Shown in pieces: positions 1-64,000 of a stretch of 64,000 nucleotides of DNA. The notes under the pieces are model-generated. The model saw only the letters and a list, made by a program, of their open reading frames with translations, did no database searches and had not been told where the DNA came from. The number at the start of each line of letters is the position of its first letter. Within the stretch, counting starts at the first letter, position 1. This stretch comes from Methanobacteriota archaeon (GTDB lineage: Archaea > Halobacteriota > Methanosarcinia > Methanosarcinales > Methanosarcinaceae). The position numbers and the translations under genes were made by a program. Location: positions 71,009 through 135,008 of the forward strand of contig JAENZL010000002.1 in NCBI GenBank assembly GCA_016841265.1, written 5' to 3'.

Positions 1-55
1 ATCTTCAACTCATCTTCAACTCATCTTCAACTCATCTTCAACTCATCTTCAACTC
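1..55. repeat. 11-bp tandem repeat, five copies
   Basis: The unit atcttcaactc is repeated five times without a mismatch at the left edge of the window. It may continue outside. Nothing indicates coding. It is the first of many short tandem repeats found in the spacers of this window. Confidence 0.9.
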
Positions 56-272
56 TTTTTCATTGTTTATTCCAGGTCTTTATTTTCAGGTTTGTACCTG
101 CCTTGAAAGCGCTTGCAGATAACCTTATATACTGGCAGTTTCATGTAAAGGAACTCATCAGTATGTACTGTAAAGAAGCTCCTTTTGAGAGCTGCTCCTG
201 AGTTTTCGCATATTCATTTATGGGTATTCGACCTGGGGCTACAGGATGCTGTTTACATCTTGGAGGATGTAT

Positions 273-728
273 ATGGTAGAAGAACATAACGAAGAACTAA
301 GGCATCTTGTTCGTATCATGAATACCGACTTGCAGGGGTCTCGACCCGTGCAGTATGCTTTGACTGGTCTTCCCGGAATTGGGAGGCGTACTGCAAAGCT
401 CATTGCAAAGGGAGCAGAGGTTGACCCCGATGCTGTACTTGGATACCTGCCCGACGAGGACGTTGTAAAACTCGACGCTGCAATAGGGAATTTCGAGGCA
501 AATGTCCCGGCCTGGATGCTGAACAGGCGAAAGGATCCCACCAGCGGAGAAGACAAGCACCTGCTTGGAACGGATATCGTCTTGACCTTCAGAGAGGACA
601 TTAACAACCTGAAGAAGATCCGTGCCTACAGAGGTCTCAGACACGAGAGAGGCCTTAAAGTAAGGGGACAGAGGACAAAATCCACCGGCCGCCGCGGTTC
701 AACCGTTGGGGTTAGCAGGAAAAAGTGA
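273..728 (+). CDS. rps13: 30S ribosomal protein S13 (archaeal uS13)
   Basis: This 151-residue protein binds the head of the small ribosomal subunit near the A- and P-site tRNAs. The helix-two-turn-helix stretch [15 protein letters not shown] near residues 30-45 and the basic C-terminal tail [19 protein letters not shown] are family hallmarks, and the length is normal for archaea. The frame is open from 246, but GGAGG at 262-266 lies six bases before the ATG at 273, which gives the usual MVEEHNEEL start. It is the first gene of the S13-S4-S11-rpoD operon, with only 23 bases before the next gene. The 217 bases between the opening repeat and this gene hold no gene I can recognise. Confidence 0.97.
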
Positions 729-751
729 TTTCCTTAGTCGAGGTGACATAA

Positions 752-1803
<1,052 letters not shown>

Positions 1804-1875
1804 GCGAAAAGCAAAACCTTCAAATTTTTTCTTTTTTTGAAGGTATAATAAGGAAAATAAGGGAAATTAAGGTAT

Positions 1876-2676
1876 ATGACGATGGAAGTAGACATTCTGG
1901 AGTTATCGGACAGATCTGCAAAGTTTGTGCTTTCAAAGGTCGGCATGGCTTTTGCTAACGGCATTCGGCGGGCTATGATCGCCGATGTCCCTACCCTTGC
2001 GATCGAGTACGTAAATCTCTACGACAACACCTCCGTACTCTATGACGAGCAGCTGGCTCTCCGTCTGTCCTTAATCCCGCTTGTAACAGACATTGAGACG
2101 TATGTGCCTCAAGCCGAGTGCACGGTTTGCGGAGGCGAAGGCTGCCCTGCCTGTGAGGTCTCCCTTACCCTGAGTTCCGAAGGTCCGGCGATCGTTCATT
2201 CCGGAGATCTTATCTCTTCCGACCCTATGGTTCAGGCCGCAGATGCTAACATCTCGATCGTCGAGCTGAAGAAGGGACAGAAACTCGTGCTCGAGGCCAT
2301 AGCTCATATGGGCTACGGCAGGGATAGCGTGAAGTGGCAGGCAGGCATTGCATGCGGTTATAAGAACATGCCGATTATAAGCGTAGAGAACTGTGACGCC
2401 TGTGGACATTGTGCGGCGGAATGCCCCAAGAGCATCATCCGGATCGAAGAATCCGGGGCAATGGTCCCCGAAGAGGATCTTCTCAAGTGTTCTCTTTGCA
2501 GACTCTGTGAAAAGGTATGTGACATCAACGCCATCAAGGTCAACTACGATGAAAACGCTTTTGTCTTTACCATGGAATCCGATGGTTCCTATACCGCCAG
2601 AGACCTCATATTGCACGCCTCTGACGTGGTTAAAGGCAAAGCCGAAGGACTTCTCAGTATCCTGGATCAGCTCTGA
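1876..2676 (+). CDS. rpoD: DNA-directed RNA polymerase subunit D with two [4Fe-4S] motifs
   Basis: RpoD is the archaeal counterpart of bacterial alpha and eukaryotic Rpb3; it pairs with RpoL to start polymerase assembly. The 266-residue protein begins with the dimerisation domain (SKVGMAFANGIRRAM near residue 20). A cysteine cluster CTVCGGEGCPAC follows near residue 80. An inserted ferredoxin-like domain carries CDACGHCAAECP and CSLCRLCEKVC at about residues 174-216, so two cubane clusters are expected, as known for Methanosarcina RpoD. The ATG at 1876 or the one at 1882 could be used; no strong ribosome-binding site decides between them. Confidence 0.96.
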   Translation: MTMEVDILELSDRSAKFVLSKVGMAFANGIRRAMIADVPTLAIEYVNLYDNTSVLYDEQLALRLSLIPLVTDIETYVPQAECTVCGGEGCPACEVSLTLSSEGPAIVHSGDLISSDPMVQAADANISIVELKKGQKLVLEAIAHMGYGRDSVKWQAGIACGYKNMPIISVENCDACGHCAAECPKSIIRIEESGAMVPEEDLLKCSLCRLCEKVCDINAIKVNYDENAFVFTMESDGSYTARDLILHASDVVKGKAEGLLSILDQL

Positions 2677-2750
2677 GCCCGTGCTCTAAGAGCTGGTTCA
2701 TATCCTTTTCCGGGGTCGGTAGAGTATATGCTATCTGATTACTCTCCTAT

Positions 2751-2778
2751 CCCGGAAATCCTGATGTTTCCGGGGGTT
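2751..2778 (+). terminator. Hairpin downstream of rpoD, possible terminator or processing site
   Basis: CCCGGAAA (2751-2758) and TTTCCGGG (2767-2774) form an eight-base-pair stem with an eight-base loop, followed by GGTTTTC. It lies 75 bases after the rpoD stop. The T run is short, so it may protect or process the 3' end instead of terminating transcription. Confidence 0.4.
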
Positions 2779-2886
2779 TTCAGAAACTATTAGAAGCCTT
2801 TAGGGGCTCTGAACACCTCCTGGATTATTCAGTTCCCTGCGGAGTCTTCCACCAATTATTATTACCGTTCCTCACGGCTCGAAATC

Positions 2887-2897
2887 TTTATATATAA
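2887..2897 (+). promoter_or_regulatory. TATA-like box upstream of tRNA-Leu
   Basis: TTTATATATAA lies about 53 bases before the first tRNA-Leu. With usual archaeal spacing it would start a transcript near 2920, giving a short 5' leader. No equally clear box precedes the second tRNA copy, so the two may be co-transcribed. Confidence 0.45.
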
Positions 2898-2949
2898 TCG
2901 TTGATATTGTGAGGGAGTGCAAGGCGCGTGCTGCGCCAAAGATCGAAAA

Positions 2950-3034
2950 GCGAGGGTTGCCCAGCCAGGTCAAAGGCGCTAGGTTGAGGGCCTAGTCTTG
3001 TAGGAGTTCGTGGGTTCGAATCCCATCCCTCGCA
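2950..3034 (+). tRNA. tRNA-Leu (anticodon GAG), first copy
   Basis: An 85-nucleotide class II tRNA. The acceptor stem is GCGAGGG paired with CCCTCGC (3027-3033), with discriminator A at 3034. The anticodon stem CTAGG/CCTAG encloses the loop TTGAGGG, so the anticodon is GAG (leucine, CUY codons). A long variable arm and a T-loop GGTTCGAATCC follow. The next bases are CCA, so this copy happens to encode its 3' end. In archaea a tRNA-Leu usually stands between rpoD and rpl18e, so this is probably the original copy. Confidence 0.95.
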
Positions 3035-3145
3035 CCAAACTTTCTTTGAAGTGTTGTTTATTCTCTTAATACGTTTTTCTTAAAAGCCTTGTTTCAATTA
3101 ATTCACAGTCAGTGTGTCGTCTTCATTAAGGCGCAAAATCGAAGA

Positions 3146-3230
3146 GCGAGGGTTGCCCAGCCAGGTCAAAGGCGCTAGGTTGAGGGCCTAGTCTTGTAGG
3201 AGTTCGTGGGTTCGAATCCCATCCCTCGCA
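3146..3230 (+). tRNA. tRNA-Leu (anticodon GAG), second copy
   Basis: Identical over all 85 bases to the copy 196 bases upstream, but the bases after the discriminator are CTA, so CCA is not encoded. The similarity extends beyond the gene: a GCGCAAA-ATCGAA-type stretch precedes both copies and AAACTTTCTTTGAAGTGTT follows both. This shows a recent tandem duplication of roughly 196 bp and not an independent isoacceptor. Confidence 0.95.
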
Positions 3231-3762
3231 CTAAACTTTCTTTGAAGTGTTATTCTTTCTCAAAATACATTTTTTCATAACTCTTATCTCAATTCATTCA
3301 CAGTCTGCGTAATTTGTTTTTTTGGTAATTGTTAACTCAAAAAGACGCAACGCTCTTTTGCAGACTCTCCGAAAAATAGCTTTTTACAATGTTGTCCCTC
3401 AAAATTAATATCCCATTTGATTTTTGATGTTTTCTTACTTACTCAGTCCAGCAACGAAATAACCTGTGCAACATATTATTTTGTAACTTTAATTAGCGAC
3501 CGTTATCTTGAAAATCAAGATGTCCACTCGGAAATATGCAGAAGGTGTTCTGTGACAAGTCCTCAATACCTTGTCTAATCCTTCATCCTCAATGTAAATC
3601 AGCCAATCAGCTTCAAACAGATTACATTTTTTCCGACGTATTCGGGGCTTATCGGGACCCTCTATAAATATAAATGGTTTTTATAATAATATTTTCCGAT
3701 ATATTTGGAAAACTATTTATTAAGTAACTCTCTCTTAAAATAAAAAAAGAGGTAGAATCGCC
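3231..3762. other. Spacer between tRNA-Leu and queD
   Basis: No gene is seen in these 530 AT-rich bases. The beginning repeats the downstream flank of the first tRNA. A TATA-like TATAAATATAAA at 3663-3674 and a second AT-rich stretch near 3709 are possible queD promoter elements. A purine-rich AAAGAGGTAG just before the queD ATG may be the ribosome-binding site. The rpl18e-rpl13-rps9 genes expected here in many euryarchaea are missing. Confidence 0.6.
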
Positions 3763-4137
3763 ATGTTTGAGTTAAAAATTGTTACCTATTTCGCAGCTGC
3801 CCATCAGCTTAAGATGGTAGCCAAAAAGTGTGAAAACCTGCACGGACACAACTGGAAGCTTGAAATTTGTGTGGCCGGGGAAGCCCTCAATGATGCCGGA
3901 ATACTGGTGGACTTTGGAGAATTAAAGCAGCATGTAGCTGAAATCATGACGACACTGGATCATAAGTTTTTAAATGAACTGGACTACTTTGATGACCATA
4001 CTCCCCCGTCTTCGGAAAATATTGCCCTGTATGTTGCAAACTCCCTTCAAACCATACTCAACGACACTGAAGCCAATGTTACCCGTGTCACAGCCTGGGA
4101 ATCTGAGAATGCCTGTGCAACATATCTAATGACTTAA
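3763..4137 (+). CDS. queD: 6-carboxy-tetrahydropterin synthase (QueD/PTPS family)
   Basis: A 124-residue member of the 6-pyruvoyl-tetrahydropterin synthase family. QueD makes 6-carboxytetrahydropterin from 7,8-dihydroneopterin triphosphate, a step towards preQ0 and archaeosine in archaeal tRNA. Zinc ligands are visible as His14 (AAAHQL) and His27/His29 (LHGHNW). Cys23 in KKCENLHGH matches the catalytic Cys of the CxxxHGH motif typical of QueD. LDHKFLN near residue 68 and AWESENA near residue 113 supply the other catalytic residues. No queC, queE or tgt is next to it. A pterin synthase role remains possible. Confidence 0.88.
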   Translation: MFELKIVTYFAAAHQLKMVAKKCENLHGHNWKLEICVAGEALNDAGILVDFGELKQHVAEIMTTLDHKFLNELDYFDDHTPPSSENIALYVANSLQTILNDTEANVTRVTAWESENACATYLMT

Positions 4138-4251
4138 TCCTTCGTCTCCCATTTAATTACTGTAATTCTCTTATCCCATTTTTTTCTTTTTTCAATTACT
4201 AGCTGCCGTTTTTCTCTCTTAACGTATTTTCTTCACCAGGAATGTTTTTTT

Positions 4252-4926
4252 TCATGTGTCGCTCCTTTTTTGCATCAAAAGCAGGAACATCATTAATACG
4301 GTCCCAACAATCATGGCTCCCTTCAGGACCGGTAAAACAGGGTAGCCCAGCACCAGATAGCGGGCAAATATGAAAAGCGAGGTTATTGCGTAGAAAGTTC
4401 CCCATTTAAGCAGGTCTGCATGGTCTTTTTTCCCTCCTGAAAAAACAACTTCTGAAAGGGAAGCTCCGAAAAAGACAAGCACCAGAGGCCAGATGATCTG
4501 GTCCAACCCGTACTTTACGGACGCATCAAGATAAACAATGTATGCGAAGATTGCAATAGCAAGAATGATCCGGGACTTTTGCCCCGAGGCTGAACACCTG
4601 GATTTTCCTTTTTCAGGTGACCCTGATTGAAAAATGTAGCCAATTATTGAGAAGATCGAAGAGTCGATCAGGCCCTCTTTTTTCCTGTACCTGACCATGA
4701 GTGAGAAGTGGACTGCTGTTATAAGAAAGGCCAGAAGAATAGTTTCAATCCCCCCAATTGAAATATATCCTTTCAAATTCAGGGCCCCAATTGTTAAAAG
4801 GGAAAAAAAGTATACTGCAATTGAACGCCACAATTCTTGTTTCACAATTGGATCCGGTTTCATATTTTTGCTTCCGTACACTTCTTCATCAGATTTATAC
4901 AGTTTTTTCCTTAATGGGTGCTTCAC
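4252..4926 (-). CDS. Membrane protein of unknown function
   Basis: A 224-residue protein that I do not recognise. It starts with about 30 charged residues and then shows roughly six hydrophobic segments, including SIAVYFFSLLTIGALNL, ILLAFLITAVHF, IILAIAIFAYIVYL, IIWPLVLVFFGASL, YAITSLFIFARYLV and GAMIVGTVLMMFLLLM. A short cytoplasmic-looking loop (RYRKKEGLIDS) lies in the middle. The annotated start is GTG at 4926; an ATG at 4863 (MKPDPIVKQE) is an alternative that would remove 21 residues. It is transcribed alone against its neighbours. Confidence 0.65.
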   Translation of the reverse strand: MKHPLRKKLYKSDEEVYGSKNMKPDPIVKQELWRSIAVYFFSLLTIGALNLKGYISIGGIETILLAFLITAVHFSLMVRYRKKEGLIDSSIFSIIGYIFQSGSPEKGKSRCSASGQKSRIILAIAIFAYIVYLDASVKYGLDQIIWPLVLVFFGASLSEVVFSGGKKDHADLLKWGTFYAITSLFIFARYLVLGYPVLPVLKGAMIVGTVLMMFLLLMQKRSDT

Positions 4927-5160
4927 TATTTCATCTTTATGGCACTGTGAAGGAATTTTAGTTTACATCCTGTCAAAGTGTTTCACTCAATGGATGGCGC
5001 AACGGTGAAGAATATGAAATGCAAGGGGTGCATCTTCTTCACGCTTCATGCAAAATATAAAAATGATTAATTTTTATATTAATCAGTATATAATTTATCA
5101 GCATTTATTGCAGGCAAACAAATTGGAAAAAAGGGATTTGAATTCTCGGGGAGTTTACAA

Positions 5161-6555
5161 ATGTCATTCAATGATAAGATGTCTACACGTTCGGAACGCC
5201 GGGAAAAGGGCAAAGCCCTGCGTGAGCAGGTGCCTCGCGACAGCCACGGGGTCTGGGTACCTTCTCCTGACCGTCCCGACCCTGTCAGCCTGCTCCAGAA
5301 GCAGGACAAGGGGCGTCTGGAGCACCTCTTGCCCATCAAGTACGGGCGCATGCTGGAATCGGCCTTTACCTTCCTGCGCGGCTCGGCGGTTGTGATGACA
5401 GCTGACCTGGCTTCAACACCGGTGACGGGGCTGGAGGTAAAGCTTTGCGGGGATGCCCACCTCTTAAACTTCGGGGTCTTTGCAACGCCGGAGCGCCACC
5501 TGGTCTTCGATGTCAACGATTTCGACGAGGTCTTCCCTGGTCCCTGGGAGTGGGACCTCAAACGCCTGGCTGCAAGCGCGGTGGTCGCCGGACGGGATAA
5601 TGGTTTTAGTGACGAGGTGAACCGGAAACTGGCGGAGGCTGTTACCGATGCCTATCGAAATGCCATGATAAAACTCGCCCGGGCTCCCGCCCTTGACGTG
5701 TGGTATTTCCACGTGGATGTGGATAAGGTCCTCGAGGTCTTTGATCGTTCCTCCAGGGGGGCTAGAAAGAGCGCCCGGAAGATGGTCAAGAAGGCTCGTG
5801 GGCATACGCACGAGCAGACCCTGGAAAAACTCACCGAGGTAGTTGACGGGCGGCGGCGGATCCTCAACGACCCTCCGCTCCTGGTGCGGCTGAGCGAGCT
5901 GCTGACCGAGGAACAGAAAGCCCAGATGACCGCGCAGGATGTAGAAAAGATGTGGCTGGACTATCTTGCCAGTCTTCCCGTAGAGCGGCGCCTGCTTCTG
6001 TCGCGTTTCCAGATTTCGGGCGTGGCCTTGCGGGTGGGCGGCGTTGGCAGTGTCGGTACGCGCTGTTTTATCGCCCTGCTGGAAGGAGGTGCTGAAGGTG
6101 ATGCACTGATCCTGCAGCTGAAAGAGGCAGGACCGTCGGTCCTGGAGCCTTACCTCCCAAAAAGGGACTATGGAAATCATGCGGAACGTGTGGTAGTGGG
6201 ACAGCGGCTGATGCAGGCTGCAAGTGACATCTTCCTGGGCTGGCACGAGAGCCCGTTGAGTGGCGTCCAGTACTACTGGCGCCAGCTGAAAGACATGAAG
6301 GGCTCAATCAACGTAGCCACCCTGGACGAAGCCGGCCTGGAGACCTATCTGAAGGTGTGCAGTGTCTGCCTTGCCCGGGCTCATGCCAGGACAGGGGATG
6401 CATCCGCTATCTCGGGATACATCGGCAAGGGTAACTCCCTTGTAAAGGCTATCGCTAACTTTGCCGTGGCCTACGCCGACCAGAATGAAATCGATTACAA
6501 GGCACTGGTGGAGGCTGTAGAGTCCGGTAAAATTACAGCCGAAAAAGGTATATGA
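5161..6555 (+). CDS. DUF2252 family protein
   Basis: A 464-residue protein matching the DUF2252 pattern, whose biochemical role is not established; the fold is thought to resemble aminoglycoside-phosphotransferase/kinase-like enzymes. Typical blocks are FLRGSAVVMTADLA, KLCGDAHLLNFGVFATPE, VFDVNDFDEVFPGPWEWDLKRLAAS, and DYGNHAERVVVGQRLMQAASDIFLGW further on. These contain the HLxNFG and DxNDFD motifs that look like a nucleotide/metal site. Codons are richer in G and C than in adjacent genes (for example GTAGAGCGGCGCCTGCTTCT near 5980), suggesting transfer. A TATA-like TTTATATTAA lies about 80 bases upstream. Confidence 0.82.
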   Translation: MSFNDKMSTRSERREKGKALREQVPRDSHGVWVPSPDRPDPVSLLQKQDKGRLEHLLPIKYGRMLESAFTFLRGSAVVMTADLASTPVTGLEVKLCGDAHLLNFGVFATPERHLVFDVNDFDEVFPGPWEWDLKRLAASAVVAGRDNGFSDEVNRKLAEAVTDAYRNAMIKLARAPALDVWYFHVDVDKVLEVFDRSSRGARKSARKMVKKARGHTHEQTLEKLTEVVDGRRRILNDPPLLVRLSELLTEEQKAQMTAQDVEKMWLDYLASLPVERRLLLSRFQISGVALRVGGVGSVGTRCFIALLEGGAEGDALILQLKEAGPSVLEPYLPKRDYGNHAERVVVGQRLMQAASDIFLGWHESPLSGVQYYWRQLKDMKGSINVATLDEAGLETYLKVCSVCLARAHARTGDASAISGYIGKGNSLVKAIANFAVAYADQNEIDYKALVEAVESGKITAEKGI

Positions 6556-6729
6556 GTGGTGTTTTTGTCCTGCCAGCCGGGGACATGACAATCAGGATGT
6601 CGGTCAGGTGGGGGGTGCACGGGTGATAACCTGCCTGCCCGCCCCCGCCAGCTACAGGACTCCGTATTTCAACGCTTTGTGCGATGTTTTAATTTTTAAT
6701 TTCCGGTCATTTCACTGTTGTTTTTTCGG

Positions 6730-7248
6730 TCATTTCACGGTTGCTTTCTTGTATTCTTTTTCCAGTTCTACGTACTCTGCCGCATTTTTTTCTATGCCTT
6801 CAATCTCTGCTTCGTTCGTTTCCCTTCTTGCCGCAGCCGGAACCCCGATAATGAGACTGTTTTCAGGGAATTTCTTCCCCTGTGACACAAGCGCATTTGC
6901 CCCGACAATGGAATTTTTCCCGATCTCAGCCCCGTTCAGGACTGTTGCATTCATTCCGATCAGCACGTTATTTGCTATTTTGCACCCGTGAAGTACCGCT
7001 CCGTGCCCGACTGTCACGTTGTCTCCTATCTCAACCTTTTCATGGGTGTCTACATGAATAACCGCGTTATCCTGAATGCTTGTCCGGTTTCCGATCTTTA
7101 TTCGGTTTTCATCCCCTCGAATCACCGCATTAAACCAGACGCTTGAAAAATCCCCTATCTCGACGTTTCCTATTATGTCCGCAGAATCCGCAACAAAAGC
7201 TGTCCCGGAGATTTTTGGGGTCTTGCCTTTAAACTCCATCATCGTCAT
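6730..7248 (-). CDS. Gamma-class carbonic anhydrase-like hexapeptide protein (CamH/YrdA type)
   Basis: A left-handed beta-helix protein of about 172 residues built from hexapeptide repeats (IGNVEIGDFSSVWFNAVIRGDENRIKIG split through residues 25-55). The metal-binding histidines of the gamma carbonic anhydrase family are visible in AVIHVDTHEKV and VGHGAVLHGC. It lacks the acidic loop of the archetypal Cam enzyme, so it fits the CamH branch; whether it hydrates CO2 is not shown by sequence. The frame is open to 7275, but GGTGGAG immediately before 7248 favours the MTMMEFKGK start. A C-terminal helix (EIEGIEKNAAEYVELEKEY) is typical. Confidence 0.85.
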   Translation of the reverse strand: MTMMEFKGKTPKISGTAFVADSADIIGNVEIGDFSSVWFNAVIRGDENRIKIGNRTSIQDNAVIHVDTHEKVEIGDNVTVGHGAVLHGCKIANNVLIGMNATVLNGAEIGKNSIVGANALVSQGKKFPENSLIIGVPAAARRETNEAEIEGIEKNAAEYVELEKEYKKATVK

Positions 7249-7524
7249 TGTCTCTCCACCTGTAAATTCCTTCATAAGTTTATTCTCATTCGATTTTCAG
7301 CTCATCCGCTGCCTGATCAGGTATTCTACTGCCCGATAAGGCATAGCCATTGCAATTATCCGGATAATTATATGCAGGGCAATTAGATACCTGTTGCCGA
7401 TTCCAAATTTTTGTATGGGAATAAGTTCCTCTATTGATATGAAAAACACGTAACATTCTAAAATTATTTTTATTTATGCAATGTTAAGAAATATTTTTAT
7501 TTTTTAAAATACTTTGTACAGACC

Positions 7525-7881
7525 ATGGGTGTAAAAAATACTGGTGTGAGTAACATAGACTTTGATGCTTTGGGCAATGTGCTGCTTGAACTTGACTCTC
7601 AGATTACCGAGGTTTTAGCAGCTCTTAATTTCAACAGGGAAATTAGAAAGGAGGCCTGTTTTGATATACACAGCAGGGCACTCTTTCTTTTATTGAAAGG
7701 TCGCGACTACCTCAAATCGGAAGATCCCGAAAATTTTGAAAAACTAAGGGACAATTTACTGGACTTTGAACTGGATGAGGACCCCAGTACAGGCCTTATT
7801 AAAGACCTCGTTTTATACACTATTTATCTGAGAGATGTCCTTAACAGGGGATGCCGCCTTCACAGGGATGTAAATGAATAA
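7525..7881 (+). CDS. Small helical protein of unknown function
   Basis: A 118-residue acidic soluble protein with no motif that I recognise. The predicted content is mainly helix: SNIDFDALGNVLLELDSQITEVLAALNF, then EACFDIHSRALFLLLKGRDYL and KLRDNLLDFELDEDPSTG, ending with DLVLYTIYLRDVLNRGCRLH. There is no signal peptide. The ATG follows a long AT-rich promoter-like stretch (7440-7510) without a clear Shine-Dalgarno site, so translation from a short leader is possible. It stands alone, ahead of the hyp operon, which runs towards it. Confidence 0.6.
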   Translation: MGVKNTGVSNIDFDALGNVLLELDSQITEVLAALNFNREIRKEACFDIHSRALFLLLKGRDYLKSEDPENFEKLRDNLLDFELDEDPSTGLIKDLVLYTIYLRDVLNRGCRLHRDVNE

Positions 7882-8002
7882 TAAAATGAGATACTTGTAA
7901 ATATATTGTTTAGAGCTAAGCGCATATAATCGGGGAAATCTCCTGAGGCATCTTCGGGAAGATCCTCGGGAAAAATCTCCCCGGCGTCCTGGGGAATGTT
8001 CG

Positions 8003-8041
8003 CCGGAACATAATCCACCGGAACATAATCCACCGGAACAT
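8003..8041. repeat. 15-bp tandem repeat between hypE and the 7.5-kb gene
   Basis: The unit ccggaacataatcca occurs twice in full and once partially. It lies in the spacer where two converging genes end and shows no coding capacity. The flanking bases contain related GGGAAGATC/GGGAAAAATC segments. Confidence 0.7.
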
Positions 8042-8074
8042 CGGCCACTTATAATATCTTCAATATTTTCAATT

Positions 8075-9127
8075 TTAGCACACGCGCGGAATGGGATCAC
8101 CTGCAGGCACATCCACGTAACGCATGCCGCCAAAGCGGTTCCTGAGGACAACTTCTCCTTTGTTTTCGGCGCTCACTTCTCCTATGACTGCCGCATCTTT
8201 TCCGTAGGGGTGTTTTTTCAGGATTTCCAGCACTTTTTCTTCGAAGCCGGCTTTTACCCCTATCACGGCTTTTCCTTCGTTTGCGACTTCCAGGGGGTCG
8301 AGGCCCAGCATTTCGCAGGCTGCGGAGACCGCGGGCTTGAAGGGGATGTCTTCTTCTTCCAGAATGATTCCGGCTTCGCTCTTTTCCGCCATCTCGTTCA
8401 GGGCGTTTGCAAGCCCCCCGCGGGTCGGGTCTTTCATGGCGGTTATGACCGCTGCTCCTTCGGGGGTTTTGAGCTCAAGGAGGGGCTCTATGAGCTTCCA
8501 GAGTGGTGCGGAATCCGATACAAGGTCGGTATCGAAGTCAAAGCCTTCCCTGTGAGCCATAAGGGAAATCCCGTGGTCGCCTATGGTTCCCGTGACCAGG
8601 ATTTTGTCTCCCCGGGAAAGCCCTGAGTCCCTTACGGGTTTTTCTGCTGCGGTTATCCCGAGCCCTGCGGTGTTCAGGATGATCGAATCAAGAGCGGCCT
8701 TTTCCACGGTCTTGGTATCCCCCGTGATGATCGGGACGTCAGCTTCGGCTGCCGTGCTGGCCATGGTCTTGATGATTGTTTCAAAGTCGTCCATGGGAAA
8801 ACCTTCGGGTACAATGACCGCACAGGTCAGGGCAAGGGGTTTTGCCCCCATCATCGTCAGGTCGTTGATTGTGCCTGCAACGGCTAACCTGCCTATGTTC
8901 GTTTCCGGGAAAAAAGCAGGGATTATCACATGGCTGTCCGTGGTCAGGACCAGTTCGGAATTCGAATCAAAATTTTCAAGTTTGACCGTGGAGCCGTCGT
9001 CCAGGCTCTCGAGCCCCACCGAACCTGTACTCTTGCTGTTGAAGTTTTTCAGGATGATCTCGCCGATCAGGGCCTGCATCACTTCCCCGCCTGCCCCGTG
9101 TTCCAGGGTAATCGTAGTGGACTTCAT
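8075..9127 (-). CDS. hypE: [NiFe]-hydrogenase maturation protein HypE
   Basis: HypE dehydrates the carbamoyl group delivered by HypF to its C-terminal cysteine, yielding the cyanide ligand of the NiFe site. The 350-residue protein has the N-terminal EHGAGG motif, the DDGSTV and TGDTKTVEK segments of the AIR synthase/PurM fold, and KDPTRGGLANALNEMA near residue 235. It ends in PIPRVC, so the essential last cysteine is intact. It is the last gene of a leftward hypCDABE operon. The spacer to hypB is 86 bases. No hypF lies in this window. Confidence 0.96.
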   Translation of the reverse strand: MKSTTITLEHGAGGEVMQALIGEIILKNFNSKSTGSVGLESLDDGSTVKLENFDSNSELVLTTDSHVIIPAFFPETNIGRLAVAGTINDLTMMGAKPLALTCAVIVPEGFPMDDFETIIKTMASTAAEADVPIITGDTKTVEKAALDSIILNTAGLGITAAEKPVRDSGLSRGDKILVTGTIGDHGISLMAHREGFDFDTDLVSDSAPLWKLIEPLLELKTPEGAAVITAMKDPTRGGLANALNEMAEKSEAGIILEEEDIPFKPAVSAACEMLGLDPLEVANEGKAVIGVKAGFEEKVLEILKKHPYGKDAAVIGEVSAENKGEVVLRNRFGGMRYVDVPAGDPIPRVC

Positions 9128-9213
9128 ACTTACCTCTTCTTCAACCTTTTTTTCCGGATTATCTCTTCCTGCTTTCTCCAGGCTCTTTCCCGTCCCATCT
9201 GCTTACTTTTTCC

Positions 9214-9873
9214 TTACCTGCTTTCGAGCCCTGCCTCAAGGGTGGCTACCCACAGGTCAAGGCTTTCCCTGGAATGTTTTGAGGTCAGAAGAATGGGGAC
9301 TTCGGGGTTCAGGGCCTGGATATCTGATACCATCTTTTCCGGGTCAACATCCACGGCTGCCGCAAGGTCTATCTTGTTTATTATCGCAAGTTCGGCGGTC
9401 TTGAAGATCATGGGGTGTTTCAGGATGATATCGTCTCCTTCGGTCACGCTTACGGCGACTATCCTCAGGTGTTCCCCGAGCTTGAAGTCCACAGGGCAGA
9501 TCAGGTTGCCCACGTTTTCGATGATAAGGAGGTCGGTGTTTTTGAGGTCGATTTCTTTCAGGGCTTTTTCGACAATTTTTGCGTCCAGGTGGCATTCCTT
9601 TCCCGTGTTTGCAGGGACAGTCGGCACCTCAAGTTTCCGGAAACGGGAGGCGTCCATCTCTGCAATAACGTCCCCTGCGATCACCGCTATCCTGTATTTG
9701 TCCTTGAGGGCTTTGATGGCTTCCTCGATCAGGGTGGTCTTTCCAGAGCCTATAGCTCCCATGATGTTCACCGCAAGGACTCCGTGCTTGTCAAGGCTCT
9801 TCCGGTTTTTTTCGGCAAGTTTGTCGTTTGCCGCGAAGACGTCGTGTCCCACATTGATTACGTGCATTAACAT
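9214..9873 (-). CDS. hypB: Hydrogenase nickel-insertion GTPase HypB
   Basis: A SIMIBI-class GTPase of 219 residues that works with HypA to load nickel into the hydrogenase large subunit. The P-loop is GAIGSGKTT near residue 40. VIAGDVIAEMDA and the metal-binding loop NTGKECHLDA follow, with LLIIENVGNLICPVDF as Walker B and NKIDLA as the guanine motif. The N-terminus lacks the CxxCGC nickel motif and histidine stretch of some bacterial HypB proteins, as is common in archaea. MLMHVINVGHDV has two possible starts (9873 or 9867). Confidence 0.96.
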   Translation of the reverse strand: MLMHVINVGHDVFAANDKLAEKNRKSLDKHGVLAVNIMGAIGSGKTTLIEEAIKALKDKYRIAVIAGDVIAEMDASRFRKLEVPTVPANTGKECHLDAKIVEKALKEIDLKNTDLLIIENVGNLICPVDFKLGEHLRIVAVSVTEGDDIILKHPMIFKTAELAIINKIDLAAAVDVDPEKMVSDIQALNPEVPILLTSKHSRESLDLWVATLEAGLESR

Positions 9874-9971
9874 GAATACTCACTTCTCAAAATTATGTAT
9901 AATCGATTTATTTGTAAATATTGTTTTTTAAAAATCGTTTGTGGATGAAAATAACTTTGAAATTATAATTA

Positions 9972-10460
9972 TTAAAATTTGTTATCTGTTTCTGCTTCGG
10001 TTTCTGCTTCGGTTTCTATATCTATCGTCTTAATGATGAGTTCCTGTCCTCCCGTAATCCGGGCAGCTCTCCCGCAGGCTGGACAGTTGAGGGCTGCAAC
10101 GTATTCCAGTAGTTCGCTCTGGTGAAGTCCGGTTTCGTTTCCATTTTCGCTTCCGCTTTTGCCCCCTCCTTCGCCTCTGTCCTCTTCAGACTTGCCGGCT
10201 GGTTTTCCGGGGGTATCGACAGTACCCCTGTACCCGCACTCGCATTCTACGTTTGGGGGGATCATCTCCACCAAAAATTCCGCCCCTTTGGCAATGCTGC
10301 CTTCTGCCAGAACATCGAAACAGAACTTGAGCTGTTCCGGGTTCGTGTGGGTCAGCCTCCCCATCTGAAGGGTCACGGCCCTGACTTCGGATGCCCCGTG
10401 GGCTCTGGCGGTAGCGATCACCTGTTCGTAGATTTCGCAGGCAATGGAGTACTCATGCAC
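9972..10460 (-). CDS. hypA: Hydrogenase nickel chaperone HypA with an acidic insertion
   Basis: HypA delivers nickel together with HypB. The N-terminal MHEYSIACEIYEQV carries the nickel-binding MHE motif. The zinc site is split: CECGYRG near residue 74 and CPACGRAARITGG near residue 126. Between them lies a charged, glycine-rich stretch of about 40 residues (GKSEEDRGEGGGKSGSENGN) that ordinary HypA proteins of about 115 residues lack. The tail repeats ETEAETEAETD, encoded by an 11-12-base DNA repeat. The first codons overlap the end of hypD by eight bases. Confidence 0.93.
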   Translation of the reverse strand: MHEYSIACEIYEQVIATARAHGASEVRAVTLQMGRLTHTNPEQLKFCFDVLAEGSIAKGAEFLVEMIPPNVECECGYRGTVDTPGKPAGKSEEDRGEGGGKSGSENGNETGLHQSELLEYVAALNCPACGRAARITGGQELIIKTIDIETEAETEAETDNKF

Positions 10461-11571
10461 GCCTGCTGCCTCCTATCCTGGCGTACTTGAACCAGTTGTA
10501 GCACATACCCTCCTGGCTGACCATACAGGGGCCTGCCGGGTTTTTTGGGGTGCAGTCCTTTCCGAAGTTCGGGCACTGGGAGGGTTTTGCCTTTCCGGTA
10601 AGGATGGCAGCGCAGATGCAGTGTTTTTTATCCCTGCCTTCGGCTTTTTTCCTGATTTCTCCGAGGGCAGCGGCATATAAATCTTCATGCCTCTTTGCTG
10701 CATCCTGCTCTTCTAACTCCTTTTTCAGGACAAGTCCGGAACTATCTATATTCCCGATGCCTCTCCATTCGGAATCCGCGGTTTCGAAGACCTCCTCCAT
10801 CATTTTAAGGGCAATCAGGTTCCCTTCGGACTTCACAACCCTCGGGTACCCGTTATCAACCCTTGCTTCGCCTTTTTCGATCTGCGCCAGGAGGAGGGAA
10901 ATCCCAAGGAGGACATCATACGCTTCAAACCCACTCACGACTACTGGGAACCCCTGCTCTGCAAGGGGCTCGAAAGGCTTTGTTCCGATGATGGTTGCCA
11001 CATGTCCCGGGGCAATAAAGGCGTCCACTTCGGTGTCCCTGGAAAGCAGTCCTATTGCCGGAGGTGTCCGCTTCTGGGAAACAAGGAGGCTGAAGTTTTC
11101 GGGCACGCCCCGAAGGAGGGTTGCCGCATTGGCAGGGACCGTGGTCTCAAAGCCTATTCCGAAGAAGACCACTTCTTGCTCGGGCTTTTTTTCCGCAAGG
11201 GTTACGGCATCGTCGATGCTGTAGACCATCCTCACGTCCGTACCTTCGGCTTTTGCGTCCAGCAGGCTGCCTGCGGAGCCCGGGACCCGCATCATGTCCC
11301 CGAAAGTTACCACGCTTGCCCCGCTTTTTGCCAGGGCGATTGCAATGTCAATATCTGCTTCGGGGGTGACGCAGACAGGGCAGCCCGGGCCGCTGATTAC
11401 TTCTATTTCTTCCGGAAGCACGCTCCTTAGCCCGTATTTCGCTATGGTCCGCTCATGGGTCCCGCAGACGTGCATTATGCGAAGAGGCCGGGCTGAGGCT
11501 TCTATTCTCTCAAGGAGCTTCTTTTCAATTTCGGGAATCCCCTGTTTCGATTGGGGGTTTTCGGGAGCCAT
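10453..11571 (-). CDS. hypD: Hydrogenase maturation protein HypD
   Basis: HypD is the iron-sulfur scaffold on which, with HypC, the Fe(CN)2CO group is assembled. The 372-residue protein shows MHVCGTHE near residue 33, GPGCPVCVTPEADID, the GFETTVPANAATL region, and the C-terminal cysteine block CICAAILTGKAKPSQC followed by NFGKDC and GPCMVSQEGMC. The frame is open up to 11628, but the ATG at 11571 sits one base after the hypC stop, which argues for translational coupling; an upstream start would overlap hypC by 55 bases. Confidence 0.95.
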   Translation of the reverse strand: MAPENPQSKQGIPEIEKKLLERIEASARPLRIMHVCGTHERTIAKYGLRSVLPEEIEVISGPGCPVCVTPEADIDIAIALAKSGASVVTFGDMMRVPGSAGSLLDAKAEGTDVRMVYSIDDAVTLAEKKPEQEVVFFGIGFETTVPANAATLLRGVPENFSLLVSQKRTPPAIGLLSRDTEVDAFIAPGHVATIIGTKPFEPLAEQGFPVVVSGFEAYDVLLGISLLLAQIEKGEARVDNGYPRVVKSEGNLIALKMMEEVFETADSEWRGIGNIDSSGLVLKKELEEQDAAKRHEDLYAAALGEIRKKAEGRDKKHCICAAILTGKAKPSQCPNFGKDCTPKNPAGPCMVSQEGMCYNWFKYARIGGSRRA

Positions 11572-11572
11572 T

Positions 11573-11854
11573 TTAATCAGTGTCCCTGTTTTCCGGTAAG
11601 GTCTCCTCAAAACCGAGCTCTCCATCATCCAGCCCTGCCATTAGTTTAAGGAGGCGCATGGTTTCTTTCCCTTCTTCTTCCGAGATTTCCGATATGGCAT
11701 AGCCCACGTGGACCAGCACGTATTTCCCGAGCAGGGCTTCGCTTGCCCCTCCCAGCAGATCCATGTTCACGTCTCTACGGACTCCACCCATATCGACGGT
11801 GGCGGTGTTTTCATTGACGATCGCCTTAACTTTTCCAGGAATAGCTATACACAT
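11573..11854 (-). CDS. hypC: Hydrogenase maturation chaperone HypC
   Basis: A 93-residue chaperone that carries the iron complex with HypD and docks to the hydrogenase large-subunit precursor. The N-terminus MCIAIPGKV has the essential Cys2, and the OB-like fold is visible in ATVDMGGVRRDVNMDLL and LGKYVLVHVGYAI. It is the first gene of the leftward hypCDABE operon. The start is fixed by the conserved N-terminus; AGGTAAC just ahead is a weak ribosome-binding site. Confidence 0.96.
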   Translation of the reverse strand: MCIAIPGKVKAIVNENTATVDMGGVRRDVNMDLLGGASEALLGKYVLVHVGYAISEISEEEGKETMRLLKLMAGLDDGELGFEETLPENRDTD

Positions 11855-12602
11855 GTTACCTCTGCTGTTTTTCTTTCAAAATCCGTAAATGTATGAGAAC
11901 CAAATTGCAGGCGAGAATCATTAATAATGCATGAAAATAATCTACGCATAGAAACAATCTGTTTGAACCTTTTCCGGAATTCGGAATTTGCCGGATTTTT
12001 TTATCTTTGTAATTTTTATTTTTGTGAATTTGAGTTCCGTTTTCCGGCAGATCCGGGATTTTTTCCCTTAAGTTCAGGTGCCTTTTCTGTCGGTGCCCGT
12101 GCTTTTTTTAGTAAGTTCTGGCATAAATCCCCGGCATGAATCTTCAGATTGTAATTTTCTCTGTTTCTTCCTATATTAGGTATTCTCTGCACTTTATAAC
12201 CGTTTATCTCTTAGGTTTAGCGGTTTCTCTGCAGTTTACCGTTTGCAGGAGGCCTACATGGCATTCCACAAAGCCGTTTTCAAGCCTTTCACACTGTTTT
12301 TTTTAAAACAAATATATACTCAAAATTATTTTCTGCATTTTTATAGTTCTCTTTTATATCCTTTTTGTTTTCTCTTTTTGATTAAACATTTTAATATTGT
12401 TTTGCTGCTATACTGCCGCATTTCAAAAGTATTTGAATAAATTTATCTATTCTTCTATTATATTTCTCTTTACTAAAAAATTCCCTTCATTTCTCTAAAT
12501 CCTGTCCGGCTTAATTCCGGCTTAATCCCGGCTTAATTCCGGCTACATCTATTTTGAATGACTGCTCCTGATAATTTCCGGAAAAATCATTTTGTGATCC
12601 CC
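11855..12602. other. Divergent spacer between hypC and the first hydrogenase cluster
   Basis: About 750 T-rich bases without a recognisable gene separate the leftward hyp operon from the rightward structural genes, so promoters for both should lie here. Short AT-rich stretches at 12309-12325 and 12433-12470 could hold TATA boxes for the rightward side. A short repeat ggcttaatcccggcttaattccggc is seen in three imperfect copies at about 12508-12545. Confidence 0.5.
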
Positions 12603-13787
12603 ATGAACAAAAACACTTCCGATATATCTGTAAAAACGGAAAAACCCGATTTTTTTAAAATGGATCGAAGAACGTTCCTGAAAACAGCTTGCCTCCTTGG
12701 GGCATCTGCATTTCTGGGAACGTACCGAACAGAAATCGTAAGGGCTCTCGAAACGGCAGAGACAAAACTTGTCTGGCTGCACGGGGCGGAATGCACCGGC
12801 TGTACCGAGTCCCTCCTGAACGGGGGCGACCCCAATGTGCTTTCAGCTCTCCAGGCGCTTGACGCAAAGCTTGCCTATCATGAGACCCTCCTCGCAGGGC
12901 AGGGTATCTTCGTAGACGGGCAACCTGCAAACACGACCGAACTCAATTCCGAGATTCTTGTTGACGAACTCATCGAAGAAGGCAACTACATCCTGATCGT
13001 TGAGGGGGCAATCCCTAACGGGCCGGAGGGGTCAGGGCGCTTCTTCATGGTCGGGAACCGGACTTTCAAGGAACTCTTTGCAAAAGCTGCCGGGAATGCA
13101 GACGCAATCCTTGCAGTCGGAACCTGTGCGGCCTACGGCGGCATTAACTCCGCAAACAGTGCAATTGCCCAGCTTACGGACTACCGGGGAGTGGCTTTTA
13201 CAAAGAATGACAGTTCCGGGGGCATGCTCCAGGAGCTTGGCGTAAATAAACCGGTCATTAACATCCCCGGCTGTCCGGCGCATCCTGACTGGATCTTGTT
13301 GACGCTTAGCGCAGTTATTCTTGGGAAAATCAGAATCCCGGAGGACTTCCCTTCGGTCCTGGACGGTTACGGGCGGCCGAAAGCCTATTTCAGTGAAGAT
13401 GTCCATGACGAGTGTCCCCGCCACGATTACTACGAGAGGGATGAATTCGATACCGAGATTGGTGGGTATAAGTGTCTTTTCAAACTCGGGTGCAAAGGTA
13501 AACGTGCAAATGCGGATTGTTCGATCCGGAAGTGGAACGGCGGGACCAGCATGTGTGTCCAGGCAGGCTCCCCGTGCATAGCATGTGTGGAACCCGGGTT
13601 CCCTGACTCTTCAAGGCCCTTTTACACGCAGGGCAGTGGGGGTTTTGATGGCAGAGAATCCGATGACATAAAAGGTGATGACGGAAAAGGTGATGGTGTG
13701 GATTCCTATGATGGGACTTCCAGTGAGTCTGACTCTTACGACACCGATTCCCGCCGGGACTCTTACTACAGAATAGGAGATGATTAA
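12603..13787 (+). CDS. Vht/Vho-type [NiFe]-hydrogenase small subunit, paralogue without C-terminal hydrophobic segment
   Basis: The electron-transfer subunit of an F420-nonreducing hydrogenase, 394 residues. It has a twin-arginine export signal ([21 protein letters not shown]), the proximal-cluster [24 protein letters not shown], and C-terminal cysteines [28 protein letters not shown]. It differs from the vhtG at 16268 in two ways: the [10 protein letters not shown] block is [10 protein letters not shown], and the last 50 residues are an Asp/Ser/Gly-rich tail ([14 protein letters not shown]) in place of the hydrophobic segment. The ATG at 12603 has GTGATCC at 12594-12600, a good 16S match; the frame opens at 12558. 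Confidence 0.92.
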
Positions 13788-13789
13788 AA

Positions 13790-15586
13790 GTGGTAAACGT
13801 TACAGTCGATCCTCTTACCAGGATTGAAGGGCATCTCCGCCTGTCCACCGAGGTCAACGCCGAAGGTGTAATCACCGATGCCCGGAGTTCATGTTTGCTC
13901 TTCCGGGGTTTTGAGCGTATCCTTCAGAACCAGGACCCCAGGGACGCTGCTCTCCTGACCCAGCGGATCTGTGGGGTCTGTCCTACTTCCCACTCACTAG
14001 CAGCGGCAAATGCCCTTGACCAGCTCTTCGGGGTGGCTGATAGTGTGCCCAAAGATGCCCTTGTGGCAAGGAATATCAACCAGGCGTTAAACACTATCGC
14101 AAGCCACGCAACCCATATCTATGTGCTCTGGGGGCCTGACCTTGCAAACCCCGCCTACCGCGATGTCCTTACTCCTCTCGGGGAAACCGGAACTGCTGTC
14201 TGGAAGGAGCTTTTGGGCAGGTTTGCCCCTATCAGCTACAGGCTCGACGGGAACACCATCCCTGCAGGCAGCTCCTACCTTGCAGCAATCCCTGAAAAGA
14301 AACGCTTGCATGAAGCCATTGCAGTCATCGGCGGAAAGATGCCTCACCAGGTCACTTCCTATCCGGGTGGGTACACCTACAAGCCAACAATCGCAGACAT
14401 CGGCAAACTTTCCTCTTATTACTCTCAGGTAATGGACTTTGTTTCCAGCTACACCTTAAGAGTCCCCTTCGAGACCTGGATTGAAAACACTTATAAGGCA
14501 AGTTCTCCGCAGAGTGCCGTTTCTTTCCTGCTCGATCAGCTCCGGGGGCTTGTGGACAGCAGTATTTCCGGTTCCAACGGCAATAACTTCAGCAGGGAGG
14601 CCGGTTGGGGAGACGCGGAATTCTACGCCGCATTCGGTTCCGAACTTGTGGGCGAAACCCTCCTCGGGCTTCCGGCAAGCCTGAAACACGATAGGACCGG
14701 TGGGTACAGTGACTCTTCGAAGATCAACTTCCTTGCCTACGGGGCTTTCTACAGGCCTGAAAATGGGGATGGGTATGACCCGAACAGCCCGGCAGGTGAC
14801 CGTTTCCAGACCTCCGGGATCGTAACTGGCAACCTTGAGTACAAAAACTTCGATGCCAGCAAGATCACTGAAAGCATTTCCCATTCCTTTTATGAAGGTT
14901 CGGAAGAGCTCCACCCCTCGAAGGGGGAAACAAACCCGATTGGTGACCCTGCAGAAATCCGCTATGACAGAGGATCCGACAGCCGCTATACCTGGGCAAA
15001 GGCTCCGAGGTATGAAGGAATGCCCTGTGAGGTAGGCCCTCTCTCCCGCCTGCTTGCTATGAAAGAGCCCCTGGTGACCGGACTGGCCCGGGCTTTCAAA
15101 GACAACGGATACTCCCCTGCCAACACCTACACCAGGATGATTGCCCGTATCCAGGAAACCGCAATTATTGCAAACGAGCTCTTGAAATGGGTAACCGAAG
15201 ACTACGATCCAAATGGGAAGATTTCCGTGCACACTGACCTTTCCATGGCAAAGGACTCCGAAGGCATGGGGCTCTGGGAAGCTCCTCGTGGAGCTCTCGG
15301 ACACTGGGTTTCCACAGACAGTAACTCTAAAGTCGTAAGCTACCAGCCCGTAGTCCCGAGTACCTGGAACTTCTCCCCGAGAGACAGCGCAGGAACTCCC
15401 GGTCCTGCGGAACAGGCTTTGATAGGAACAAGGATTAACGCTGTGGAGAACTCTCTCGGTGTCGATTACTCCAACCCGGTCAATATCCTGCACGTCGGAA
15501 GGTCATATGATCCCTGTATTGCATGTGCTGTCCATACCCTCGACCTCACGGGGAAAAACGCTCCGGGCATTTTAAGAATAGTATGA
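13790..15586 (+). CDS. Vht/Vho-type [NiFe]-hydrogenase large subunit, paralogue
   Basis: The catalytic subunit, 598 residues. NiFe ligands are present in [11 protein letters not shown] near residue 60 and DPCIACAVH near residue 575. The 15 residues after that histidine ([16 protein letters not shown]) are the peptide normally removed by a VhtD-type protease. The start is GTG at 13790, whereas the vhtA copy at 17425 has ATG. The sequence from 13835 to 14181 is identical to 17470-17816, and similarity stays very high to about 14500 before synonymous differences appear. No cytochrome b gene follows; the next gene is a second vhtG. Confidence 0.95.
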
Positions 15587-15591
15587 AATTG

Positions 15592-15700
15592 AATTGTAAA
15601 GGTAAGTAAGAGGAATTGTAAAGGTACGTAAGAGGAATTATAAAGGTACGTAAGAGGAATTTTAAAGGTGCGTAAGAGGAATTGTAAAGGTAAGTAAGAG
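15592..15700. repeat. 22-bp tandem repeat after the first hydrogenase cluster
   Basis: Five imperfect copies of aattgtaaaggtaagtaagagg start six bases after the large-subunit stop. Copies differ at single positions (GTAAG/GTACG/GTGCG). There are no spacers between units, so this is not a CRISPR array. Confidence 0.85.
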
Positions 15701-16267
15701 ATATAAATACAATTTCCCTCATTTGCCCAAAATTATATTCCTCTTCATTTCCTTATTTTCGCCTGAATTTTTCCGGGGATTTTCCTGATTTTTTGCGCGA
15801 AATCAGAATTGAACCCATTTAAATGTTAAAATATGCACCTGATCTATGGTGTATATTTTTCAATAATTATTTCTTATTTTTTACTACTCCATGTTTAATT
15901 ATAGGTCTTTTAATCATCATTTCATCCATTTTTTTGTTATGTGCATCAGTGTGAATTTATCATTATTATTTCAAAAGTTTAGATTCCCTTCTTCTGGATA
16001 TTTCTGGTTCTTGATGTATATTCATGTCCTTTGATGCCAATTATTAAATTAAACATTCATCTATAATTTTCAAAGAATATTTATAATTTTCATTTCCCAG
16101 ACAAATATATTTATTTTTTAATGTAAATAACCTTAAATACTATTTACTCATTCCAAATATTATCTACATATTTATATGACGATTTATATAATTACGGTGA
16201 ACCTTTAAGAACCATTTTCCTTTCGGACATATAGTTTGGGTATATAAAAAACAAGATGTGGTAGAAT
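15701..16267. other. Long AT-rich leader region of vhtGACD
   Basis: No gene is seen in about 570 bases. AT-rich boxes such as TTTATATGACGATTTATATAA at about 16170-16190 could place a promoter some 75-100 bases before vhtG, and further AT-rich stretches occur upstream. Long untranslated leaders are known for Methanosarcina catabolic genes, which would fit a regulated promoter here, but the sequence alone does not locate a start. Confidence 0.45.
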
Positions 16268-17422
16268 ATGGTCATTGGAAAAAAGAATTTGGTTCATACA
16301 CTGGAGAGTATGGACTTTTTAAATATGGATCGGCGTACCTTTCTAAAAGCCGTGGGCGCAGTTGGTGCAACGGCATTTCTAGGTACCTACAAAACGGAGA
16401 TTGTCAGCGCTCTCGAATTTGCAGAGACAAAGCTTGTCTGGTTGCATGGGGCGGAATGCACGGGTTGTTCCGAGTCCGTCTTAAACGGTGGCAACCCTGA
16501 CATCGTCCAGGCGATTACCAGGCTTAACGTTAATCTTGCTTACCACGAGACCCTCCTTGCCCAGCAGGGACTTTTCGTGGATGGGAAGCCTGTAAACAGC
16601 TCCGAGCTGAACTCCGAGATCCTCGTTGACGAACTGATCGAAGAAGGCAACTACATCCTGGTCGTTGAAGGCTCAATCGCAAACGGGCCTGATGGTTCCG
16701 GGCGCTACTGCGTGATTGGGAACCGAACCTTCAAGGAACTCTTTTCCAAAGCTGCAAAGAACGCTAACGCTATTCTTGCGGTCGGGACCTGTGCCGCCTA
16801 CGGCGGAATCAACTGTGCGGACAGTGCAGTTTCCAAGGTTACCGATTATAGGGGAGTGGCTTTTACAAAAGAAGACAGCTCTAAAGGTATGGTCCAGGAA
16901 CTTGGCATCCGCAAGCCTGTAATCAATATCCCCGGGTGTCCTGCACACCCTGACTGGATCCTCCTGACCCTCGGGGCGGTAATCCTCGGAAAGCTCAAAA
17001 TTCCTGACGATCTCGATACAGCTCTGGACAGGTACGGAAGACCCAAAGTTTTCTTCCCTGAAGACCACACAGTACACGAAAACTGTCCCCGGCGCGGCTA
17101 CTACGACCGCGGGGAATTCGATACGGAAATCGGAGGGGAAAAGTGCCTCTGGAAGTTAGGCTGCAAAGCTCCTTACACCCACTCGGACTGTGCTCTGCGC
17201 CGCTGGAACGGTTCCGTAAGCATGTGCACCCAGGCAGGTTCTCCCTGTATCGCCTGTGTGGAGCCCGGGTTCCCGGATTCTGCAAGGCCCCTGTATGTTG
17301 AAGCTGAGGACAAGGGCCTGTTCCTCGGGGCAAATATCGATACCGTCTCTAAGGTCGCAGTCGGTGCATCCGTGCTTGCCGCAGGTGTACATGCAGTGCG
17401 CAGAATGAAAGGAGATGATTAA
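16268..17422 (+). CDS. vhtG: Methanophenazine-linked [NiFe]-hydrogenase small subunit VhtG
   Basis: A 384-residue iron-sulfur subunit that passes electrons from the NiFe centre to cytochrome b, on the outer face of the membrane. The Tat signal [21 protein letters not shown] is near residues 19-40. Cluster cysteines appear in [49 protein letters not shown] and [12 protein letters not shown]. After the last cluster a hydrophobic segment [18 protein letters not shown] could anchor or contact the membrane. vhtA follows two bases after the stop, with GGAGATGAT inside the end of this gene as its ribosome-binding site. Confidence 0.95.
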
Positions 17423-17424
17423 AA

Positions 17425-19221
17425 ATGGTAAACGTTACAGTTGATCCCCTTACCAGGATTGAAGGTCACCTCCGCCTGTCCACCGAGGTCAACGCCGAAG
17501 GTGTAATCACCGATGCCCGGAGTTCATGTTTGCTCTTCCGGGGTTTTGAGCGTATCCTTCAGAACCAGGACCCCAGGGACGCTGCTCTCCTGACCCAGCG
17601 GATCTGTGGGGTCTGTCCTACTTCCCACTCACTAGCAGCGGCAAATGCCCTTGACCAGCTCTTCGGGGTGGCTGATAGTGTGCCCAAAGATGCCCTTGTG
17701 GCAAGGAATATCAACCAGGCGTTAAACACTATCGCAAGCCACGCAACCCATATCTATGTGCTCTGGGGGCCTGACCTTGCAAACCCCGCCTACCGCGATG
17801 TCCTTACTCCTCTCGGAGAAACCGGAACTGCTGTCTGGAAGGAGCTTTTAGGCAGGTTTGCCCCTATCAGCTACAGGCTCGACGGGAACGCCATCCCGCC
17901 AGGCAGCTCCTACCTTGCAGCAATCCCTGAAAAGAAACGCCTTCAGGAAGCCATTGCAGTCATCGGCGGAAAGATGCCCCACCAGGTCACTTCCTATCCG
18001 GGTGGGTACACCTACAAGCCAAACATAGCAGACATCGGCAAACTTTCCTCTTATTACCTTCAGGTAATGGACTTTGTTTCCAGTTACACCTTAAGAGTCC
18101 CCTTCGAGACCTGGATTGAAAATACCTATAAGGCAAGCTCCCCCCAAAAGGCCGTGAACTTCGTGCTCGAGCACCTCCAGGGGCTCGTGGACAGCAGTAT
18201 TTCCGGTTCCAACAGCAACAACTTCAGCAGGGAAGCCGGCTGGGGTGACACGGAATTCTACGCCGCATTCGGTTCCGAACTTGTGGGCGAAACTCTCCTC
18301 GGGCTTCCGGCCAGCCTGAAACACGACCGTACCGGCGGATATAGCGATCCCTCAAAGATCAACTTCCTGGCTTACGGCGCTTTCTACAAGACTGAAAACG
18401 GGGATGGGTACGATCCGAACAGCCCGGCAGGCGACCGTTTCCAGACCTCGGGTATCGTGACCGGAAACCTTGAGTACAAAAACTTCGATGCCAGCAAGAT
18501 CACCGAAGGCGTCTCACACGCTTTCTATGAAGATACCGGGGAACTTCACCCCTCAAAGGGTGAGACAAACCCGGTCTCAGACCCGGATGAAATCCGCTAT
18601 GACCGCGGCTCCGAGAGCAGGTATACCTGGAGCAAGGCCCCGAGATATGAAGGCATACCCTGTGAAGTCGGTCCCCTTTCCCGCCTGCTCGCTATGAAAG
18701 AGCCCCTGGTGACCGGTCTGGCCCAGGCCTTCAAGGATAACGGATACTCTCCGGCAAACACCTACACCAGGATGGTGGCCCGCATCCAGGAGATTGCCAT
18801 TATCGCAAATGAGCTCCTTAAGTGGGTAACTGTTGACTATGACCCGAACGGCAAGATTTCCGTGCACACTGACCTTTCCATGGCGAAGGACTCCGAAGGC
18901 ATGGGGCTCTGGGAAGCTCCTCGCGGAGCTCTTGGGCACTGGGTCTCCACAGACAGTAACTCAAAGGTTGTCCGCTATCAGCCTGTAGTCCCGAGTACCT
19001 GGAACATGTCCCCGAGGGACGGTGCAGGTGTCCCGGGTCCGCTTGAGCAGGCCCTGATCGGGTCAAAGATCAATGCGGCGGAAAACGCACTCGGTATCGA
19101 TTATTCTAACCCTGTTAACATCCTTCATATCGGCAGGTCCTATGACCCGTGCGTTGCCTGTGCGGTTCACACCATTGACCTTTCCGGGAAAAACGCTCCT
19201 AAAACCTTAAGACTTGTATAA
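17425..19221 (+). CDS. vhtA: Methanophenazine-linked [NiFe]-hydrogenase large subunit VhtA
   Basis: The catalytic subunit, 598 residues, of the complete vhtGACD operon. It binds the NiFe centre through [11 protein letters not shown] and DPCVACAVH; the tail after the last histidine ([16 protein letters not shown]) should be cut by VhtD. It is the same length as the large subunit 3.6 kb upstream. The two genes are identical over 347 bases from 17470, very similar to about 18130, and then differ at many silent sites. The start ATG is fixed by the conserved [15 protein letters not shown]. Confidence 0.96.
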
Positions 19222-19235
19222 GGAGATGATCTTTC

Positions 19236-20054
19236 ATGAGAGGCAAAAACAACCCGATGGTTGTTGAGCGCTACACGGTACTCGACAGGGTGGCTCACAC
19301 CACCCATGCTTTTGTAATGGTAGTGCTTATCCTGACCGGGTTAAAGATCTATGCGGGCTGGGACTTCATGAGCTTCCACAACGCCAGAGCCCTCCACATG
19401 ATCATGGTTCCGGTTCTCCTTGCGGTGAACTGGATTCTGATCCCCTACAACATCTTCTCTGCAAGTGAGGGCGGAGTTCAGGCAAAAATGGAACATTTCA
19501 TGGACACGTATATCTTCGGCCCTGAAGATGCAGCGCGCCTGAAAGGAATTGTGTTAAATTTCTTCGGGAAGGGCGACTATCCGGCATTCACTATTTATGA
19601 TGAGGTTGAGGGGCATTACAAGACCAAGCTTCACCCCTTGATGAAGATCCTTATCGTGCTGGAAGGCACTGCGATCCTGGTCATTGCAGTTTCGGGAATT
19701 GTCTTATACAAGCTTGATTGGGCTATTTTCGGGCTTCCCGTGGGTTCCTGGATCCTTTCGGCAGGGGACCTGATGGCACCTTTCTTAGGTATGTCTTCAC
19801 TGCAGTTAATGAGGGCGATTCACCTGCTCATGACCTACTGGTTCGTCTTTGAACTGGTTGTGCATATCGGGATTCTTGAGTTTGACCCCCATATATGGAA
19901 GTACTACAAGGCAATCTTCTGGTCGGGAAAGGAAAACCTTGAAGATAGGCACTTCGTTGACCTCGTGGGCCATGAACCGGGGGACAACGTGCCTGAAAGA
20001 AGCCTTGTCTGGCACGATTCATCCGAAAAAGTCCTGGATACCGTAAAAGAGTAG
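19236..20054 (+). CDS. vhtC: Hydrogenase cytochrome b subunit VhtC
   Basis: A 272-residue membrane cytochrome b that anchors VhtGA and reduces methanophenazine. Hydrophobic segments include [73 protein letters not shown] and [18 protein letters not shown]. Histidines suited to haem binding occur in [26 protein letters not shown] and ELVVHIG. GGAGATGATC sits seven bases before the ATG and matches the 16S tail well. Only 14 bases separate it from vhtA. Confidence 0.95.
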
Positions 20055-20131
20055 ATTCAAGAGTGAGGTTTATAGGCGTATCTCGCCAATATAGGCATAT
20101 CCTCTCTAAAAAATAAAACGTCCTGAATTAA

Positions 20132-20212
20132 CCTGTGTTGACCAAAATACTTGTGTTGACCAAAATATCTGTGTTAACCAAAATATCTGTGCTAACCAAA
20201 ATATCTGTGCTG
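20132..20212. repeat. 18-bp tandem repeat before vhtD
   Basis: Four to five copies of ctgtgttgaccaaaatat lie between vhtC and vhtD. Because 18 is a multiple of three, the vhtD frame stays open through them and would encode LTKISV repeats if a GTG or TTG upstream were used. The conserved vhtD start lies just downstream. Confidence 0.85.
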
Positions 20213-20221
20213 AGTGAGAAT

Positions 20222-20707
20222 ATGTCTATATTACATGCTCCAGTCCGAATCCTGGGCTGTGGAAGCCCTTTCATGGGAGATGACGGTGTCGGCTTGAAGG
20301 TTGTTGAAGCCCTTCAAAAAACGGAACTTGAAGGGTTTGAAGGTCTCGAAATAGTAGACGCTGGAGTTTGCGGCCTGGACCTTCTAAACCTGCTGGACGG
20401 CGCCCGGAAGGTTATAATTGTTGACGCGATCCTGACCGGCGCCCGGGCAGGTACTATCCACCGGCTTTGCGGCCTGGACCTGATAGCAGGCACTGCACCC
20501 CACGACATCATTTCGGTACACGACATGACCATATCCGATGTCCTGAAGATAGGGGAACAGGTACAGGAACTCCCGGAAATCGTGGTCTTCGGCATAGAAA
20601 TAGGAAAGCAGGCTACGGAAATTACAATGGAAATAAGCCCTGATGTGCTTGAAGCCGTAAACGAGGTAGTCCGGTTGATAAGGGAAGAAGTTTCTGATCA
20701 GGTTTGA
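20222..20707 (+). CDS. vhtD: Hydrogenase maturation endopeptidase VhtD
   Basis: A 161-residue protease of the HycI/HyaD family that removes the C-terminal peptide of the large subunit after nickel is inserted. The N-terminal GCGSPFMGDDGVG and the following EIVDAGVCGLDLL and HDMTISD supply the nickel-sensing acidic and histidine residues. The start ATG at 20222 is chosen because the family begins a few residues before GCGSP; upstream codons are repeat DNA. It is the only such protease gene in the window, so it may serve all three large subunits. Confidence 0.93.
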   Translation: MSILHAPVRILGCGSPFMGDDGVGLKVVEALQKTELEGFEGLEIVDAGVCGLDLLNLLDGARKVIIVDAILTGARAGTIHRLCGLDLIAGTAPHDIISVHDMTISDVLKIGEQVQELPEIVVFGIEIGKQATEITMEISPDVLEAVNEVVRLIREEVSDQV

Positions 20708-21066
20708 TCCTGAACTGCTTTTTCCTTCTTTTCTTTTCTTTTCTTTTCTTTTCTTTTTCTTTTCTTTTTCCGGAATTAATCTTTTCTTTCCCTTGACTTG
20801 AAAGTGGCCTTCCGCCTGTAAGGGTAATGGCATTTTGGCATCCACTTGCAATAATGGCTTTCCGGAAAGGTTTGGCCTGAAAATGTTTTTAAATTGATAA
20901 ACTTTTTATGGAGGCAAAACGCCCTGCGAAATATGGGTGACCTTCTCTTTTTTTGCTTGAATAATCTTCTTTTTTTTAGGTAAGCTATTTATCAATTGGT
21001 TTATGATATTAATAATATTCAGGATTTTCTTATGTAATAATATTCTACTCTGTGTGGAGGTGTGGA
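20708..21066. other. Spacer between vhtD and vhxG
   Basis: No gene is present. Right after vhtD comes a pyrimidine tract made of TTTTC/TTTTCT pentamers (about 20723-20770), which could act as a T-rich terminator. The remainder is AT-rich, with possible promoter elements near 20890-20905 and 20985-21010 for vhxG. Confidence 0.5.
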
Positions 21067-22377
21067 ATGGGTATAGAAAACTCCCCTGACCGATTCAAGC
21101 ATCTTGATTTTATGAAGATGGACCGGCGAACGTTCCTGAAAGCCGTAGGGGCTCTGGGAGCGTCTTTGTTTTTGCAAACTTATCGAAGCGATGTTGTTAA
21201 AGCCCTGGAATTCGCGGAAACCAGGATTGTCTGGATCCATGGCGGGGAGTGCACGGGTTGTTCCGAGTCCCTGTTAAACGGAGGTGAGCCTGATGTTTTG
21301 CAGGCCTTTGACCGCCTGAACATCCGGCTTGAATATCACGAGCTCCTGCTTGGCCAGCAGGGGATTTACGTGGATGGGGAGATGGTAAACACTTCCGAAC
21401 TCAATTCAGAAATTCTTTTTGAAGAAGTTGTCAAAGAGGAAGGTTATATCCTGGTCGTGGAAGGGGCTATTGCCAATGGTCCGAACGGTACCGGGAAGTA
21501 CATGATTCTGGGTGGCAAGACTTACAAGGATATTTTCCGGAAAGCCGCTGAAAATGCTTCTTTAATCGTAGCAGTAGGGCAGTGTGCAACGAACGGGGGG
21601 GTTAACTCGGCGGACAGTGATATCAAGGACCTTATGGACTTCCGCGGGGTTGCCTTTACCATGGAAGACGGGGAGAAAGGAATGCTGCAGGAACTGGGAA
21701 TCGAAAAACCCGTCATCAATATTAACGGCTGTCCCCCGCACCCGGACTGGATGCTCCTGACCCTGGGAGCTGTGGTGCTGGGGAAGATCAAAATTCCCGA
21801 CGACCTCCCTGAGGTTCTGGATCAATGGCTGCGTCCGAAAGTCTTTTTCCCTCCTGATTCTGTCATCCACGATAACTGCCCTAGAAGGGGGTTCTACGAC
21901 AAAGGAGAGTTTGATACCGTTGTAAGCGGGGAGAAATGCCTCTGGAAACTCGGGTGCAAGGCTCCCTATACCCATGCGGACTGTGCCATACGTCGCTGGA
22001 ATGGCTACCACAGCCTCTGTCCTCAGTCAGGGTCCCCGTGTATCTCCTGCGTATCTCCGGGTTTCCCTGACAGTTCGCGTCCCTTTTTCCAGGAAATTGA
22101 GGACGTGGGGATTGCAGGGACAAATATCGATACCGTTGCGAAAGTGGCTATCGGGGCGTCCCTGCTTGCGGTAGGAGCCCATGCTATCCGGAGAGTCGCT
22201 GTGAAAGAGGCTCCTGAACGAAAAGAGCCGGAGGAAGCGCCGGGCAAAGAGCCGGAGGAAGCGCCGGGCAAAGAGCCGGAGGAAGCACCGGGCAAAGAAC
22301 CGGAGGAAGCGCCGGGTAAAGAGACAGAAGGAGCTCCATATAAAAAAGCGGGCAAAGATGAAGGAGAGGATCAGTAA
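21067..22377 (+). CDS. vhxG: [NiFe]-hydrogenase small subunit VhxG
   Basis: A 436-residue Vht-type small subunit. The Tat signal is [21 protein letters not shown]. Cluster cysteines are kept in [49 protein letters not shown] and LCPQSGSPCISC. The hydrophobic segment VAKVAIGASLLAVGAHAI is present, followed by a tail of about four KEPEEAPG repeats. GGAGGTG at 21056-21062 is followed by ATG at 21067; the in-frame GTG at 21052 is less likely. The vhxA ATG follows the stop directly. Confidence 0.94.
   Translation: MGIENSPDRFKHLDFMKMDRRTFLKAVGALGASLFLQTYRSDVVKALEFAETRIVWIHGGECTGCSESLLNGGEPDVLQAFDRLNIRLEYHELLLGQQGIYVDGEMVNTSELNSEILFEEVVKEEGYILVVEGAIANGPNGTGKYMILGGKTYKDIFRKAAENASLIVAVGQCATNGGVNSADSDIKDLMDFRGVAFTMEDGEKGMLQELGIEKPVININGCPPHPDWMLLTLGAVVLGKIKIPDDLPEVLDQWLRPKVFFPPDSVIHDNCPRRGFYDKGEFDTVVSGEKCLWKLGCKAPYTHADCAIRRWNGYHSLCPQSGSPCISCVSPGFPDSSRPFFQEIEDVGIAGTNIDTVAKVAIGASLLAVGAHAIRRVAVKEAPERKEPEEAPGKEPEEAPGKEPEEAPGKEPEEAPGKETEGAPYKKAGKDEGEDQ
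22223..22331 (+). repeat. 24-bp in-frame tandem repeat in vhxG
   Basis: About four and a half copies of gagccggaggaagcgccggg plus caaa encode KEPEEAPG repeats in the C-terminal tail of VhxG. The units differ by single silent changes. The number of copies is likely to vary between strains. Confidence 0.9.
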
Positions 22378-24165
22378 ATGGTCGAAGTTACGGTTGATCA
22401 GCTTACCCGGATTGAAGGGCATTACAGGATCGACACCCAGGTCAACGAGGAAGGGGTGATTACGGAAGCCCAGAGCATGGGGCTTATGCTCAGGGGGTTC
22501 GAACGTTTCCTCCAGCACCAGGACCCCCGGGATGCTGCCCTTCTTACCCAGAGGATCTGCGGGGTCTGCCCGACTTCTCACTCCCTGGCAGCGGCAGGTG
22601 CTCTTGACCAGCTTTTCGGAGTGGAGGATGCCGTTCCAAAAGATGCCCTTGTGGTGCGTAATATCCACCAGGGTCTGAACACGATTGCCAGCAACACGAC
22701 CCATATCTACGTGCTCTGGGGAACAGACCTTGCAAACCCGGCCTACAGGGATTTGTTCGGAAACTTCGGGGATACGGGAAAAGCCGTCTGGGACGAGTTG
22801 CTTCGGAGGTATGCCCCGATTAGCTACAGGCTAAATGGCGTTGATATCCCTGTCGGCGTCAGTTATGCGGCTGCTATCCGGGAAAAGCGGCGGCTGCATG
22901 AAGCTATTTCCCTTATGGGAGCTAAGATGCCCCATTCGGTCCTGGCACATGTGGGAGGCGTAACCTACGGCCCCACCCTTGCGGACATCGGACAGCTTGC
23001 CTCCTATTACTGGCAGGTGATGGATTTTGTCGAGAATTTTGCCCTGGGCGTTTCCCCGGAAACCTGGATCGAAAACACCAGGTTTGCGAGTTCCCCCCAA
23101 AAAGCCGTGAACTTTGTGGTTGACCGCCTGCAGGAGCTTACTGCCGCCTCCCTGGTCTCGAACGACTTTTCCCATGCCGCAGGCTGGGGGGACGTGCCTC
23201 TTCTTGCGGCTTTTGGCTCCGAACTAATAGGGGAGGAAGTCCTGGGGCTACCCGCAAGCATGAAACTTGACCGGACAGGGGGTTACAGCAACCCTGATAC
23301 TATTGGCTACCTCTCCTACGGGGTTTTCTACAAACCCGAGGATGGAGACGGCTACGACCCTACCAGCCCTCCGGGTTCCAGGGTTATTTCTTCAGGGTAC
23401 ATGGACGGGAACCTCAAGCTGCATAAGTTCGACCACAGGAAAATTTCCGAAAGCATAGCCCATTCCTTTTATGTTGATTCCGAAGCCGACAGGTTCCCCT
23501 GGGAAGGAGTCACCGAACCTGAGCCCGAACCTGATGAAATCGATTACTCCAGGGGTACGGAAAGTCGCTATTCCTGGATAAAAGCGCCTAATTACGACGG
23601 GATGCCCTGTGAACTCGGCCCCCTTTCCCGCATGCTCATCATGGAAGACCCGCTCATCACCGGACTTGCACAGCTTTTCAGGGAAAACGGCTACCCTGCT
23701 ATCAACACCTACATCCGTATGCTTGCCCGGGCACAGGAGATCCTGGTTGTTGCATCCGAGCTTCTTAAATGGGTAACCGTAGACCTTGATCCCAGCGGCA
23801 AATTTGCCGTACCCACCGACCTGTCCATGGCGAAGGACTCCGAAGGCATGGGACTCTGGGAAGCTCCCAGGGGTGCTCTGGGCCACTGGGTTGCAACCGG
23901 CCCTGACTCCAGGGTAACGCTCTACCAGGCCGTGGTCCCGAGCACCTGGAACCTGGCCCCGCGAAACACTGCAGGTATCCCCGGTCCCGTGGAACAGGCT
24001 CTCCTGGGGAACAGGATTTCGGCTGCCGAAAACGCTCTCGGTGTGGATTATACTAACCCGATCGGCATTTTCCATACGGCCCGTTCCTTTGACCCCTGCC
24101 TCGCCTGTGCCATCCACACCATTGACCTTACCGGAAAAGAGGAAGAGAGGGTCAGGGTGATCTGA
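22378..24165 (+). CDS. vhxA: [NiFe]-hydrogenase large subunit VhxA
   Basis: A 595-residue catalytic subunit. NiFe ligands are intact in [11 protein letters not shown] and DPCLACAIH, with [15 protein letters not shown] as the C-terminal peptide to be removed. It is clearly more divergent from the other two large subunits than they are from each other, for example [13 protein letters not shown] in place of [16 protein letters not shown]. In known Methanosarcina the vhx genes are reported as little or not expressed, but nothing in this coding sequence is broken. Confidence 0.95.
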
Positions 24166-24181
24166 TCGGGGAGGTCGAAAT

Positions 24182-24985
24182 ATGGTGGGGAAAAATATGG
24201 ATGAAAATTCCGGTAGTGCTGGAAATTCCTGTAGTTCAGGAAGTCCCGGGGAAAGCCTGGTTGTGGAACGCTATACGAAGATGGAGCGGGTCACACACCT
24301 GATTCACCTGCTTTCCATGCTGACCCTCGTTGTTACCGGGCTTAAGATTTATCTGGGCTGGGACTTCATGGATTTCGATAAAGCCCGCGGGCTGCATATG
24401 ATTGCAGTTCCCTTCTTCCTGGCAGCGAACTGGATCCTTGTTCCTTACAACGTTTTTTCGTGCAGGGGTGAGGTCTGCTCCCCAAACGACAGGTTGAGCC
24501 ATTTCATCGAAAGTTACATCTTCGGGCCCGAGGATGCCGAACGCCTGAAAGGCATTGTACTCAATTTTTTCGGCAAGGGGAAATATCCGGCATTTACGGT
24601 TTATGATGCTCAGGAGGGGCATTACGTTACAAAACTGCACCCGCTGCTTAAGCTCCTTATCATTTTCGAAAGCTCTGCAATTCTTCTGATCGCCGTCACG
24701 GGAATCGTGCTCTACAACCTGAACTGGTCTCTCCTCGGGCTTCCCATAGCTCAGTGGATCATTGCGATTGCCGGAATTTTTGCCCCTTACCTGAATGTGT
24801 CGGCTCTGGGCCTGATCCGTATCGGGCATCTGGCTGCAACTTACTGGTTCCTGTTTGAATTCGTGGTTCATGTGGGAATCCTTGAACTCGATCCCAAAGT
24901 CTGGAAATATTACAAGTCGATCTTCTGGTCAGGGAAAGAGGACCTTTCGGACAGGAATTTTGTTGAAGTGGTCAATAAGAAGTGA
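24182..24985 (+). CDS. vhxC: Hydrogenase cytochrome b subunit VhxC
   Basis: A 267-residue relative of VhtC with the same plan: [74 protein letters not shown] and [18 protein letters not shown]. Haem-ligand candidates are in [20 protein letters not shown] and FVVHVG. The N-terminus has about 25 extra Ser/Gly-rich residues ([14 protein letters not shown]) absent from VhtC. GGGGAGGTC lies a few bases before the ATG. There is no vhxD; the stop codon falls inside a short tandem repeat. Confidence 0.93.
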
Positions 24986-25027
24986 GAACTCGATAAGAAG
25001 TGAGAACTCGATAAGAAGTGAGAGCTT
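24981..25027. repeat. 18-bp tandem repeat across the vhxC stop
   Basis: Two full copies and one partial copy of agtgagaactcgataaga. The first unit contains the vhxC stop codon, so slippage here could change the stop context. Confidence 0.8.
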
Positions 25028-25306
25028 AATGAAAAAATAAGGATAGATTATTACTGCATGAGAATTATAAGTTGTATAATAATTTATTAAATGTTGTATG
25101 TGGGGAACTGGCAAAGAACCTGTTCTGATTAAGCCCTGCAGTCCCCTTATCTTTTCCTTTTTGCTTCCTCTGTTCAATATAAACGTTCGAAAATTAACTA
25201 AATTTATTGCATTTTTAACATTTTTCCCATCCAATTAATTGGAAATGTATGAAAATTTCCAAACGGTTATATACTTTCTTCTACATACTTATATATGGGT
25301 ATATAG
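25028..25306. promoter_or_regulatory. AT-rich spacer with TATA-like boxes before a small ORF
   Basis: Together with the repeat just before it, this makes a 320-base gene-free stretch. TTATATACT at 25268-25276 and TTATATATGGG at 25289-25299 resemble TATA boxes and lie about 35 and 15 bases before the small ORF at 25307. Use of the first would give a nearly leaderless transcript. Confidence 0.4.
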
Positions 25307-25444
25307 ATGTATGAACTGGCAGGGTTTCGTACCAAAATTGGCCAGATCATCCTCAACCTGTTGATTCTTCTTTTATTGGTAGCGCTTGGTTTGAAAGTGG
25401 TTGAGGTTGCTCTCAAATGTTTAGTGTTTCATCACCCATTTTAA
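25307..25444 (+). CDS. Small single-pass membrane protein (45 residues)
   Basis: A short ORF beginning MYELAGFRTKIGQIILNL and continuing with the strongly hydrophobic LILLLLVALGLKVVEVALK, ending FHHPF. One transmembrane helix from about residue 12 to 33 is expected. A stop lies immediately before the ATG, so no longer version exists. No Shine-Dalgarno site is seen, but a TATA-like box is well placed for a leaderless message. I do not recognise a family. It lies between vhxC and cgi121. Confidence 0.5.
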   Translation: MYELAGFRTKIGQIILNLLILLLLVALGLKVVEVALKCLVFHHPF

Positions 25445-25524
25445 AAAACAGGGGTGTTCTTTTTTCTATCCTGAATATTTCCCTACCGAAATCCTTATTG
25501 TAAGCCCGGGCTATTGGCAGAAGT

Positions 25525-26055
25525 ATGGATATGCAAAAGGAAATCCAGGTCATCTGCGGGACAGTGCAGATCCCTACCCTTCGGGAATTCCTGAAAACAA
25601 TGAACGTCGTCTCCTCTGCCCATGGGGTCACCATCCAGGGTCTGAATGCGGAATTGCTTGCAGGGGAGAGGCATCTTCATTTTGCGGTCGGAAAGGCTCT
25701 TCGGGCAGTGGCTGCAGGTACTAACGTTGCAAAGGACCCGGGAGTCGAGATCATGCGTTATGCAGCCGGGGAAAGGCAGATCGAAAAGAGCTTTGCAATC
25801 GGGCTGCATGAAGGAGAAAACAGAGCTGCATTCGTGCTGCTCGGGAAAAGGGAAAACTTGCTTTCGGCTTTTTCCGATATTCAGAAGATCATTCATGAAA
25901 AGCCGTGCCCCGAAATGCTCGCCTACTCCGATGCCAAAAGGGAAGGAATACTTTCTCTGTTCGGGATTACGGACGCGGAAATCGAAGCCGCCGGGGAAGA
26001 GAAAATCCCGGAACTTGTGCTTGAAAGGGTGGCTCTTGCAGACCTGTTGAAATGA
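25525..26055 (+). CDS. cgi121: KEOPS complex subunit Cgi121
   Basis: A 176-residue protein of the Cgi121/TPRKB family, the tRNA-recruiting subunit of the KEOPS complex that makes t6A37 on ANN-decoding tRNAs. Family-like stretches are GLNAELLAGERHLHFAVGKALRA, the region KSFAIGLHEGENRAAFVLLG, and the C-terminal ILSLFGITDAEIEAAG. MDMQKEIQVICGTV offers two near-equal starts (25525, 25531). No other KEOPS gene lies next to it, but a t6A-modifying methylthiotransferase lies 2.5 kb downstream. Confidence 0.85.
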   Translation: MDMQKEIQVICGTVQIPTLREFLKTMNVVSSAHGVTIQGLNAELLAGERHLHFAVGKALRAVAAGTNVAKDPGVEIMRYAAGERQIEKSFAIGLHEGENRAAFVLLGKRENLLSAFSDIQKIIHEKPCPEMLAYSDAKREGILSLFGITDAEIEAAGEEKIPELVLERVALADLLK

Positions 26056-26059
26056 ATTC

Positions 26060-26128
26060 TTGAGCGGCTTTTTTCCCTGCTTATTTTTCCCTGCTTTTTT
26101 CCCTGCTTTTTTCCCTGCTTATTTTTCC
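26060..26128. repeat. Imperfect TTTTTCCCTGC tandem repeat
   Basis: Several TTTTTCCCTGC units of 13-15 bases lie between two converging genes. The T-rich strand may help end cgi121 transcripts. It is not coding. Confidence 0.6.
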
Positions 26129-26146
26129 TTTCTATTTCACCCGGTT

Positions 26147-26926
26147 TTATCCTGTCAGAGCCTTTATTCCCTGGGTTTGCCCGGCGTTGGATTTCGCACT
26201 TTTTTTCTCGAACCAGTCCATCACTGCAAAAGCCAGGGCCCTGGAGCTTTCAAGGAATTCCTCCTGTCCGAGCATCTCTTCTTCAGTCCGGATGTATTTT
26301 CCTTCCACGATTTCGTGTCCGGAATTTTCGATAAGGTTTTTTATCCACTGCTCGTCAGCTTCCGGGTGGAACTGGAAACCAAGCACATTCTCATTGTAGA
26401 TGAAGCCCTGGTTCGGGCAGGCCTCGCTTTCGAAGAGCCTGGCTGCTCCTGCCGGGATTTCAAAAGTATCTCCATGCCACATGAAGGCAGTAAATTCCGG
26501 GGGCATGTCCGCAGAAAGCTCTGAAACAGGAAGGCGTTCTTCAGTAAAATGTTCATTTCCTTTTTCGTTTACAGGGGATCTGACCCTGTGCCAGCCAATT
26601 TCCTTGAACCTGTTTCTGCTTACTTTCCCACCCAGGACTTCCGCAAGCATCTGAGCGCCGAAACAGCTCCCCAGTATGGGTTTGCCGTCTTTAATCATTT
26701 TCCTGACAAAATCCTTTTCAGTCCTTAACCAGGGATATTCTTCTTCCTGGTAGACGCTCATGGTACCGCCCATTATCAGAAGCAGGTCGAAATCTCCGGG
26801 GTCCGGGAATGTATACCCCTCCTCGTAAAGCAGGGTTTTAGTAAGCTCATGGCTTTTTTCTTCGATCCAGGTCGCAATGTTTCCAAGTGTTTCGGTTTCA
26901 ATGTGCTGGAGGCAGTGAATTCTCAT
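26147..26926 (-). CDS. Class I glutamine amidotransferase-like protein
   Basis: A 259-residue stand-alone amidotransferase domain of the GMP-synthase-like type. The nucleophile elbow GSCFGAQMLAEVLGG carries the catalytic Cys near residue 92, and FQFHPEADE near residue 190 carries the catalytic His-Glu. DLLLIMGGTMSVYQEEEYPWL and MWHGDTFEIP are typical of this subfamily, which hydrolyses glutamine or related gamma-glutamyl compounds. The partner or substrate is not evident from the neighbours. The frame runs to a TQGIKALTG tail. Confidence 0.85.
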   Translation of the reverse strand: MRIHCLQHIETETLGNIATWIEEKSHELTKTLLYEEGYTFPDPGDFDLLLIMGGTMSVYQEEEYPWLRTEKDFVRKMIKDGKPILGSCFGAQMLAEVLGGKVSRNRFKEIGWHRVRSPVNEKGNEHFTEERLPVSELSADMPPEFTAFMWHGDTFEIPAGAARLFESEACPNQGFIYNENVLGFQFHPEADEQWIKNLIENSGHEIVEGKYIRTEEEMLGQEEFLESSRALAFAVMDWFEKKSAKSNAGQTQGIKALTG

Positions 26927-27230
26927 CGTTTTTCCACCTTGGGAATGAAGGTATGGGTATGAATTTTATGAGAATGAATTTTATGAGAATGGATTAGTGG
27001 GTTGGTTATTTCCCAAATATTAATTAATATATTTATAAATTTTTCTTTGCTGTTTCAGTTTGTTCTCTGTTTTCTTTCCGGGCAACAGATTCATTAATAT
27101 ACTATCGTGTCAACAGATCACATAAAAAGGCAAAGAACATCCGTAAAAAAGAGTTTTTGATCACCAAAAATTAATTCTACTTTAGAATACAAATTTATTA
27201 TCAGGAAGCAGGAAAATAGAGACGATTATC
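26927..27230. other. Divergent promoter region between the amidotransferase and glpX
   Basis: No gene is seen in 304 bases. A short repeat (ATGAATTTTATGAGAATG) occurs at about 26957-26993. AT-rich boxes at 27020-27045 (TTAATATATTTATAAATTTT) and 27180-27200 are plausible TATA elements. Confidence 0.45.
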
Positions 27231-28319
27231 ATGCCTCATCCGAAGACTGTTGAAGAAATGATTGAGTGTGCTGGCCCTATTGAGTGTGAGTTACTGCCAA
27301 GGCTCGTCCAGGTGACTGAAGCCGCTGCCATTGCCGCAGCCTACCAGATGGGGCGCGGGGACAAGCATTTTGCCGACCAGGTGGCGGTTGCATCCATGCG
27401 GAGGATGCTGAACAAGCTTGACATGAAGGGCATGATCAAGATAGGAGAAGGAGAACGGGACGAAGCCCCAATGCTCTTCATAGGGGAAGAACTGGGGTCC
27501 GGTAAGGGAACTCTCGAAGTGGACATTGCTGTCGACCCCCTGGAAGGGACCAACCTTGCAGCGGACGGAGCTCCGGGTTCCGTTGCTGTCATGGCAATGG
27601 CAGAAAGGGGCGGGATTTTCCATGGCCCGGACATCTACATAGACAAAATCGTTGTAGGGCCTGATGTGGTAAATTATGAAAAAGAGCATCCCGGCGAAAA
27701 GATCGACCTGGACGCCCCGGTCAGCCACAACCTTGAGATCGTTGCCAAAGCTCTTGGAAGGAGCATCGACGAGCTCGTGGTCGTAATCCTTGACCGACCC
27801 CGGCACGTCCAGAAGATCACGGAGATCCGGGAAGCCGGGGCCAGGGTGAAGCTGGTTTCGGATGGAGACCTGATGCCCGGGGTTGCAACCGCAGTCCGCG
27901 GCTCGGGAATCCACGTTGTCATGGGCGCAGGCGGCTCGGGCGAAGCCGTGCTTACGGCAGCCGCAATCAAGGTTCTGGGCGGAAAGATCCTTGGAAGGCT
28001 TGTTCTGCCCACGGTTGCAAACGGAAAAGCCAAAGAAAAGATCGAGGAAGAAATCGAAGAAAAGCTCCCAAGACTTGAGAAGATGGGCATAACCCTTGAA
28101 AGCCTCAACGAAGTCCTGGACACGGATAAGCTGGTTCCCGGCAAAGACGTAATCTTTTCCGCAACAGCCGTCACTCCCGGCCACTTCCTGCGTGAAGTCA
28201 ACCTCTTCGGCGGCGGGGACGCCAGAGTGCACACGATTTCCATGGGCGCTTCCGGCGTTGTCAGGTTCACCGACAGTATCTACATAAAGGACAAGCAGGA
28301 GACTCCCCTCTACCTGTAA
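27231..28319 (+). CDS. glpX: Class II fructose-1,6-bisphosphatase (GlpX family)
   Basis: A 362-residue enzyme of gluconeogenesis that hydrolyses fructose 1,6-bisphosphate. The metal/phosphate site is visible in KIGEGERDEAPMLFIGEELG and DIAVDPLEGTNLAADG near residues 67-112; DGDLMPGVATAVRGSG and HVVMGAGGSGEAVLTAAAIK follow. The length is a little above the bacterial norm of about 335 because of a charged helix (KEKIEEEIEEKLPRLEKMG). Methanosarcina also uses other sugar-phosphatase families, so the physiological share of this one is not certain. Confidence 0.92.
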   Translation: MPHPKTVEEMIECAGPIECELLPRLVQVTEAAAIAAAYQMGRGDKHFADQVAVASMRRMLNKLDMKGMIKIGEGERDEAPMLFIGEELGSGKGTLEVDIAVDPLEGTNLAADGAPGSVAVMAMAERGGIFHGPDIYIDKIVVGPDVVNYEKEHPGEKIDLDAPVSHNLEIVAKALGRSIDELVVVILDRPRHVQKITEIREAGARVKLVSDGDLMPGVATAVRGSGIHVVMGAGGSGEAVLTAAAIKVLGGKILGRLVLPTVANGKAKEKIEEEIEEKLPRLEKMGITLESLNEVLDTDKLVPGKDVIFSATAVTPGHFLREVNLFGGGDARVHTISMGASGVVRFTDSIYIKDKQETPLYL

Positions 28320-28486
28320 CTCCTTTTTTTTCATTTTTCCTATTTTCAATTTTCCGATCTTGTTTTTACTTGTTATTCAAAGAATTTAATCTGCTTTTTC
28401 CCATGTTTTTTCCATGTTTTTCTCACGTTATCTCACGTTTTTTCTCCGTTTTCACTTTGCTTTCAATTTTTGGATTTCTAAAGGAC

Positions 28487-28543
28487 CCGGCAAAAGGTTA
28501 AGAACCCGGAAGATGGTTAAGAATCCGGCAAAAGGTTAAGAAC
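28487..28543. repeat. 19-bp tandem repeat before the methylthiotransferase
   Basis: Three imperfect copies of ccggcaaaaggttaagaac. Just upstream are shorter TTTTTCCATG and TCTCACGTT doublets. The repeat lies in the leader of the following gene. Confidence 0.75.
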
Positions 28544-28583
28544 CAGAAAAACGAAGGCAGAACAAAAAATTCCGAGTTAAAAT

Positions 28584-29891
28584 ATGAAGGTATTTCTTGA
28601 AAGTTTTGGCTGTTCAGCAAGCCTGGCTTCGGCCGAGATAATGAAGGCAACTGTTGAGAGGTTTGGGCATGAGCTGCTGGAGTCAGGGTCGGCTGATGAG
28701 GCGGAGGTCTATATCTGTAATTCCTGCACGGTCAAGTACACCACCGAGCAGAAGATCCTCTACAAAATCAGGACAATGGGCGAACAGGGCATGGAAGTCA
28801 TCGTTTCCGGCTGCATGCCCGAGGTTCAGTTAGAAGACATCCTGCACGCCAACCCCGAAGCCCACATCCTGGGGGTAAACGCGGTTTCCCGTCTGGGCGA
28901 CCTGCTCTCTACCCTTGAAGCGAGGAAAAAAGCAGGCCTGCCAGCCGAAAGGCTTGAAATCCGGACTTCCGAACCCCTTGGTTTCCTCAACGTCCCCCAC
29001 GAGCGGTCCAACCCTAACATCCACATCTGCCAGATCTCCCAGGGCTGTAATTTCGCCTGTTCTTACTGCATAGTTCGGCACGCCAGGGGAAAGCTCCAGT
29101 CCTTTCCGCCGGAAGCCATAGTCGAAGACATCCGCACAGCCGTTGCCGAAGGCTGCCGGGAAGTCTGGCTCACCTCTCAGGACGACAGCCAGTACGGCAT
29201 GGATACCGGCTTCAAGCTCCCCGAACTCCTCCGTTTGATCTCTGAAATCCCAGGCGACTTCAAGGTCAGGGTAGGCATGATGAACCCCTTTTCCGTCCTC
29301 CCGATCCTTGACGACCTGGTAGATGCCTTTGATTCCGACAAAATCTTCAAACTTCTCCATATCCCCATCCAGTCCGCCTCTCACTCCGTCCTGAAGAATA
29401 TGAATCGCCTGCACCGGATGGAAAACGTGGACGTCATCATCACGAAATTCCGGGACCGCTTCGAAGATCTTTCCCTTTTCACCGACATCATCGTTGGTTT
29501 CTGTGACGAAAATGATGAGGACTTCAAGGAAACCGTAGCCTGGGTGGAAAAATACCGCCCTGAAAAAGTCAATATTTCCCGTTACTCCCCCCGTCCCCAC
29601 ACGAAAGCTTTCTCTTTCCGGAACCTCGATTCCAGGATTTCCGTGCAGCGTTCCCACGCCCTGCACCGGGTCTGTGAACAGATAAAGCTCGGTTCCAAGC
29701 ATGAGATGATCGGCTGGAAAGGCAGGGTCTTCATCTCGAAATACACGAGCATCGGAGACGTGCTCACCCGCACGGACTCTTACCGGCCTGTGGTTATCAG
29801 CGGTTCGGACCTTAAACCCGGACAGTACGCTGAGGTGGAGATCACGGATGCGACCCCGGGGTATTTCCTGGGGAAATTGCTTGAGGAATAA
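28584..29891 (+). CDS. tRNA N6-threonylcarbamoyladenosine methylthiotransferase (archaeal MtaB/CDKAL1 type)
   Basis: A 435-residue radical-SAM enzyme of the MiaB family that converts t6A37 to ms2t6A. The N-terminal UPF0004 domain supplies three cluster cysteines in ESFGCSAS, CNSCTVKY and SGCMPEVQ. The radical-SAM motif CNFACSYC lies near residue 155. A C-terminal TRAM domain (KGRVFISKYTSIGD to YAEVEITDATPGYFLG) follows. SPRPHTKAFSF near residue 335 is typical. Its neighbour cgi121 acts on the same base, suggesting a loose functional group. Confidence 0.92.
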   Translation: MKVFLESFGCSASLASAEIMKATVERFGHELLESGSADEAEVYICNSCTVKYTTEQKILYKIRTMGEQGMEVIVSGCMPEVQLEDILHANPEAHILGVNAVSRLGDLLSTLEARKKAGLPAERLEIRTSEPLGFLNVPHERSNPNIHICQISQGCNFACSYCIVRHARGKLQSFPPEAIVEDIRTAVAEGCREVWLTSQDDSQYGMDTGFKLPELLRLISEIPGDFKVRVGMMNPFSVLPILDDLVDAFDSDKIFKLLHIPIQSASHSVLKNMNRLHRMENVDVIITKFRDRFEDLSLFTDIIVGFCDENDEDFKETVAWVEKYRPEKVNISRYSPRPHTKAFSFRNLDSRISVQRSHALHRVCEQIKLGSKHEMIGWKGRVFISKYTSIGDVLTRTDSYRPVVISGSDLKPGQYAEVEITDATPGYFLGKLLEE

Positions 29892-29932
29892 AGTCAATTC
29901 TAAAAAGCAGAGTTTTCTGAAGGTAAATCCCG

Positions 29933-30301
29933 ATGGTTCTTAAATCCGAATGCAGCAAAATTGAACCCTACACCACAAAAGACGGCTCAACCATTCGCGA
30001 ACTCATGCACCCCGCCGTTCACGGCAACTCTAAGCAGAGCCTCGCCGAAGCCACGGTGCCGCCGGGTGGAGTTACAATTCTTCACAAGCATAGCCTTGCA
30101 GAGGAAATCTATCAAATCACCGAAGGCAGCGGGATAATGACCCTCGGTTCGGAAGAATTTGAAGTCAGGGTAGGGGATACCGTCTGCATCCCACCGGGAA
30201 CTTCGCACAGGATTCAAAATACTGGTGAAAAGGAGTTGAAAATTTTCTGTTGCTGCGCGCCGGCTTATTCGCATGAGGATACGGAACTGCTGGGATCGTA
30301 A
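29933..30301 (+). CDS. Small cupin-domain protein
   Basis: A 122-residue single-domain cupin. The first metal motif appears as TILHKHSLAEEIYQITEGSG and the second as GDTVCIPPGTSHRIQNTG, with His-His-Glu-His positions filled. Such proteins bind a metal and act as enzymes or sensors; the substrate cannot be deduced. It lies 41 bases after the methylthiotransferase and may share its transcript. A cysteine triplet FCCCAP near residue 105 is unusual. Confidence 0.82.
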   Translation: MVLKSECSKIEPYTTKDGSTIRELMHPAVHGNSKQSLAEATVPPGGVTILHKHSLAEEIYQITEGSGIMTLGSEEFEVRVGDTVCIPPGTSHRIQNTGEKELKIFCCCAPAYSHEDTELLGS

Positions 30302-30629
30302 TTTGTAAAGAATCCTTATTATATGGACTCATGTTGTGATTTCTGCATATGTTTTTCCAGAATTGCGTTTTTCGGCTGATTTCAATTGACATAATTACTT
30401 TTGTTTCTGATTGCTTTCAGGTACCAGCGTTCTCACCGGTCAGCTTGCTGACCGGCTTTTCCCGAATTTTAAATAGAAATAAAAGACGTTGACTTCATAT
30501 AAACGCCATTTTCTAGTAATTTGAGCAAAATGCAGAACCTGGACATTTCGATGCTGTCAAAGTGTTTTATCCTATTTTGGAATGCCACTGATGATGTTTT
30601 TTCTTACTTCTTTTGTCTTTGCCTTTTTT
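30302..30629. other. Non-coding spacer after the cupin gene
   Basis: About 330 bases with no gene recognised apart from the hairpin repeat. It begins the 1.1-kb accessory segment between the cupin gene and the membrane protein at 31399. Confidence 0.5.
30436..30455 (-). repeat. CAAG-loop hairpin repeat, copy 1 (minus orientation)
   Basis: Read on the minus strand it is CCGGTCAG-CAAG-CTGACCGG, an eight-base-pair stem with a CAAG loop. The flanks (GGAAAAG before, GTGAGAACGCTGGTACCTGA after) match those of the copy at 44049, so the dispersed unit is about 55 bases long. Confidence 0.8.
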
Positions 30630-30659
30630 ATGGGAAAGGCCGCTCGCAAGCGAGCGTGA
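30630..30659 (+). repeat. CAAG-loop hairpin repeat, copy 2 (left flank of vWA remnant)
   Basis: ATGGGAAAGGCCGCTCG followed by CAAG and CGAGCGTGA. The stem CGCTCG/CGAGCG has six base pairs. All 30 bases are identical to 31068-31097, so the two copies bracket the broken vWA gene as direct repeats. Confidence 0.85.
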
Positions 30660-30772
30660 AATAACGACGGGATAAGGCATTCCGGTTACCCTGTTTATTT
30701 ATTAGAGGCATGAAGTGCATCTGGTTGCCATTTTTCTTGGTGTGCTTTTGATGGCTGAATCCTGTTTTTTCC

Positions 30773-31029
30773 ATAACCAGCCTTGACGCCTACGGCGGAA
30801 CGAACATAGGCGCCGGCATGAGCACCGCAAACAGTCACCTGATCAATTCCGGGGATTCCGAAAGCGTCTGGATGATAATCCTACTTACCGATAGCCCGGG
30901 CTCCTACAGCGATTACTATACCCAGCAGGCAATCGCTAATAACATCACCGTCTATACCATCGGCCACGGCAGCGATGTGGCACCTCTCTGCTCATCACCA
31001 TAGCCGAATCCACAGGCATCAAGTGGCTG
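30773..31029 (+). pseudogene. Remnant of a von Willebrand factor A-domain protein
   Basis: One frame reads SLDAYGGTNIGAGMSTANS and continues through VWMIILLTD to NITVYTIGHGSDV; these are the middle and late strands of a vWA domain (TxxGxGL-like and LLTDG-like motifs). The frame then hits a stop at 31003, but a shifted frame continues TSLLITIAESTGIKW, the next expected vWA segment. The beginning and end of the gene are missing. It is best read as a frameshifted fragment flanked by identical 30-bp repeats. Confidence 0.7.
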
Positions 31030-31067
31030 GTTGTGTTTTTCTTATTTATCTTTCTCTTCTTTTTTTC

Positions 31068-31097
31068 ATGGGAAAGGCCGCTCGCAAGCGAGCGTGA
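31068..31097 (+). repeat. CAAG-loop hairpin repeat, copy 3 (right flank of vWA remnant)
   Basis: Identical over 30 bases to copy 2 at 30630. Both are preceded by a T/C-rich tract. The remaining bases to 31398 (about 300) carry no gene that I recognise. Confidence 0.85.
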
Positions 31098-31398
31098 CAA
31101 GAACGGTTAGAATAAAGCTGGTAAGGTTTCTCGGTCTTATTTTTCTCCTTATCTTTTCCTCTTTCAGGCTCTGTAACGGGCAGCAAGTTCAAGAAAATTC
31201 CGAAATGTGATGTATGCTCCAGATCGTCATATTTGAAAAACAAAGTAAATTCAAAAGTCTCTTATTCTTTGAAAGCGCAATATAGTTTACCGAATACATT
31301 GTTCCTTGGGAATTTTTTGTCGAATGTGGCTACTTTTTTGATCTAATCTCAAAAGTAAGACCACAGGGCAATTTTCAGTAAATAAAATGTAGATTAAT

Positions 31399-31941
31399 AT
31401 GCTAAAAGAAGATTTTGTACTTGAAGAATACAAAAGTCTTAGAGAAGAAATCTTAGCTAAGATGGAGAAGAACTTTAAGACTCTTTGCCTTGGTGTTGGC
31501 GGGATTACTGTTATTTTAGGATTTGTTTTTGAATATGACATTAATGAATTATTTTTTGTCTTGCCTCTTCTGATAGTCGCAAATGCATATCGTTATAAAG
31601 CGGAAACCGCCTCAATCCTGAACGCTGGTGAGTATATCCGAAAGATCGAAAATTCTATTTACAGGCAAAACAGTAGTTTCAGCGAATGTGATACTGATAA
31701 AGCTTTTGGAGATCTTGGCTGGGAAAATTACCTTCAAAAGGATGGGAAGAGAAAGATCTATCGACCTCATGGATATACAGCTGATATTATTTTTGGCAGC
31801 TTGTATTTTCTATGTGTTATTGAATCGTGGGAGCGCAATTTCCGCACACAAAAATACATTACTATCTTTTTTACTACTTTGTTTCTAGTCATAGGTTTAC
31901 TTTGGGTATGTCTAATATTTGTTGGACTGAAGAAGAAATAG
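31399..31941 (+). CDS. Small membrane protein of unknown function
   Basis: A 180-residue protein with a charged N-terminal helix (EEYKSLREEILAKMEKNFK), two closely spaced hydrophobic segments (LCLGVGGITVILGFVF and LFFVLPLLIVANAYRY), a soluble middle part with FGDLGWENYLQK, and two C-terminal hydrophobic segments (ADIIFGSLYFLCVI and TIFFTTLFLVIGLLWVCLIFV). I do not recognise the family. The base composition is AT-rich, unlike the metabolic genes around it, and it lies in an accessory stretch, so it was probably acquired. Confidence 0.6.
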   Translation: MLKEDFVLEEYKSLREEILAKMEKNFKTLCLGVGGITVILGFVFEYDINELFFVLPLLIVANAYRYKAETASILNAGEYIRKIENSIYRQNSSFSECDTDKAFGDLGWENYLQKDGKRKIYRPHGYTADIIFGSLYFLCVIESWERNFRTQKYITIFFTTLFLVIGLLWVCLIFVGLKKK

Positions 31942-32003
31942 AGGTGCATGAAAAGTATTCCTTTAAAAATACCTTTTTATTTTACAACTCTTCTCATCTT
32001 TTT

Positions 32004-33077
32004 TCATTCCCTCTCTTCATACCACTCGTCCCTTGCCTCTACAATTGCCCTCATGTTCGCAAGCGGGGTCATCGGGGCGATTCCACAGCCTGGGGCAAGG
32101 ATGTCCACGCCGTCCGAGAGGCACTGTTTTGCTTCGGCTTTCACATGTTCGGGGGTCCCGAAGAGGAGGGTGCTGGAGGGGGCGATGTTTCCGATTACTC
32201 TTGCCCGGTCTCCTACTGCGGCTTTTGCAGCTTTTATGCTGACTTTTTCTTCGATGCTTATGGCGTCGAAGCCGCATTCGGAGAGGGAATGGAGGGACCT
32301 TTCGACATCTCCGCAGATGTGGAGGATTACAGGCCCCCGGGTTTCTTTGCAAAGGCGTGTGAAGCCGGGTTTCAAAAGGTCCAGGGCCTTCGGTGGCATC
32401 AGGTCCGTGGCCACAAGCCCCCCGTCGGGTACGCAGAGTACGTCCGCCCCGTGCTCGAAAAGGGCATTTGCGTACTCGATACAGATATCTGTGCAGACCT
32501 CCATGAACCGGGCAACATAATCGGGTTTTTTCATGAACCATACAAGGTAATCGTTTATTCCCGCAATATGGGAAAACACGGTTGAAGGGCCTTCCATTCC
32601 TGCGATCAGGGGGACATTCTTTTTTTCTGTTTCTTTACTCGCTTCTTTGCCTATTCCGTTTCCTGCTTCTCCTCCGGTCCGGGCTGCCAGGATTTCTGTT
32701 GCTTCCAGAAGGGCAGGAATTCTTCCCCTTTGGAGCAGGTCTTCGGGGACTTCAAGGCCTTCCGGGCTTTTCGAGAAGGGGTGGGAAAGGACTGAGGGCT
32801 GGATGCCTTTTGTGCCCATGCGGACTTCGCAGCCCAGGGCTTCGGCAAGCACGGTCAGGCAGTAGGGGTAGCGTACGGCTTCAAGGCCCGCAATTTCATG
32901 TCCGGCAAAAGCGAGGGCTGCCATCTTTTCCGGGTTGGAGTGGGCTTCAGGCCAGGCTGCGCCTGCCCTGTCCATAAGTTCGATGGTACCTGTCTGGGTT
33001 ACCGAAAGGGCGGGTATTCTGTCAACGGGCTTTCCCTGGAGGGCGTTGAGAAAGTTTTTCCTGAGATTCGTTTCCAT
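32004..33077 (-). CDS. Methylcobamide:CoM methyltransferase paralogue (MtaA/MtbA family)
   Basis: A 357-residue zinc enzyme of the uroporphyrinogen-decarboxylase fold that moves a methyl group from a corrinoid protein to coenzyme M. Zinc ligands appear in LHICGD and APGCGIAPMTPL (HxC...C). Strong resemblance to MtaA/MtbA includes SVTQTGTIELMDRAGAAWPEAHSN, LEAVRYPYCLTVLAEALGCE (in parts) and IAGMEGPSTV. A charged insert (EAGNGIGKEASKETEKK) sits near residue 140. The ATG at 33077 has GGAG eight bases before it; an upstream TTG is less likely. The cognate methyl donor is unknown because no corrinoid protein gene is adjacent. Confidence 0.85.
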   Translation of the reverse strand: METNLRKNFLNALQGKPVDRIPALSVTQTGTIELMDRAGAAWPEAHSNPEKMAALAFAGHEIAGLEAVRYPYCLTVLAEALGCEVRMGTKGIQPSVLSHPFSKSPEGLEVPEDLLQRGRIPALLEATEILAARTGGEAGNGIGKEASKETEKKNVPLIAGMEGPSTVFSHIAGINDYLVWFMKKPDYVARFMEVCTDICIEYANALFEHGADVLCVPDGGLVATDLMPPKALDLLKPGFTRLCKETRGPVILHICGDVERSLHSLSECGFDAISIEEKVSIKAAKAAVGDRARVIGNIAPSSTLLFGTPEHVKAEAKQCLSDGVDILAPGCGIAPMTPLANMRAIVEARDEWYEERE

Positions 33078-33153
33078 TTTTCTGGCTCCGGGTTTTTTCA
33101 ATGGATTTTCATTGAATTTTCATTGAATTTTCAATATCTATAATTCCCAATGT

Positions 33154-36100
33154 TTATTCAATCATTTTCTGGAACAACCTTGCTCTTGCTTTTTCCCTCG
33201 TTTCAATTCCTTCCAGGAGCTCAAAAGCAAGGTTTGCCGTAAATTTATCTTCCGATACAAGTAAATCCTTCAACAGGGCTTCGTCGTCCTTCGTGCAGAT
33301 CTCGCTAAGGGCGCTGGCAGCTTCTGCTTTTACAAAGCGGTTCCAGTCATAAAGTGTGTCGAGGAGGGGCTCGATGGCTTTTTTCGGTTTTATTCTTCCA
33401 AGGGCTCTTGCGGCTGCCCACCTTGTAAAATCTTCATGATCATAAAGGGCATTGATGAGAGGATCGATTGCATTTTCCGCCTTCAACCTCCCGAGGGCTT
33501 CGGCGGCTCCCCAGCGGCCCCCGTTATTTTCATCCGTGAGTGCGGTAATGAGGGGTTCTATAGCTTTTTCTGATTTTATTTTTCCAAGGGCTCTTGCAGC
33601 TTCTCCCCGTACAAAATCGACGTTATCACAAAGGGTGAGTTCGATCAGGGGGTGGAGGGCTTTTTCGGACTTTATTCGACCAAGCGCCTCGGCTGCAAGC
33701 TTTCGGACCATTCCATCTCCGGACTGGAGGGCATCTATCAGGGGGTAAAGAGCTTTTTCAGAGTCCAGGTTGCCCAGGGCTTCAGCTGCAAGCCTCCGGA
33801 CTTCTTCATCCTCATCTTTAAGGGCATTAATAAAAGGTTGAATAACTCTTTCGTATTCGTTTTCAACTTCGGTAGCGGAGGCGTTTTCAGCTTCGGTAGC
33901 GGAGATGTTTTCAACTTCGGTAGCGGAGGCGTTTTCAGCTTCGGTAGTGGAGATGTTTTCAGCTTCGGTAGCGGAGGCGTTCTCTGATTCATTTTCTGAT
34001 TCATTTTCTGATTCATTTTCTGATTCATTTTCAGATTCGTATTCAGATTCGTATTCAGATATATTCCCGAGGGCTTTTGCTGCCTCCCTGCGCACAAATT
34101 CGTCCTCGTCTTCAAGGGCTTGAATCAGGGTATCCTGGATCCGGTCAGATATCTCCTCTGATAAACTCCCCGATTTTGTTCTACCCAGGATTTTTACTGC
34201 TTCCCGTCTCACAAAATTGTCCCCGGATTCAAAGGTGCAAATCAGGGGTTCGATGGTTTTTTCGAATTCCAGCTGCCCGAGGGACTTTGCGGCTCCTTTC
34301 CGGACGAAACGGCTTTCATCTCCCAGGGCGAGAAGAAGCGGGTCAATGGCTTTTGCGCATTCTATCATTCCAAGAGCTCTTGCGGCTTCCACCCGGACTG
34401 ACTGGTCCTCGTCCGAGAGTAAGCTTATCAGGGGTCCGACAGCTTTTTCGGCTCCTATCTGTCCCAGGGCTTCAGAGGCTTCCTTTCTTACGGATTCAGC
34501 TTCATCGGTGAGCGCCGAGATAAGGGAATCAAGGGCTTTTTCGGATTCCTGGCCTATCATCCCGAGGGCTTTTGCCGCTTCCCTCCGGACACAGTGGTTT
34601 TCATCCACAAGGGCGCCTATCAGAAGCTCGTGAGTTCCTTCGGATTCTATTTCCCCCAGGGCTTTTGCCGCGATCCACCGCACTAACTTGTCTTCGTCTT
34701 CAAGGGCTTCTATGAGGATGTCAATAGCTTTTTCAGATTTCATCCGGCCCAGGGCCTCGGCAGCCCCCAGCCGCACAAAATTATCCCCCTCTTTAAATGC
34801 CTTTATAAGAGTGTCTGCGGCTTTTCCGGCTTTTGCCCGGCCAAGGGCTCCTACGGCCCCAAGCCGAACGAAATCATCGTCCGACGTAAGGGCGCTGACA
34901 AGGATTTCGAAGGCTCTTTCGGATTCGACCTGTGCCAGGGCCTCAGTAGCTGCCAGGCGGACAGCCCGGTTTTCATCCTCAAATGCGTTCCTGAGCAGTT
35001 CGACAGCTCTCTCGGACCCTATTATTCCCAGAGCCCTTACAGCTTCCCTTCGTACCGAATAGTCCTCGTCTCCAAGAGCACCTGTGAGCGGGGGAAGGGC
35101 TGCCTCTGACTTTGTTTCCCCCAGTACCCTCACCGCTTCCCTTCGCACGAGGGTCTCTTCATCATGAAGTGCTCCGGCAGCCGCGTCAATTCCGCAGCTT
35201 CCAAGGTTTTCAAGGCCCCGGATGACCTTTATTTTTTCCTCTGTAAATGTGCTGTCGAGTTTCCCGACAAGCAATGAGCATAATTTTTCCTTTGTTTCGG
35301 GTCCGGCTTTCCCGGCGCATTTTGAGGCAAGCCATAAATCCCCGCTTAAAATTATGGAATCTACCAGTTCATCGGCAGATTCAACAAGTTCCGAAGCTAA
35401 CGTGACAACATTTTCCCATCCCGGGTGCCTGAATGCTTCCGAGATATCTTTTCCATTCCCAAAATACATTTTCAGCTTTAAAGCTGCAAAATATTCCTGA
35501 AAAGACCTGTTAATTCCGATTCTGATCTCGGAATTTTTTCTGGTAAAAAGCCCTATATTAGTGCATGCCTGAATCAACTCTCTGGCCCCAGCCCTGCCGG
35601 AAGCCCCGGTTTTTGCATATTTCTCCGCTACATCAAGGGCATAGAGGTGGTCGCATGAAACTTTATTCTCACACTGGAGCTTGAAAGCCAGGTCAGTAAG
35701 AACATTTTCAATTTCTATCCTTTCAGATTCTATCCTTTCAGATTCTATCCTTTCAGATTCTATCCTTTCAGATTCTATCCTTTCAGATCCTATCCTTTCA
35801 GGTTCAGCTTTTTCAAATTCCGTCCTTTCATTACATTTTCTTTCGGGGAATATCCCGGAGTGCATATTTCCAGAGTTAAGAGAATTTTCTCTTTTTTTCC
35901 AATCTTCGAAGAGCTCTGAAATGAAAATCCGGTACATATCAGCCCGGCTGGAAGGGAACCCTTTTTGAACTGTCCCTTTTTGAGCAGTCCTTTTTTGAAC
36001 TGTCCCTTTCTGAGCCGTTTTAATTTTAAGCCAGAGGTAAAGCATCAGGGGATTTCGGATAAATGGCTTTGATCGGGCGTTTTTCAGGGTCCCGGTTGTC

Positions 36101-36768
36101 AGGATTTTTGCCTGCACCTCGTCCTCTATGTGTTTTTCTATGAATTCCCGGATATTTTCATCTGTCAGCTTTTCAAGTTTGAAAACCCCAAAAGTACTTT
36201 TTATGCTGGCAAAATTTCCGGGTCTTGAAGCAATTACGTATCTGCAGTCTTCGTACTCGGAGATGAAATCGGAAATTTCCTCAAATGGATCAAAATTATC
36301 GGAAGGGGTCAGCAGGTCAAGCCCGTCGAAAAGTAGCAGGGATTTTCCTTCAAGCAGCTTCTTAAAACAGGGTTCTGATATTCCTTTTTGTTCTGCTTTC
36401 GTCCTTACGTAATCGTAAAAAGAGCCTTTAATATAGGAATCAATGGCTACGTAAATGGGGACAAATCTTTCCCTTTTCTCAAGGCAGCTCCTGGCATAGG
36501 AGGTGGCCAGCCATTTAAGGCTTATCGTCTTTCCCGAACCCGCTTCCCCGTAAATGATCAGGTTTTTTTCTTTTTCTATGATTTGAGGAATATTGAATTC
36601 ATGGGTCAAGCAGACGTTTTCTTCAAAAAGGCGGCGGTGGATTGGAAACGTTTCTCTGACCGAATGTAACGTATAATACTTTCCCGTTTCATTCGTACCG
36701 TCATCTAAGATTATGCCCTTCAGGTACTTCTCCAGTTCCCCACCTGGAACATTCTCTTTTAGAATCAT
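33154..36768 (-). CDS. NACHT-domain NTPase with HEAT/PBS-lyase repeats
   Basis: A 1204-residue STAND-type protein. A NACHT module has Walker A GEAGSGKT (74-81), Walker B LLLFDGLD (144-151) and VIASRPGN (178-185). A linker of five SERIE repeats (about 310-350) leads to a helical region, and from about residue 530 there are some twenty HEAT-like repeats (EDxxVRxxAAxALGxI). A second low-complexity linker rich in ESEN and ATEAEN lies near residue 910. Such proteins sense a ligand through their repeats; in prokaryotes some NACHT proteins act in phage defence. No effector domain is obvious at the N-terminus. The ATG is 166 bases after the ClC gene on the same strand. Confidence 0.88.
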   Translation of the reverse strand: MILKENVPGGELEKYLKGIILDDGTNETGKYYTLHSVRETFPIHRRLFEENVCLTHEFNIPQIIEKEKNLIIYGEAGSGKTISLKWLATSYARSCLEKRERFVPIYVAIDSYIKGSFYDYVRTKAEQKGISEPCFKKLLEGKSLLLFDGLDLLTPSDNFDPFEEISDFISEYEDCRYVIASRPGNFASIKSTFGVFKLEKLTDENIREFIEKHIEDEVQAKILTTGTLKNARSKPFIRNPLMLYLWLKIKTAQKGTVQKRTAQKGTVQKGFPSSRADMYRIFISELFEDWKKRENSLNSGNMHSGIFPERKCNERTEFEKAEPERIGSERIESERIESERIESERIESERIEIENVLTDLAFKLQCENKVSCDHLYALDVAEKYAKTGASGRAGARELIQACTNIGLFTRKNSEIRIGINRSFQEYFAALKLKMYFGNGKDISEAFRHPGWENVVTLASELVESADELVDSIILSGDLWLASKCAGKAGPETKEKLCSLLVGKLDSTFTEEKIKVIRGLENLGSCGIDAAAGALHDEETLVRREAVRVLGETKSEAALPPLTGALGDEDYSVRREAVRALGIIGSERAVELLRNAFEDENRAVRLAATEALAQVESERAFEILVSALTSDDDFVRLGAVGALGRAKAGKAADTLIKAFKEGDNFVRLGAAEALGRMKSEKAIDILIEALEDEDKLVRWIAAKALGEIESEGTHELLIGALVDENHCVRREAAKALGMIGQESEKALDSLISALTDEAESVRKEASEALGQIGAEKAVGPLISLLSDEDQSVRVEAARALGMIECAKAIDPLLLALGDESRFVRKGAAKSLGQLEFEKTIEPLICTFESGDNFVRREAVKILGRTKSGSLSEEISDRIQDTLIQALEDEDEFVRREAAKALGNISEYESEYESENESENESENESENESENASATEAENISTTEAENASATEVENISATEAENASATEVENEYERVIQPFINALKDEDEEVRRLAAEALGNLDSEKALYPLIDALQSGDGMVRKLAAEALGRIKSEKALHPLIELTLCDNVDFVRGEAARALGKIKSEKAIEPLITALTDENNGGRWGAAEALGRLKAENAIDPLINALYDHEDFTRWAAARALGRIKPKKAIEPLLDTLYDWNRFVKAEAASALSEICTKDDEALLKDLLVSEDKFTANLAFELLEGIETREKARARLFQKMIE
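33845..34062 (-). repeat. In-frame repeats encoding a Glu/Asn/Ala-rich linker
   Basis: On the + strand, 24-base units containing TTTTCAGCTTCGGTAGCGGA at 33865-33985 are followed by 12-base TCATTTTCTGAT units at 33988-34035. They encode ATEVENIS- and ESEN-type repeats inside the NACHT-HEAT protein. Another block at 35718-35800 encodes the SERIE repeats in 15-base units. Confidence 0.85.
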
Positions 36769-36934
36769 AAGGTACCCACTATTTTATAAAGAGTCGCCGC
36801 AACTTGCCGGTTGCATTAATCTCTTTTTTATCCTGATACCTTTTTTAGTTTACCGTTTTTGGCCTATATTCCGGTTCGTTCGGGCCCCGGATTTTGTGGT
36901 AATGCCTTCCTTTTTTGTCTCGGACCTTTGCGTT

Positions 36935-38716
36935 TCACTGCCTTTCGTTCGTGTCCCGGACCTTTTCGACGACTTTCTTGTTGTAGGAATTTACTACGTC
37001 GCTGCGGGTGATGAGGCCAATGAGTTTGGTTTTGTCTTCACGGTCAACAACGGGAAGCCTGCCTATTTCCCGGACTGCCAGGCGTTTGAGGGCGACGTCA
37101 AGGGTTTCGTCTGGGTAGGCAACTTCCACTTCCCGGCTGGAGATATCCCCTATCTTCTTTTCGAGTTCCCCGTACTCGACCTTGCTGCGAAGGTCCGAGA
37201 GGGTCACGATCCCGGCGAGTTTGCCTCTGGAATCCAGAACAGGGAAACCTGCGTGGCGGCTGGCCTGCATGAGGGCGATCAGGGTGCCCACGTTTTTGTC
37301 TTCGGAAACGGTCTGGACGTGCTTGACCATCGCATCCTTCACAAGCATGGAGACCATGATGTCGATTTCCCTGCCTTTGCGGATTTTGAAGCCCTTTTTG
37401 CGGAGTTCTTCCGTGAAAATGGACTCGGGGTGCAGCGCATTGGACATCACGTTGCTGAGTACGCAGGCAAACATAAGCGGGAGGATCATATTATAGTCCC
37501 GGGTGATCTCGAAAAGGATCAGGATGGCGGTAAGGGGAGCCCTTGCCGTTCCGGCAAAGACTGCTGCCATACCTACAAGGGCATAAGCTCCCGGTTCAGC
37601 CAGGATTCCGGGGAAAAGCATGTTCGCGGCAGTCCCAAAAGCGCCTCCGAGCATTGCCCCGGTGAACAGGGACGGGACGATGGAACCTCCCGATCCGCCT
37701 GAGCCCAGGCTCAGGGAAAAAGCAAGGATTTTCAGGACCATCAGGATGAGGAGAAGGTCCAGGGTAAACTTGTTTTCAAGGACTGCGGCGATAGCCGAAT
37801 AACCGAGCCCGAAAACCTCCGGGAAAAAAAAGCCAATGATGCCCACACCGAGTCCCCCCAGGGCGGGTTTGAAAGCGGGGTGAATGGGGGTTTTTGCAAA
37901 TATATCCTTCGTAATATAGAGAGTCCGGATCAGGACGGCGGAGACAATTCCCGCAAGCAGGCCGAGTATAAGGTATAGGAGAAGTTCATGATAGGGGTTT
38001 ATAAGCTCATAGTAGGAAATCTGGATCGGTTTTATCTTGAAAACGGTAGTGGAAATCAGGGTGGCGAAGACTGAGGAGATCACGATGGGAATGAAGGTTT
38101 TTGTTTCAAGTTCCCCATAAATTACTTCCACAACGAAGACAACGCCTGCAAGGGGGGCATTGAATGCAGCTGCAATTCCTCCGGAAGCCCCGCAGCCGAG
38201 CAGGATCCGAAGCTGCCTTTCCGAACTTTTTGCCAGCTTTCCTACCAGTGCCCCGACCCCTGCGCCTGCCAGTATTCCCGGGGCTTCCTTTCCGAGGGAT
38301 CCTCCGGAACCGATTGTGATTATTGAGGTGAATACTTCCAGAAAGGCGTACAGGGGCTTGATCCTGGCTCCTCGGAGAGTAACGGTTTCGATCAGGCCTT
38401 CTACGCCATAACGGTGTTTGATTATGAAATGGGAGATCAGTCCTACGATCAGGCCTCCTACCGCAGGCACCAGGATAATCCAATAATCTGTGTAGTCATG
38501 AGTAGGGAGTTCTTCTGAAATCCCAAAAAAAAGACTGCTGTATCGAAGAGCGCGGTCGTAAAGTCCGATTAGAAGCCCTGTCAGGATGCCTATCACCATG
38601 GCAAAAGAGTTTACCCTGGTGGATTCCGTGTCGAAGCGCTGGGCTATGTACTCTGTTAGTTTATGGTATTCCGATACATTATGGAACCTTAACTTGGACT
38701 CCGGACCTTCTTCCAA
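36935..38716 (-). CDS. ClC-family chloride channel/transporter with two CBS domains
   Basis: A 593-residue membrane protein. The ClC core has GSGGSLGKEAPGI near residue 140, with the gating glutamate in GKEAP, and GSGGSGGSIVPSLFTGAMLGG near residue 335. About ten hydrophobic helices are visible. The cytoplasmic C-terminus has two CBS domains, starting at MLVKDAMVKHVQTVSED (about residue 455) and ISSREVEVAYPDETLD (about 525), which usually bind adenine nucleotides. The start is TTG at 38716 with AAGAGG nine bases before it; no upstream ATG exists in frame. Confidence 0.9.
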   Translation of the reverse strand: MEEGPESKLRFHNVSEYHKLTEYIAQRFDTESTRVNSFAMVIGILTGLLIGLYDRALRYSSLFFGISEELPTHDYTDYWIILVPAVGGLIVGLISHFIIKHRYGVEGLIETVTLRGARIKPLYAFLEVFTSIITIGSGGSLGKEAPGILAGAGVGALVGKLAKSSERQLRILLGCGASGGIAAAFNAPLAGVVFVVEVIYGELETKTFIPIVISSVFATLISTTVFKIKPIQISYYELINPYHELLLYLILGLLAGIVSAVLIRTLYITKDIFAKTPIHPAFKPALGGLGVGIIGFFFPEVFGLGYSAIAAVLENKFTLDLLLILMVLKILAFSLSLGSGGSGGSIVPSLFTGAMLGGAFGTAANMLFPGILAEPGAYALVGMAAVFAGTARAPLTAILILFEITRDYNMILPLMFACVLSNVMSNALHPESIFTEELRKKGFKIRKGREIDIMVSMLVKDAMVKHVQTVSEDKNVGTLIALMQASRHAGFPVLDSRGKLAGIVTLSDLRSKVEYGELEKKIGDISSREVEVAYPDETLDVALKRLAVREIGRLPVVDREDKTKLIGLITRSDVVNSYNKKVVEKVRDTNERQ

Positions 38717-39177
38717 ATACGTGCGCCTCTTTAGGACTTTTATGTTTCACTCTTTTCTCGGTAAGGTTGTGTTTTTCAGCAAAAATAATATTCAGGGTTT
38801 CCAGGGCTCAATTCTGCCTTAAATACCTTCTTCCGATGGAAGGATTTTCCCCCTTTATTTAAACCTATCCTTTTTTAATTAAATTTGATGTTTTTTGTTT
38901 CAACATCTCTCTTCTTGTTTCAACATCTCCCTTTCTCTTCTTGATGCTATCCCCGTCTCTTCTTTTATATTTATTTCTTTTGTATTTTTATTTCCGCTTT
39001 TTTTATTGCTTCCCCATTATTATCTGTCCCGCGCCGTTTTTATATCTTCTACATTATTCTTATTGTCTTTACCCCATTTTTTGTCTTTACCTAATTTTTA
39101 TTGTTTTTGCGTTATTATTATATCTCCCTGATTATTATTACTTTTATTTCGTTTGTTTTTTTAGTTCCTATGTTTTT
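38717..39177. other. T-rich spacer between the ClC and Isf genes
   Basis: About 460 bases with a very strong T/C bias on the + strand and short repeats such as TTGTTTCAACATCTC (38897-38930) and TTTATTGTTTTT-like units. Long open frames here (Phe/Ser/Leu-rich) are a consequence of composition and I do not call a gene. A leftward promoter for the ClC gene should lie near 38740-38880. Confidence 0.55.
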
Positions 39178-39744
39178 TTATTTATTCTCTATAATTTCAA
39201 GGACATCACAGAGCTTTGCTGCGGTATCCCGGACCGTCTGCATTCCCACTGTGTCTTCTTCTGCGGGGTTCCAGACAATACCTCCGAAGTGGGCGTCGTC
39301 CCCCACAATGATCATTCCGTGGATATGCATCCAGTCATGGATGGACTGGATTGTCTTTTCCTGTCCTCCGTTTCTTGACCCTCCTGCGGAAAGGGCAGCG
39401 CCTACTTTGTTTTTGAGGGCAAAGTTTTTGCGCCGGAGAAGCACGCTGCGGTCAAAAAGGGCTTTGAGCTGGGCAGGGTAATTTCCCATATACACGGGAG
39501 AAGCAACGATTATGCCGTCAGCTTCTCTCATTTTTTCATAGACTTCTTCCATGTCATCTTCGATTACGCAGCAGTCTTTTTCCCGGCAGGCCCCGCAAGC
39601 CGTGCAGGGGGCAATCTTTGAGGTGGAGAGAAAAACGCTATCAGTTTCAAAGCCCCTTTCTTCTGCAAGCTTTAGGACGGTTCCAATCATTTTTTCACAG
39701 TTCTGCCCCTTTCGAGGGCTTCCTGAAATGCCTAAAATTTTCAT
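39178..39744 (-). CDS. Iron-sulfur flavoprotein (Isf-like, NADPH-dependent FMN reductase fold)
   Basis: About 188 residues. The flavodoxin-like fold begins MKILGISGSPRKGQNCE, with the FMN phosphate loop GSPRKG. The compact cysteine motif CTACGACREKDC near residue 47 fits the [4Fe-4S] site of archaeal Isf proteins, which accept electrons from ferredoxin and reduce O2 or peroxide. ASPVYMGNYPAQLKALFDR near residue 85 is the second flavin loop. A start three codons upstream (39753) is possible. It is divergent from pta, so the two share the 260-base region between them. Confidence 0.87.
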   Translation of the reverse strand: MKILGISGSPRKGQNCEKMIGTVLKLAEERGFETDSVFLSTSKIAPCTACGACREKDCCVIEDDMEEVYEKMREADGIIVASPVYMGNYPAQLKALFDRSVLLRRKNFALKNKVGAALSAGGSRNGGQEKTIQSIHDWMHIHGMIIVGDDAHFGGIVWNPAEEDTVGMQTVRDTAAKLCDVLEIIENK

Positions 39745-39753
39745 CGGTATCAT

Positions 39754-40011
39754 TTCGGAATTCTTTTATATTAATTTATCATATATTTTCAGTAATAATC
39801 CTTTTAAACTCCCGTACCTTTTCAGTAAAAGTAACCTTAAATCTTCATGTATGTTAAGGAAAAACGCCTGGCAGTGGTATATATGTCTTCATGTAACCAT
39901 CCAGAAATATATATTTATTATTTTTATATATCTCTCTATGCATTTTACGTAATTTTATATACCACAACTCAGGTAATTTAAATTACTCTAAATATATAGG
40001 AGGTTGGTTGA
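39754..40011. promoter_or_regulatory. Divergent promoter region isf/pta
   Basis: TATA-like stretches at 39922-39932 (TTTTATATATC) and 39952-39961 (ATTTTATATA) point towards pta. AGGAGG at 39998-40003 is the pta ribosome-binding site. On the other strand, AT-rich bases near 39770-39790 may serve the Isf gene. Confidence 0.45.
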
Positions 40012-41013
<1,002 letters not shown>

Positions 41014-41126
41014 TCGCAATTGTTTTATCAAAAACCATACATAGTATAATCTAACCGGAAACTAAAGATGTGACCGGAACCCAGTTAATTTACTGGAAAC
41101 AAATGGATTGAACTTGGGGTTTTAAG

Positions 41127-42353
41127 ATGAAAATACTGGTAATAAACGCAGGGAGTTCATCCCTAAAGTATCAGTTAATTGATATGACGGATGAATCCGC
41201 TCTTGCAGTTGGTCTCTGCGAGAGGATTGGCATCGACAACTCGTTCCTGACCCAGAAGAGGTCTGATGGAAAGAAATACGAGGTGCAGACTGACCTTCCT
41301 GACCACAAGGTCGCCCTTGAGGAAGTCATCAAAGCCCTCACTGACGCTGAATTAGGTGTAATCTCTAGCATGTCCGAAATCAACGCTGTAGGTCACAGGG
41401 TTGTTCACGGCGGCGAAAACTTCACCACGTCGGCAATAATCAATAAGGATGTTGAGCAGGCCATAAAGGACTGCTTCGAGCTTGCACCTCTGCACAACCC
41501 GCCAAACATGATGGGAATCACTGCATGTGAGGAAATCATGCCCGGTACCCCCATGGTGGCTGTCTTCGACACTGCATTCCACCAGACTATGCCTGGCTAT
41601 GCCTACATGTACGCTCTGCCCTACGAATTCTATGAGAATTATGGTGTCAGGAAGTACGGTTTCCACGGCACGTCTCACAAATACGTGGCCATGAGAGCAG
41701 CTGCCATGCTTGGCAAGCCCGAGTCCGAAGTGAAGATCATCACCTGCCATCTCGGAAACGGTTCAAGCATCGCTGCCGTAAACGGCGGCAAGTCTGTTGA
41801 GACCAGCATGGGCTTCACCCCCCTTGAAGGTCTGGCAATGGGTACAAGGTGCGGTTCCATCGACCCGGCAGTCGTTCCTTTCCTCATGGAAAAGGAAGGC
41901 ATGACTACCAGGGAAATCGACACCATGATGAACAAGAAATCGGGTGTTCTCGGTGTTTCCGGCCTGAGCAACGACTTCAGGGACCTGGACGAAGCTGCTT
42001 CCAAAGGAAACAAGAGAGCCGAACTTTCCCTGGAAATCTTTGCCTACAAGGTCAAGAAGTTCATCGGAGAGTACTCAGCCGTACTTAACGGTGCCGACGC
42101 AGTGGTCTTCACCGCAGGTATCGGAGAAAACAGCGCAACTATCAGGAAGAGAATCCTCTCTGACCTTGAGGGCCTGGGCATAAGCATCGATGATGAGAAG
42201 AACAAGATCAGAGGCGAAGAAATCGACATCAGCACACCTGACGCCTCCGTGAGGGTCCTTGTCATCCCGACCAACGAAGAACTTGCTATCGCAAGGGAAA
42301 CCGAAGAGCTGGTCTGCATCGATGAAAAATTAAGCGCTTCAATATCTGTCTGA
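41127..42353 (+). CDS. ack: Acetate kinase
   Basis: A 408-residue ASKHA-fold kinase that makes acetyl phosphate from acetate and ATP. Family signatures are [17 protein letters not shown] at the start, [11 protein letters not shown] near residue 85, [22 protein letters not shown] near 175, [16 protein letters not shown] near 205 and [13 protein letters not shown] near 325. It follows pta in the order known for M. thermophila. The 113-base gap contains no other gene. Confidence 0.97.
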
Positions 42354-42686
42354 ATTGTAAACTTGGAATGGTAAAGGAGTTTTCTCCTTTGCCTTTTTCT
42401 CCTTTTTTTCCAGGTCTCAGCCGAGAGTGTTTTCTGCTAGTTTTTTTCTGTTAGTTTTTTTCTGTTAGTTTTTTTCTGCTAGTTTTTTTCTGTTTCATGA
42501 GCCTGTTTTCCGGACCCCGAGTTATGGTCTGTTTCTGAATTTCGTTTCGATCCTTCCTCCGTTCTTTAACACCATTTAACTCGACAACTCTTTAAACCGG
42601 GATCAAAACCGAGCTATTTATATTGATCAAAGACAACCTTTTACCAAAAAACGCTATCTCAGGAAAACACTATCTCACGATTAGAC
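42354..42686. other. Spacer between ack and acdB with a 14-bp repeat
   Basis: At 42434-42490 four copies of ttagtttttttctg occur in tandem. The polyT stretches after ack may terminate its message. A TATA-like TATTTATATTG near 42613-42623 could drive the following gene. No ORF is called. Confidence 0.6.
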
Positions 42687-43436
42687 ATGATCATGGAGCA
42701 AAATTCCCCCCTTCCCGAATTCGATGTTGACAGGGAAACCGTTGCAGGTATCCTCGAAGCCGCCAGGGCGAAGGGACAGTATATTCTGGGCCTCGAGTCC
42801 CTGGACATCTTGAAAGCCTATGGTGTCCCGACAATTGGCAGCGCATTCACGGAGACCCTGGAAGATACAATTCGGGAAGCTGAAAATATCGGCTATCCCC
42901 TTGTTATGAAAATCGTGTCTCCCCAGATTTCCCACAAGTCCGATGTCGGAGGGATCAGGCTTTCCCTGGAAAATGTCGAGGAAGTGAAAGCCGCCTATGA
43001 GGACATGATGGAAAAGATCCCGAAAGAAAAGCCTGATGCCGTCCTCGAAGGAGTCCAGCTCCAGAAAATGCTCTCCGAAGGCAGGGAAGTGATCATCGGC
43101 ATGGTCCGCGACCCGACCTTCGGGCCCATGCTCATGTTCGGGCTTGGCGGGATTTACGTTGAGATCCTGAAAGATGTCAGGTTTGCCATTGCCCCCCTTT
43201 CCGAGTCCGAAGCCCGGGACCTGATAACCGGTATCAAGACCTATCCGCTGCTTGCAGGAATCCGTGGGGCGGAACCCAGCGATATCGATGCCCTGGTAGA
43301 TTCCATCCTCAGAATTTCCCGGCTGGTCTGCGACTTCCCGGAAATCGAGGAGTTCGAAATCAACCCGATGATAGTTTTAGATAAAGGAAAGGGCGCTCTG
43401 GCTGTGGACATGCGGCTTGTCCTGAAAACGGACTGA
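42687..43436 (+). CDS. ATP-grasp subunit like ADP-forming acetyl-CoA synthetase beta
   Basis: A 249-residue protein corresponding to the ATP-grasp beta subunit of ADP-forming acyl-CoA synthetases (AcdB). Typical blocks are [40 protein letters not shown] (in parts near residue 70), [24 protein letters not shown] and [12 protein letters not shown]. The H in ISHKSDVGG matches the conserved phosphohistidine-interacting region. The CoA-binding alpha subunit is not next to it, so it needs a partner encoded elsewhere. MIMEQNS has two possible starts. Confidence 0.85.
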
Positions 43437-43468
43437 TCTCAGTCTAAACGATGTTGGAATACTTTCAC

Positions 43469-43790
43469 CAGCCTGCTCGAGAAGTTCTTTCATTTAACCC
43501 CACAAACCTTTTTTCATTCCGGGCGATACAGGAGTTTTCCGCCAGCCTGCTTGAGAAGCACTTCCGTTGACCCCTCAAACCGTTTTTCAGTTCTGATAAC
43601 ATGGAGGTTACCCGTCATTCTTCTTGAGAAGCACTTCCATTGATCCTGTATACCGTTTTTTAGTTCTGATAATATGGGGATTACCCGTCAGTCTGCATGA
43701 GACAGTAGTTCCATTGATCCTGTAAACCGTTTTTATGTCCTGGATATGTAGGAATTCCCGCCAGCTTGCCTGGCGGCGCCTCCCCAAAAA
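43469..43790. repeat. 73-bp tandem repeat, about four and a half copies
   Basis: Degenerate units recur every 73-74 bases, marked by ttgagaagcacttcc-type segments at about 43476, 43551, 43624 and 43697, each followed by TTGAtCC and aCCGTTTTT. The last unit ends in the hairpin CCGCCAG-cttgc-CTGGCGG (43758-43776), a relative of the CAAG-loop family. No coding frame runs through them. Confidence 0.75.
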
Positions 43791-43889
43791 GAAATAAAAA
43801 AGAGATATGAAGAATTGAGCAATTTTCAAATTGGATTTCTTCCTGTTTTATTTACAACCTACCGTTTTTAAATTATTCAATTATACTTT

Positions 43890-44035
43890 TTCAGTCATCC
43901 TTATGTACTTTTCAGTCATTTAGATGTACTTTTCAGTCATTTAGATGTACTTTTCAGTCATTCTGATGTACTTTTCAGTCATTCAGATGCACTTTTCAGT
44001 CATTCAGATGCACTTTTGTGGTTATTCCAATGTAC
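43890..44035. repeat. 21-bp tandem repeat, about six copies
   Basis: The unit gtacttttcagtcatttagat is repeated with single changes (TTT/TCT/TCA before GAT; GTAC/GCAC). There are no spacers. It stops four bases before the next hairpin element. Confidence 0.85.
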
Positions 44036-44048
44036 TTTATGGAAAAGG

Positions 44049-44068
44049 CCGGTCAGCAAGCTGACCGG
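44049..44068 (+). repeat. CAAG-loop hairpin repeat, copy 4
   Basis: CCGGTCAG-CAAG-CTGACCGG with the same flanks as copy 1 at 30436 in the opposite orientation (44039-44095 matches the reverse complement of about 30412-30466). The following bases to 44369 (about 270) contain no gene that I recognise. Confidence 0.85.
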
Positions 44069-44369
44069 TGAGAGCGCCGGTACTTGAAAAGCAAATTGAA
44101 AAATGTTTCTCTTTTTTCTTTTCTCAAAAGCATCAATGACGGAACGTAGGGCGACCGATTCACTGTTTCCGGAATATTTTCCATTCGTCTCCTTCAGCTC
44201 CTCTAATTTTCAAATATGATGGCCGGAATAGTTTTCATCATCAGTTACCAGTGGTCTCGGAATTCTGAAACGTCTTAGCCTCTGGTCACACTAAAATTAT
44301 ATCATTTGTTTCGTACATACTGAGGGTAGAAAATGAGGTGATTGTACGACCCAGGAAAGGAATAGATTT

Positions 44370-45044
44370 GTGCTGGCGGTGGGTATCCTGCTTCTTTCGA
44401 GCACTGTTGCCGTCAATCTTCTGCTTGAAGATTCTCCGGTGGTGATCCAGCTTGAAGGAGACACGTTCAAGGTTGTGGATATCCCGTATGTGTATACTGT
44501 AAAAGAAGCGTATATTCTCCTTTTTTCCGGGTTTTTGGGGGGTATGGCGCTGGCCAGGATTCTGCATTATCCGGGTTTTTTCGGGCCAGTTTCTCCTTTT
44601 CCGGGGCCTGCAGGGCAGGGAACGGCAGTCAATCTTGCAGCAGAGGCAGTCCCAATGGGGAATTTTGAAGTTTCCCCTGATAATTCTCCTGAAAATTTCC
44701 GTGAGAATTCTCCTGAAAATGGGAATTCCCCTGATAATTCTCCCGAAAATTCCCCTGAGGAACTCCGGCATGCTTTGGATAAAGTTGACCCTACAGACGT
44801 TCTTTTACGGGCCCTTGAAGGAGACGAAAGGAAAGCCGTTGAACTTATTGTGCAAAGAGGGGGAAGGATTCTCCAGAATGAACTGGTCAATTCCCTTGAT
44901 TTTTCCAAGGCCAAAGTTTCCCGCGTACTCATGAACCTGGAACGGAGGGGCATAATAGACAAGAAAAAATACGGGCTTACCAACTGCATTTCGCTAGCTG
45001 ATGAACTTAAAGCCGGTGCGGGGACGAAGGGGGAGTTGAAATGA
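44370..45044 (+). CDS. Membrane-anchored winged-helix regulator
   Basis: A 224-residue protein with two N-terminal hydrophobic segments (LAVGILLLSSTVAVNLLL and AYILLFSGFLGGMALARIL) enclosing about 30 probably external residues. A repetitive linker of SPENFRENSPENGNSPDNSPEN type follows, then a C-terminal winged helix of the MarR/IclR-like type (ALEGDERKAVELIVQRGGRILQNELVNSL to KVSRVLMNLERRGIIDKKKYG). This layout suggests a regulator that senses something outside and acts on DNA. The start is GTG at 44370. Its stop overlaps the next ATG by four bases (ATGA). Confidence 0.8.
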   Translation: MLAVGILLLSSTVAVNLLLEDSPVVIQLEGDTFKVVDIPYVYTVKEAYILLFSGFLGGMALARILHYPGFFGPVSPFPGPAGQGTAVNLAAEAVPMGNFEVSPDNSPENFRENSPENGNSPDNSPENSPEELRHALDKVDPTDVLLRALEGDERKAVELIVQRGGRILQNELVNSLDFSKAKVSRVLMNLERRGIIDKKKYGLTNCISLADELKAGAGTKGELK

Positions 45045-45910
45045 AGAAAGATTTTCTAATTACGCTTTCGTTTGCCATCCTTATACTGGCATTGGGATTT
45101 TTCTGGTATTACGGAACCGGGGCTGATGTGCATATCGCGGATATGACTGCTCCTCCTGTTGGAGTCGGCAGCCGGGGACAGCTGGACATTGTGCTTCTGA
45201 ACAACGGCTCAGAACCTGTGGACGTGTGGCTCGAGGTAGAAAATGCTTTTGTGGATGAGAACGGGGAGAGCTATTCGACCTCAAGGCTGATCATTTCCAA
45301 TGAATCGGAGTCTCTGTGGAATGCCGAGCTTGTCTCACTTCAGAAGCCTGTTAAACTTCTCCCCGGAAATAATTCGGTCAGTGTAATGCTCGGCTATCAG
45401 CTTCCGGGGGAATATGAAGTCGAGGTTAAGGTTTCTGAGGATTCCAGGCTGCTAGATAAGGCCGCGCTGGTCGTGGAGGTCCCTCCTCCTGAACTCCTTC
45501 TGAAACTGGAGTATGAAAAGGAGCGCATGGAGACATCTGATGTTTACGGGATATACGGCTACCTTATCAACCACGGGCTAAGCTCCGCGCGGGATGTGTC
45601 CACAAACCTGACCGTGATAAACGAACGTACCGGGAAGACGGTCTTCACCTCTTCCAGGACTTACGATGTGAGAGGAAATGATAAGAGTGCCCTGTGGACC
45701 TGGCCGGACTATCCCTATGCAATTGTGGAAATCGCCCATGAGGGACCCTCCGGAGAATCATACATGCCTGTCCAGAATGTTGTAATCGGAGGAAGTGAGG
45801 ACCGCTTCAGGATTAATGTAACTTCCACGTGGCAGGACCAGGTAGTTTCTGCCGAATTGCTGCTTCCTTCGGAAGAGGAGGCAGGTGATGCGTATGATAA
45901 AGCGATATGA
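45041..45910 (+). CDS. Membrane-anchored extracellular beta-sandwich protein
   Basis: A 289-residue protein with one N-terminal signal anchor (FLITLSFAILILALGFFWYY) and no lipobox. The rest looks like two immunoglobulin- or CARDB-like domains: VGSRGQLDIVLLNNGSEPVDVWLEV, GYQLPGEYEVEVKVSEDS and YLINHGLSSARDVSTNLTV are typical strand patterns. It should sit on the outer face of the membrane. The gene starts inside the stop of the regulator gene and its end overlaps the HEAT lipoprotein gene by 23 bases, so the three are translated together. Confidence 0.75.
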   Translation: MKKDFLITLSFAILILALGFFWYYGTGADVHIADMTAPPVGVGSRGQLDIVLLNNGSEPVDVWLEVENAFVDENGESYSTSRLIISNESESLWNAELVSLQKPVKLLPGNNSVSVMLGYQLPGEYEVEVKVSEDSRLLDKAALVVEVPPPELLLKLEYEKERMETSDVYGIYGYLINHGLSSARDVSTNLTVINERTGKTVFTSSRTYDVRGNDKSALWTWPDYPYAIVEIAHEGPSGESYMPVQNVVIGGSEDRFRINVTSTWQDQVVSAELLLPSEEEAGDAYDKAI

Positions 45911-47360
45911 ACTTCTCAGCTGCGGGCATGCAAAACTTTTGCTTCTCTTGATTTTGCTTGCAGGAACCTGTGCCGGCTGCCTTGGCCAGGACCCTCTTGA
46001 GGCCAGAGTGGAGAAACTGGTCCGGGGTATTGGGGATGAGGACCCGAGTATCAGTTGTGCCTCAGTTGACGGGCTTGTCGATATTGGGGAACCCGCAGTG
46101 GATTCACTAATTAAGGCATTAAAAGACGAGGATCCCCAGGTGCGAAGCCTTGCTGCTCATGCTCTCGGGCAAATGAAGACTCAAAGAGCTGCGGACCCTC
46201 TTCTGGGGATTCTCGACGATCCTTCTCCGGAGGTCCGAATGAATGCATCTTATTCACTTGGTTTGATTGCAGACACGAAAGCCGTTGAGCCTCTGATCGG
46301 GCTCCTGGAGGATGAAGACGAAAAGGTGGTTCTCTATACTGTGGTTGCGCTTGGGCGACTGGGTGATCCCAGGGCTGTCGAACCTCTTGCCGAAATTCTG
46401 GATAGTGATAATGACGATGTACGTCGTGAAGCTATGCATTCCCTTGAAGGAATCGGAGATCCGAGGATTGTTGATCCTTTTCTGGACCTGTTAGCTGATG
46501 AAAAGCTTGGAACTTCGGCAGCCTACACCCTTAGCCGCTTTGAAAGTGAACAGGTTTTTGAAAAGCTCACTGCGCTGCTGGACAGCAGGAACCCCACAAC
46601 CCGAACCAACGCCGTAATCGCACTTGGGAATCTCCGGGACCCTGCAGCTGTCCCCTTCCTGCTTGAAATGCTGGATGACAGGACTCCCGAGGTAAGAAGG
46701 GAAGCTGCTTTTTACCTGGGCCTTCTTGAGCCTGAAGAAGCCGCCCCGGCAGAACAGCCCCTGATAAATGCCCTTGAGGACAGTGAAACCGAAGTACAGG
46801 AAGCTGCTGCTCGCTCTCTTGGAGGGATCGGAAGCAAGGAAGCAGTACCTCCCCTTGAAGAACTCCTTCAGGATAAGAACCAGAACCTTCAGGTTGCTGC
46901 CGTTAAAGCCCTGGGTGAAATTGGAGGTCCCGAGGCTTTTGACTCCCTTATTCCCCTTCTTGAAGACGAGGACTGGTTTGTAAGAGAGAAAGTTGTGGGT
47001 TCCCTGGTAGAAATCGGAGACCTCAGGGCGGTTGATCCTCTGATTTCTCTGCTTGGGGATGAAAGCTATAGGGTCAGGCGAAGTGCTGCTAAGGGCCTTG
47101 GAAAACTCGGGGACGAAAGAGCCGTTGACCCCCTTCTCAAGGCGCTCGAAACCGAAAGGGAAAGGGATGTCCGGGCGGCGGAAGTCCGGGCTCTTGGGGA
47201 CCTTGGAGGGCCTGAAGCTGCCGAAGGCCTGCGCCGGATCAGTACGGACATGGATGAATATCGGAGCGTCAGGACTGTCGCGGAAGAAATACTCGGAAAA
47301 TTCGAGGACGGTGGGGAGGCGAATGCCTCTTCTTCTTCTTTTTCTTCTTCCTCTTCTTAA
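45888..47360 (+). CDS. HEAT-repeat lipoprotein
   Basis: A 490-residue secreted protein. The N-terminus has a signal with lipobox (LLLLILLAGTCAGCLGQ), so the protein is probably lipid-anchored at about Cys31. The body is a run of about thirteen HEAT/PBS-lyase repeats of 31 residues (DEDPQVRSLAAHALGQMKTQRAADPLL pattern), a protein-binding solenoid. The tail is a serine run (SSSSFSSSSS) coded by TCTTC repeats. The ATG at 45888 has AGGAGG six bases before it; other ATG/GTG starts nearby fit less well. Confidence 0.85.
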   Translation: MRMIKRYELLSCGHAKLLLLLILLAGTCAGCLGQDPLEARVEKLVRGIGDEDPSISCASVDGLVDIGEPAVDSLIKALKDEDPQVRSLAAHALGQMKTQRAADPLLGILDDPSPEVRMNASYSLGLIADTKAVEPLIGLLEDEDEKVVLYTVVALGRLGDPRAVEPLAEILDSDNDDVRREAMHSLEGIGDPRIVDPFLDLLADEKLGTSAAYTLSRFESEQVFEKLTALLDSRNPTTRTNAVIALGNLRDPAAVPFLLEMLDDRTPEVRREAAFYLGLLEPEEAAPAEQPLINALEDSETEVQEAAARSLGGIGSKEAVPPLEELLQDKNQNLQVAAVKALGEIGGPEAFDSLIPLLEDEDWFVREKVVGSLVEIGDLRAVDPLISLLGDESYRVRRSAAKGLGKLGDERAVDPLLKALETERERDVRAAEVRALGDLGGPEAAEGLRRISTDMDEYRSVRTVAEEILGKFEDGGEANASSSSFSSSSS

Positions 47361-47662
47361 TCAGGGTGGTTGGATGTGATAAAATGGATTGAATGAAACA
47401 AGTTTTGAAGCGGGATAATTTCAAGATTTTTTAGTCTGGCAATAATTGCAAACATTTGGGATCCTGGCAAGATACTTTGTATCATTTTCCAGGTTTTTGA
47501 TCAATACTGGTCAAATATTAGCGGAGGCTATGCCAAATTTTGAATACCATCCTTAAATTTTATAAAAATTTGTAAAATTAAAGTACCCTGGACTGATAAA
47601 AGTCCGGGGGCTATGCTTCACATCCTGCTATTTGCAGGTACGAATAAGGAGGAAACAACAAA
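47361..47662. other. Spacer before the S-layer-type gene
   Basis: About 300 AT-rich bases without a gene. AAATTTTATAAAAATTTG at about 47553-47570 could be a promoter element, giving a leader of some 80 bases. AAGGAGG at 47647-47653 is the ribosome-binding site of the next gene. Confidence 0.45.
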
Positions 47663-48520
47663 ATGAAGAAATATACAATAGTTTCATTGGCTGCTCTTAC
47701 TTTCTTAATTGCAATTGCAGCAGGCACTGTAAGTGCAGCAGACACTTTAAGTGCAGCAGATACTGTTAGCAGTAGAGTCAACGTTTGTAATGTTGTGGGC
47801 ATCAATTATGAATGCGGGAGCTGGTCTAATGAACAATATCCGGTAATCGATTTATTTGGTGATGAATATGTTCCGCTGCTCGCCAACCACGATGATATCC
47901 GGGAAGCACACGTTAACAAGCTTGCCGGATTGGTTCTTGACAGTAATGAAACATACACCCTCGAAAAAGGCGAAAAAATTGATCTTGGCCGTGGCTACGC
48001 TCTCGAAGTTAGGCAGATTACTGATAATATTGATGGTGGGAAGGTCTGGCTCGAATTCACCAGGGACGGACAACATGTTGCCGACCAGAATATCTCAGTT
48101 GATTACCAGAATATCTCAGTTGATTCCGAGAACAACAAGACCTGGACTGTTGTCCTTGACAATGTTCAGGGCGAAAACGATATTGTTGTCATGAAAGTCC
48201 ATGTCAGGCAGTTATTCGTGGGTACGGAAAAAAGCATCGTTTGGATCAACGGTATCTGGCTTATTGACTATGCAAATGCCAGAACCCTCAATATCGGGGA
48301 TGAATTCGGAGAGTTTACACTTGAGGAAATCATCAGCGGAGTAGATGAATCTAACCCGGGAAGTCTTGTTTTCAAAAATGTTTCCGTTGCTGATTTCTCT
48401 TCATCCGGCACTCCCGGAAAGGAACCGGGTAAGTCCGCTGACAAAAGTACAGGACCGCTCACTTCATGGTGCCGGGACCTGTGGACCTGTATCACAATGA
48501 AAAGCAAATCAACGTTTTAA
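47663..48520 (+). CDS. S-layer-related protein with one DUF1608-type domain
   Basis: A 285-residue exported protein. The signal peptide is MKKYTIVSLAALTFLIAIAA with cleavage near SAA. The domain has the features of the Methanosarcina S-layer duplication domain: YVPLLANHDDIREAHVNKLAGLVLDSNETYTL (in parts), GYALEVRQI, KVWLEFTRDG and WINGIWLIDYANARTLNIGDEFGEF. Full S-layer proteins carry two such domains and a C-terminal anchor; this one has one domain and no membrane helix. Two in-frame duplications are visible (SAADT at the start, QNISVD near residue 142). Confidence 0.82.
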   Translation: MKKYTIVSLAALTFLIAIAAGTVSAADTLSAADTVSSRVNVCNVVGINYECGSWSNEQYPVIDLFGDEYVPLLANHDDIREAHVNKLAGLVLDSNETYTLEKGEKIDLGRGYALEVRQITDNIDGGKVWLEFTRDGQHVADQNISVDYQNISVDSENNKTWTVVLDNVQGENDIVVMKVHVRQLFVGTEKSIVWINGIWLIDYANARTLNIGDEFGEFTLEEIISGVDESNPGSLVFKNVSVADFSSSGTPGKEPGKSADKSTGPLTSWCRDLWTCITMKSKSTF

Positions 48521-48594
48521 ATTTAGATACGATGAAAAAATTGTAATGTTTTTGGGTTCTTTGGTTCCGGAAACTGGAAAGGAGGCTGAAAGAT

Positions 48595-48969
48595 TTGGAA
48601 ATAACTGAAGATTTGATACCGGTGCAGGTATTATCACTGCCTGAGGATGTTCCACTGCTTGCAAGGGCTCTTTCAAGGCCCCTTTCTATGCAGATCCTGA
48701 AACATCTCCGGGAAAAACAGATGTCTGCAAGTGAGCTTGCGGCAGAACTCGATCTTCGCCTGAACACCCTTAAGTACAACCTTGACGCGCTGGAAGAAGC
48801 TGGCCTGATAAATGTCCGGAAGGTAAAATGGAGCTGTAAAGGCCGTAAAATTAAGGTCTACGCTTTTTCGGAGCAGCCAATTTTACTGCTTCCCCGGGCA
48901 AAAACAAATGAATATTCTTCAATTTGTGGCACTCTGGATGAAGTTAGGGGTGAACTTTGCCGGGGGTGA
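48595..48969 (+). CDS. ArsR-like winged-helix protein
   Basis: A 124-residue DNA-binding protein. The helix-turn-helix is clear: LARALSRPLSMQILKHLREKQMSASELAAELDLRLNTLKYNLDALEEAGLI spans residues 22-72, followed by a basic wing (VRKVKWSCKGRKIKVYAFS). The start is TTG at 48595 with GGAGG nine bases before it. It has no ligand domain of its own. It lies 74 bases after the S-layer-type gene and might control it, but no operator is visible. Confidence 0.8.
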   Translation: MEITEDLIPVQVLSLPEDVPLLARALSRPLSMQILKHLREKQMSASELAAELDLRLNTLKYNLDALEEAGLINVRKVKWSCKGRKIKVYAFSEQPILLLPRAKTNEYSSICGTLDEVRGELCRG

Positions 48970-49030
48970 ACCCTGTCGGCCAGGAATGGTTCGGAATTAA
49001 GCCTTAGCAGAATTAAAGCCTTAAACCGGC

Positions 49031-49849
49031 TCAGGTAAATATCAGGACAAAGTAGCCTCCCACAAAAAGGACGAGGATCAAAAAGCTTTCCCAGCCTATC
49101 CCTCCTATGCCGTGTCTTTCCCTGTCCAGGAGCCCCATGACCAGAATTGCACTCAGGATAAGGGTCAGGGTGATTATGAAAGTCTGGCCGCCGGTAAAGG
49201 CGTGGTATACGGAGCCTTCCGAGTAGGCAAAGTCCACGAGAGCCACGGTGAGTACGTCAAAGGTGTTTCCTCCAACGATGTTGCTCACGGCAAGGGTCAG
49301 GGCTCCTTCCCGAACTGCCGAAAAGGTGACTATAAGTTCCGGGAGCGAGGTGGATACGGCCGTAAACAGCCCCCCTACGATGGTTTCCGAAAGCCTGGTT
49401 TCCTCGGCGATGACAATGCCCGTTTGTGCAACCATGTAACCTGCTACAGCTACGGCAGCTGCGAGTATCAGGAACCTTGCCGAAACGCTCTTTTTGTTCA
49501 GGGTCTCGCTTTCGAAGTAGCGGACCCTGTCTTCGACGGTAAAAGCCGTATGTTTCGGAGTCCACATCTTCCTCGCCTTCGCTTTCCAGATAAGCCGGAT
49601 CCCGGCAACATATGCGAGTATCACAAGGACCGAGGCCGGATGGATACCTATCACCGAAACTTCAGGAGAAAAGGCTAAAAGAAGGATGAAGGAGAGCAGG
49701 ATTCTCAGGAGCATTCCCTGCATCAGGCTGGTGTAGGACGCCGCCGCATGTTCCAGGTTTGCTTTCCTGTAGCCGATGTCGACAAGGGCAAGAAAGGTTT
49801 TCTGGGCAAGGATTCCCCGCTACTCCTATAAAAGCCGTGGAGAAAAATA
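49031..49849 (-). pseudogene. Truncated and frameshifted sodium/calcium exchanger-like gene
   Basis: The intact part (230 codons from 49723) holds the second half of a CaCA-family exchanger, including the alpha-2 repeat GGLFTAVSTSLPELIVTFSAVREG and SNIVGGNTFDVL plus three or four helices. Upstream the frame continues as LVDIGYRKANLEHAAASYTSL, and before that STAFIGVAG is found in a different frame; dropping one base from the CCCC run at 49815-49818 joins them. The first alpha repeat is absent and a MITE-like element starts 20 bases further on. It is therefore most likely non-functional. Confidence 0.7.
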
Positions 49850-49868
49850 ATCGGAGTGAACTACCGGA

Positions 49869-50061
49869 TCTGTTCCAAAATCTAGTGATTTTTGCATTTT
49901 TTGATTGAAACAATGAATTTACAGGAAGAATTCGTTCTTCAATCAAGCTCAATATTCGGCATCTATAGACTTCAATCAAGATGCCGTGTTCAAAGGATCA
50001 CGACAAATTTCAAAATCCAGTGATTTTTTAGTTTACACCAATCACTGGATTTTGGAACAGA
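49869..50061. mobile_element. MITE-like element with 22-bp inverted ends
   Basis: The left end (49869-49890, starting TCTGTTCCAAAATC) and the right end (50040-50061, ending GATTTTGGAACAGA) are inverted copies with one mismatch. A third copy of the arm at 50012-50025 makes a small inner hairpin. No ORF of transposase size is inside. A related unit lies at 54387-54588. The element sits at the broken end of the exchanger gene. No clear target-site duplication is seen. Confidence 0.55.
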
Positions 50062-50224
50062 GCCGTCTTCTGCTTTTGAAGATAAAAATAATGGGAAAAT
50101 ATGGTGGGAAAATAGAGCATCAATTCCCTGAAATGACCAGAGCTTTTGGGATAATTATTCTTTTTTAGACCCTTAGTCCCATTCCATTTTCCCCACTGTT
50201 TAATTCTGCCTGTGCTTTCCTTTT

Positions 50225-50416
50225 TCAATCCACCAGTTCGATGGCATCCGTCGGGCAGGAGTCGGTGCACTGCTCACACTCGGTGCAGTCATCGGGGCGG
50301 GCTACTTTTGCCCTCTTTCCACCTTCCGTTTCTTCTACGTCATATACGTCTGCAGGACATACATCATAGCATTCAAGCGAACCAACACATTTGTCGTAAT
50401 CGATTTTCGGATACAT
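50225..50416 (-). CDS. Ferredoxin with a Ser in place of one cluster cysteine
   Basis: A 63-residue bacterial-type ferredoxin. The C-terminal motif CTECEQCTDSCP is complete and should hold a [4Fe-4S] cluster together with Cys from the first motif. The N-terminal motif is CVGSLECYDVCP: the second cysteine of the usual CxxCxxCxxxCP is Ser. One site may therefore carry [3Fe-4S] or a cluster with another ligand. A GGGGG site precedes the ATG by a few bases. It lies 113 bases downstream of a close paralogue on the same strand. Confidence 0.88.
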   Translation of the reverse strand: MYPKIDYDKCVGSLECYDVCPADVYDVEETEGGKRAKVARPDDCTECEQCTDSCPTDAIELVD

Positions 50417-50529
50417 TTCTTACCCCCAGTTTTTATTTATTTTCTCAATGTTTGTTAAGATTTTCAATGGATTTTCAATAGATTATCAATAGCTTTTCAA
50501 TATATTTTCAATATATTTTCCCCGTAATT

Positions 50530-50724
50530 TCAGTCTTCAACAAGTTCGATGGCGTCTTCCGGACAGGCATCCACACACTGGTCGCATTCGATGCAGTCGT
50601 CGGGACGGGTCACTATTGCTTTTTTTACTCTATCTTTTTCTTTTGCTTCAAAAACGTCCGCAGGGCATACCTCGTAGCAAGCGAGGGCTCCTGTGCATTT
50701 ATCATAATCAATAACAGGATACAT
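50530..50724 (-). CDS. Ferredoxin with an Ala in place of one cluster cysteine
   Basis: A 64-residue paralogue of the ferredoxin at 50225, sharing MYPxIDYDKC, CPADV, RPDDCxECxQC and AIELV. The N-terminal motif is CTGALACYEVCP, with Ala at the position of the second cysteine, the same position altered in the neighbour. The second motif CIECDQCVDACP is intact. GGGGGTAAGGAA lies just ahead of the ATG. The two genes probably arose by tandem duplication; AATATATTTTC and AATAGATT repeats fill the gap between them. Confidence 0.88.
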   Translation of the reverse strand: MYPVIDYDKCTGALACYEVCPADVFEAKEKDRVKKAIVTRPDDCIECDQCVDACPEDAIELVED

Positions 50725-50779
50725 TTCCTTACCCCCATTGTTTGGTTATTCCCGCTTTTTTATCCCACTCCTTTTAGTC

Positions 50780-51070
50780 TCAATCAATCTTAACGTCCAC
50801 GGTATCTGGAGCTTCCCTGTACGGAGCTGTCACTATGAGTTTTCTGTTTGAGTATTTTGCCACGGCTTTTTCCGGGATAACCGGACAGCAGAAAGCGTAG
50901 CTTCCTACGTATTCAACCCCGGTTTCTTCCCTTTTTGCCCTGATAAAGAAACCGTCTTCGACCATCTTGAACTCGATGTTTTCTTTCTCGACTCCCAGCA
51001 GGTCGATTTCGATATCCATGTTCCCCTGTTCATCCGAACATGAAAACACGTCAGGAGACATTTTAACCAT
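50780..51070 (-). CDS. Hsp20/CS-domain-like small protein
   Basis: A 96-residue protein with an alpha-crystallin/CS-like pattern: DIEIDLLGVEKENIEFKMVEDGFFIRAKREE resembles strands 2-5 of Hsp20, and AVAKYSNRKLIVTAPYR resembles the LxNGVLxVxxP strand with changes. It lacks the long N-terminal region and the IxI tail of true Hsp20 chaperones. Two adjacent cysteines (AFCCPV) are unusual. MVKMSPD gives two possible starts, 51070 and 51061. It heads a leftward group with the two ferredoxins. Confidence 0.72.
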   Translation of the reverse strand: MVKMSPDVFSCSDEQGNMDIEIDLLGVEKENIEFKMVEDGFFIRAKREETGVEYVGSYAFCCPVIPEKAVAKYSNRKLIVTAPYREAPDTVDVKID

Positions 51071-51327
51071 TGCTATTCTTCATCCCCCCCAAAGGAATTC
51101 CAGAATAAAGTCCAAATAATAATAGCTGGATCACTTTATTTATAATTTGTGAACAATAAATCCCGGACAAAACGTTGGACAAATAATTTCGGAACAAATG
51201 CCTGTTTCCGAAACCCTGCCCTCCGAGTTGTCGCTCCCGTCACTTCTTTTATCCTGTTACTTCCGTATCCTGTTACTTCTGTATATTGTTTTTTCCGTAT
51301 CCCGTCACTTCTTTCATCCTGTACTTG

Positions 51328-51939
51328 TCACTCCCAGAGTCCTCTGTTTTTGTCTATAAGGGCGTGCTGGGTTTCTATCCTTGATCGGGTGTAAATGAGG
51401 GCTGCCGGGTGGTAGATTTTCAGGGCTGTCCTTCCGTTAATTTCTTCGGGGACTCCCCATTCAAGTTTTTTCCCGGGGCAGTAGGCTTTCTCGGCGGTGT
51501 TTCCCAGGAGGATTACAACTTTTGGGTCGAGAAGGGTAATCTGGGCGGCAAGGAAGGGTTTGCAGGCTTCAAGCTCGCTTTTTTTCGGGTTCCTGTTTTC
51601 CGGGGGGCGGCATTTGAGGGTGTTGATCACGGCCCAGTCTTCCTCCGAAAGCCTCATATATTCCAGCATTTTGTCAAGCTCTTTTCCGGCTCTTCCGCAG
51701 AACGGGATTCCCTTTTCGTCCTCGTTTTTTCCTGGAGCTTCTCCTATAAAAAGCACTTTCGGGGTGCGAGAGCCTTTCCCTATTACCTTGTTGCTTGCGG
51801 TTTCATGGAGGGGGCAGTTTTTACAGGCAAGAATGGCTTCCTCAACGCCCGAATATCCGGTCTCCACAAGTTCCCTGACTTTTTTTTCAAAATTAGACTT
51901 TTTCCCAAAGTCAGAATTCTTTTTTTCAACGGTTACCAC
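51328..51939 (-). CDS. Family 4-type uracil-DNA glycosylase
   Basis: A 203-residue DNA repair enzyme that removes uracil. Motif A is GEAPGKNEDEKGIPFCGRAG near residue 70 and motif B is YHPAALIYTRS near residue 180. Four cysteines for the [4Fe-4S] cluster are in CKNC, KCRPPENRNP and ACKPF, as in archaeal and thermophile family 4 enzymes. The N-terminus MVTVEKKNSDFGKKSN is a variable extension. It is transcribed alone, divergent from pgk. Confidence 0.9.
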   Translation of the reverse strand: MVTVEKKNSDFGKKSNFEKKVRELVETGYSGVEEAILACKNCPLHETASNKVIGKGSRTPKVLFIGEAPGKNEDEKGIPFCGRAGKELDKMLEYMRLSEEDWAVINTLKCRPPENRNPKKSELEACKPFLAAQITLLDPKVVILLGNTAEKAYCPGKKLEWGVPEEINGRTALKIYHPAALIYTRSRIETQHALIDKNRGLWE

Positions 51940-52198
51940 GTTTTTTCACCTGCTTTAGCATTTTTCCTGAATGTATATAACCCCCTTCCCGGGTGATTCC
52001 CGGTTTTGTCGTATTTTTTTCGTAAACTTTCGCACAAAATCTAAATCCCTCTCACGGGCTTAAATAAGGACAAACTTATTTATGGAAAACATCCTATGAC
52101 AAAGGTAAACATTACTGCACAAGCAAAAATACCTACAAAAATACCTGCAAAAATATCTTAACTTTTATTAATTATTCACAAAGGCGTGCTGAGGGTAC

Positions 52199-53437
52199 AT
52201 GACTTCCAGAGACTTTCTTACGATCGATGACTTTGACATAGACGGAAAGACAATTCTTGTAAGGGTTGACCTGAACTCTCCCATGGACCCGGATGGGCAC
52301 ATCCTGGACGATATGCGGATTAAGAGCCATATTGCCACCCTGAAAGACCTTGAAACTGCGAAAGTCGTCCTGCTCGCGCACCAGAGCAGGCCGGGGAAAC
52401 AGGACTTCACTGTCATGAAGCCCCATGCCCACCTGATGAGCAAACACCTGGGCAGGGAGGTCCGATATGTGGACGATATCTTCGGGACCTTTGCAAAGAC
52501 CCAGATCGCTTCCATGGAAAACGGGGATGTCCTTATGCTCGAGAATGTCAGGTTCTATTCGGAAGAGACCCTTTCCAGGCCTGCCGCCGAACATGCGGAG
52601 ACATACCTGGTGAAAAAATTGGCACCTTTTGTGGATATTTTCCTGAACGATGCTTTTGCGGTAGCCCACAGGTCTCACCTTTCCGTTGTGGGCTTTACCG
52701 AAGTCCTTCCGACAGGCGCTGGCAGGGTAATGGAAAAGGAGATAACTTCCCTGGACAGGGGTATTAAGGGTGGGGAGAGGCCCTGCATTTTCGTGCTGGG
52801 AGGGGCAAAGGTGGACGATTCCCTCAAAGTGGCTAAAAACGTGCTGTCCAGCGGCGGGGCTGATCGGGTTCTCTTAACCGGCGTGGTCGCAAACGTTGCC
52901 CTTGCGGCTTCCGGGGTGAACATAGGGAAAATCAACCTGGAGTTTATAAGGTCTCAGGGCTACGAACCCCAGATAGATCTGGCAAAGGAATTACTTTTAA
53001 TATTCGAGGACCGGATCGGGCTTCCAAAGGACGTGGCCCTTAATGACGGAAGGAAAAGGGTCGAGGTTCACGTCTCAGAACTTGGCCCTGACTCCCTCCC
53101 GATCAACGATCTCGGGCTGGAAACCATTGTGGAATTTTCCAATGAAATCGAAAATGCAAAAACCGTTGTCCTGAACGGGCCTGCCGGGGTCTCGGAAATC
53201 GAGAATTTCTCCCTTGGGACCCATGAGATCATCAAGGCTGCGGTGAAGTCCGATTTTTCCATCATAGGAGGCGGACATATTTCCGCAGAAGTCGCTCACC
53301 TGGGCCTGGAACACCGTTTTTCCCACATCAGCACGGGTGGAGGGGCCTGCATCGATTACCTCGCAGGTGAGAAACTGCCCGGGGTCGAAGCCCTGAAAGC
53401 CGCTGCCCTGAAATACCAGGAAGCCAAAAAACTATGA
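52199..53437 (+). CDS. pgk: 3-phosphoglycerate kinase
   Basis: A 412-residue enzyme that links 1,3-bisphosphoglycerate and 3-phosphoglycerate, mainly used for gluconeogenesis in methanogens. Conserved parts are [15 protein letters not shown] near residue 20, [50 protein letters not shown] and the nucleotide loop GGGHISAE with [28 protein letters not shown] sits just before the ATG. The 250 bases before it contain AAATAC-type repeats (CAAAAATACCT) but no gene. Confidence 0.96.
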
Positions 53438-53458
53438 TGGTTTTGTGAATATTTCCCG

Positions 53459-53556
53459 TACGTTTTACTTACTTCTGATTTACTTACTTACTTACTTACT
53501 TACTTCTGATTTACTTACTTACTTATTTACTTACTTACTTACTTCTCACTTACTTC
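53459..53556. repeat. TTAC microsatellite between pgk and the AMMECR1 gene
   Basis: Runs of ttac, with ttctgattta and ttcttta interruptions, fill about 100 bases. One frame is open and would encode LLTYLLT repeats in front of the next gene, but this is an effect of the repeat. Confidence 0.85.
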
Positions 53557-53618
53557 TTTATTTATTCGCTGATGTCAGTGATGTTATTGATTTTCAGACA
53601 AGGGGTGTTGGTTCATAC

Positions 53619-54224
53619 ATGCTTACGGAAACAGAAGGAAGGACTGCAGTTAAACTTGCAAGGGCAACCATCGAATCGTACTTTGAAGGAACAGGAAAAG
53701 AAGACTTTGAACCCCCGCTGGGGGACTTTGACCTCTCGCCCGTCTTCGAGGAAGAGCGGGGAGTATTCGTCACGCTTACCGAACACGGGCTGCTAAGGGG
53801 CTGCATCGGACATCCGTATCCGGATTCCCCGCTTAAAGAGGCAATTGTCGATTCCTCAATATCGGCAGCAACCCGGGATCCCAGGTTCCCTCCAGTCGGA
53901 AAAGCCGAGATGAAGGACATTGTAGTAGAGGTAACTGTCCTGACCCCTCCGGAAAAAATAGATGCCATCCCCGAGGAGCTTCCAGAACTGATCGAGATCG
54001 GGAGGCACGGCCTCATTGTAAAACAGGGCTTCTACCAGGGCCTTTTGCTCCCCCAGGTCGCCCCGGAAAACAACTTTGACGCTCTCGATTTCCTGAGCCA
54101 TACCTGCATGAAAGCCGGCCTATCCCCGGACGCCTGGCTGACAGGGGCTGAAGTCTACTGGTTCGAAGGGCAGATCTTCAAGGAAAAGGAAGCCGGGGGA
54201 GAAGTGTTCGAGGAGAAGTTCTGA
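53619..54224 (+). CDS. AMMECR1-domain protein
   Basis: A 201-residue protein with the AMMECR1 fold: [16 protein letters not shown] at the start, [26 protein letters not shown] with the invariant LRGCIG motif near residue 60, and [11 protein letters not shown]. The C-terminus [28 protein letters not shown] is also typical. The cellular function of this family is unresolved. The start at 53619 (MLTETEG) matches the domain boundary; a longer frame through the TTAC repeat back to 53445 is unlikely. Confidence 0.88.
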
Positions 54225-54661
54225 ATTTTCGGCTATGGTATCTTCTGGGCTTTCTTCCGTGCCCGCGCGGGAGAAACCGTATCTGGATTATTTCCTTTAG
54301 CCCCGAAAACCTTTTTTCAATTAAATGTTAAAGGGTGCCTCCGCCAGCTTGCCTGGCGGCCCTCAGCAAAAAGAAATGGAAATCTTGATTGAAATTCTGA
54401 ATTCGTAAGAAGAATCAAGTCTTTAATCAAAATCAATATTCGAAATCAATATTCGAAATCAATATTCGAAATCAATATTCGAAATCAAAAGACCTTGATC
54501 CATAAGTCTTATGACAAGAATTGTAACCAATTGGAAAATCCAATGATTTTTAATTTTACATTTATCGCTGGATTTTGGTACTGAGTCCATAATTTGATAG
54601 ATAAGTACAATTATAGCTATTAAAACTAAAAGCACATTTGGTGTAAGTGTGTCTCAAATAG
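54225..54661. other. Repeat-rich spacer with hairpin and element remnants
   Basis: A single CCGCCAG-cttgc-CTGGCGG hairpin lies at 54341-54359, close to the one at 43758. From 54387 to 54588 the sequence resembles the inside and right end of the MITE-like element at 49869, ending with an inverted pair around AAAATCCAATGATTTTT and CGCTGGATTTTGG. Inside it, five copies of gaaatcaatattc (13 bp) occur at 54429-54488. No gene is called. Confidence 0.65.
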
Positions 54662-54796
54662 ATGTTTCAGATGGAGATCTTATTGTTTTTATTTGGTATC
54701 ATTGTAGGAATTAGTTCAGGTCTTTTAACAAATGTATGGGTCACAAGTAAAGGAAATCAAGGCATAGCTCAGTGGTACTTTAGTGATAAATTATGA
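54662..54796 (+). CDS. Small membrane protein (44 residues)
   Basis: The ORF begins MFQMEILLFLFGIIVGISSG and continues LLTNVWVTSKGNQGIAQWYF to SDKL. One transmembrane helix (residues 5-26) is expected, with a short polar tail. It ends 18 bases before the start of the next small gene, so they may be co-transcribed. No strong ribosome-binding site is seen and no family is recognised. Confidence 0.4.
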   Translation: MFQMEILLFLFGIIVGISSGLLTNVWVTSKGNQGIAQWYFSDKL

Positions 54797-54814
54797 CAGA
54801 CAGGAGTGAGTAAA

Positions 54815-55069
54815 ATGGGTGAATACGAATTAACGGACATTGAAAAAAAAGCCATGGATAATTGGATAATGTTAAATATACTCCCACAAAAAACACCAAA
54901 TAAAAATTACACAAGTTATGCACTTAAAATTCTTTTTGAACAAGCACCAGATGGTTTCTTTATCACAAATAAGCAGTTTAAAGAAGCGATGGTCAGATGT
55001 AATTTCTTACCTGTAAATAAAAATAAATTAAATTGGGAATTCCGAATTTCCCTAAAATCTCAGGGTTGA
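54815..55069 (+). CDS. Small soluble protein, mobile-element-like
   Basis: An 84-residue AT-rich gene. The sequence GEYELTDIEKKAMDNWIM, then SYALKILFEQAPDGFFITNKQFKEAMVRCNFLP and LNWEFRIS, reminds me of a small domain found in proteins of phages and integrative elements; I cannot name a function. GGAGTG seven bases before the ATG at 54815 fixes the start; GTG/TTG codons upstream are less likely. It is followed by 420 bases without a gene. Confidence 0.55.
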   Translation: MGEYELTDIEKKAMDNWIMLNILPQKTPNKNYTSYALKILFEQAPDGFFITNKQFKEAMVRCNFLPVNKNKLNWEFRISLKSQG

Positions 55070-55487
55070 AATAATCTAAATGAGGTTATAAACCTAACAT
55101 ATATTGAAAAAGCTTATCCAATTTTCCCAGGTAAAGGAAATGTTCCAACAGAATTTTAAAAAACGCATTTCTATTAATAAACAAAATCTGTTTATCAGAT
55201 ATCACCCTGCTTCCCTGGGAGAAACATTCCTTTTGAATTGCATAATCGGAAAGATTTCAATTCCTCTTTTCGAGCAGTAGTGGACAGCCTGTAAAGGACA
55301 GGGTATCGATTTCATGTAAATCGGTCAAAAATTAAGGCAGACTTCTGGTACAAAATCGATAGCTTTTAGCCAAGAAAGTTCCTTAACCGATGACCAATGG
55401 AATCAAATGAGGTTTTTTCCAAATAGAAACTATTAAATGTCTCTTTTTCAGAAGGAAAAAAAGGGCTCTCTGGAAGATCCTTAGAGA
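55070..55487. other. Non-coding or decayed spacer before cas1 remnant
   Basis: No intact gene is seen. Short open pieces in changing frames (for example FRAVVDSL followed after a stop by RTGYRFHVNRSKIKADFWYKIDSF) suggest decayed coding DNA, possibly the missing front of the cas1 gene or a neighbour. An in-frame TAG at 55482 lies just before the cas1 fragment. Confidence 0.4.
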
Positions 55488-56318
55488 ATGATAATTCATA
55501 AAATCCCTGAAATTAAATTTGATGTTTCGGAAGAACTCACAAAGTTAGGGTAGGTAAAGAGAATCAGGGAGGTTATGGGAGTAGATGGAGGCTTAGCCTG
55601 GAAGTACTGGAATGAGTTTTCAAAGGCTGTTCCAGAAGAATATGATTTCTGTTCCAGGATAGACCAGTATAGAAGACCTGTAGGATCTGGGGATATGGTA
55701 AACACTATGCTGAATTATGGCTATTCTCTGCTTGAATCCGAATGCCTGAGAGCCATTAATTCTGTAGGTCTGGATGCTCATGTAGGTTTCTTGCATGAAA
55801 TGAACCCTAGTAAGAATAGTCTGGTTTATGACCTTCAGGAGCCTTTCAGGTTCCTTGTGGATCTGGCAGTTATCAACCTGCTTGAAAATAAAACTCTGGA
55901 AAATAAGGATTTCATCAGGACTGAGAACTATAACTTGAGGCTAAAGCCTACAGGAGCCAGGAAGGTTGTCAATGAGTTTTCTAACATGCTGAATAAAAAG
56001 GTAAGCTATGAAGGAAAACAAACTACCTGGGGATCTATCATTCTTTTGAAAGCCAGGGAGTTAGCCCATTATCTTACAGGCAAAAAAAAGGAACTGGATT
56101 TTACCATACCTGAGTATGAAATTGAGAGGGTTGATTCTTATGAGATAAGGCAAAAGATTTTGAATATTTCTTATGCCGATTGGAAGAAATTAGGGTTTTC
56201 TAAGGGTACGTTGCATTACATGAAGCAGAATGCAAAATCTGATAAGCCATTTACTCTTAATGCTCATGTTCTGGAAAGGGTTAGGAAATGGAAAAAATTA
56301 AGCTATGTAAGAATATAA
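55488..56318 (+). pseudogene. cas1: N-terminally truncated Cas1 with an in-frame TAG
   Basis: The C-terminal catalytic half of CRISPR integrase Cas1. The block NTMLNYGYSLLESECLRAINSVGLDAHVGFLHEMNPSKNSLVYDLQEPFRFLVD keeps Glu, His and Asp of the active site (split in the fold as ESECL, FLHEM, YDLQEP). An ATG at 55488 opens IHKIPEIKFDVSEELTKLG, then TAG at 55551-55553, then VKRIREVMGVDGG in the same frame. The usual N-terminal beta domain (about 90 residues) is missing. The uninterrupted part starts at ATG 55575. No cas2, cas4 or CRISPR array is next to it, so it is probably a relic. Confidence 0.75.
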
Positions 56319-56340
56319 GCAAAGATTTAATAAATAAGGT

Positions 56341-57141
56341 TTATTTTTTGCTAATTTCTTTTGTGAGTCCAAAAGCCAAAACAAGTATTGCACTAAAGAA
56401 AGTAGTATCAAATTTAAGGAATGATATGGCTTCTGAAAACAGATAACCTATAGTCGAAAGAACCATGATTAAAATCATTAATCTAAAAATAAAGTTTTCA
56501 TAGAAAGTTTTAATAGTGGTGCTTAGAAATTCATTGTAAGCTCTATTTAATAAACTAGGCATTTCATATGGCAACAGAATAACGTCTTCCTTATTTTCAA
56601 GTGCGCCTTCAAGTGAGCCTAAAGCCAAGCTACTTAATCTTCTCATATTGCCTGCTTCTATTGCTTTTTGTATATGCTCAAAAGTATCTGCATAATAAGC
56701 CGTATTGTTATTTTTTAATATATCAGGGTAAAATTTGTATTTCAGTACCATCAAAAGTTTCTCTAAAGTGCCTATGTTGCTTTTTTGGAAGGGAAAATTT
56801 TTCATTTTATGATTAAGACTCTCGATGTTTAATGCAAGCTCATTAAGATAAGAAATTGCTTTTTCTGTGTCTCTGCTTTTTAATGAAACATTTAGATAAT
56901 GCGCTGAATACCTAACTTTGTCATATGTTGACAACTCGTATTCAGGTGAAGGATTCATTTTTGCTAATAATACAAAACTGGCACAACAATATGCTATAAA
57001 ATATCTCTCATATTCATTGCTCAAATGATAATATTTAAACAGAATAAGTAATACCACATAAGTTACAACAAAGAAAATTGAAATCTGCCCGTATCTTTTT
57101 CTTTTATCAATTTTCGCTTGTATATCTTTGATTGTTTCCAT
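56341..57141 (-). CDS. Membrane protein of unknown function
   Basis: A 266-residue AT-rich gene. Hydrophobic pairs lie at both ends: ISIFFVVTYVVLLILFKYY and YFIAYCCASFVLLAKM near residues 20-62, and LMILIMVLSTIGYLFSEAI with FFSAILVLAFGLTKE near the C-terminus. The middle 150 residues look helical and cytoplasmic (EKAISYLNELALNIESLNHKMK, EHIQKAIEAGNMRRLSSLALGSLEGALEN). No family is recognised. The TM-helical-TM plan resembles accessory or defence membrane proteins only in general form. It converges on the cas1 relic. Confidence 0.6.
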   Translation of the reverse strand: METIKDIQAKIDKRKRYGQISIFFVVTYVVLLILFKYYHLSNEYERYFIAYCCASFVLLAKMNPSPEYELSTYDKVRYSAHYLNVSLKSRDTEKAISYLNELALNIESLNHKMKNFPFQKSNIGTLEKLLMVLKYKFYPDILKNNNTAYYADTFEHIQKAIEAGNMRRLSSLALGSLEGALENKEDVILLPYEMPSLLNRAYNEFLSTTIKTFYENFIFRLMILIMVLSTIGYLFSEAISFLKFDTTFFSAILVLAFGLTKEISKK

Positions 57142-57784
57142 GAAATTCTTGTAAAAATTGATCTACTGTTATATATAACTGTATGGAACTGTTTGAAGAT
57201 ATGTTTGTCATGCATATGATTTTAATTTTTTGTGCCTGTGAGAGAAATAAATATTTTTTTTAATCTGGATTTTTAAACATACTACTGATTAAGGATTAAA
57301 TAACTCTTTACAGGAGTTCTGCGGCAACTCTACAATATCAAAGTAAATTCGCCTTACATTTTTCAGATGAAATATTCTCAGAGCAGGAAATTAATATTAT
57401 AGCGGAGAAATTATTAAATATACGGTTTTGCGGCAATTGTACAAAACAGCGTTGCGTTTTTTTGCCTTACCTATATCCCCCCCATAAATGTCCGAGTGGC
57501 AGAATTCGAACCCCCCACCTCCCACAGAGCCCTCTATGCTGACTTAAAATTGGATTTTTGAGTATTTGGAGGGGAAACAGTTCAGCTAGCTTATATCCTG
57601 CATCCTCAAAAATTAGACATAGAAGGTTAACTCCCACTTTACCTTATTTCCAATTTTTATCTCTTTTCAACACAAACGAAACAAAATCGATGACTATCTA
57701 AACTAGCTTTAAAATATAATATTTTATACCCCATGATATTATGGTTAAATCCAACCGACTTTATATATAAACCCGAGAAAAAGC
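57142..57784. other. Spacer with repeat fragments before the MFS gene
   Basis: About 640 bases without a gene. TGCGGCAACTCTACAA (57321) and TGCGGCAATTGTACAA (57429) are related 16-mers in direct orientation, possibly element ends. A tRNA-like GTGGCAGAATTCGAACC stretch at about 57495-57511 does not fold into a T arm. AAATATAATATTTTATACC at 57712-57730 and TTTATATATAAA at about 57762-57773 are TATA-like boxes before the MFS gene. Confidence 0.5.
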
Positions 57785-58999
57785 ATGAAAACCTGTTTCC
57801 CGCAGCGAAAAATGTACCGGAATTCTTTTGAAGACATAAATCCGGAACTCTATGTCCTGTCCCTTTCCAGGTTCTGCGAGGATCTGGGCTCCGGGATGCT
57901 CGTAGCCCTTATCCCGCTATATATCGCTGACCTTGGGTCATCGTTTTTTACAGGGCTGCCTCTTGTTGCAAAAGCCGGGCTTGTGACAGCGGTTTTCGGG
58001 CTTTTCAGTGCGATTACCCAGCCCCTGATCGGGCGTTTTTCCGATAAAATTGATCGCAGGAGACCGTTTATACTCTTCGGGCTGATCGGGTATACGTTTT
58101 TTTCCCTCCTCTATTCCTTTGTGACCGGCTATGAGCAGCTGCTCTTCATCCGCCTGCTCCAGGGCATAACCGTAGGGGCAACCATCCCCGCAGTCATTGC
58201 AATGGTCACCCACATATCTTCTCCCGAGAACCGGGGAAGAGCTGTCGGGATCTATACCACCATCCGGGGAGTAGGGTTCGGACTCGGGCCAATCGTAGGG
58301 GGGGCAATTGCCAGTTATTACGGTTTTGAAGCGGGTTTTCATTTCTGCGCTTTCCTGGGCATTGTGAGCTTAGTGCTGGTAAATCTTTTTGTGAAAGAGA
58401 CCCGGGGTCCCGTGGAGCCGGTTCCCGAAGAAAGCAGCGGAAACGGGCTGGTCTCCATCTATTCCCTTGCAGGTGCAATGCTCATGATGATGGTCGGGAT
58501 CATGATGATAGTCGCCCTCCTCCCCGAATATGAGGTCCGGCTGGAAGCTTCCGAGCTTTCCCTCGGGGTTGCCGTTTCAGCCTACATCTTTGCAAGGCTC
58601 CTTTTCCAGACCCCGCTCGGGAGTCTCTCCGACAGGATCGGCCGGAAGAAACTGATCGTAAGCGGGCTTTTCCTGAGCATTCCCCTGGTTGTGGTCATGG
58701 GTTATGTCACGAGCGTAAACCAGCTCATTCTTGCCCGGGCTCTCCAGGGCGTCCTCGTAGCTTCCATTGACACCCCGGCTATGGCTCTCGCAGCCGACCT
58801 CTCCAACGGTTCCTTCACCAGTTCGAAACTCAGCATCATCACCACAGCCCAGGCCGCAGGGATGGCTATCGGCCCAATATTCGGGGGTTTCCTTGCCGGG
58901 TATGTGACTTTCGTCACCCCGTTTTACGCCTGTGCCTTCCTCATGCTCCTGGCGGGTTTCGTGGTGATGAAAAAAGTCGAAGAGCCCGGAAGGAGCTGA
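57785..58999 (+). CDS. Major facilitator superfamily transporter
   Basis: A 404-residue transporter with about twelve transmembrane helices. The cytoplasmic motif A occurs after helix 2 as GRFSDKIDRRRPF and is echoed in the second half as GSLSDRIGRKK, as expected from the internal duplication. LLQGITVGATIPAVIAMVTHISSPENRGRAVGIYT (in parts) is typical of drug-efflux or sugar-type MFS proteins. The substrate cannot be told. MKTCFPQRKMYRNSF has two possible starts (57785, 57812). It is monocistronic. Confidence 0.88.
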   Translation: MKTCFPQRKMYRNSFEDINPELYVLSLSRFCEDLGSGMLVALIPLYIADLGSSFFTGLPLVAKAGLVTAVFGLFSAITQPLIGRFSDKIDRRRPFILFGLIGYTFFSLLYSFVTGYEQLLFIRLLQGITVGATIPAVIAMVTHISSPENRGRAVGIYTTIRGVGFGLGPIVGGAIASYYGFEAGFHFCAFLGIVSLVLVNLFVKETRGPVEPVPEESSGNGLVSIYSLAGAMLMMMVGIMMIVALLPEYEVRLEASELSLGVAVSAYIFARLLFQTPLGSLSDRIGRKKLIVSGLFLSIPLVVVMGYVTSVNQLILARALQGVLVASIDTPAMALAADLSNGSFTSSKLSIITTAQAAGMAIGPIFGGFLAGYVTFVTPFYACAFLMLLAGFVVMKKVEEPGRS

Positions 59000-59645
59000 A
59001 ATTTTTCATCTTTTTTATCTGGTGTTGGACAGGGGCAGCTTTACAGGATAGTTTTCGGGTAGTTGAGCAGCCGGGATGGATGGGGGTGATGGATAGAAGT
59101 GATGGTAAATTGTAATGAGAAACAGTGATTGAAAATAGTGGACACTCAAAAAAATAAAAAATAGATAAAAAAAGTGGAGGAAATTGGTTGGAGGAAATTG
59201 GTTGGAGGAAATTGGTTGGAGGAAAATTCGTTTTTTAGCAGAGGAGTTTTTCGATGGCGTTATCTTTTCTTGATGATTTGAGGTTTGAGTTGCTTTTAGT
59301 TGTGGATTGAATTCAGTGGTAGATTGCTTTTAGTTGTGGGTTGAATTCAGTGGATCTGACACGTTTTTGATCGTTTTTAGTGGTGTGCCGTTTTTTTAGT
59401 GGGTTGAATTCAGTTGATAGGACTCGAAGTTAGTGCCGGATTCGAGTATGAAGGGTTAATTGTCGGGAAGGTTGGCTCGCAGGTTTGATAACCTGCAAGT
59501 CCTTTCGGCAGATGTGGTTTCAGTGGTTTTGGTGGTTTTATCGGTACTGTTTTTTCCGGTCTTGCTGGGGTTATTGTTCTCATCTTTTTGTGGTAGTTGA
59601 GGCAGCAATTCTCTTAGCAGTACCTCTGGTTATGGTAGTCGCTTC
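59000..59645. other. Spacer with 14-bp and longer repeats
   Basis: No gene is called in 650 bases. Three to four copies of ggaggaaattggtt occur at 59176-59225, and GGTTGAATTCAGT-type units recur at about 59306, 59338 and 59402. TGGTTTTGGTGG repeats follow near 59515-59540. The segment is G/T-rich on the + strand. Confidence 0.6.
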
Positions 59646-60104
59646 TCACTCGATCCGGATTTTCTTTCCGGATTCTTTTTTAAGCTTCGGAAGGGTGACG
59701 GTTAAGACCCCGTTGTGGAGTTTGGCGCTTGCTCCTTCTTCACTTACGCCTTCCGGGAGGAGGATTTCGCGGTGGTAGCGGGTGTAGGTGCGCTCTTTTC
59801 GAATGTAGCCTTCCTTTTCGCTATTCTCTTCTTTTCCGTGGCCTGCGCTGATCACCAGGGCATTGTCTTTCAGGCTCAGTTCGATGCCTTCTTTCTCAAT
59901 ACCGGGCATGTCAGTCGTGACGACCACTCTGTCATCCTCCTCCATCACATCTGTTAGGGGGGATAAGACATCTCCGCTTACCCTGCTTTCAAGAGCCGGG
60001 AAAGTCCTGAACATCTGGTCCATATATTCCTGCATTTTTCTGATCTCATCAAACGGGTCCCAGGTGTATACGTCATGTGGTGTTCTTTTGATTGGCAGTT
60101 TCAT
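59646..60104 (-). CDS. hsp20: Small heat-shock protein Hsp20
   Basis: A 152-residue alpha-crystallin-type chaperone. The N-terminal arm (DPFDEIRKMQEYMDQMFRTF) is followed by the core VVVTTDMPGIEKEGIELSLKDNALVISAGHG and the signature LHNGVLTVTLPK, ending with the IRIE tail that supplies the IxI oligomer contact. GNAT-type or DnaK genes are not adjacent. A 16-bp tandem repeat lies in its upstream region and may overlap the promoter. Confidence 0.93.
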   Translation of the reverse strand: MKLPIKRTPHDVYTWDPFDEIRKMQEYMDQMFRTFPALESRVSGDVLSPLTDVMEEDDRVVVTTDMPGIEKEGIELSLKDNALVISAGHGKEENSEKEGYIRKERTYTRYHREILLPEGVSEEGASAKLHNGVLTVTLPKLKKESGKKIRIE

Positions 60105-60120
60105 TTACGATGTCCTCTGT

Positions 60121-60200
60121 ATTTGATTTCTGAATAATTTGATTTCTGAATAATTTGATTTCTGAATAATTTGATTTCTGAATAATTTGATTTCTGGATT
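60121..60200. repeat. 16-bp tandem repeat upstream of hsp20
   Basis: Five copies of tttgatttctgaataa, the last one changed at its end. They begin 17 bases before the hsp20 start codon, so they sit in the leader or promoter of that gene. Confidence 0.9.
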
Positions 60201-60730
60201 TTCTTTTAATCGCAGTTTTTTGTTGATTTTGGGTGAATGTAAGGTGATTTTTGATGCCGTTTTTCTCCCTGCCACAGGAGGCTGCCTGTGAAAACGGATA
60301 TCTTCAGCCGAGGGATGGAGATTCGTTTCGAAATTAATGTCATTTTTCCGTTTTCGCAGGCACGATGGCATGGGAGTTTGGAACTTTTTATCCGCGTCCT
60401 TGCGGAAGTGGACTTTTTTTGAAGACGGTAATCCCGCCTTCGATCTGCGTCTTGTAGGTCGCTCTAATAAGTTAACTGATGGGTACTATCATACAGTTAC
60501 TGTCTGGACGTTACTGTATAACAGTTATTGTCCTCCAGTTACTAACCAACAGATAGTATTCATACTATTTATATTTTTTGTTCAAAACTGTTTAATTATT
60601 AAGGCTAAGTTTTTGAAATAGGTGCAGGACCAGATTTTTTGGTAATCAGGTGCAAGGTTTCTTTTTTCCCTGCTGAAAATTCGATCAAACCCTGTACACT
60701 TAGGGTCACTGTAAGGAGCAAAAAATAGGG
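60201..60730. other. Spacer between hsp20 and the acetyltransferase gene
   Basis: No gene is called in 530 bases. CCACAGGAGGCTGCCTGTG at 60281-60299 can form a short hairpin (CACAGG/CCTGTG). ACAGTTACTGTC-type units recur at 60493-60540. A leftward promoter for hsp20 should be near 60205-60260. Confidence 0.5.
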
Positions 60731-61213
60731 TCAATACCCCGTAAGTTCTTCGGTCCTGGAAAGGAGCTGTGATTCCCCTGAATATCTCTTCTCTTCCAGT
60801 TCCATCAAAAGCTGTTTGAACCCGGTGTATTCGTCCGTTTCTTCGGAAACGGGCACAAACCCGCATTTTTCGTAAAAATGAAGGGCATTTCCGTTCTCCA
60901 GGTATACTTTAAGGGAAAGGTTTCCTTTCAGGGCTTTAGCATGTTTGATAAGTGCTGTTCCTATCCCTTTTCCCTGCATCCCGGGTTTGACAAAGAGGGC
61001 GCATATTCTTCCGCTGACCAGGGAAATGAAACCCTGAACTTCCTCATCTTCCTCAAAAACCCAGTTTTCTACAGCGGGAAGGTAGGTGTTTTTCATTGCA
61101 CCTTTCTGTTCAGCCCAGAACTTCGCGGGCATAAAGGCATGCGAAATTACGGATGCTTCATACCATATCCTTATAAGGGCTTCAAGGTCGCTCTCTCTGC
61201 AAGTTCTGATCAA
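60731..61213 (-). CDS. GNAT-family N-acetyltransferase
   Basis: A 160-residue acetyltransferase. The acetyl-CoA loop is seen in ICALFVKPGMQGKGIGTALIKHAKAL (QGKGIG as the R/QxxGxG/A motif) near residue 75, and NALHFYEKCGFVPVSEE is the usual fourth-strand motif. The substrate is unknown; the N-terminal LIRIWYEASVISHAFMP resembles small putative acetyltransferases of the YjaB type. The start is TTG at 61213, because no ATG lies near the expected N-terminus. A 15-bp repeat lies just upstream. Confidence 0.85.
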   Translation of the reverse strand: MIRTCRESDLEALIRIWYEASVISHAFMPAKFWAEQKGAMKNTYLPAVENWVFEEDEEVQGFISLVSGRICALFVKPGMQGKGIGTALIKHAKALKGNLSLKVYLENGNALHFYEKCGFVPVSEETDEYTGFKQLLMELEEKRYSGESQLLSRTEELTGY

Positions 61214-61232
61214 TCTAGCTAGTCCCCGTTTT

Positions 61233-61315
61233 TTATCAACATAACTTTTATCAACATAACTTTTATCAACATAACTTTTATCAACATAACTTTTATCAAC
61301 ATAACTTTTATCAAT
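61233..61315. repeat. 15-bp tandem repeat upstream of the GNAT gene
   Basis: Five to six copies of cttttatcaacataa without spacers. The remaining bases to 61522 (about 200) are AT-rich and hold no gene that I recognise. Confidence 0.88.
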
Positions 61316-61522
61316 ACATGTTTTAAATATTATCCCTCTAATTCTATGTTGTTGGGTTGTTAGAAAAGGATATCTGCTGTCAGGAAGCTACTTTTTGGGA
61401 TGGATTAGTCTGAGACAAAAAAGCCGTTTAAGTGCCCTGGAATGCTTCAATTTTCAAAAAAGGTTTAATGGAAAAAGATCCGATCAAAAAGAAAAATGTC
61501 GGAAAACTTTTTATCTTTTGTT

Positions 61523-61723
61523 TTAGGACTCAATCTTCTGGATCAAGTCATTGGCATAGCCCTCGGACAACTTCATGCAGTTTTCGGATAACTCCTTGCG
61601 GGAATCGATAGGTAGTACTTTTACCAGTTCTCCAAACCGGGATACGTACACTTCGGGTCCGTGAGAAGTTTTCACTTTCATGAACGTATATCCATTCGAA
61701 AAGGTCATTTTCTTAACCTCCAC
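61523..61723 (-). CDS. Small protein of unknown function (66 residues)
   Basis: The protein starts MEVKKMTFSNGYTFMKVKTS and continues HGPEVYVSRFGELVKVLPID to SRKELSENCMKLSEGYANDL. It looks like a small beta domain followed by a helix. No family is recognised. GGAGG lies just before the ATG (the CCTCC at about 61726-61730 on the + strand), which supports real translation in spite of the short length. Confidence 0.6.
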   Translation of the reverse strand: MEVKKMTFSNGYTFMKVKTSHGPEVYVSRFGELVKVLPIDSRKELSENCMKLSEGYANDLIQKIES

Positions 61724-62049
61724 TATCTAATATGTCCGGCATACCATATAAACATTTTTTAAATTATTAATCATGATATACAATGCCTTCCGAACTTGAA
61801 TGTTTAATTTTATTTGTAACCATTGAGGGATAATTTAAATGGACCCGTTAATGAATATTTTAAGCAATATTCAGATAAATGTAAGTTATTATTATGACTA
61901 AGTTCACAGAGTTAATGAGTCAACTTATCTTCCGGAAGCTGACATAGGGATGACTGAGATCTGCCGCAGATCAGTTAAAAGTGCGGCTGAAACGGGGCAA
62001 GAATGAGAATATGTCTGAGGCAAGTTTAATGAAAAAAAGTTCCGGGGTG
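61724..62049. other. Spacer without a recognised gene
   Basis: AT-rich bases of about 320. TTTTTTAAATTATTAA near 61755-61770 could be the promoter of the small gene to the left. CTGAGATCTGCCGCAGATCAG at 61953-61973 forms an inverted repeat (CTGATCTGCGG-like arms) that may be a terminator or protein-binding site. Confidence 0.45.
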
Positions 62050-62490
62050 TTACCGGAATTTGTTAAGGGTTTCAAGAAGTGCTTCTTCATTCCTGGCCAG
62101 GGCGTCTACAGACAGTTCAATCATCAGGTTTACTATACCGTCAGAAAGTTCTCTGAAATCGGTCCGGAGCCCAATGATTGGTTTGCCTTTCGCGTAAGCG
62201 TAGCCGATTTCCCATGCCGTGCCCGAGTCCACGTCCACACCGTCAAGGACTGCGACTACAAGGTCCGAACCGTCCACTCCTTCCACGCAGCGCTGGAAAA
62301 TATATTTCTGGTTCTGGTTTTCATGCTCTTTTTTTGCGTCTTCGGCATCTTCCTGGGGCAAAAAGACTGTAAAGCCATTCTCAAGGAGCATATCCCTTAA
62401 TTTCCGGTTGAATTCAAGTTCCGCATGGGTGAAAAGGGGGCCTGCAAGGTAAATTGTCTTTTTTTCGTTCAATTTTTTTTCCTCCGCCAC
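62050..62490 (-). CDS. Nucleoside 2-deoxyribosyltransferase-like protein
   Basis: A 146-residue enzyme of nucleotide salvage or clean-up. IYLAGPLFTHAELEFNRKLRDML is the N-terminal motif, and VVAVLDGVDVDSGTAWEIGYAYAKGKPIIGLRTD carries the catalytic Glu of the DxGTAxE motif. QEDAEDAKKEHENQ is the substrate loop. Members exchange or hydrolyse the base of deoxynucleosides or their monophosphates; which is used here is not clear. A stretch of 180 bases separates it from argC, which is transcribed the other way. Confidence 0.88.
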   Translation of the reverse strand: MAEEKKLNEKKTIYLAGPLFTHAELEFNRKLRDMLLENGFTVFLPQEDAEDAKKEHENQNQKYIFQRCVEGVDGSDLVVAVLDGVDVDSGTAWEIGYAYAKGKPIIGLRTDFRELSDGIVNLMIELSVDALARNEEALLETLNKFR

Positions 62491-62673
62491 TTTTTAAGGT
62501 ATTTTTTTCACGGGATTTCCTGAAAAAGAAAGGGAACGGTTCGTGAAATAGTTTGCTGATTTTAAGTTCCTGGACAGTTTATTGTCCCAAAAGGGTTTTT
62601 GGTCCTCTCAGCAGTCTTTCCCAATAACAAGTTTAATCATATGGTGCACACATTACAAAGGTGAGTGAAGACC

Positions 62674-63684
62674 ATGATCAAGGCAGGAATTATAGGAGCT
62701 TCCGGATATACGGGAGGAGAACTCTTACGCTTACTGGTTAATCACCCTGACGTTAAACCGGAGCTTGCCACTTCCCGGAGTCTTGCAGGAAAACCCGTAG
62801 CAGGTACCCACAGGCACCTTGAAGGCTTTCTGGATCTCAGGTATGAAAACCCGGACCCCGAAGAGATAAGGGAACGCTGTGATGTAGTATTTGTGGCGGT
62901 GCCCCATGGGACTGCGATGAACTACGTCCCCGAATTGCTCCAGGACAGCACGAAAGTAATAGACCTGAGCGCTGATTACAGGCTTGAAACTTCGGTATTC
63001 GAGAAAATTTACGGCCTTACTCATGCCGACCCGAGAGCTGCTGTCTACGGGCTTGTGGAACTTCACCCTGAGGCTGCAAAAGAAGAACTGGTTGCAAATC
63101 CGGGTTGTTTTCCTACGGGTGCGATCCTCTCTGCAGCCCCCCTTGCGGCGGCAGGGCTTATAGATATGGCGATTTTCGACTCCAAAACCGGGGTTTCAGG
63201 AGCAGGCATAAGTCCTTCGGGGACTTCTCATTATCCCAACATTGCGGAAAACATAATCCCTTACAAGCTTACCGCACACAGGCACAGGGCAGAAATTTTC
63301 CAGGAACTTAACCGGCTCGACGGAAAGCTCAGGAACATCAGTTTCACCCCCCACGTGATCCCCACTATCAGGGGTATCCTCACGACCGCGCATATATTTA
63401 CTAAAGAGCCCCTTTCAACCGGGGATGTACAGGCGCTTTATGAGGAGTTTTACAGGGACAAACCCTTTGTGCGGCTCCCGGGAGTCCCGTCCCTCACTGC
63501 AGTCCGGGGTTCGAACTTCTGTGATATTGGCTTTGAGGCGGATGCGGAAAACAACCGCGTGGTAGTACTCTCGGCAATTGACAACCTGGTAAAAGGGGCA
63601 TCAGGACAGGCAATCCAGAACATGAACCTGATGTTCGGGCTTGAAGAGACCCGCGGGCTCTGGATACCCGGGACTGCACCGTAA
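62674..63684 (+). CDS. argC: N-acetyl-gamma-glutamyl-phosphate reductase
   Basis: ArgC reduces N-acetylglutamyl phosphate with NADPH in arginine synthesis. The 336-residue protein begins MIKAGIIGASGYTGGELLRLL with the NADP loop GASGYTG. The catalytic cysteine is in ANPGCFPTGAIL near residue 145, and SGVSGAGISPSG-type residues (TGVSGAGISPSG) and HRHRAEIFQEL follow. The ATG at 62674 is preferred because GGTGAG lies at 62660-62665; a GTG at 62665 in frame overlaps that site. No other arg gene lies before the window ends. Confidence 0.95.
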   Translation: MIKAGIIGASGYTGGELLRLLVNHPDVKPELATSRSLAGKPVAGTHRHLEGFLDLRYENPDPEEIRERCDVVFVAVPHGTAMNYVPELLQDSTKVIDLSADYRLETSVFEKIYGLTHADPRAAVYGLVELHPEAAKEELVANPGCFPTGAILSAAPLAAAGLIDMAIFDSKTGVSGAGISPSGTSHYPNIAENIIPYKLTAHRHRAEIFQELNRLDGKLRNISFTPHVIPTIRGILTTAHIFTKEPLSTGDVQALYEEFYRDKPFVRLPGVPSLTAVRGSNFCDIGFEADAENNRVVVLSAIDNLVKGASGQAIQNMNLMFGLEETRGLWIPGTAP

Positions 63685-64000
63685 ATCATAAACAGTGTTG
63701 CTCAGGCAGCTTCCTTTCCGTGCTAACGTTATTGTATTGAATTTCTGAACTGACAGTTATGTACTGTGCTGACAATTATCTACTTTGCTGGTAGTTATCT
63801 GCCTTGCTGACAGTTATCTGCCTTGCTGGTAGTTATTATATTGTGCTGAAAGTTCTGTGTTGAAAGTTCTGTGCTGTGTTGGTAGCTATGATAGCTATTA
63901 CTGTGCTGAAAGTTCTGAATTAAAAGGTCTGCAGACCGCATGGTAGGCGAGAACATATAACTGGTGACGTATAAAAATAAAGAATGGAATCCATTTCAGG
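63685..64000. other. Spacer after argC with GCTG-AGTT repeats
   Basis: No gene is called. Units such as gctgacagttatctgcctt and gctgaaagttctgtgtt recur between about 63747 and 63920 with variable spacing. The region may hold the promoter of the next gene outside the window. Confidence 0.6.

Follow-up and report, generated by a model that had tools for sequence, protein, structure and literature searches.

How does a hydrogenase of the Vht type dispose of its electrons when its usual membrane partner is not encoded beside it? In membrane-bound hydrogenases, the C-terminal helix of the small subunit docks on a cytochrome b, and Vht is the textbook H2-to-methanophenazine enzyme. In methanogens, according to comparative work on ANME archaea, the cytochrome b subunit VhtC invariably clusters with VhtAG (PMC9012536). 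The 64-kb stretch of Methanosarcinaceae DNA analyzed here (the window) holds a small and a large subunit, G1 and A1, that depart from this pattern. A conserved VhtGA pair that jointly lacks VhtC, the membrane anchor and the cytochrome-facing residues would imply a hydrogenase that faces outward and uses a different electron partner, in this case in a genome without a recognized cytoplasmic F420-reducing hydrogenase. With a probability of about 0.62, we consider G1-A1 to be such an enzyme, that is, a Vht duplicate adapted to serve as an extracytoplasmic [NiFe] hydrogenase that is untethered and has an acceptor other than VhtC.

Along the window, the divergent hyp genes are followed by G1-A1, vhtGACD and a GAC cluster without D (Table 1). 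An earlier note on this DNA had described a third Vht-type pair at 12603-15586 as the first of three clusters, with its Tat signal, cluster cysteines and NiFe ligands intact, and these coordinates and sequence statements are right. The Tat signal of G1 matches TIGR01409 above the cut-off, the distal ligands H268, C271, C291 and C297 and the medial ligands C306, C325 and C328 are kept, and A1 has both of its ligand motifs intact, [10 protein letters not shown] and DPCIACAVH. The G1 start at 12603 is the conserved one and is favored by an SD-like GTGATC at about 12593-12598; an alternative start at 12558 was rejected as misplaced. Likewise, the missing C gene and the missing hydrophobic C-terminal segment were correctly recognized. 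The next gene on the same strand is vhtG at 16268, with neither a cytochrome b (C) nor a D gene between it and A1, and the intervening 682 bp are gene-free and contain a tandem repeat. The tail of G1 comprises 53 residues (342-394), of which 70% are Asp, Ser, Gly or Tyr, and carries a net charge of -10; its best 15-residue hydropathy is -1.1, whereas copies 2 and 3 reach +1.9. A frameshift as the origin of this tail was rejected, since the other two frames of G1 encode no VhtG-like anchor. AlphaFold models were of low confidence (mean pLDDT 46-48).

Table 1. Coordinates of the G1-A1 pair, its surroundings and the multihaem cytochrome genes discussed in the text (window positions unless a locus is named)
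Feature	Position	Strand
hyp maturation genes (HypE to HypC), transcribed away from G1	8075-11854	-
G1, small subunit without anchor, 394 aa, with Tat signal	12603-13787	+
Twin-arginine motif RRTFLK, G1 residues 22-27	12666-12683	+
Distal-cluster face, G1 residues 262-307	13386-13523	+
Altered loop [10 protein letters not shown], last distal to first medial ligand	13491-13520	+
Asp/Ser/Gly/Tyr-rich C-terminal tail in place of hydrophobic segment	13626-13784	+
A1, large subunit (598 aa) with every NiFe ligand and a C-terminal maturation peptide	13790-15586	+
Tandem repeat, 22 bp x 5, in A1/vhtG gap, outside any gene	15591-15700	+
Ordinary vhtGACD operon	16268-20707	+
vhtGACD, small subunit	16268-17422	+
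vhtGACD, large subunit	17425-19221	+
vhtGACD, cytochrome b	19236-20054	+
vhtGACD, protease	20135-20707	+
Third cluster, GAC without D, equivalent to vhxGAC/vhoGAC	21052-24985	+
Multihaem cytochrome c genes beside C-less VhtGA, Methanolobus-like genomes and G005	L129 7319-8548; L131 8063-9301; L180 3917-4579	

Further repeats lie in the neighboring clusters: in the third small subunit, the C-terminal tail contains a 24-bp x 4 repeat (EAPGKEPE; 22222-22323), the number of which varies across genomes, and 18-bp repeats (20133-20209) occupy the 5' end of the vhtD open reading frame, whose conserved start is probably the later MSILHAP. The window also carries two closely spaced tRNA-Leu genes, both with a GAG anticodon (2950-3037 and 3146-3231).

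In a survey of 112 Methanosarcinaceae genomes, the G1-A1 type was found in four: three of the window's genus and Methanosarcina sp. KYL-1. The orthologs are 94% (G003), 83% (G002, whose contig matches MAG BL5_bin.6) and 80% (G096, which matches KYL-1) identical to the window's copy. The pair sits between hypC and vhtG in three of the four genomes, namely those with sequence beyond A1, as the G003 contig stops after G1. The four orthologs form one clade with 100/100 support, which nests in the Vht tree close to the VhtG proteins of this and related genera, and G1 is 65% identical to VhtG. Between the window's genome and KYL-1, dS is 1.04 for G1 and 1.14 for VhtG; these similar values fit vertical descent, the simplest history, and a recent horizontal transfer of the pair was rejected on the same grounds. 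In our best reading, G1-A1 is an old VhtGA duplicate. In the fourth genome of the genus (G001, probably Methanosarcina sp. MTP4) the pair is absent, and the spacer between hyp and vht aligns with both flanks and retains about 170 bp of the 3' end of A1, in which DPC has become GPC. This spacer is a deletion scar, the only relic of the pair found upstream of vhtG in other genomes; G1-A1 is thus dispensable in G001.

The G1 core has dN/dS values of 0.06 (G003), 0.12 (BL5) and 0.07 (KYL-1), compared with 0.05-0.10 for VhtG, which indicates purifying selection as strong as that on VhtG; the tail evolves faster (0.4-0.6) while keeping its composition. G1 is intact in all four genomes at a dS of up to 1.0, and sequencing error or decay was rejected as the source of the features of the pair. 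A1, by contrast, is kept VhtA-like by gene conversion: A1 and VhtA (A2) share identical runs of 347 bp in the window (from position 55 of the codon alignment) and 425 bp in KYL-1, which differ in place and hence represent independent conversions, whereas the longest identical run between G1 and VhtG is 24 bp at most. While mis-assembly of a metagenome-assembled genome could mimic such conversion in the window alone, KYL-1 shows it too. No more than three positions distinguish the A1 proteins from 11 VhtA orthologs; the specialization therefore lies in G1.

There, 13 residues are fixed that are absent from 83 other copies, nearly all of them VhtC-linked, and 10 of the 13 fall within residues 262-307, which surround the four distal ligands. 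The changes in this region include a two-residue deletion before H268, N270E, R274H, D278E, P300K and H303N. Their enrichment at conserved columns (Fisher p = 1e-4) is to be read as indicative, because the region was picked post hoc, after the altered block had been pointed out in the earlier note. This block, CKAPYTHxDC in other copies and [10 protein letters not shown] in G1, is a real difference, with CKGK[RH]ANADC common to all four orthologs; its assignment to the distal cluster is less exact, as it joins C297, the last distal ligand, to C306, the first medial one, and is therefore the distal-to-medial loop. Taken together, the substitutions indicate that G1 was remodeled at the distal cluster, its electron-exit face.

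The family-wide comparison covered all small subunits with readable surroundings in the 112 genomes. The hydrophobic segment and the PY in the loop are kept in 78 of 78 copies followed by VhtC, while 13 of the 15 C-less copies have lost both. Mcellales49 and G099 had also been taken for C-less, but their cytochrome b genes had been missed; Mcellales49 was removed from the C-less count by hand, leaving these 15. The 13 belong to the G1 clade, to a Methanococcoides-like clade with its Methanosalsum-like sister, and to G005. Since sequences within a clade are non-independent, the rule rests on about three losses, and it is not strict, as two Methanolobus-like second copies are C-less and yet keep both anchor and PY block. 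The Methanococcoides- and Methanosalsum-like copies (L124 4146-7575, L137, L164-L168 and L136) are VhtGAD clusters without cytochrome b, anchor or twin arginines (MDWHKFLK); as the arginines are lost, these are probably cytoplasmic Vht derivatives. Judged by predicted Tat motifs, exported-looking C-less copies are confined to the G1 clade, G005 and the Methanolobus-like genomes.

If not VhtC, what accepts the electrons? The 842 kb around the Vht loci contain only three multihaem cytochrome genes, each adjoining a C-less, Tat-bearing pair in other genera, although two of these three loci represent one lineage; the L129 and L131 cytochromes carry PGF-CTERM. No multihaem cytochrome was found near G1-A1 within the 64-kb window, so that naming its acceptor amounts to a guess. 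The window's genome does encode Rnf and an MmcA-like cytochrome, unlinked to G1-A1. MmcA is located in the pseudoperiplasm and works in the range of -100 to -450 mV (PMC11024163). A multihaem cytochrome of this kind is the leading candidate. An NrfA-like multihaem cytochrome was considered and rejected: it occurs in three genomes with the pair and is absent from G001, but KYL-1 lacks it as well, and it is present in many genomes that yielded no Vht, which makes the link unspecific. In two genera, these NrfA-like genes (L195, L196, L197, L198, L221 and L222; in the window's genome G000:C25:41136-42182) carry a TAG codon in frame at one shared alignment position (W-D-R-TAG-Y or R-L-Y-x-x-TAG-Y), and further haem motifs follow downstream of it; the relative L223 has a Met at this position. 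Possibly, the TAG represents pyrrolysine in a cytochrome.

Three other explanations have to be weighed against an untethered enzyme. The earlier note had suggested that the pair might borrow VhtC from the next operon, in which case G1-A1 would dock there and reduce methanophenazine like a normal Vht. The adjacent vhtC gene and the near-identity of A1 and VhtA speak for this; even so, we regard it as unlikely, because the anchor and PY block lost in G1 are kept by every one of the VhtC-linked small subunits and its changes are concentrated on the electron-exit face. Equally improbable in our view is a redundant copy that is gradually being lost, with A1 serving as a spare VhtA or conversion donor and G1 doing little. 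Such a copy would explain why the pair occurs in so few genomes, why G001 has deleted it and left a relic, and why A1 is homogenized with A2, but it is hard to square with a G1 that stands outside this conversion, is constrained by purifying selection to the degree seen in VhtG and has stayed intact over such distances.

Somewhat less probable still is that the untethered pair acts not in uptake but as an H2 sensor or as an H2-evolving electron valve. Hydrogenases are reversible, and the window's genome has no FrhA above the cut-off, so that its three Vht-type clusters are its only recognized NiFe hydrogenases; however, no partner gene is linked to G1-A1, and the known sensor hydrogenases, of the HoxBC type, lack a Tat signal and reside in the cytoplasm. 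A soluble enzyme, by comparison, fits the fact that anchor, PY block and C gene were lost together, as well as the export signal, the purifying selection and the exit-face changes. The earlier note had offered a soluble extracytoplasmic hydrogenase with another acceptor as its other option, and this part agrees with all sequence findings, its location, activity and acceptor being predictions.

In sequence, the pair has lost its membrane helix and VhtC gene but kept Tat export, the three Fe-S clusters and the NiFe site. A1 would be matured by the Hyp proteins and the neighboring VhtD, and the folded dimer would be exported by Tat into the pseudoperiplasm. There, it would exchange electrons at its distal cluster with a soluble or surface redox protein rather than with VhtC and methanophenazine, most plausibly with MmcA or another multihaem cytochrome c. 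The enzyme probably hands electrons from H2 to another carrier outside the cell. The acidic, disordered tail may help the pair to dock, to stay beneath the S-layer or to remain soluble in salt. If true, H2 would be tied directly to extracellular electron transfer in methanogens of the Rnf/MmcA type. More tentatively, and with the odds somewhat against it, Methanosarcinaceae may have repeatedly freed Vht from cytochrome b, with the exported versions feeding multihaem cytochromes in an H2-driven extracellular or pseudoperiplasmic path that bypasses methanophenazine.

How does G1-A1 compare with known systems? With the Vht/Vho enzymes of Methanosarcina (vhtGACD) it shares homologous G and A subunits, the Tat signal, all ligands and a nearly identical large subunit, but these have VhtC and an anchor, whereas G1-A1 has neither and differs in its distal face, PY block and acidic tail. 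M. barkeri encodes vhxGAC in addition to vhtGACD, and Vhx appears to be inactive (PMC6030560), which speaks against a functional G1-A1. Like G1-A1, the Vhx of M. barkeri and M. acetivorans is an extra Vht-like copy without a D gene of its own; however, its gene set includes C (PMC6030560) and its counterpart in the window is the third cluster, and an identity of G1-A1 with published Vhx was rejected for these reasons. By gene content, the C-less pair is distinct from it. A genome taken to be M. acetivorans (G074), in which FrhA is present, has GACD and GAC only. The Methanococcoides-like GAD clusters and the vhtGADF listed for strain WeN5 (Methanosalsum; PMC3017947) resemble G1-A1 in the loss of C, anchor and PY block. 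Unlike G1-A1, the Methanococcoides-like clusters have lost the twin arginines, kept D and form an independent branch. The soluble periplasmic [NiFe] and [NiFeSe] hydrogenases of Desulfovibrio, whose partner is cytochrome c3, resemble the design predicted for G1-A1: they are Tat-exported dimers without anchor or cytochrome b, and their small subunits end in PFY. Among solved structures, soluble periplasmic NiFeSe hydrogenases come closest, and their chains end in PFY where the G1 tail starts. They nevertheless probably form a separate lineage. G1-A1 nests inside the Vht tree and has the extra tail, and G1 matches the Desulfovibrio chains more weakly than it matches VhtG. In summary, G1-A1 would work like a soluble enzyme of the Desulfovibrio type, yet it seems to descend from Vht, two defining features of which it lacks.

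What the first reader, a model, noticed from the sequence alone, without database searches (positions are those of the whole stretch)
44370..47360. Overlapping three-gene operon: membrane winged-helix regulator, external beta protein, HEAT lipoprotein
The genes overlap (ATGA; 23 bases), so they are translated as a unit. The first protein could carry an outside signal directly to DNA, and the other two are outside proteins, one lipid-anchored with a HEAT solenoid, which is unusual for an extracellular protein. The set looks like a sensory or cell-surface system that I cannot match to a described one.
Basis: partly seen in the sequence, partly recalled or inferred. Interest (0 to 1): 0.7.

Follow-up and report, generated by a model that had tools for sequence, protein, structure and literature searches.

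The report
Archaeal membrane switch with surface partner
In methane-producing and methane-eating archaea, a membrane-anchored DNA-binding protein is almost always encoded next to a protein anchored on the outside of the cell, and the pair probably controls its own genes through one conserved DNA site, a minimal way to carry an outside signal to DNA.

Summary
The trio exists as described, but its core is a pair. P1 (TM, beta-hairpin, TM, disordered linker, C-terminal DUF7343 winged helix) and P2 (N-terminal TM anchor plus two beta-sandwiches) are adjacent for 71 of 74 P2 matches in 237 genomes of the class; the three exceptions are at contig ends or fragments. The HEAT lipoprotein is an add-on of Methanosarcinaceae, not seen in Methanoperedens. 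An S-layer-type gene follows in 20 of 23 Methanosarcina-clade loci.

New here: a 24-bp element with imperfect dyad symmetry lies upstream of P1 in 36 of 36 loci from two families, 47-48 bp from a TATA-proximal block. In Methanoperedens the same element heads the longer operon containing the pair. It is nearly unique per genome and absent, at 0-1 mismatch, from 11 genomes lacking the pair. This predicts autoregulation by P1.

Distant hairpin-type relatives usually sit beside other anchored partners (22 of 31; background about 10%). So this looks like an archaeal counterpart of bacterial co-component regulators (ToxR/ToxS, VtrA/VtrC), with a different DNA-binding domain and layout. P1 seems to start at a conserved ACG (21 of 23), 24 nt before the apparent GTG. 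Ligand, sign of regulation and physical contact are unproven.

The parts
44252..44275 (+). Candidate operator TGGTCTCGGAATTCTGAAACGTCT (imperfect dyad; general form GTYTCR-N6-TGARAC)
   Evidence: Conserved in 36 of 36 upstream regions scanned, leave-clade-out test 12 of 12, Methanoperedens operon heads, near-unique per genome
44293..44302 (+). TATA box AAAATTATAT; the conserved block TAWCANYYGTTTC begins at 44300, 48 bp after the operator start
   Evidence: Block found in 35 of 36 loci; sequence read
44335..44341 (+). Shine-Dalgarno GAGGTGA, 4 nt before the proposed ACG start
   Evidence: GAGGTG in 22 of 23 Methanosarcina-clade loci, GAGTTG in one
44346..45044 (+). P1: membrane winged-helix regulator; proposed ACG start (apparent GTG start at 44370); TM1, beta-hairpin outside, TM2, disordered linker, C-terminal wHTH (DUF7343)
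45041..45910 (+). P2: N-terminal TM anchor and two extracytoplasmic beta-sandwich domains; partner and presumed sensor
   Evidence: adjacent to P1 for 71 of 74 matches
45888..47360 (+). HEAT-repeat lipoprotein, accessory third gene (possible starts 45885, 45888, 45894)
47663..48520 (+). S-layer-domain (PF07752) protein gene, neighbour; not shown to belong to the operon
   Evidence: colinear in 20 of 23 Methanosarcina-clade loci

Best explanation
P1 and P2 form a two-protein transmembrane regulator of the co-component type. P2 is tethered by one N-terminal helix and exposes two beta-sandwich domains between membrane and S-layer; it senses the state of the envelope or a ligand there. It passes the signal to the short, highly conserved beta-hairpin between the two membrane helices of P1, changing the dimer state or position of the cytoplasmic winged helix at the end of a flexible linker. 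P1 binds the dyad element 44252-44275 just upstream of the TATA box of its own operon and so sets the level of P1, P2 and, in Methanosarcinaceae, the HEAT lipoprotein, which probably works with P2 as an envelope scaffold or client. Shown by sequence: gene pairing, predicted topology, conserved loop, conserved near-unique element and its rigid spacing. Inferred: P1-P2 contact, that P1 is what binds the element, the sensed signal. Unknown: activation or repression.
For: P1-P2 adjacent on one strand for 71 of 74 P2 matches in 237 genomes of the class. Extracytoplasmic hairpin residues invariant in 17 of 17 rows (P23, I26, Q27, F33, P39, Y40, Y42, T43), as conserved as the wHTH. AF2: P2 anchor helix plus two beta domains; P1 two long helices around a hairpin, disordered linker, wHTH (low confidence). 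Element upstream of P1 in 36 of 36 loci; profile from the Methanosarcina clade beats all 200 shuffles in 12 of 12 other loci; 47-48 bp spacing to the TATA block in 35 of 36; heads the operon in 11 of 15 Methanoperedens loci, directly before P1 in one. At 0-1 mismatch: 8 of 11 genomes with the pair, 0 of 11 without. Distant hairpin wHTH proteins have an immediately upstream anchored partner in 22 of 31 loci against 52 of 501 genes. One Methanoperedens-family genome fuses P2 to DUF4367, the domain of the operon's usual first gene.
Against: No experiment, transcript or complex model. P1 model confidence is low (mean pLDDT 61.4, pTM 0.31). The 31 distant loci include 9 that fail the partner test, at least 6 with no nearby anchored partner. 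Three distinct Methanoperedens loci lack a strict element match. P2 could be a structural surface protein, not a sensor. The element is only an imperfect dyad (7 of 11 complementary pairs in the window copy).
Confidence: 0.58

Rival explanations
1. P1 is a self-sufficient one-component regulator and P2 is merely a co-transcribed surface protein, with no signalling contact.
For: Co-transcription alone gives linkage. The same genome has DUF7343 regulators with a fused sensor-like N-terminal region (L235, L236).
Against: Those relatives carry a large extracytoplasmic region, P1 only a hairpin of about 27 residues; the pair is kept in 71 of 74 matches while the third gene comes and goes; distant hairpin types also sit next to anchored partners.
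Confidence: 0.17
2. P2, the HEAT lipoprotein and the S-layer-type protein are a surface-assembly or quality-control apparatus; P1 is only its dosage regulator.
For: S-layer-type gene colinear downstream in 20 of 23 Methanosarcina-clade loci; HEAT gene in 23 of 23 of these; HEAT protein enlarged to 1690-1754 aa in some Methanolobus loci.
Against: Outside Methanosarcinaceae the pair exists without the HEAT gene; no operator-like site before the S-layer-type gene.
Confidence: 0.15
3. The conserved element is bound by another, global regulator and not by P1.
For: Nothing computed shows which protein binds it; conserved archaeal promoter elements can bind other factors.
Against: Essentially one high-quality site per genome, none at 0-1 mismatch in 11 genomes lacking the pair, and the element follows the P1 operon to a different first gene in Methanoperedens.
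Confidence: 0.1

Closest known systems
Bacterial co-component systems ToxR/ToxS and VtrA/VtrC (PMC9214523, passages seen)
   Same: Overlapping two-gene cassette; membrane-tethered wHTH transcription factor; partner with one membrane anchor and an extracytoplasmic beta-rich domain; rapid divergence of the partner.
   Different: Here the wHTH is C-terminal and DUF7343/MarR-like, P1 has two TM helices and only a hairpin outside, and P2 is predicted as two beta-sandwiches rather than a lipocalin-like barrel. The word archaea has 0 occurrences in that paper's main text.
ArnR/ArnR1 of Sulfolobus (PMC6396743, passages seen)
   Same: Archaeal membrane-bound HTH regulators with two TM domains; described targets are inverted-repeat boxes in a promoter.
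   Different: ArnR has HTH first, then HAMP and sensor domains, TMs last, and is called a one-component system; P1 has TMs first, wHTH last, and a dedicated neighbour.
Transmembrane transcription regulators, TTRs (PMC10269533, abstract, part of results and passages seen)
   Same: P1 meets the working definition: a DNA-binding domain plus at least one TM region.
   Different: That survey counts 1,384 archaeal TTRs; the text seen does not describe paired archaeal partners. Its table marks possible TcpH/ToxS-like neighbour genes for some listed TTRs and gives 'Na' as associated protein for ArnR.
DUF7343 one-component proteins of the same genome (L235, L236)
   Same: C-terminal winged helix of the same family behind a TM and a long linker; found by P1 sequence search.
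   Different: They carry a large N-terminal exported region in the same chain instead of a hairpin and a separate partner.

Membership tests
Transmembrane transcription regulator (TTR) | DNA-binding domain plus at least one TM helix | tested here: met
   DUF7343 wHTH; two long N-terminal hydrophobic helices in the AF2 model
Co-component system (ToxR/ToxS, VtrA/VtrC) | Membrane-tethered TF and single-anchor extracytoplasmic partner in overlapping or adjacent genes | tested here: met
   ATGA overlap; adjacent for 71 of 74 matches; P2 model
Co-component system (ToxR/ToxS, VtrA/VtrC) | N-terminal OmpR-type winged helix (Trans_reg_C; family name recalled) followed by one TM and an alpha/beta extracytoplasmic domain | tested here: not met
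   wHTH is C-terminal, DUF7343 best and MarR-like next, no Trans_reg_C among the 6 families listed; two TMs and only a hairpin outside
Co-component system (ToxR/ToxS, VtrA/VtrC) | Lipocalin-like fold of the partner | tested here: inconclusive
   AF2 gives two beta-sandwich domains; structural matches are GH2, transglutaminase and complement Ig-like domains; unlisted folds are not excluded
Co-component system (ToxR/ToxS, VtrA/VtrC) | Physical heterodimer of TF and partner | not testable with these tools
   No complex prediction or experiment available
ArnR/ArnR1 | N-terminal HTH, HAMP, sensor domain, two C-terminal TMs | tested here: not met
   Order reversed; no HAMP among Pfam matches of P1
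DUF7343 (PF24034) | Profile match above the gathering score | tested here: met
   70 bits against a cut-off of 27.6
HEAT-repeat protein | HEAT_2 / HEAT_PBS repeats | tested here: met
   393.8 and 209.1 bits
Archaeal lipoprotein | Signal peptide with lipobox Cys | tested here: inconclusive
   Hydrophobic leader and Cys at the same place in 22 of 23 Methanosarcina-clade rows read as C/S-A-G-C or similar, less canonical in Methanolobus; no lipidation evidence

The most novel reading that the evidence does not exclude
Methanosarcinales and relatives hold a whole class of archaeal co-component regulators that arose separately from ToxR/ToxS: a TM-beta-hairpin-TM winged-helix core that docks onto interchangeable, separately encoded extracytoplasmic sensors (downstream P2 type, or other partners upstream), each autoregulated; and in Methanosarcina the regulator is translated from a conserved ACG start codon that keeps its level low.
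Probability: 0.35. Interest if true: 0.78.

Novelty: new variant of a known kind. Interest (0 to 1): 0.6.

Why it matters
How archaea pass information from outside the membrane to DNA without kinases is poorly known; the described cases seen here are one-component proteins such as ArnR. A compact two-gene cassette with a single predicted operator can be tested directly in genetically tractable Methanosarcina (M. acetivorans, M. mazei, M. barkeri; tractability recalled). If confirmed it would give archaea a co-component signalling type, link it to the cell surface next to S-layer-type genes, and offer a conserved natural ACG start codon to test.

Tried and rejected
The 21-bp tandem array at 43888-44017 as operator: rejected; found only in the window's own genome among the 162 loci held at the time, and again at another place of that genome. 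The element upstream of the S-layer-type gene: no match found; hits near +3500 in L171, L176 and L177 (score 14.0) fall inside S-layer-type coding sequence. Regulon search: the short pattern GAATTCTGARACGTYT at up to 2 mismatches occurs at control level; the 24-bp pattern gives extra sites only at 3 mismatches, at about the level of the reversed control, one of them (G020) in a coding gene, plus one in G162 that looks like a truncated tandem-duplication remnant between two ack copies. In genomes without the pair, two sites at 2-3 mismatches (G119, G121) lie inside a histidine-kinase-like gene and one in G123 and one in G005 stand apart from any P1/P2 homologue. PDB fold matches of P2 (WxLIP, RbmA, transglutaminase, GH2 linker domains) are generic Ig-like folds and not used for function; no sequence relative in the PDB for P1 or P2 beyond two weak matches to designed Ig proteins. 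The codon-position test for the ACG start was not decisive: variable columns 4, 4, 4 by codon position; pairwise codon differences 79 synonymous, 141 non-synonymous, the latter mostly at codon 2; the case rests on Shine-Dalgarno spacing, the aligned ATG of relatives and the positively charged N-terminus. Papers: no description found with searches.

Full report
What is there. The window comes from a Methanosarcina-like archaeon; the locus follows pta-ack and an ATP-grasp gene. The three ORFs are real and overlap as reported. P1 has a DUF7343 winged helix at its C-terminus, the third protein is made of HEAT repeats, and P2 matches no Pfam family; its only NCBIfam match is at E 0.098.

The core is a pair. 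Protein P2 was searched in 60 relatives (18 with a match), then with a profile in all 237 genomes of the class: 69 have it. The N-terminal TM-hairpin-TM part of P1 was searched in the same 237: 71 have it at E 0.01. Comparing coordinates, 71 of 74 P2 matches have P1 immediately upstream on the same strand; the three others are contig-end or fragment cases (G092, G071, G097). Of 77 P1 matches 70 are paired; of the seven others two are at contig ends and five are weak (E 9e-9 or worse). One genome (G157) counts twice among the P2 matches because its P2 is broken in two pieces. In named genomes the pair was seen in 24 of 24 loci returned: Methanosarcina, Methanolobus, ANME-2 and Methanoperedens; these overlap with the unnamed set and are not added to it.

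The third gene is an add-on. Among 38 loci examined, the HEAT gene follows P2 in 30, is absent in 5 with at least 8 kb of sequence left, and cannot be judged in 3 near a contig end. In the Methanosarcina clade (genera g1 and g8) it is present in 23 of 23, and a colinear S-layer-type gene follows it in 20 of 23. The locus of G156 has an S-layer-type protein of 475 aa and that of G160 proteins of 518 and 617 aa; Table 1 of PMC3361143 (passages seen) lists MA3598 with 475, Mbar_A1815 with 617 and Mbar_A1816 with 505, so these are probably the same genes, an inference from size. In some Methanolobus loci the HEAT protein is 1690 or 1754 aa long. In Methanoperedens the pair instead follows a DUF4367 protein and a WD40-like protein, and in one genome (G042, L065) P2 is fused to a DUF4367 domain.

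Structure. P2: helix 2-24, then two beta domains (30-147 and 152-275), mean pLDDT 83.4. Structural neighbours are generic Ig-like domains. P1: helix 2-27, beta-hairpin 32-45, helix 52-73, disordered 79-145, winged helix 149-225, mean pLDDT 61.4. The hairpin segment carries as many invariant residues as the winged helix (17 rows). Topology with N-terminus and wHTH inside and hairpin outside follows from the positive-inside rule (recalled), given the ERxR/K residues before TM1.

The promoter. Alignments of P1 upstream regions within clades show a conserved block before the TATA box. The best match to a 24-bp consensus was 19-24 of 24 in all 36 regions examined (23 of the Methanosarcina clade, 13 of other Methanosarcinaceae and family f2; a selection of the loci held), 98-127 nt before the profile match. 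Since the consensus came from these sequences, a profile was rebuilt from 17 distinct Methanosarcina-clade sites and applied to 12 other loci: each best site beat all 200 dinucleotide shuffles of its own region and lay at -98 to -116. The distance from element start to the TATA-proximal block TAWCANYYGTTTC is 47-48 bp in 35 of 36 loci (L054 missed by the expression). In Methanoperedens 11 of 15 loci (10 of 13 distinct by my count, L066/L090 and L063/L087 being pairs) have a strict match TGGTTKCA-N6-TGMAAC; in all but L086 it stands before the DUF4367-type gene that opens the operon, and in L086 directly before P1; spacing is again 47-48 bp except in L066/L090. Genome-wide, in 11 genomes with the pair the 24-bp pattern at up to 3 mismatches finds the P1 promoter in 9; 8 of these have it with 0-1 mismatch; G031 and the Methanoperedens genome G084 carry diverged forms that the pattern misses. 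In 11 genomes without the pair no site with 0-1 mismatch exists; the 2-3 mismatch sites inspected are in coding sequence or not next to any homologue. The element therefore travels with the pair. Autoregulation by P1 is the simplest reading but is an inference.

Start codon. In 21 of 23 Methanosarcina-clade loci the codon 24 nt before the apparent GTG/ATG start is ACG, in two it is ATG (L053, L183); a GAGGTG (22) or GAGTTG (1) Shine-Dalgarno lies 5 nt before it in all 23. In outgroups a normal ATG or TTG stands at about the same place. Starting at ACG adds a positively charged octapeptide before TM1. In L187 the downstream codon is ATA, so only the ACG is left near the Shine-Dalgarno, but P2 is broken in that genome. 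The codon-position test was not decisive.

A wider class. More distant hairpin-type winged-helix proteins were found in the phylum and, with an extended profile, in 82 of 237 class genomes including the typical ones. Of 31 distant loci looked at (20 regions, 10, one), 22 have an immediately upstream (60 bp or less) same-strand gene for a protein of at least 120 aa with one N-terminal hydrophobic helix; among 501 genes of the loci used as background 52 do (10 per cent, the hits themselves included). These partners gave no match to the P2 profile (12 loci tested) and no Pfam family in the four tested. Hence the same membrane core seems to be combined with different outside partners.

Verdict. 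The finding is a real, conserved, apparently undescribed archaeal regulatory cassette that works like, but is not a member of, the ToxR/ToxS and VtrA/VtrC co-component family. New variant of a known kind (membrane-bound transcription regulators).

Noticed in passing
44346-44348: Conserved ACG as probable start codon of P1 (21 of 23 Methanosarcina-clade loci); annotation by common starts would cut 8 residues.
   Followed up: partly
44333-44341: ATGAGGTGA: a two-codon mini-ORF overlapping the Shine-Dalgarno of P1; AATGAGG is nearly constant in the clade. Possibly only the Shine-Dalgarno itself.
   Followed up: no
43888-44017: 21-bp tandem array, 6.2 copies, present only in this genome among the loci held; a second array of the unit at G000:C51:20652-20752.
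   Followed up: partly
43539-43734: 73-bp tandem repeat, 2.7 copies, between the ATP-grasp gene and the operon.
   Followed up: no
L084:2871-5833: Two tandem P1-P2 pairs in a Methanoperedens genome.
   Followed up: no
L065:8924-10291: P2 fused to a DUF4367 domain; DUF4367 is otherwise in the first gene of the Methanoperedens operon.
   Followed up: yes
L080, L189, L076: HEAT protein enlarged to 1690-1754 aa in Methanolobus loci.
   Followed up: no
L187: P2 split into two frames in G157 although P1, the HEAT gene and the S-layer-type gene remain.
   Followed up: no
2950-3034 and 3146-3230: Two neighbouring tRNA genes with equal Rfam score, probably a duplication.
   Followed up: no
L235, L236: Two further DUF7343-type membrane regulators of the same genome, each with a large fused exported region.
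   Followed up: partly
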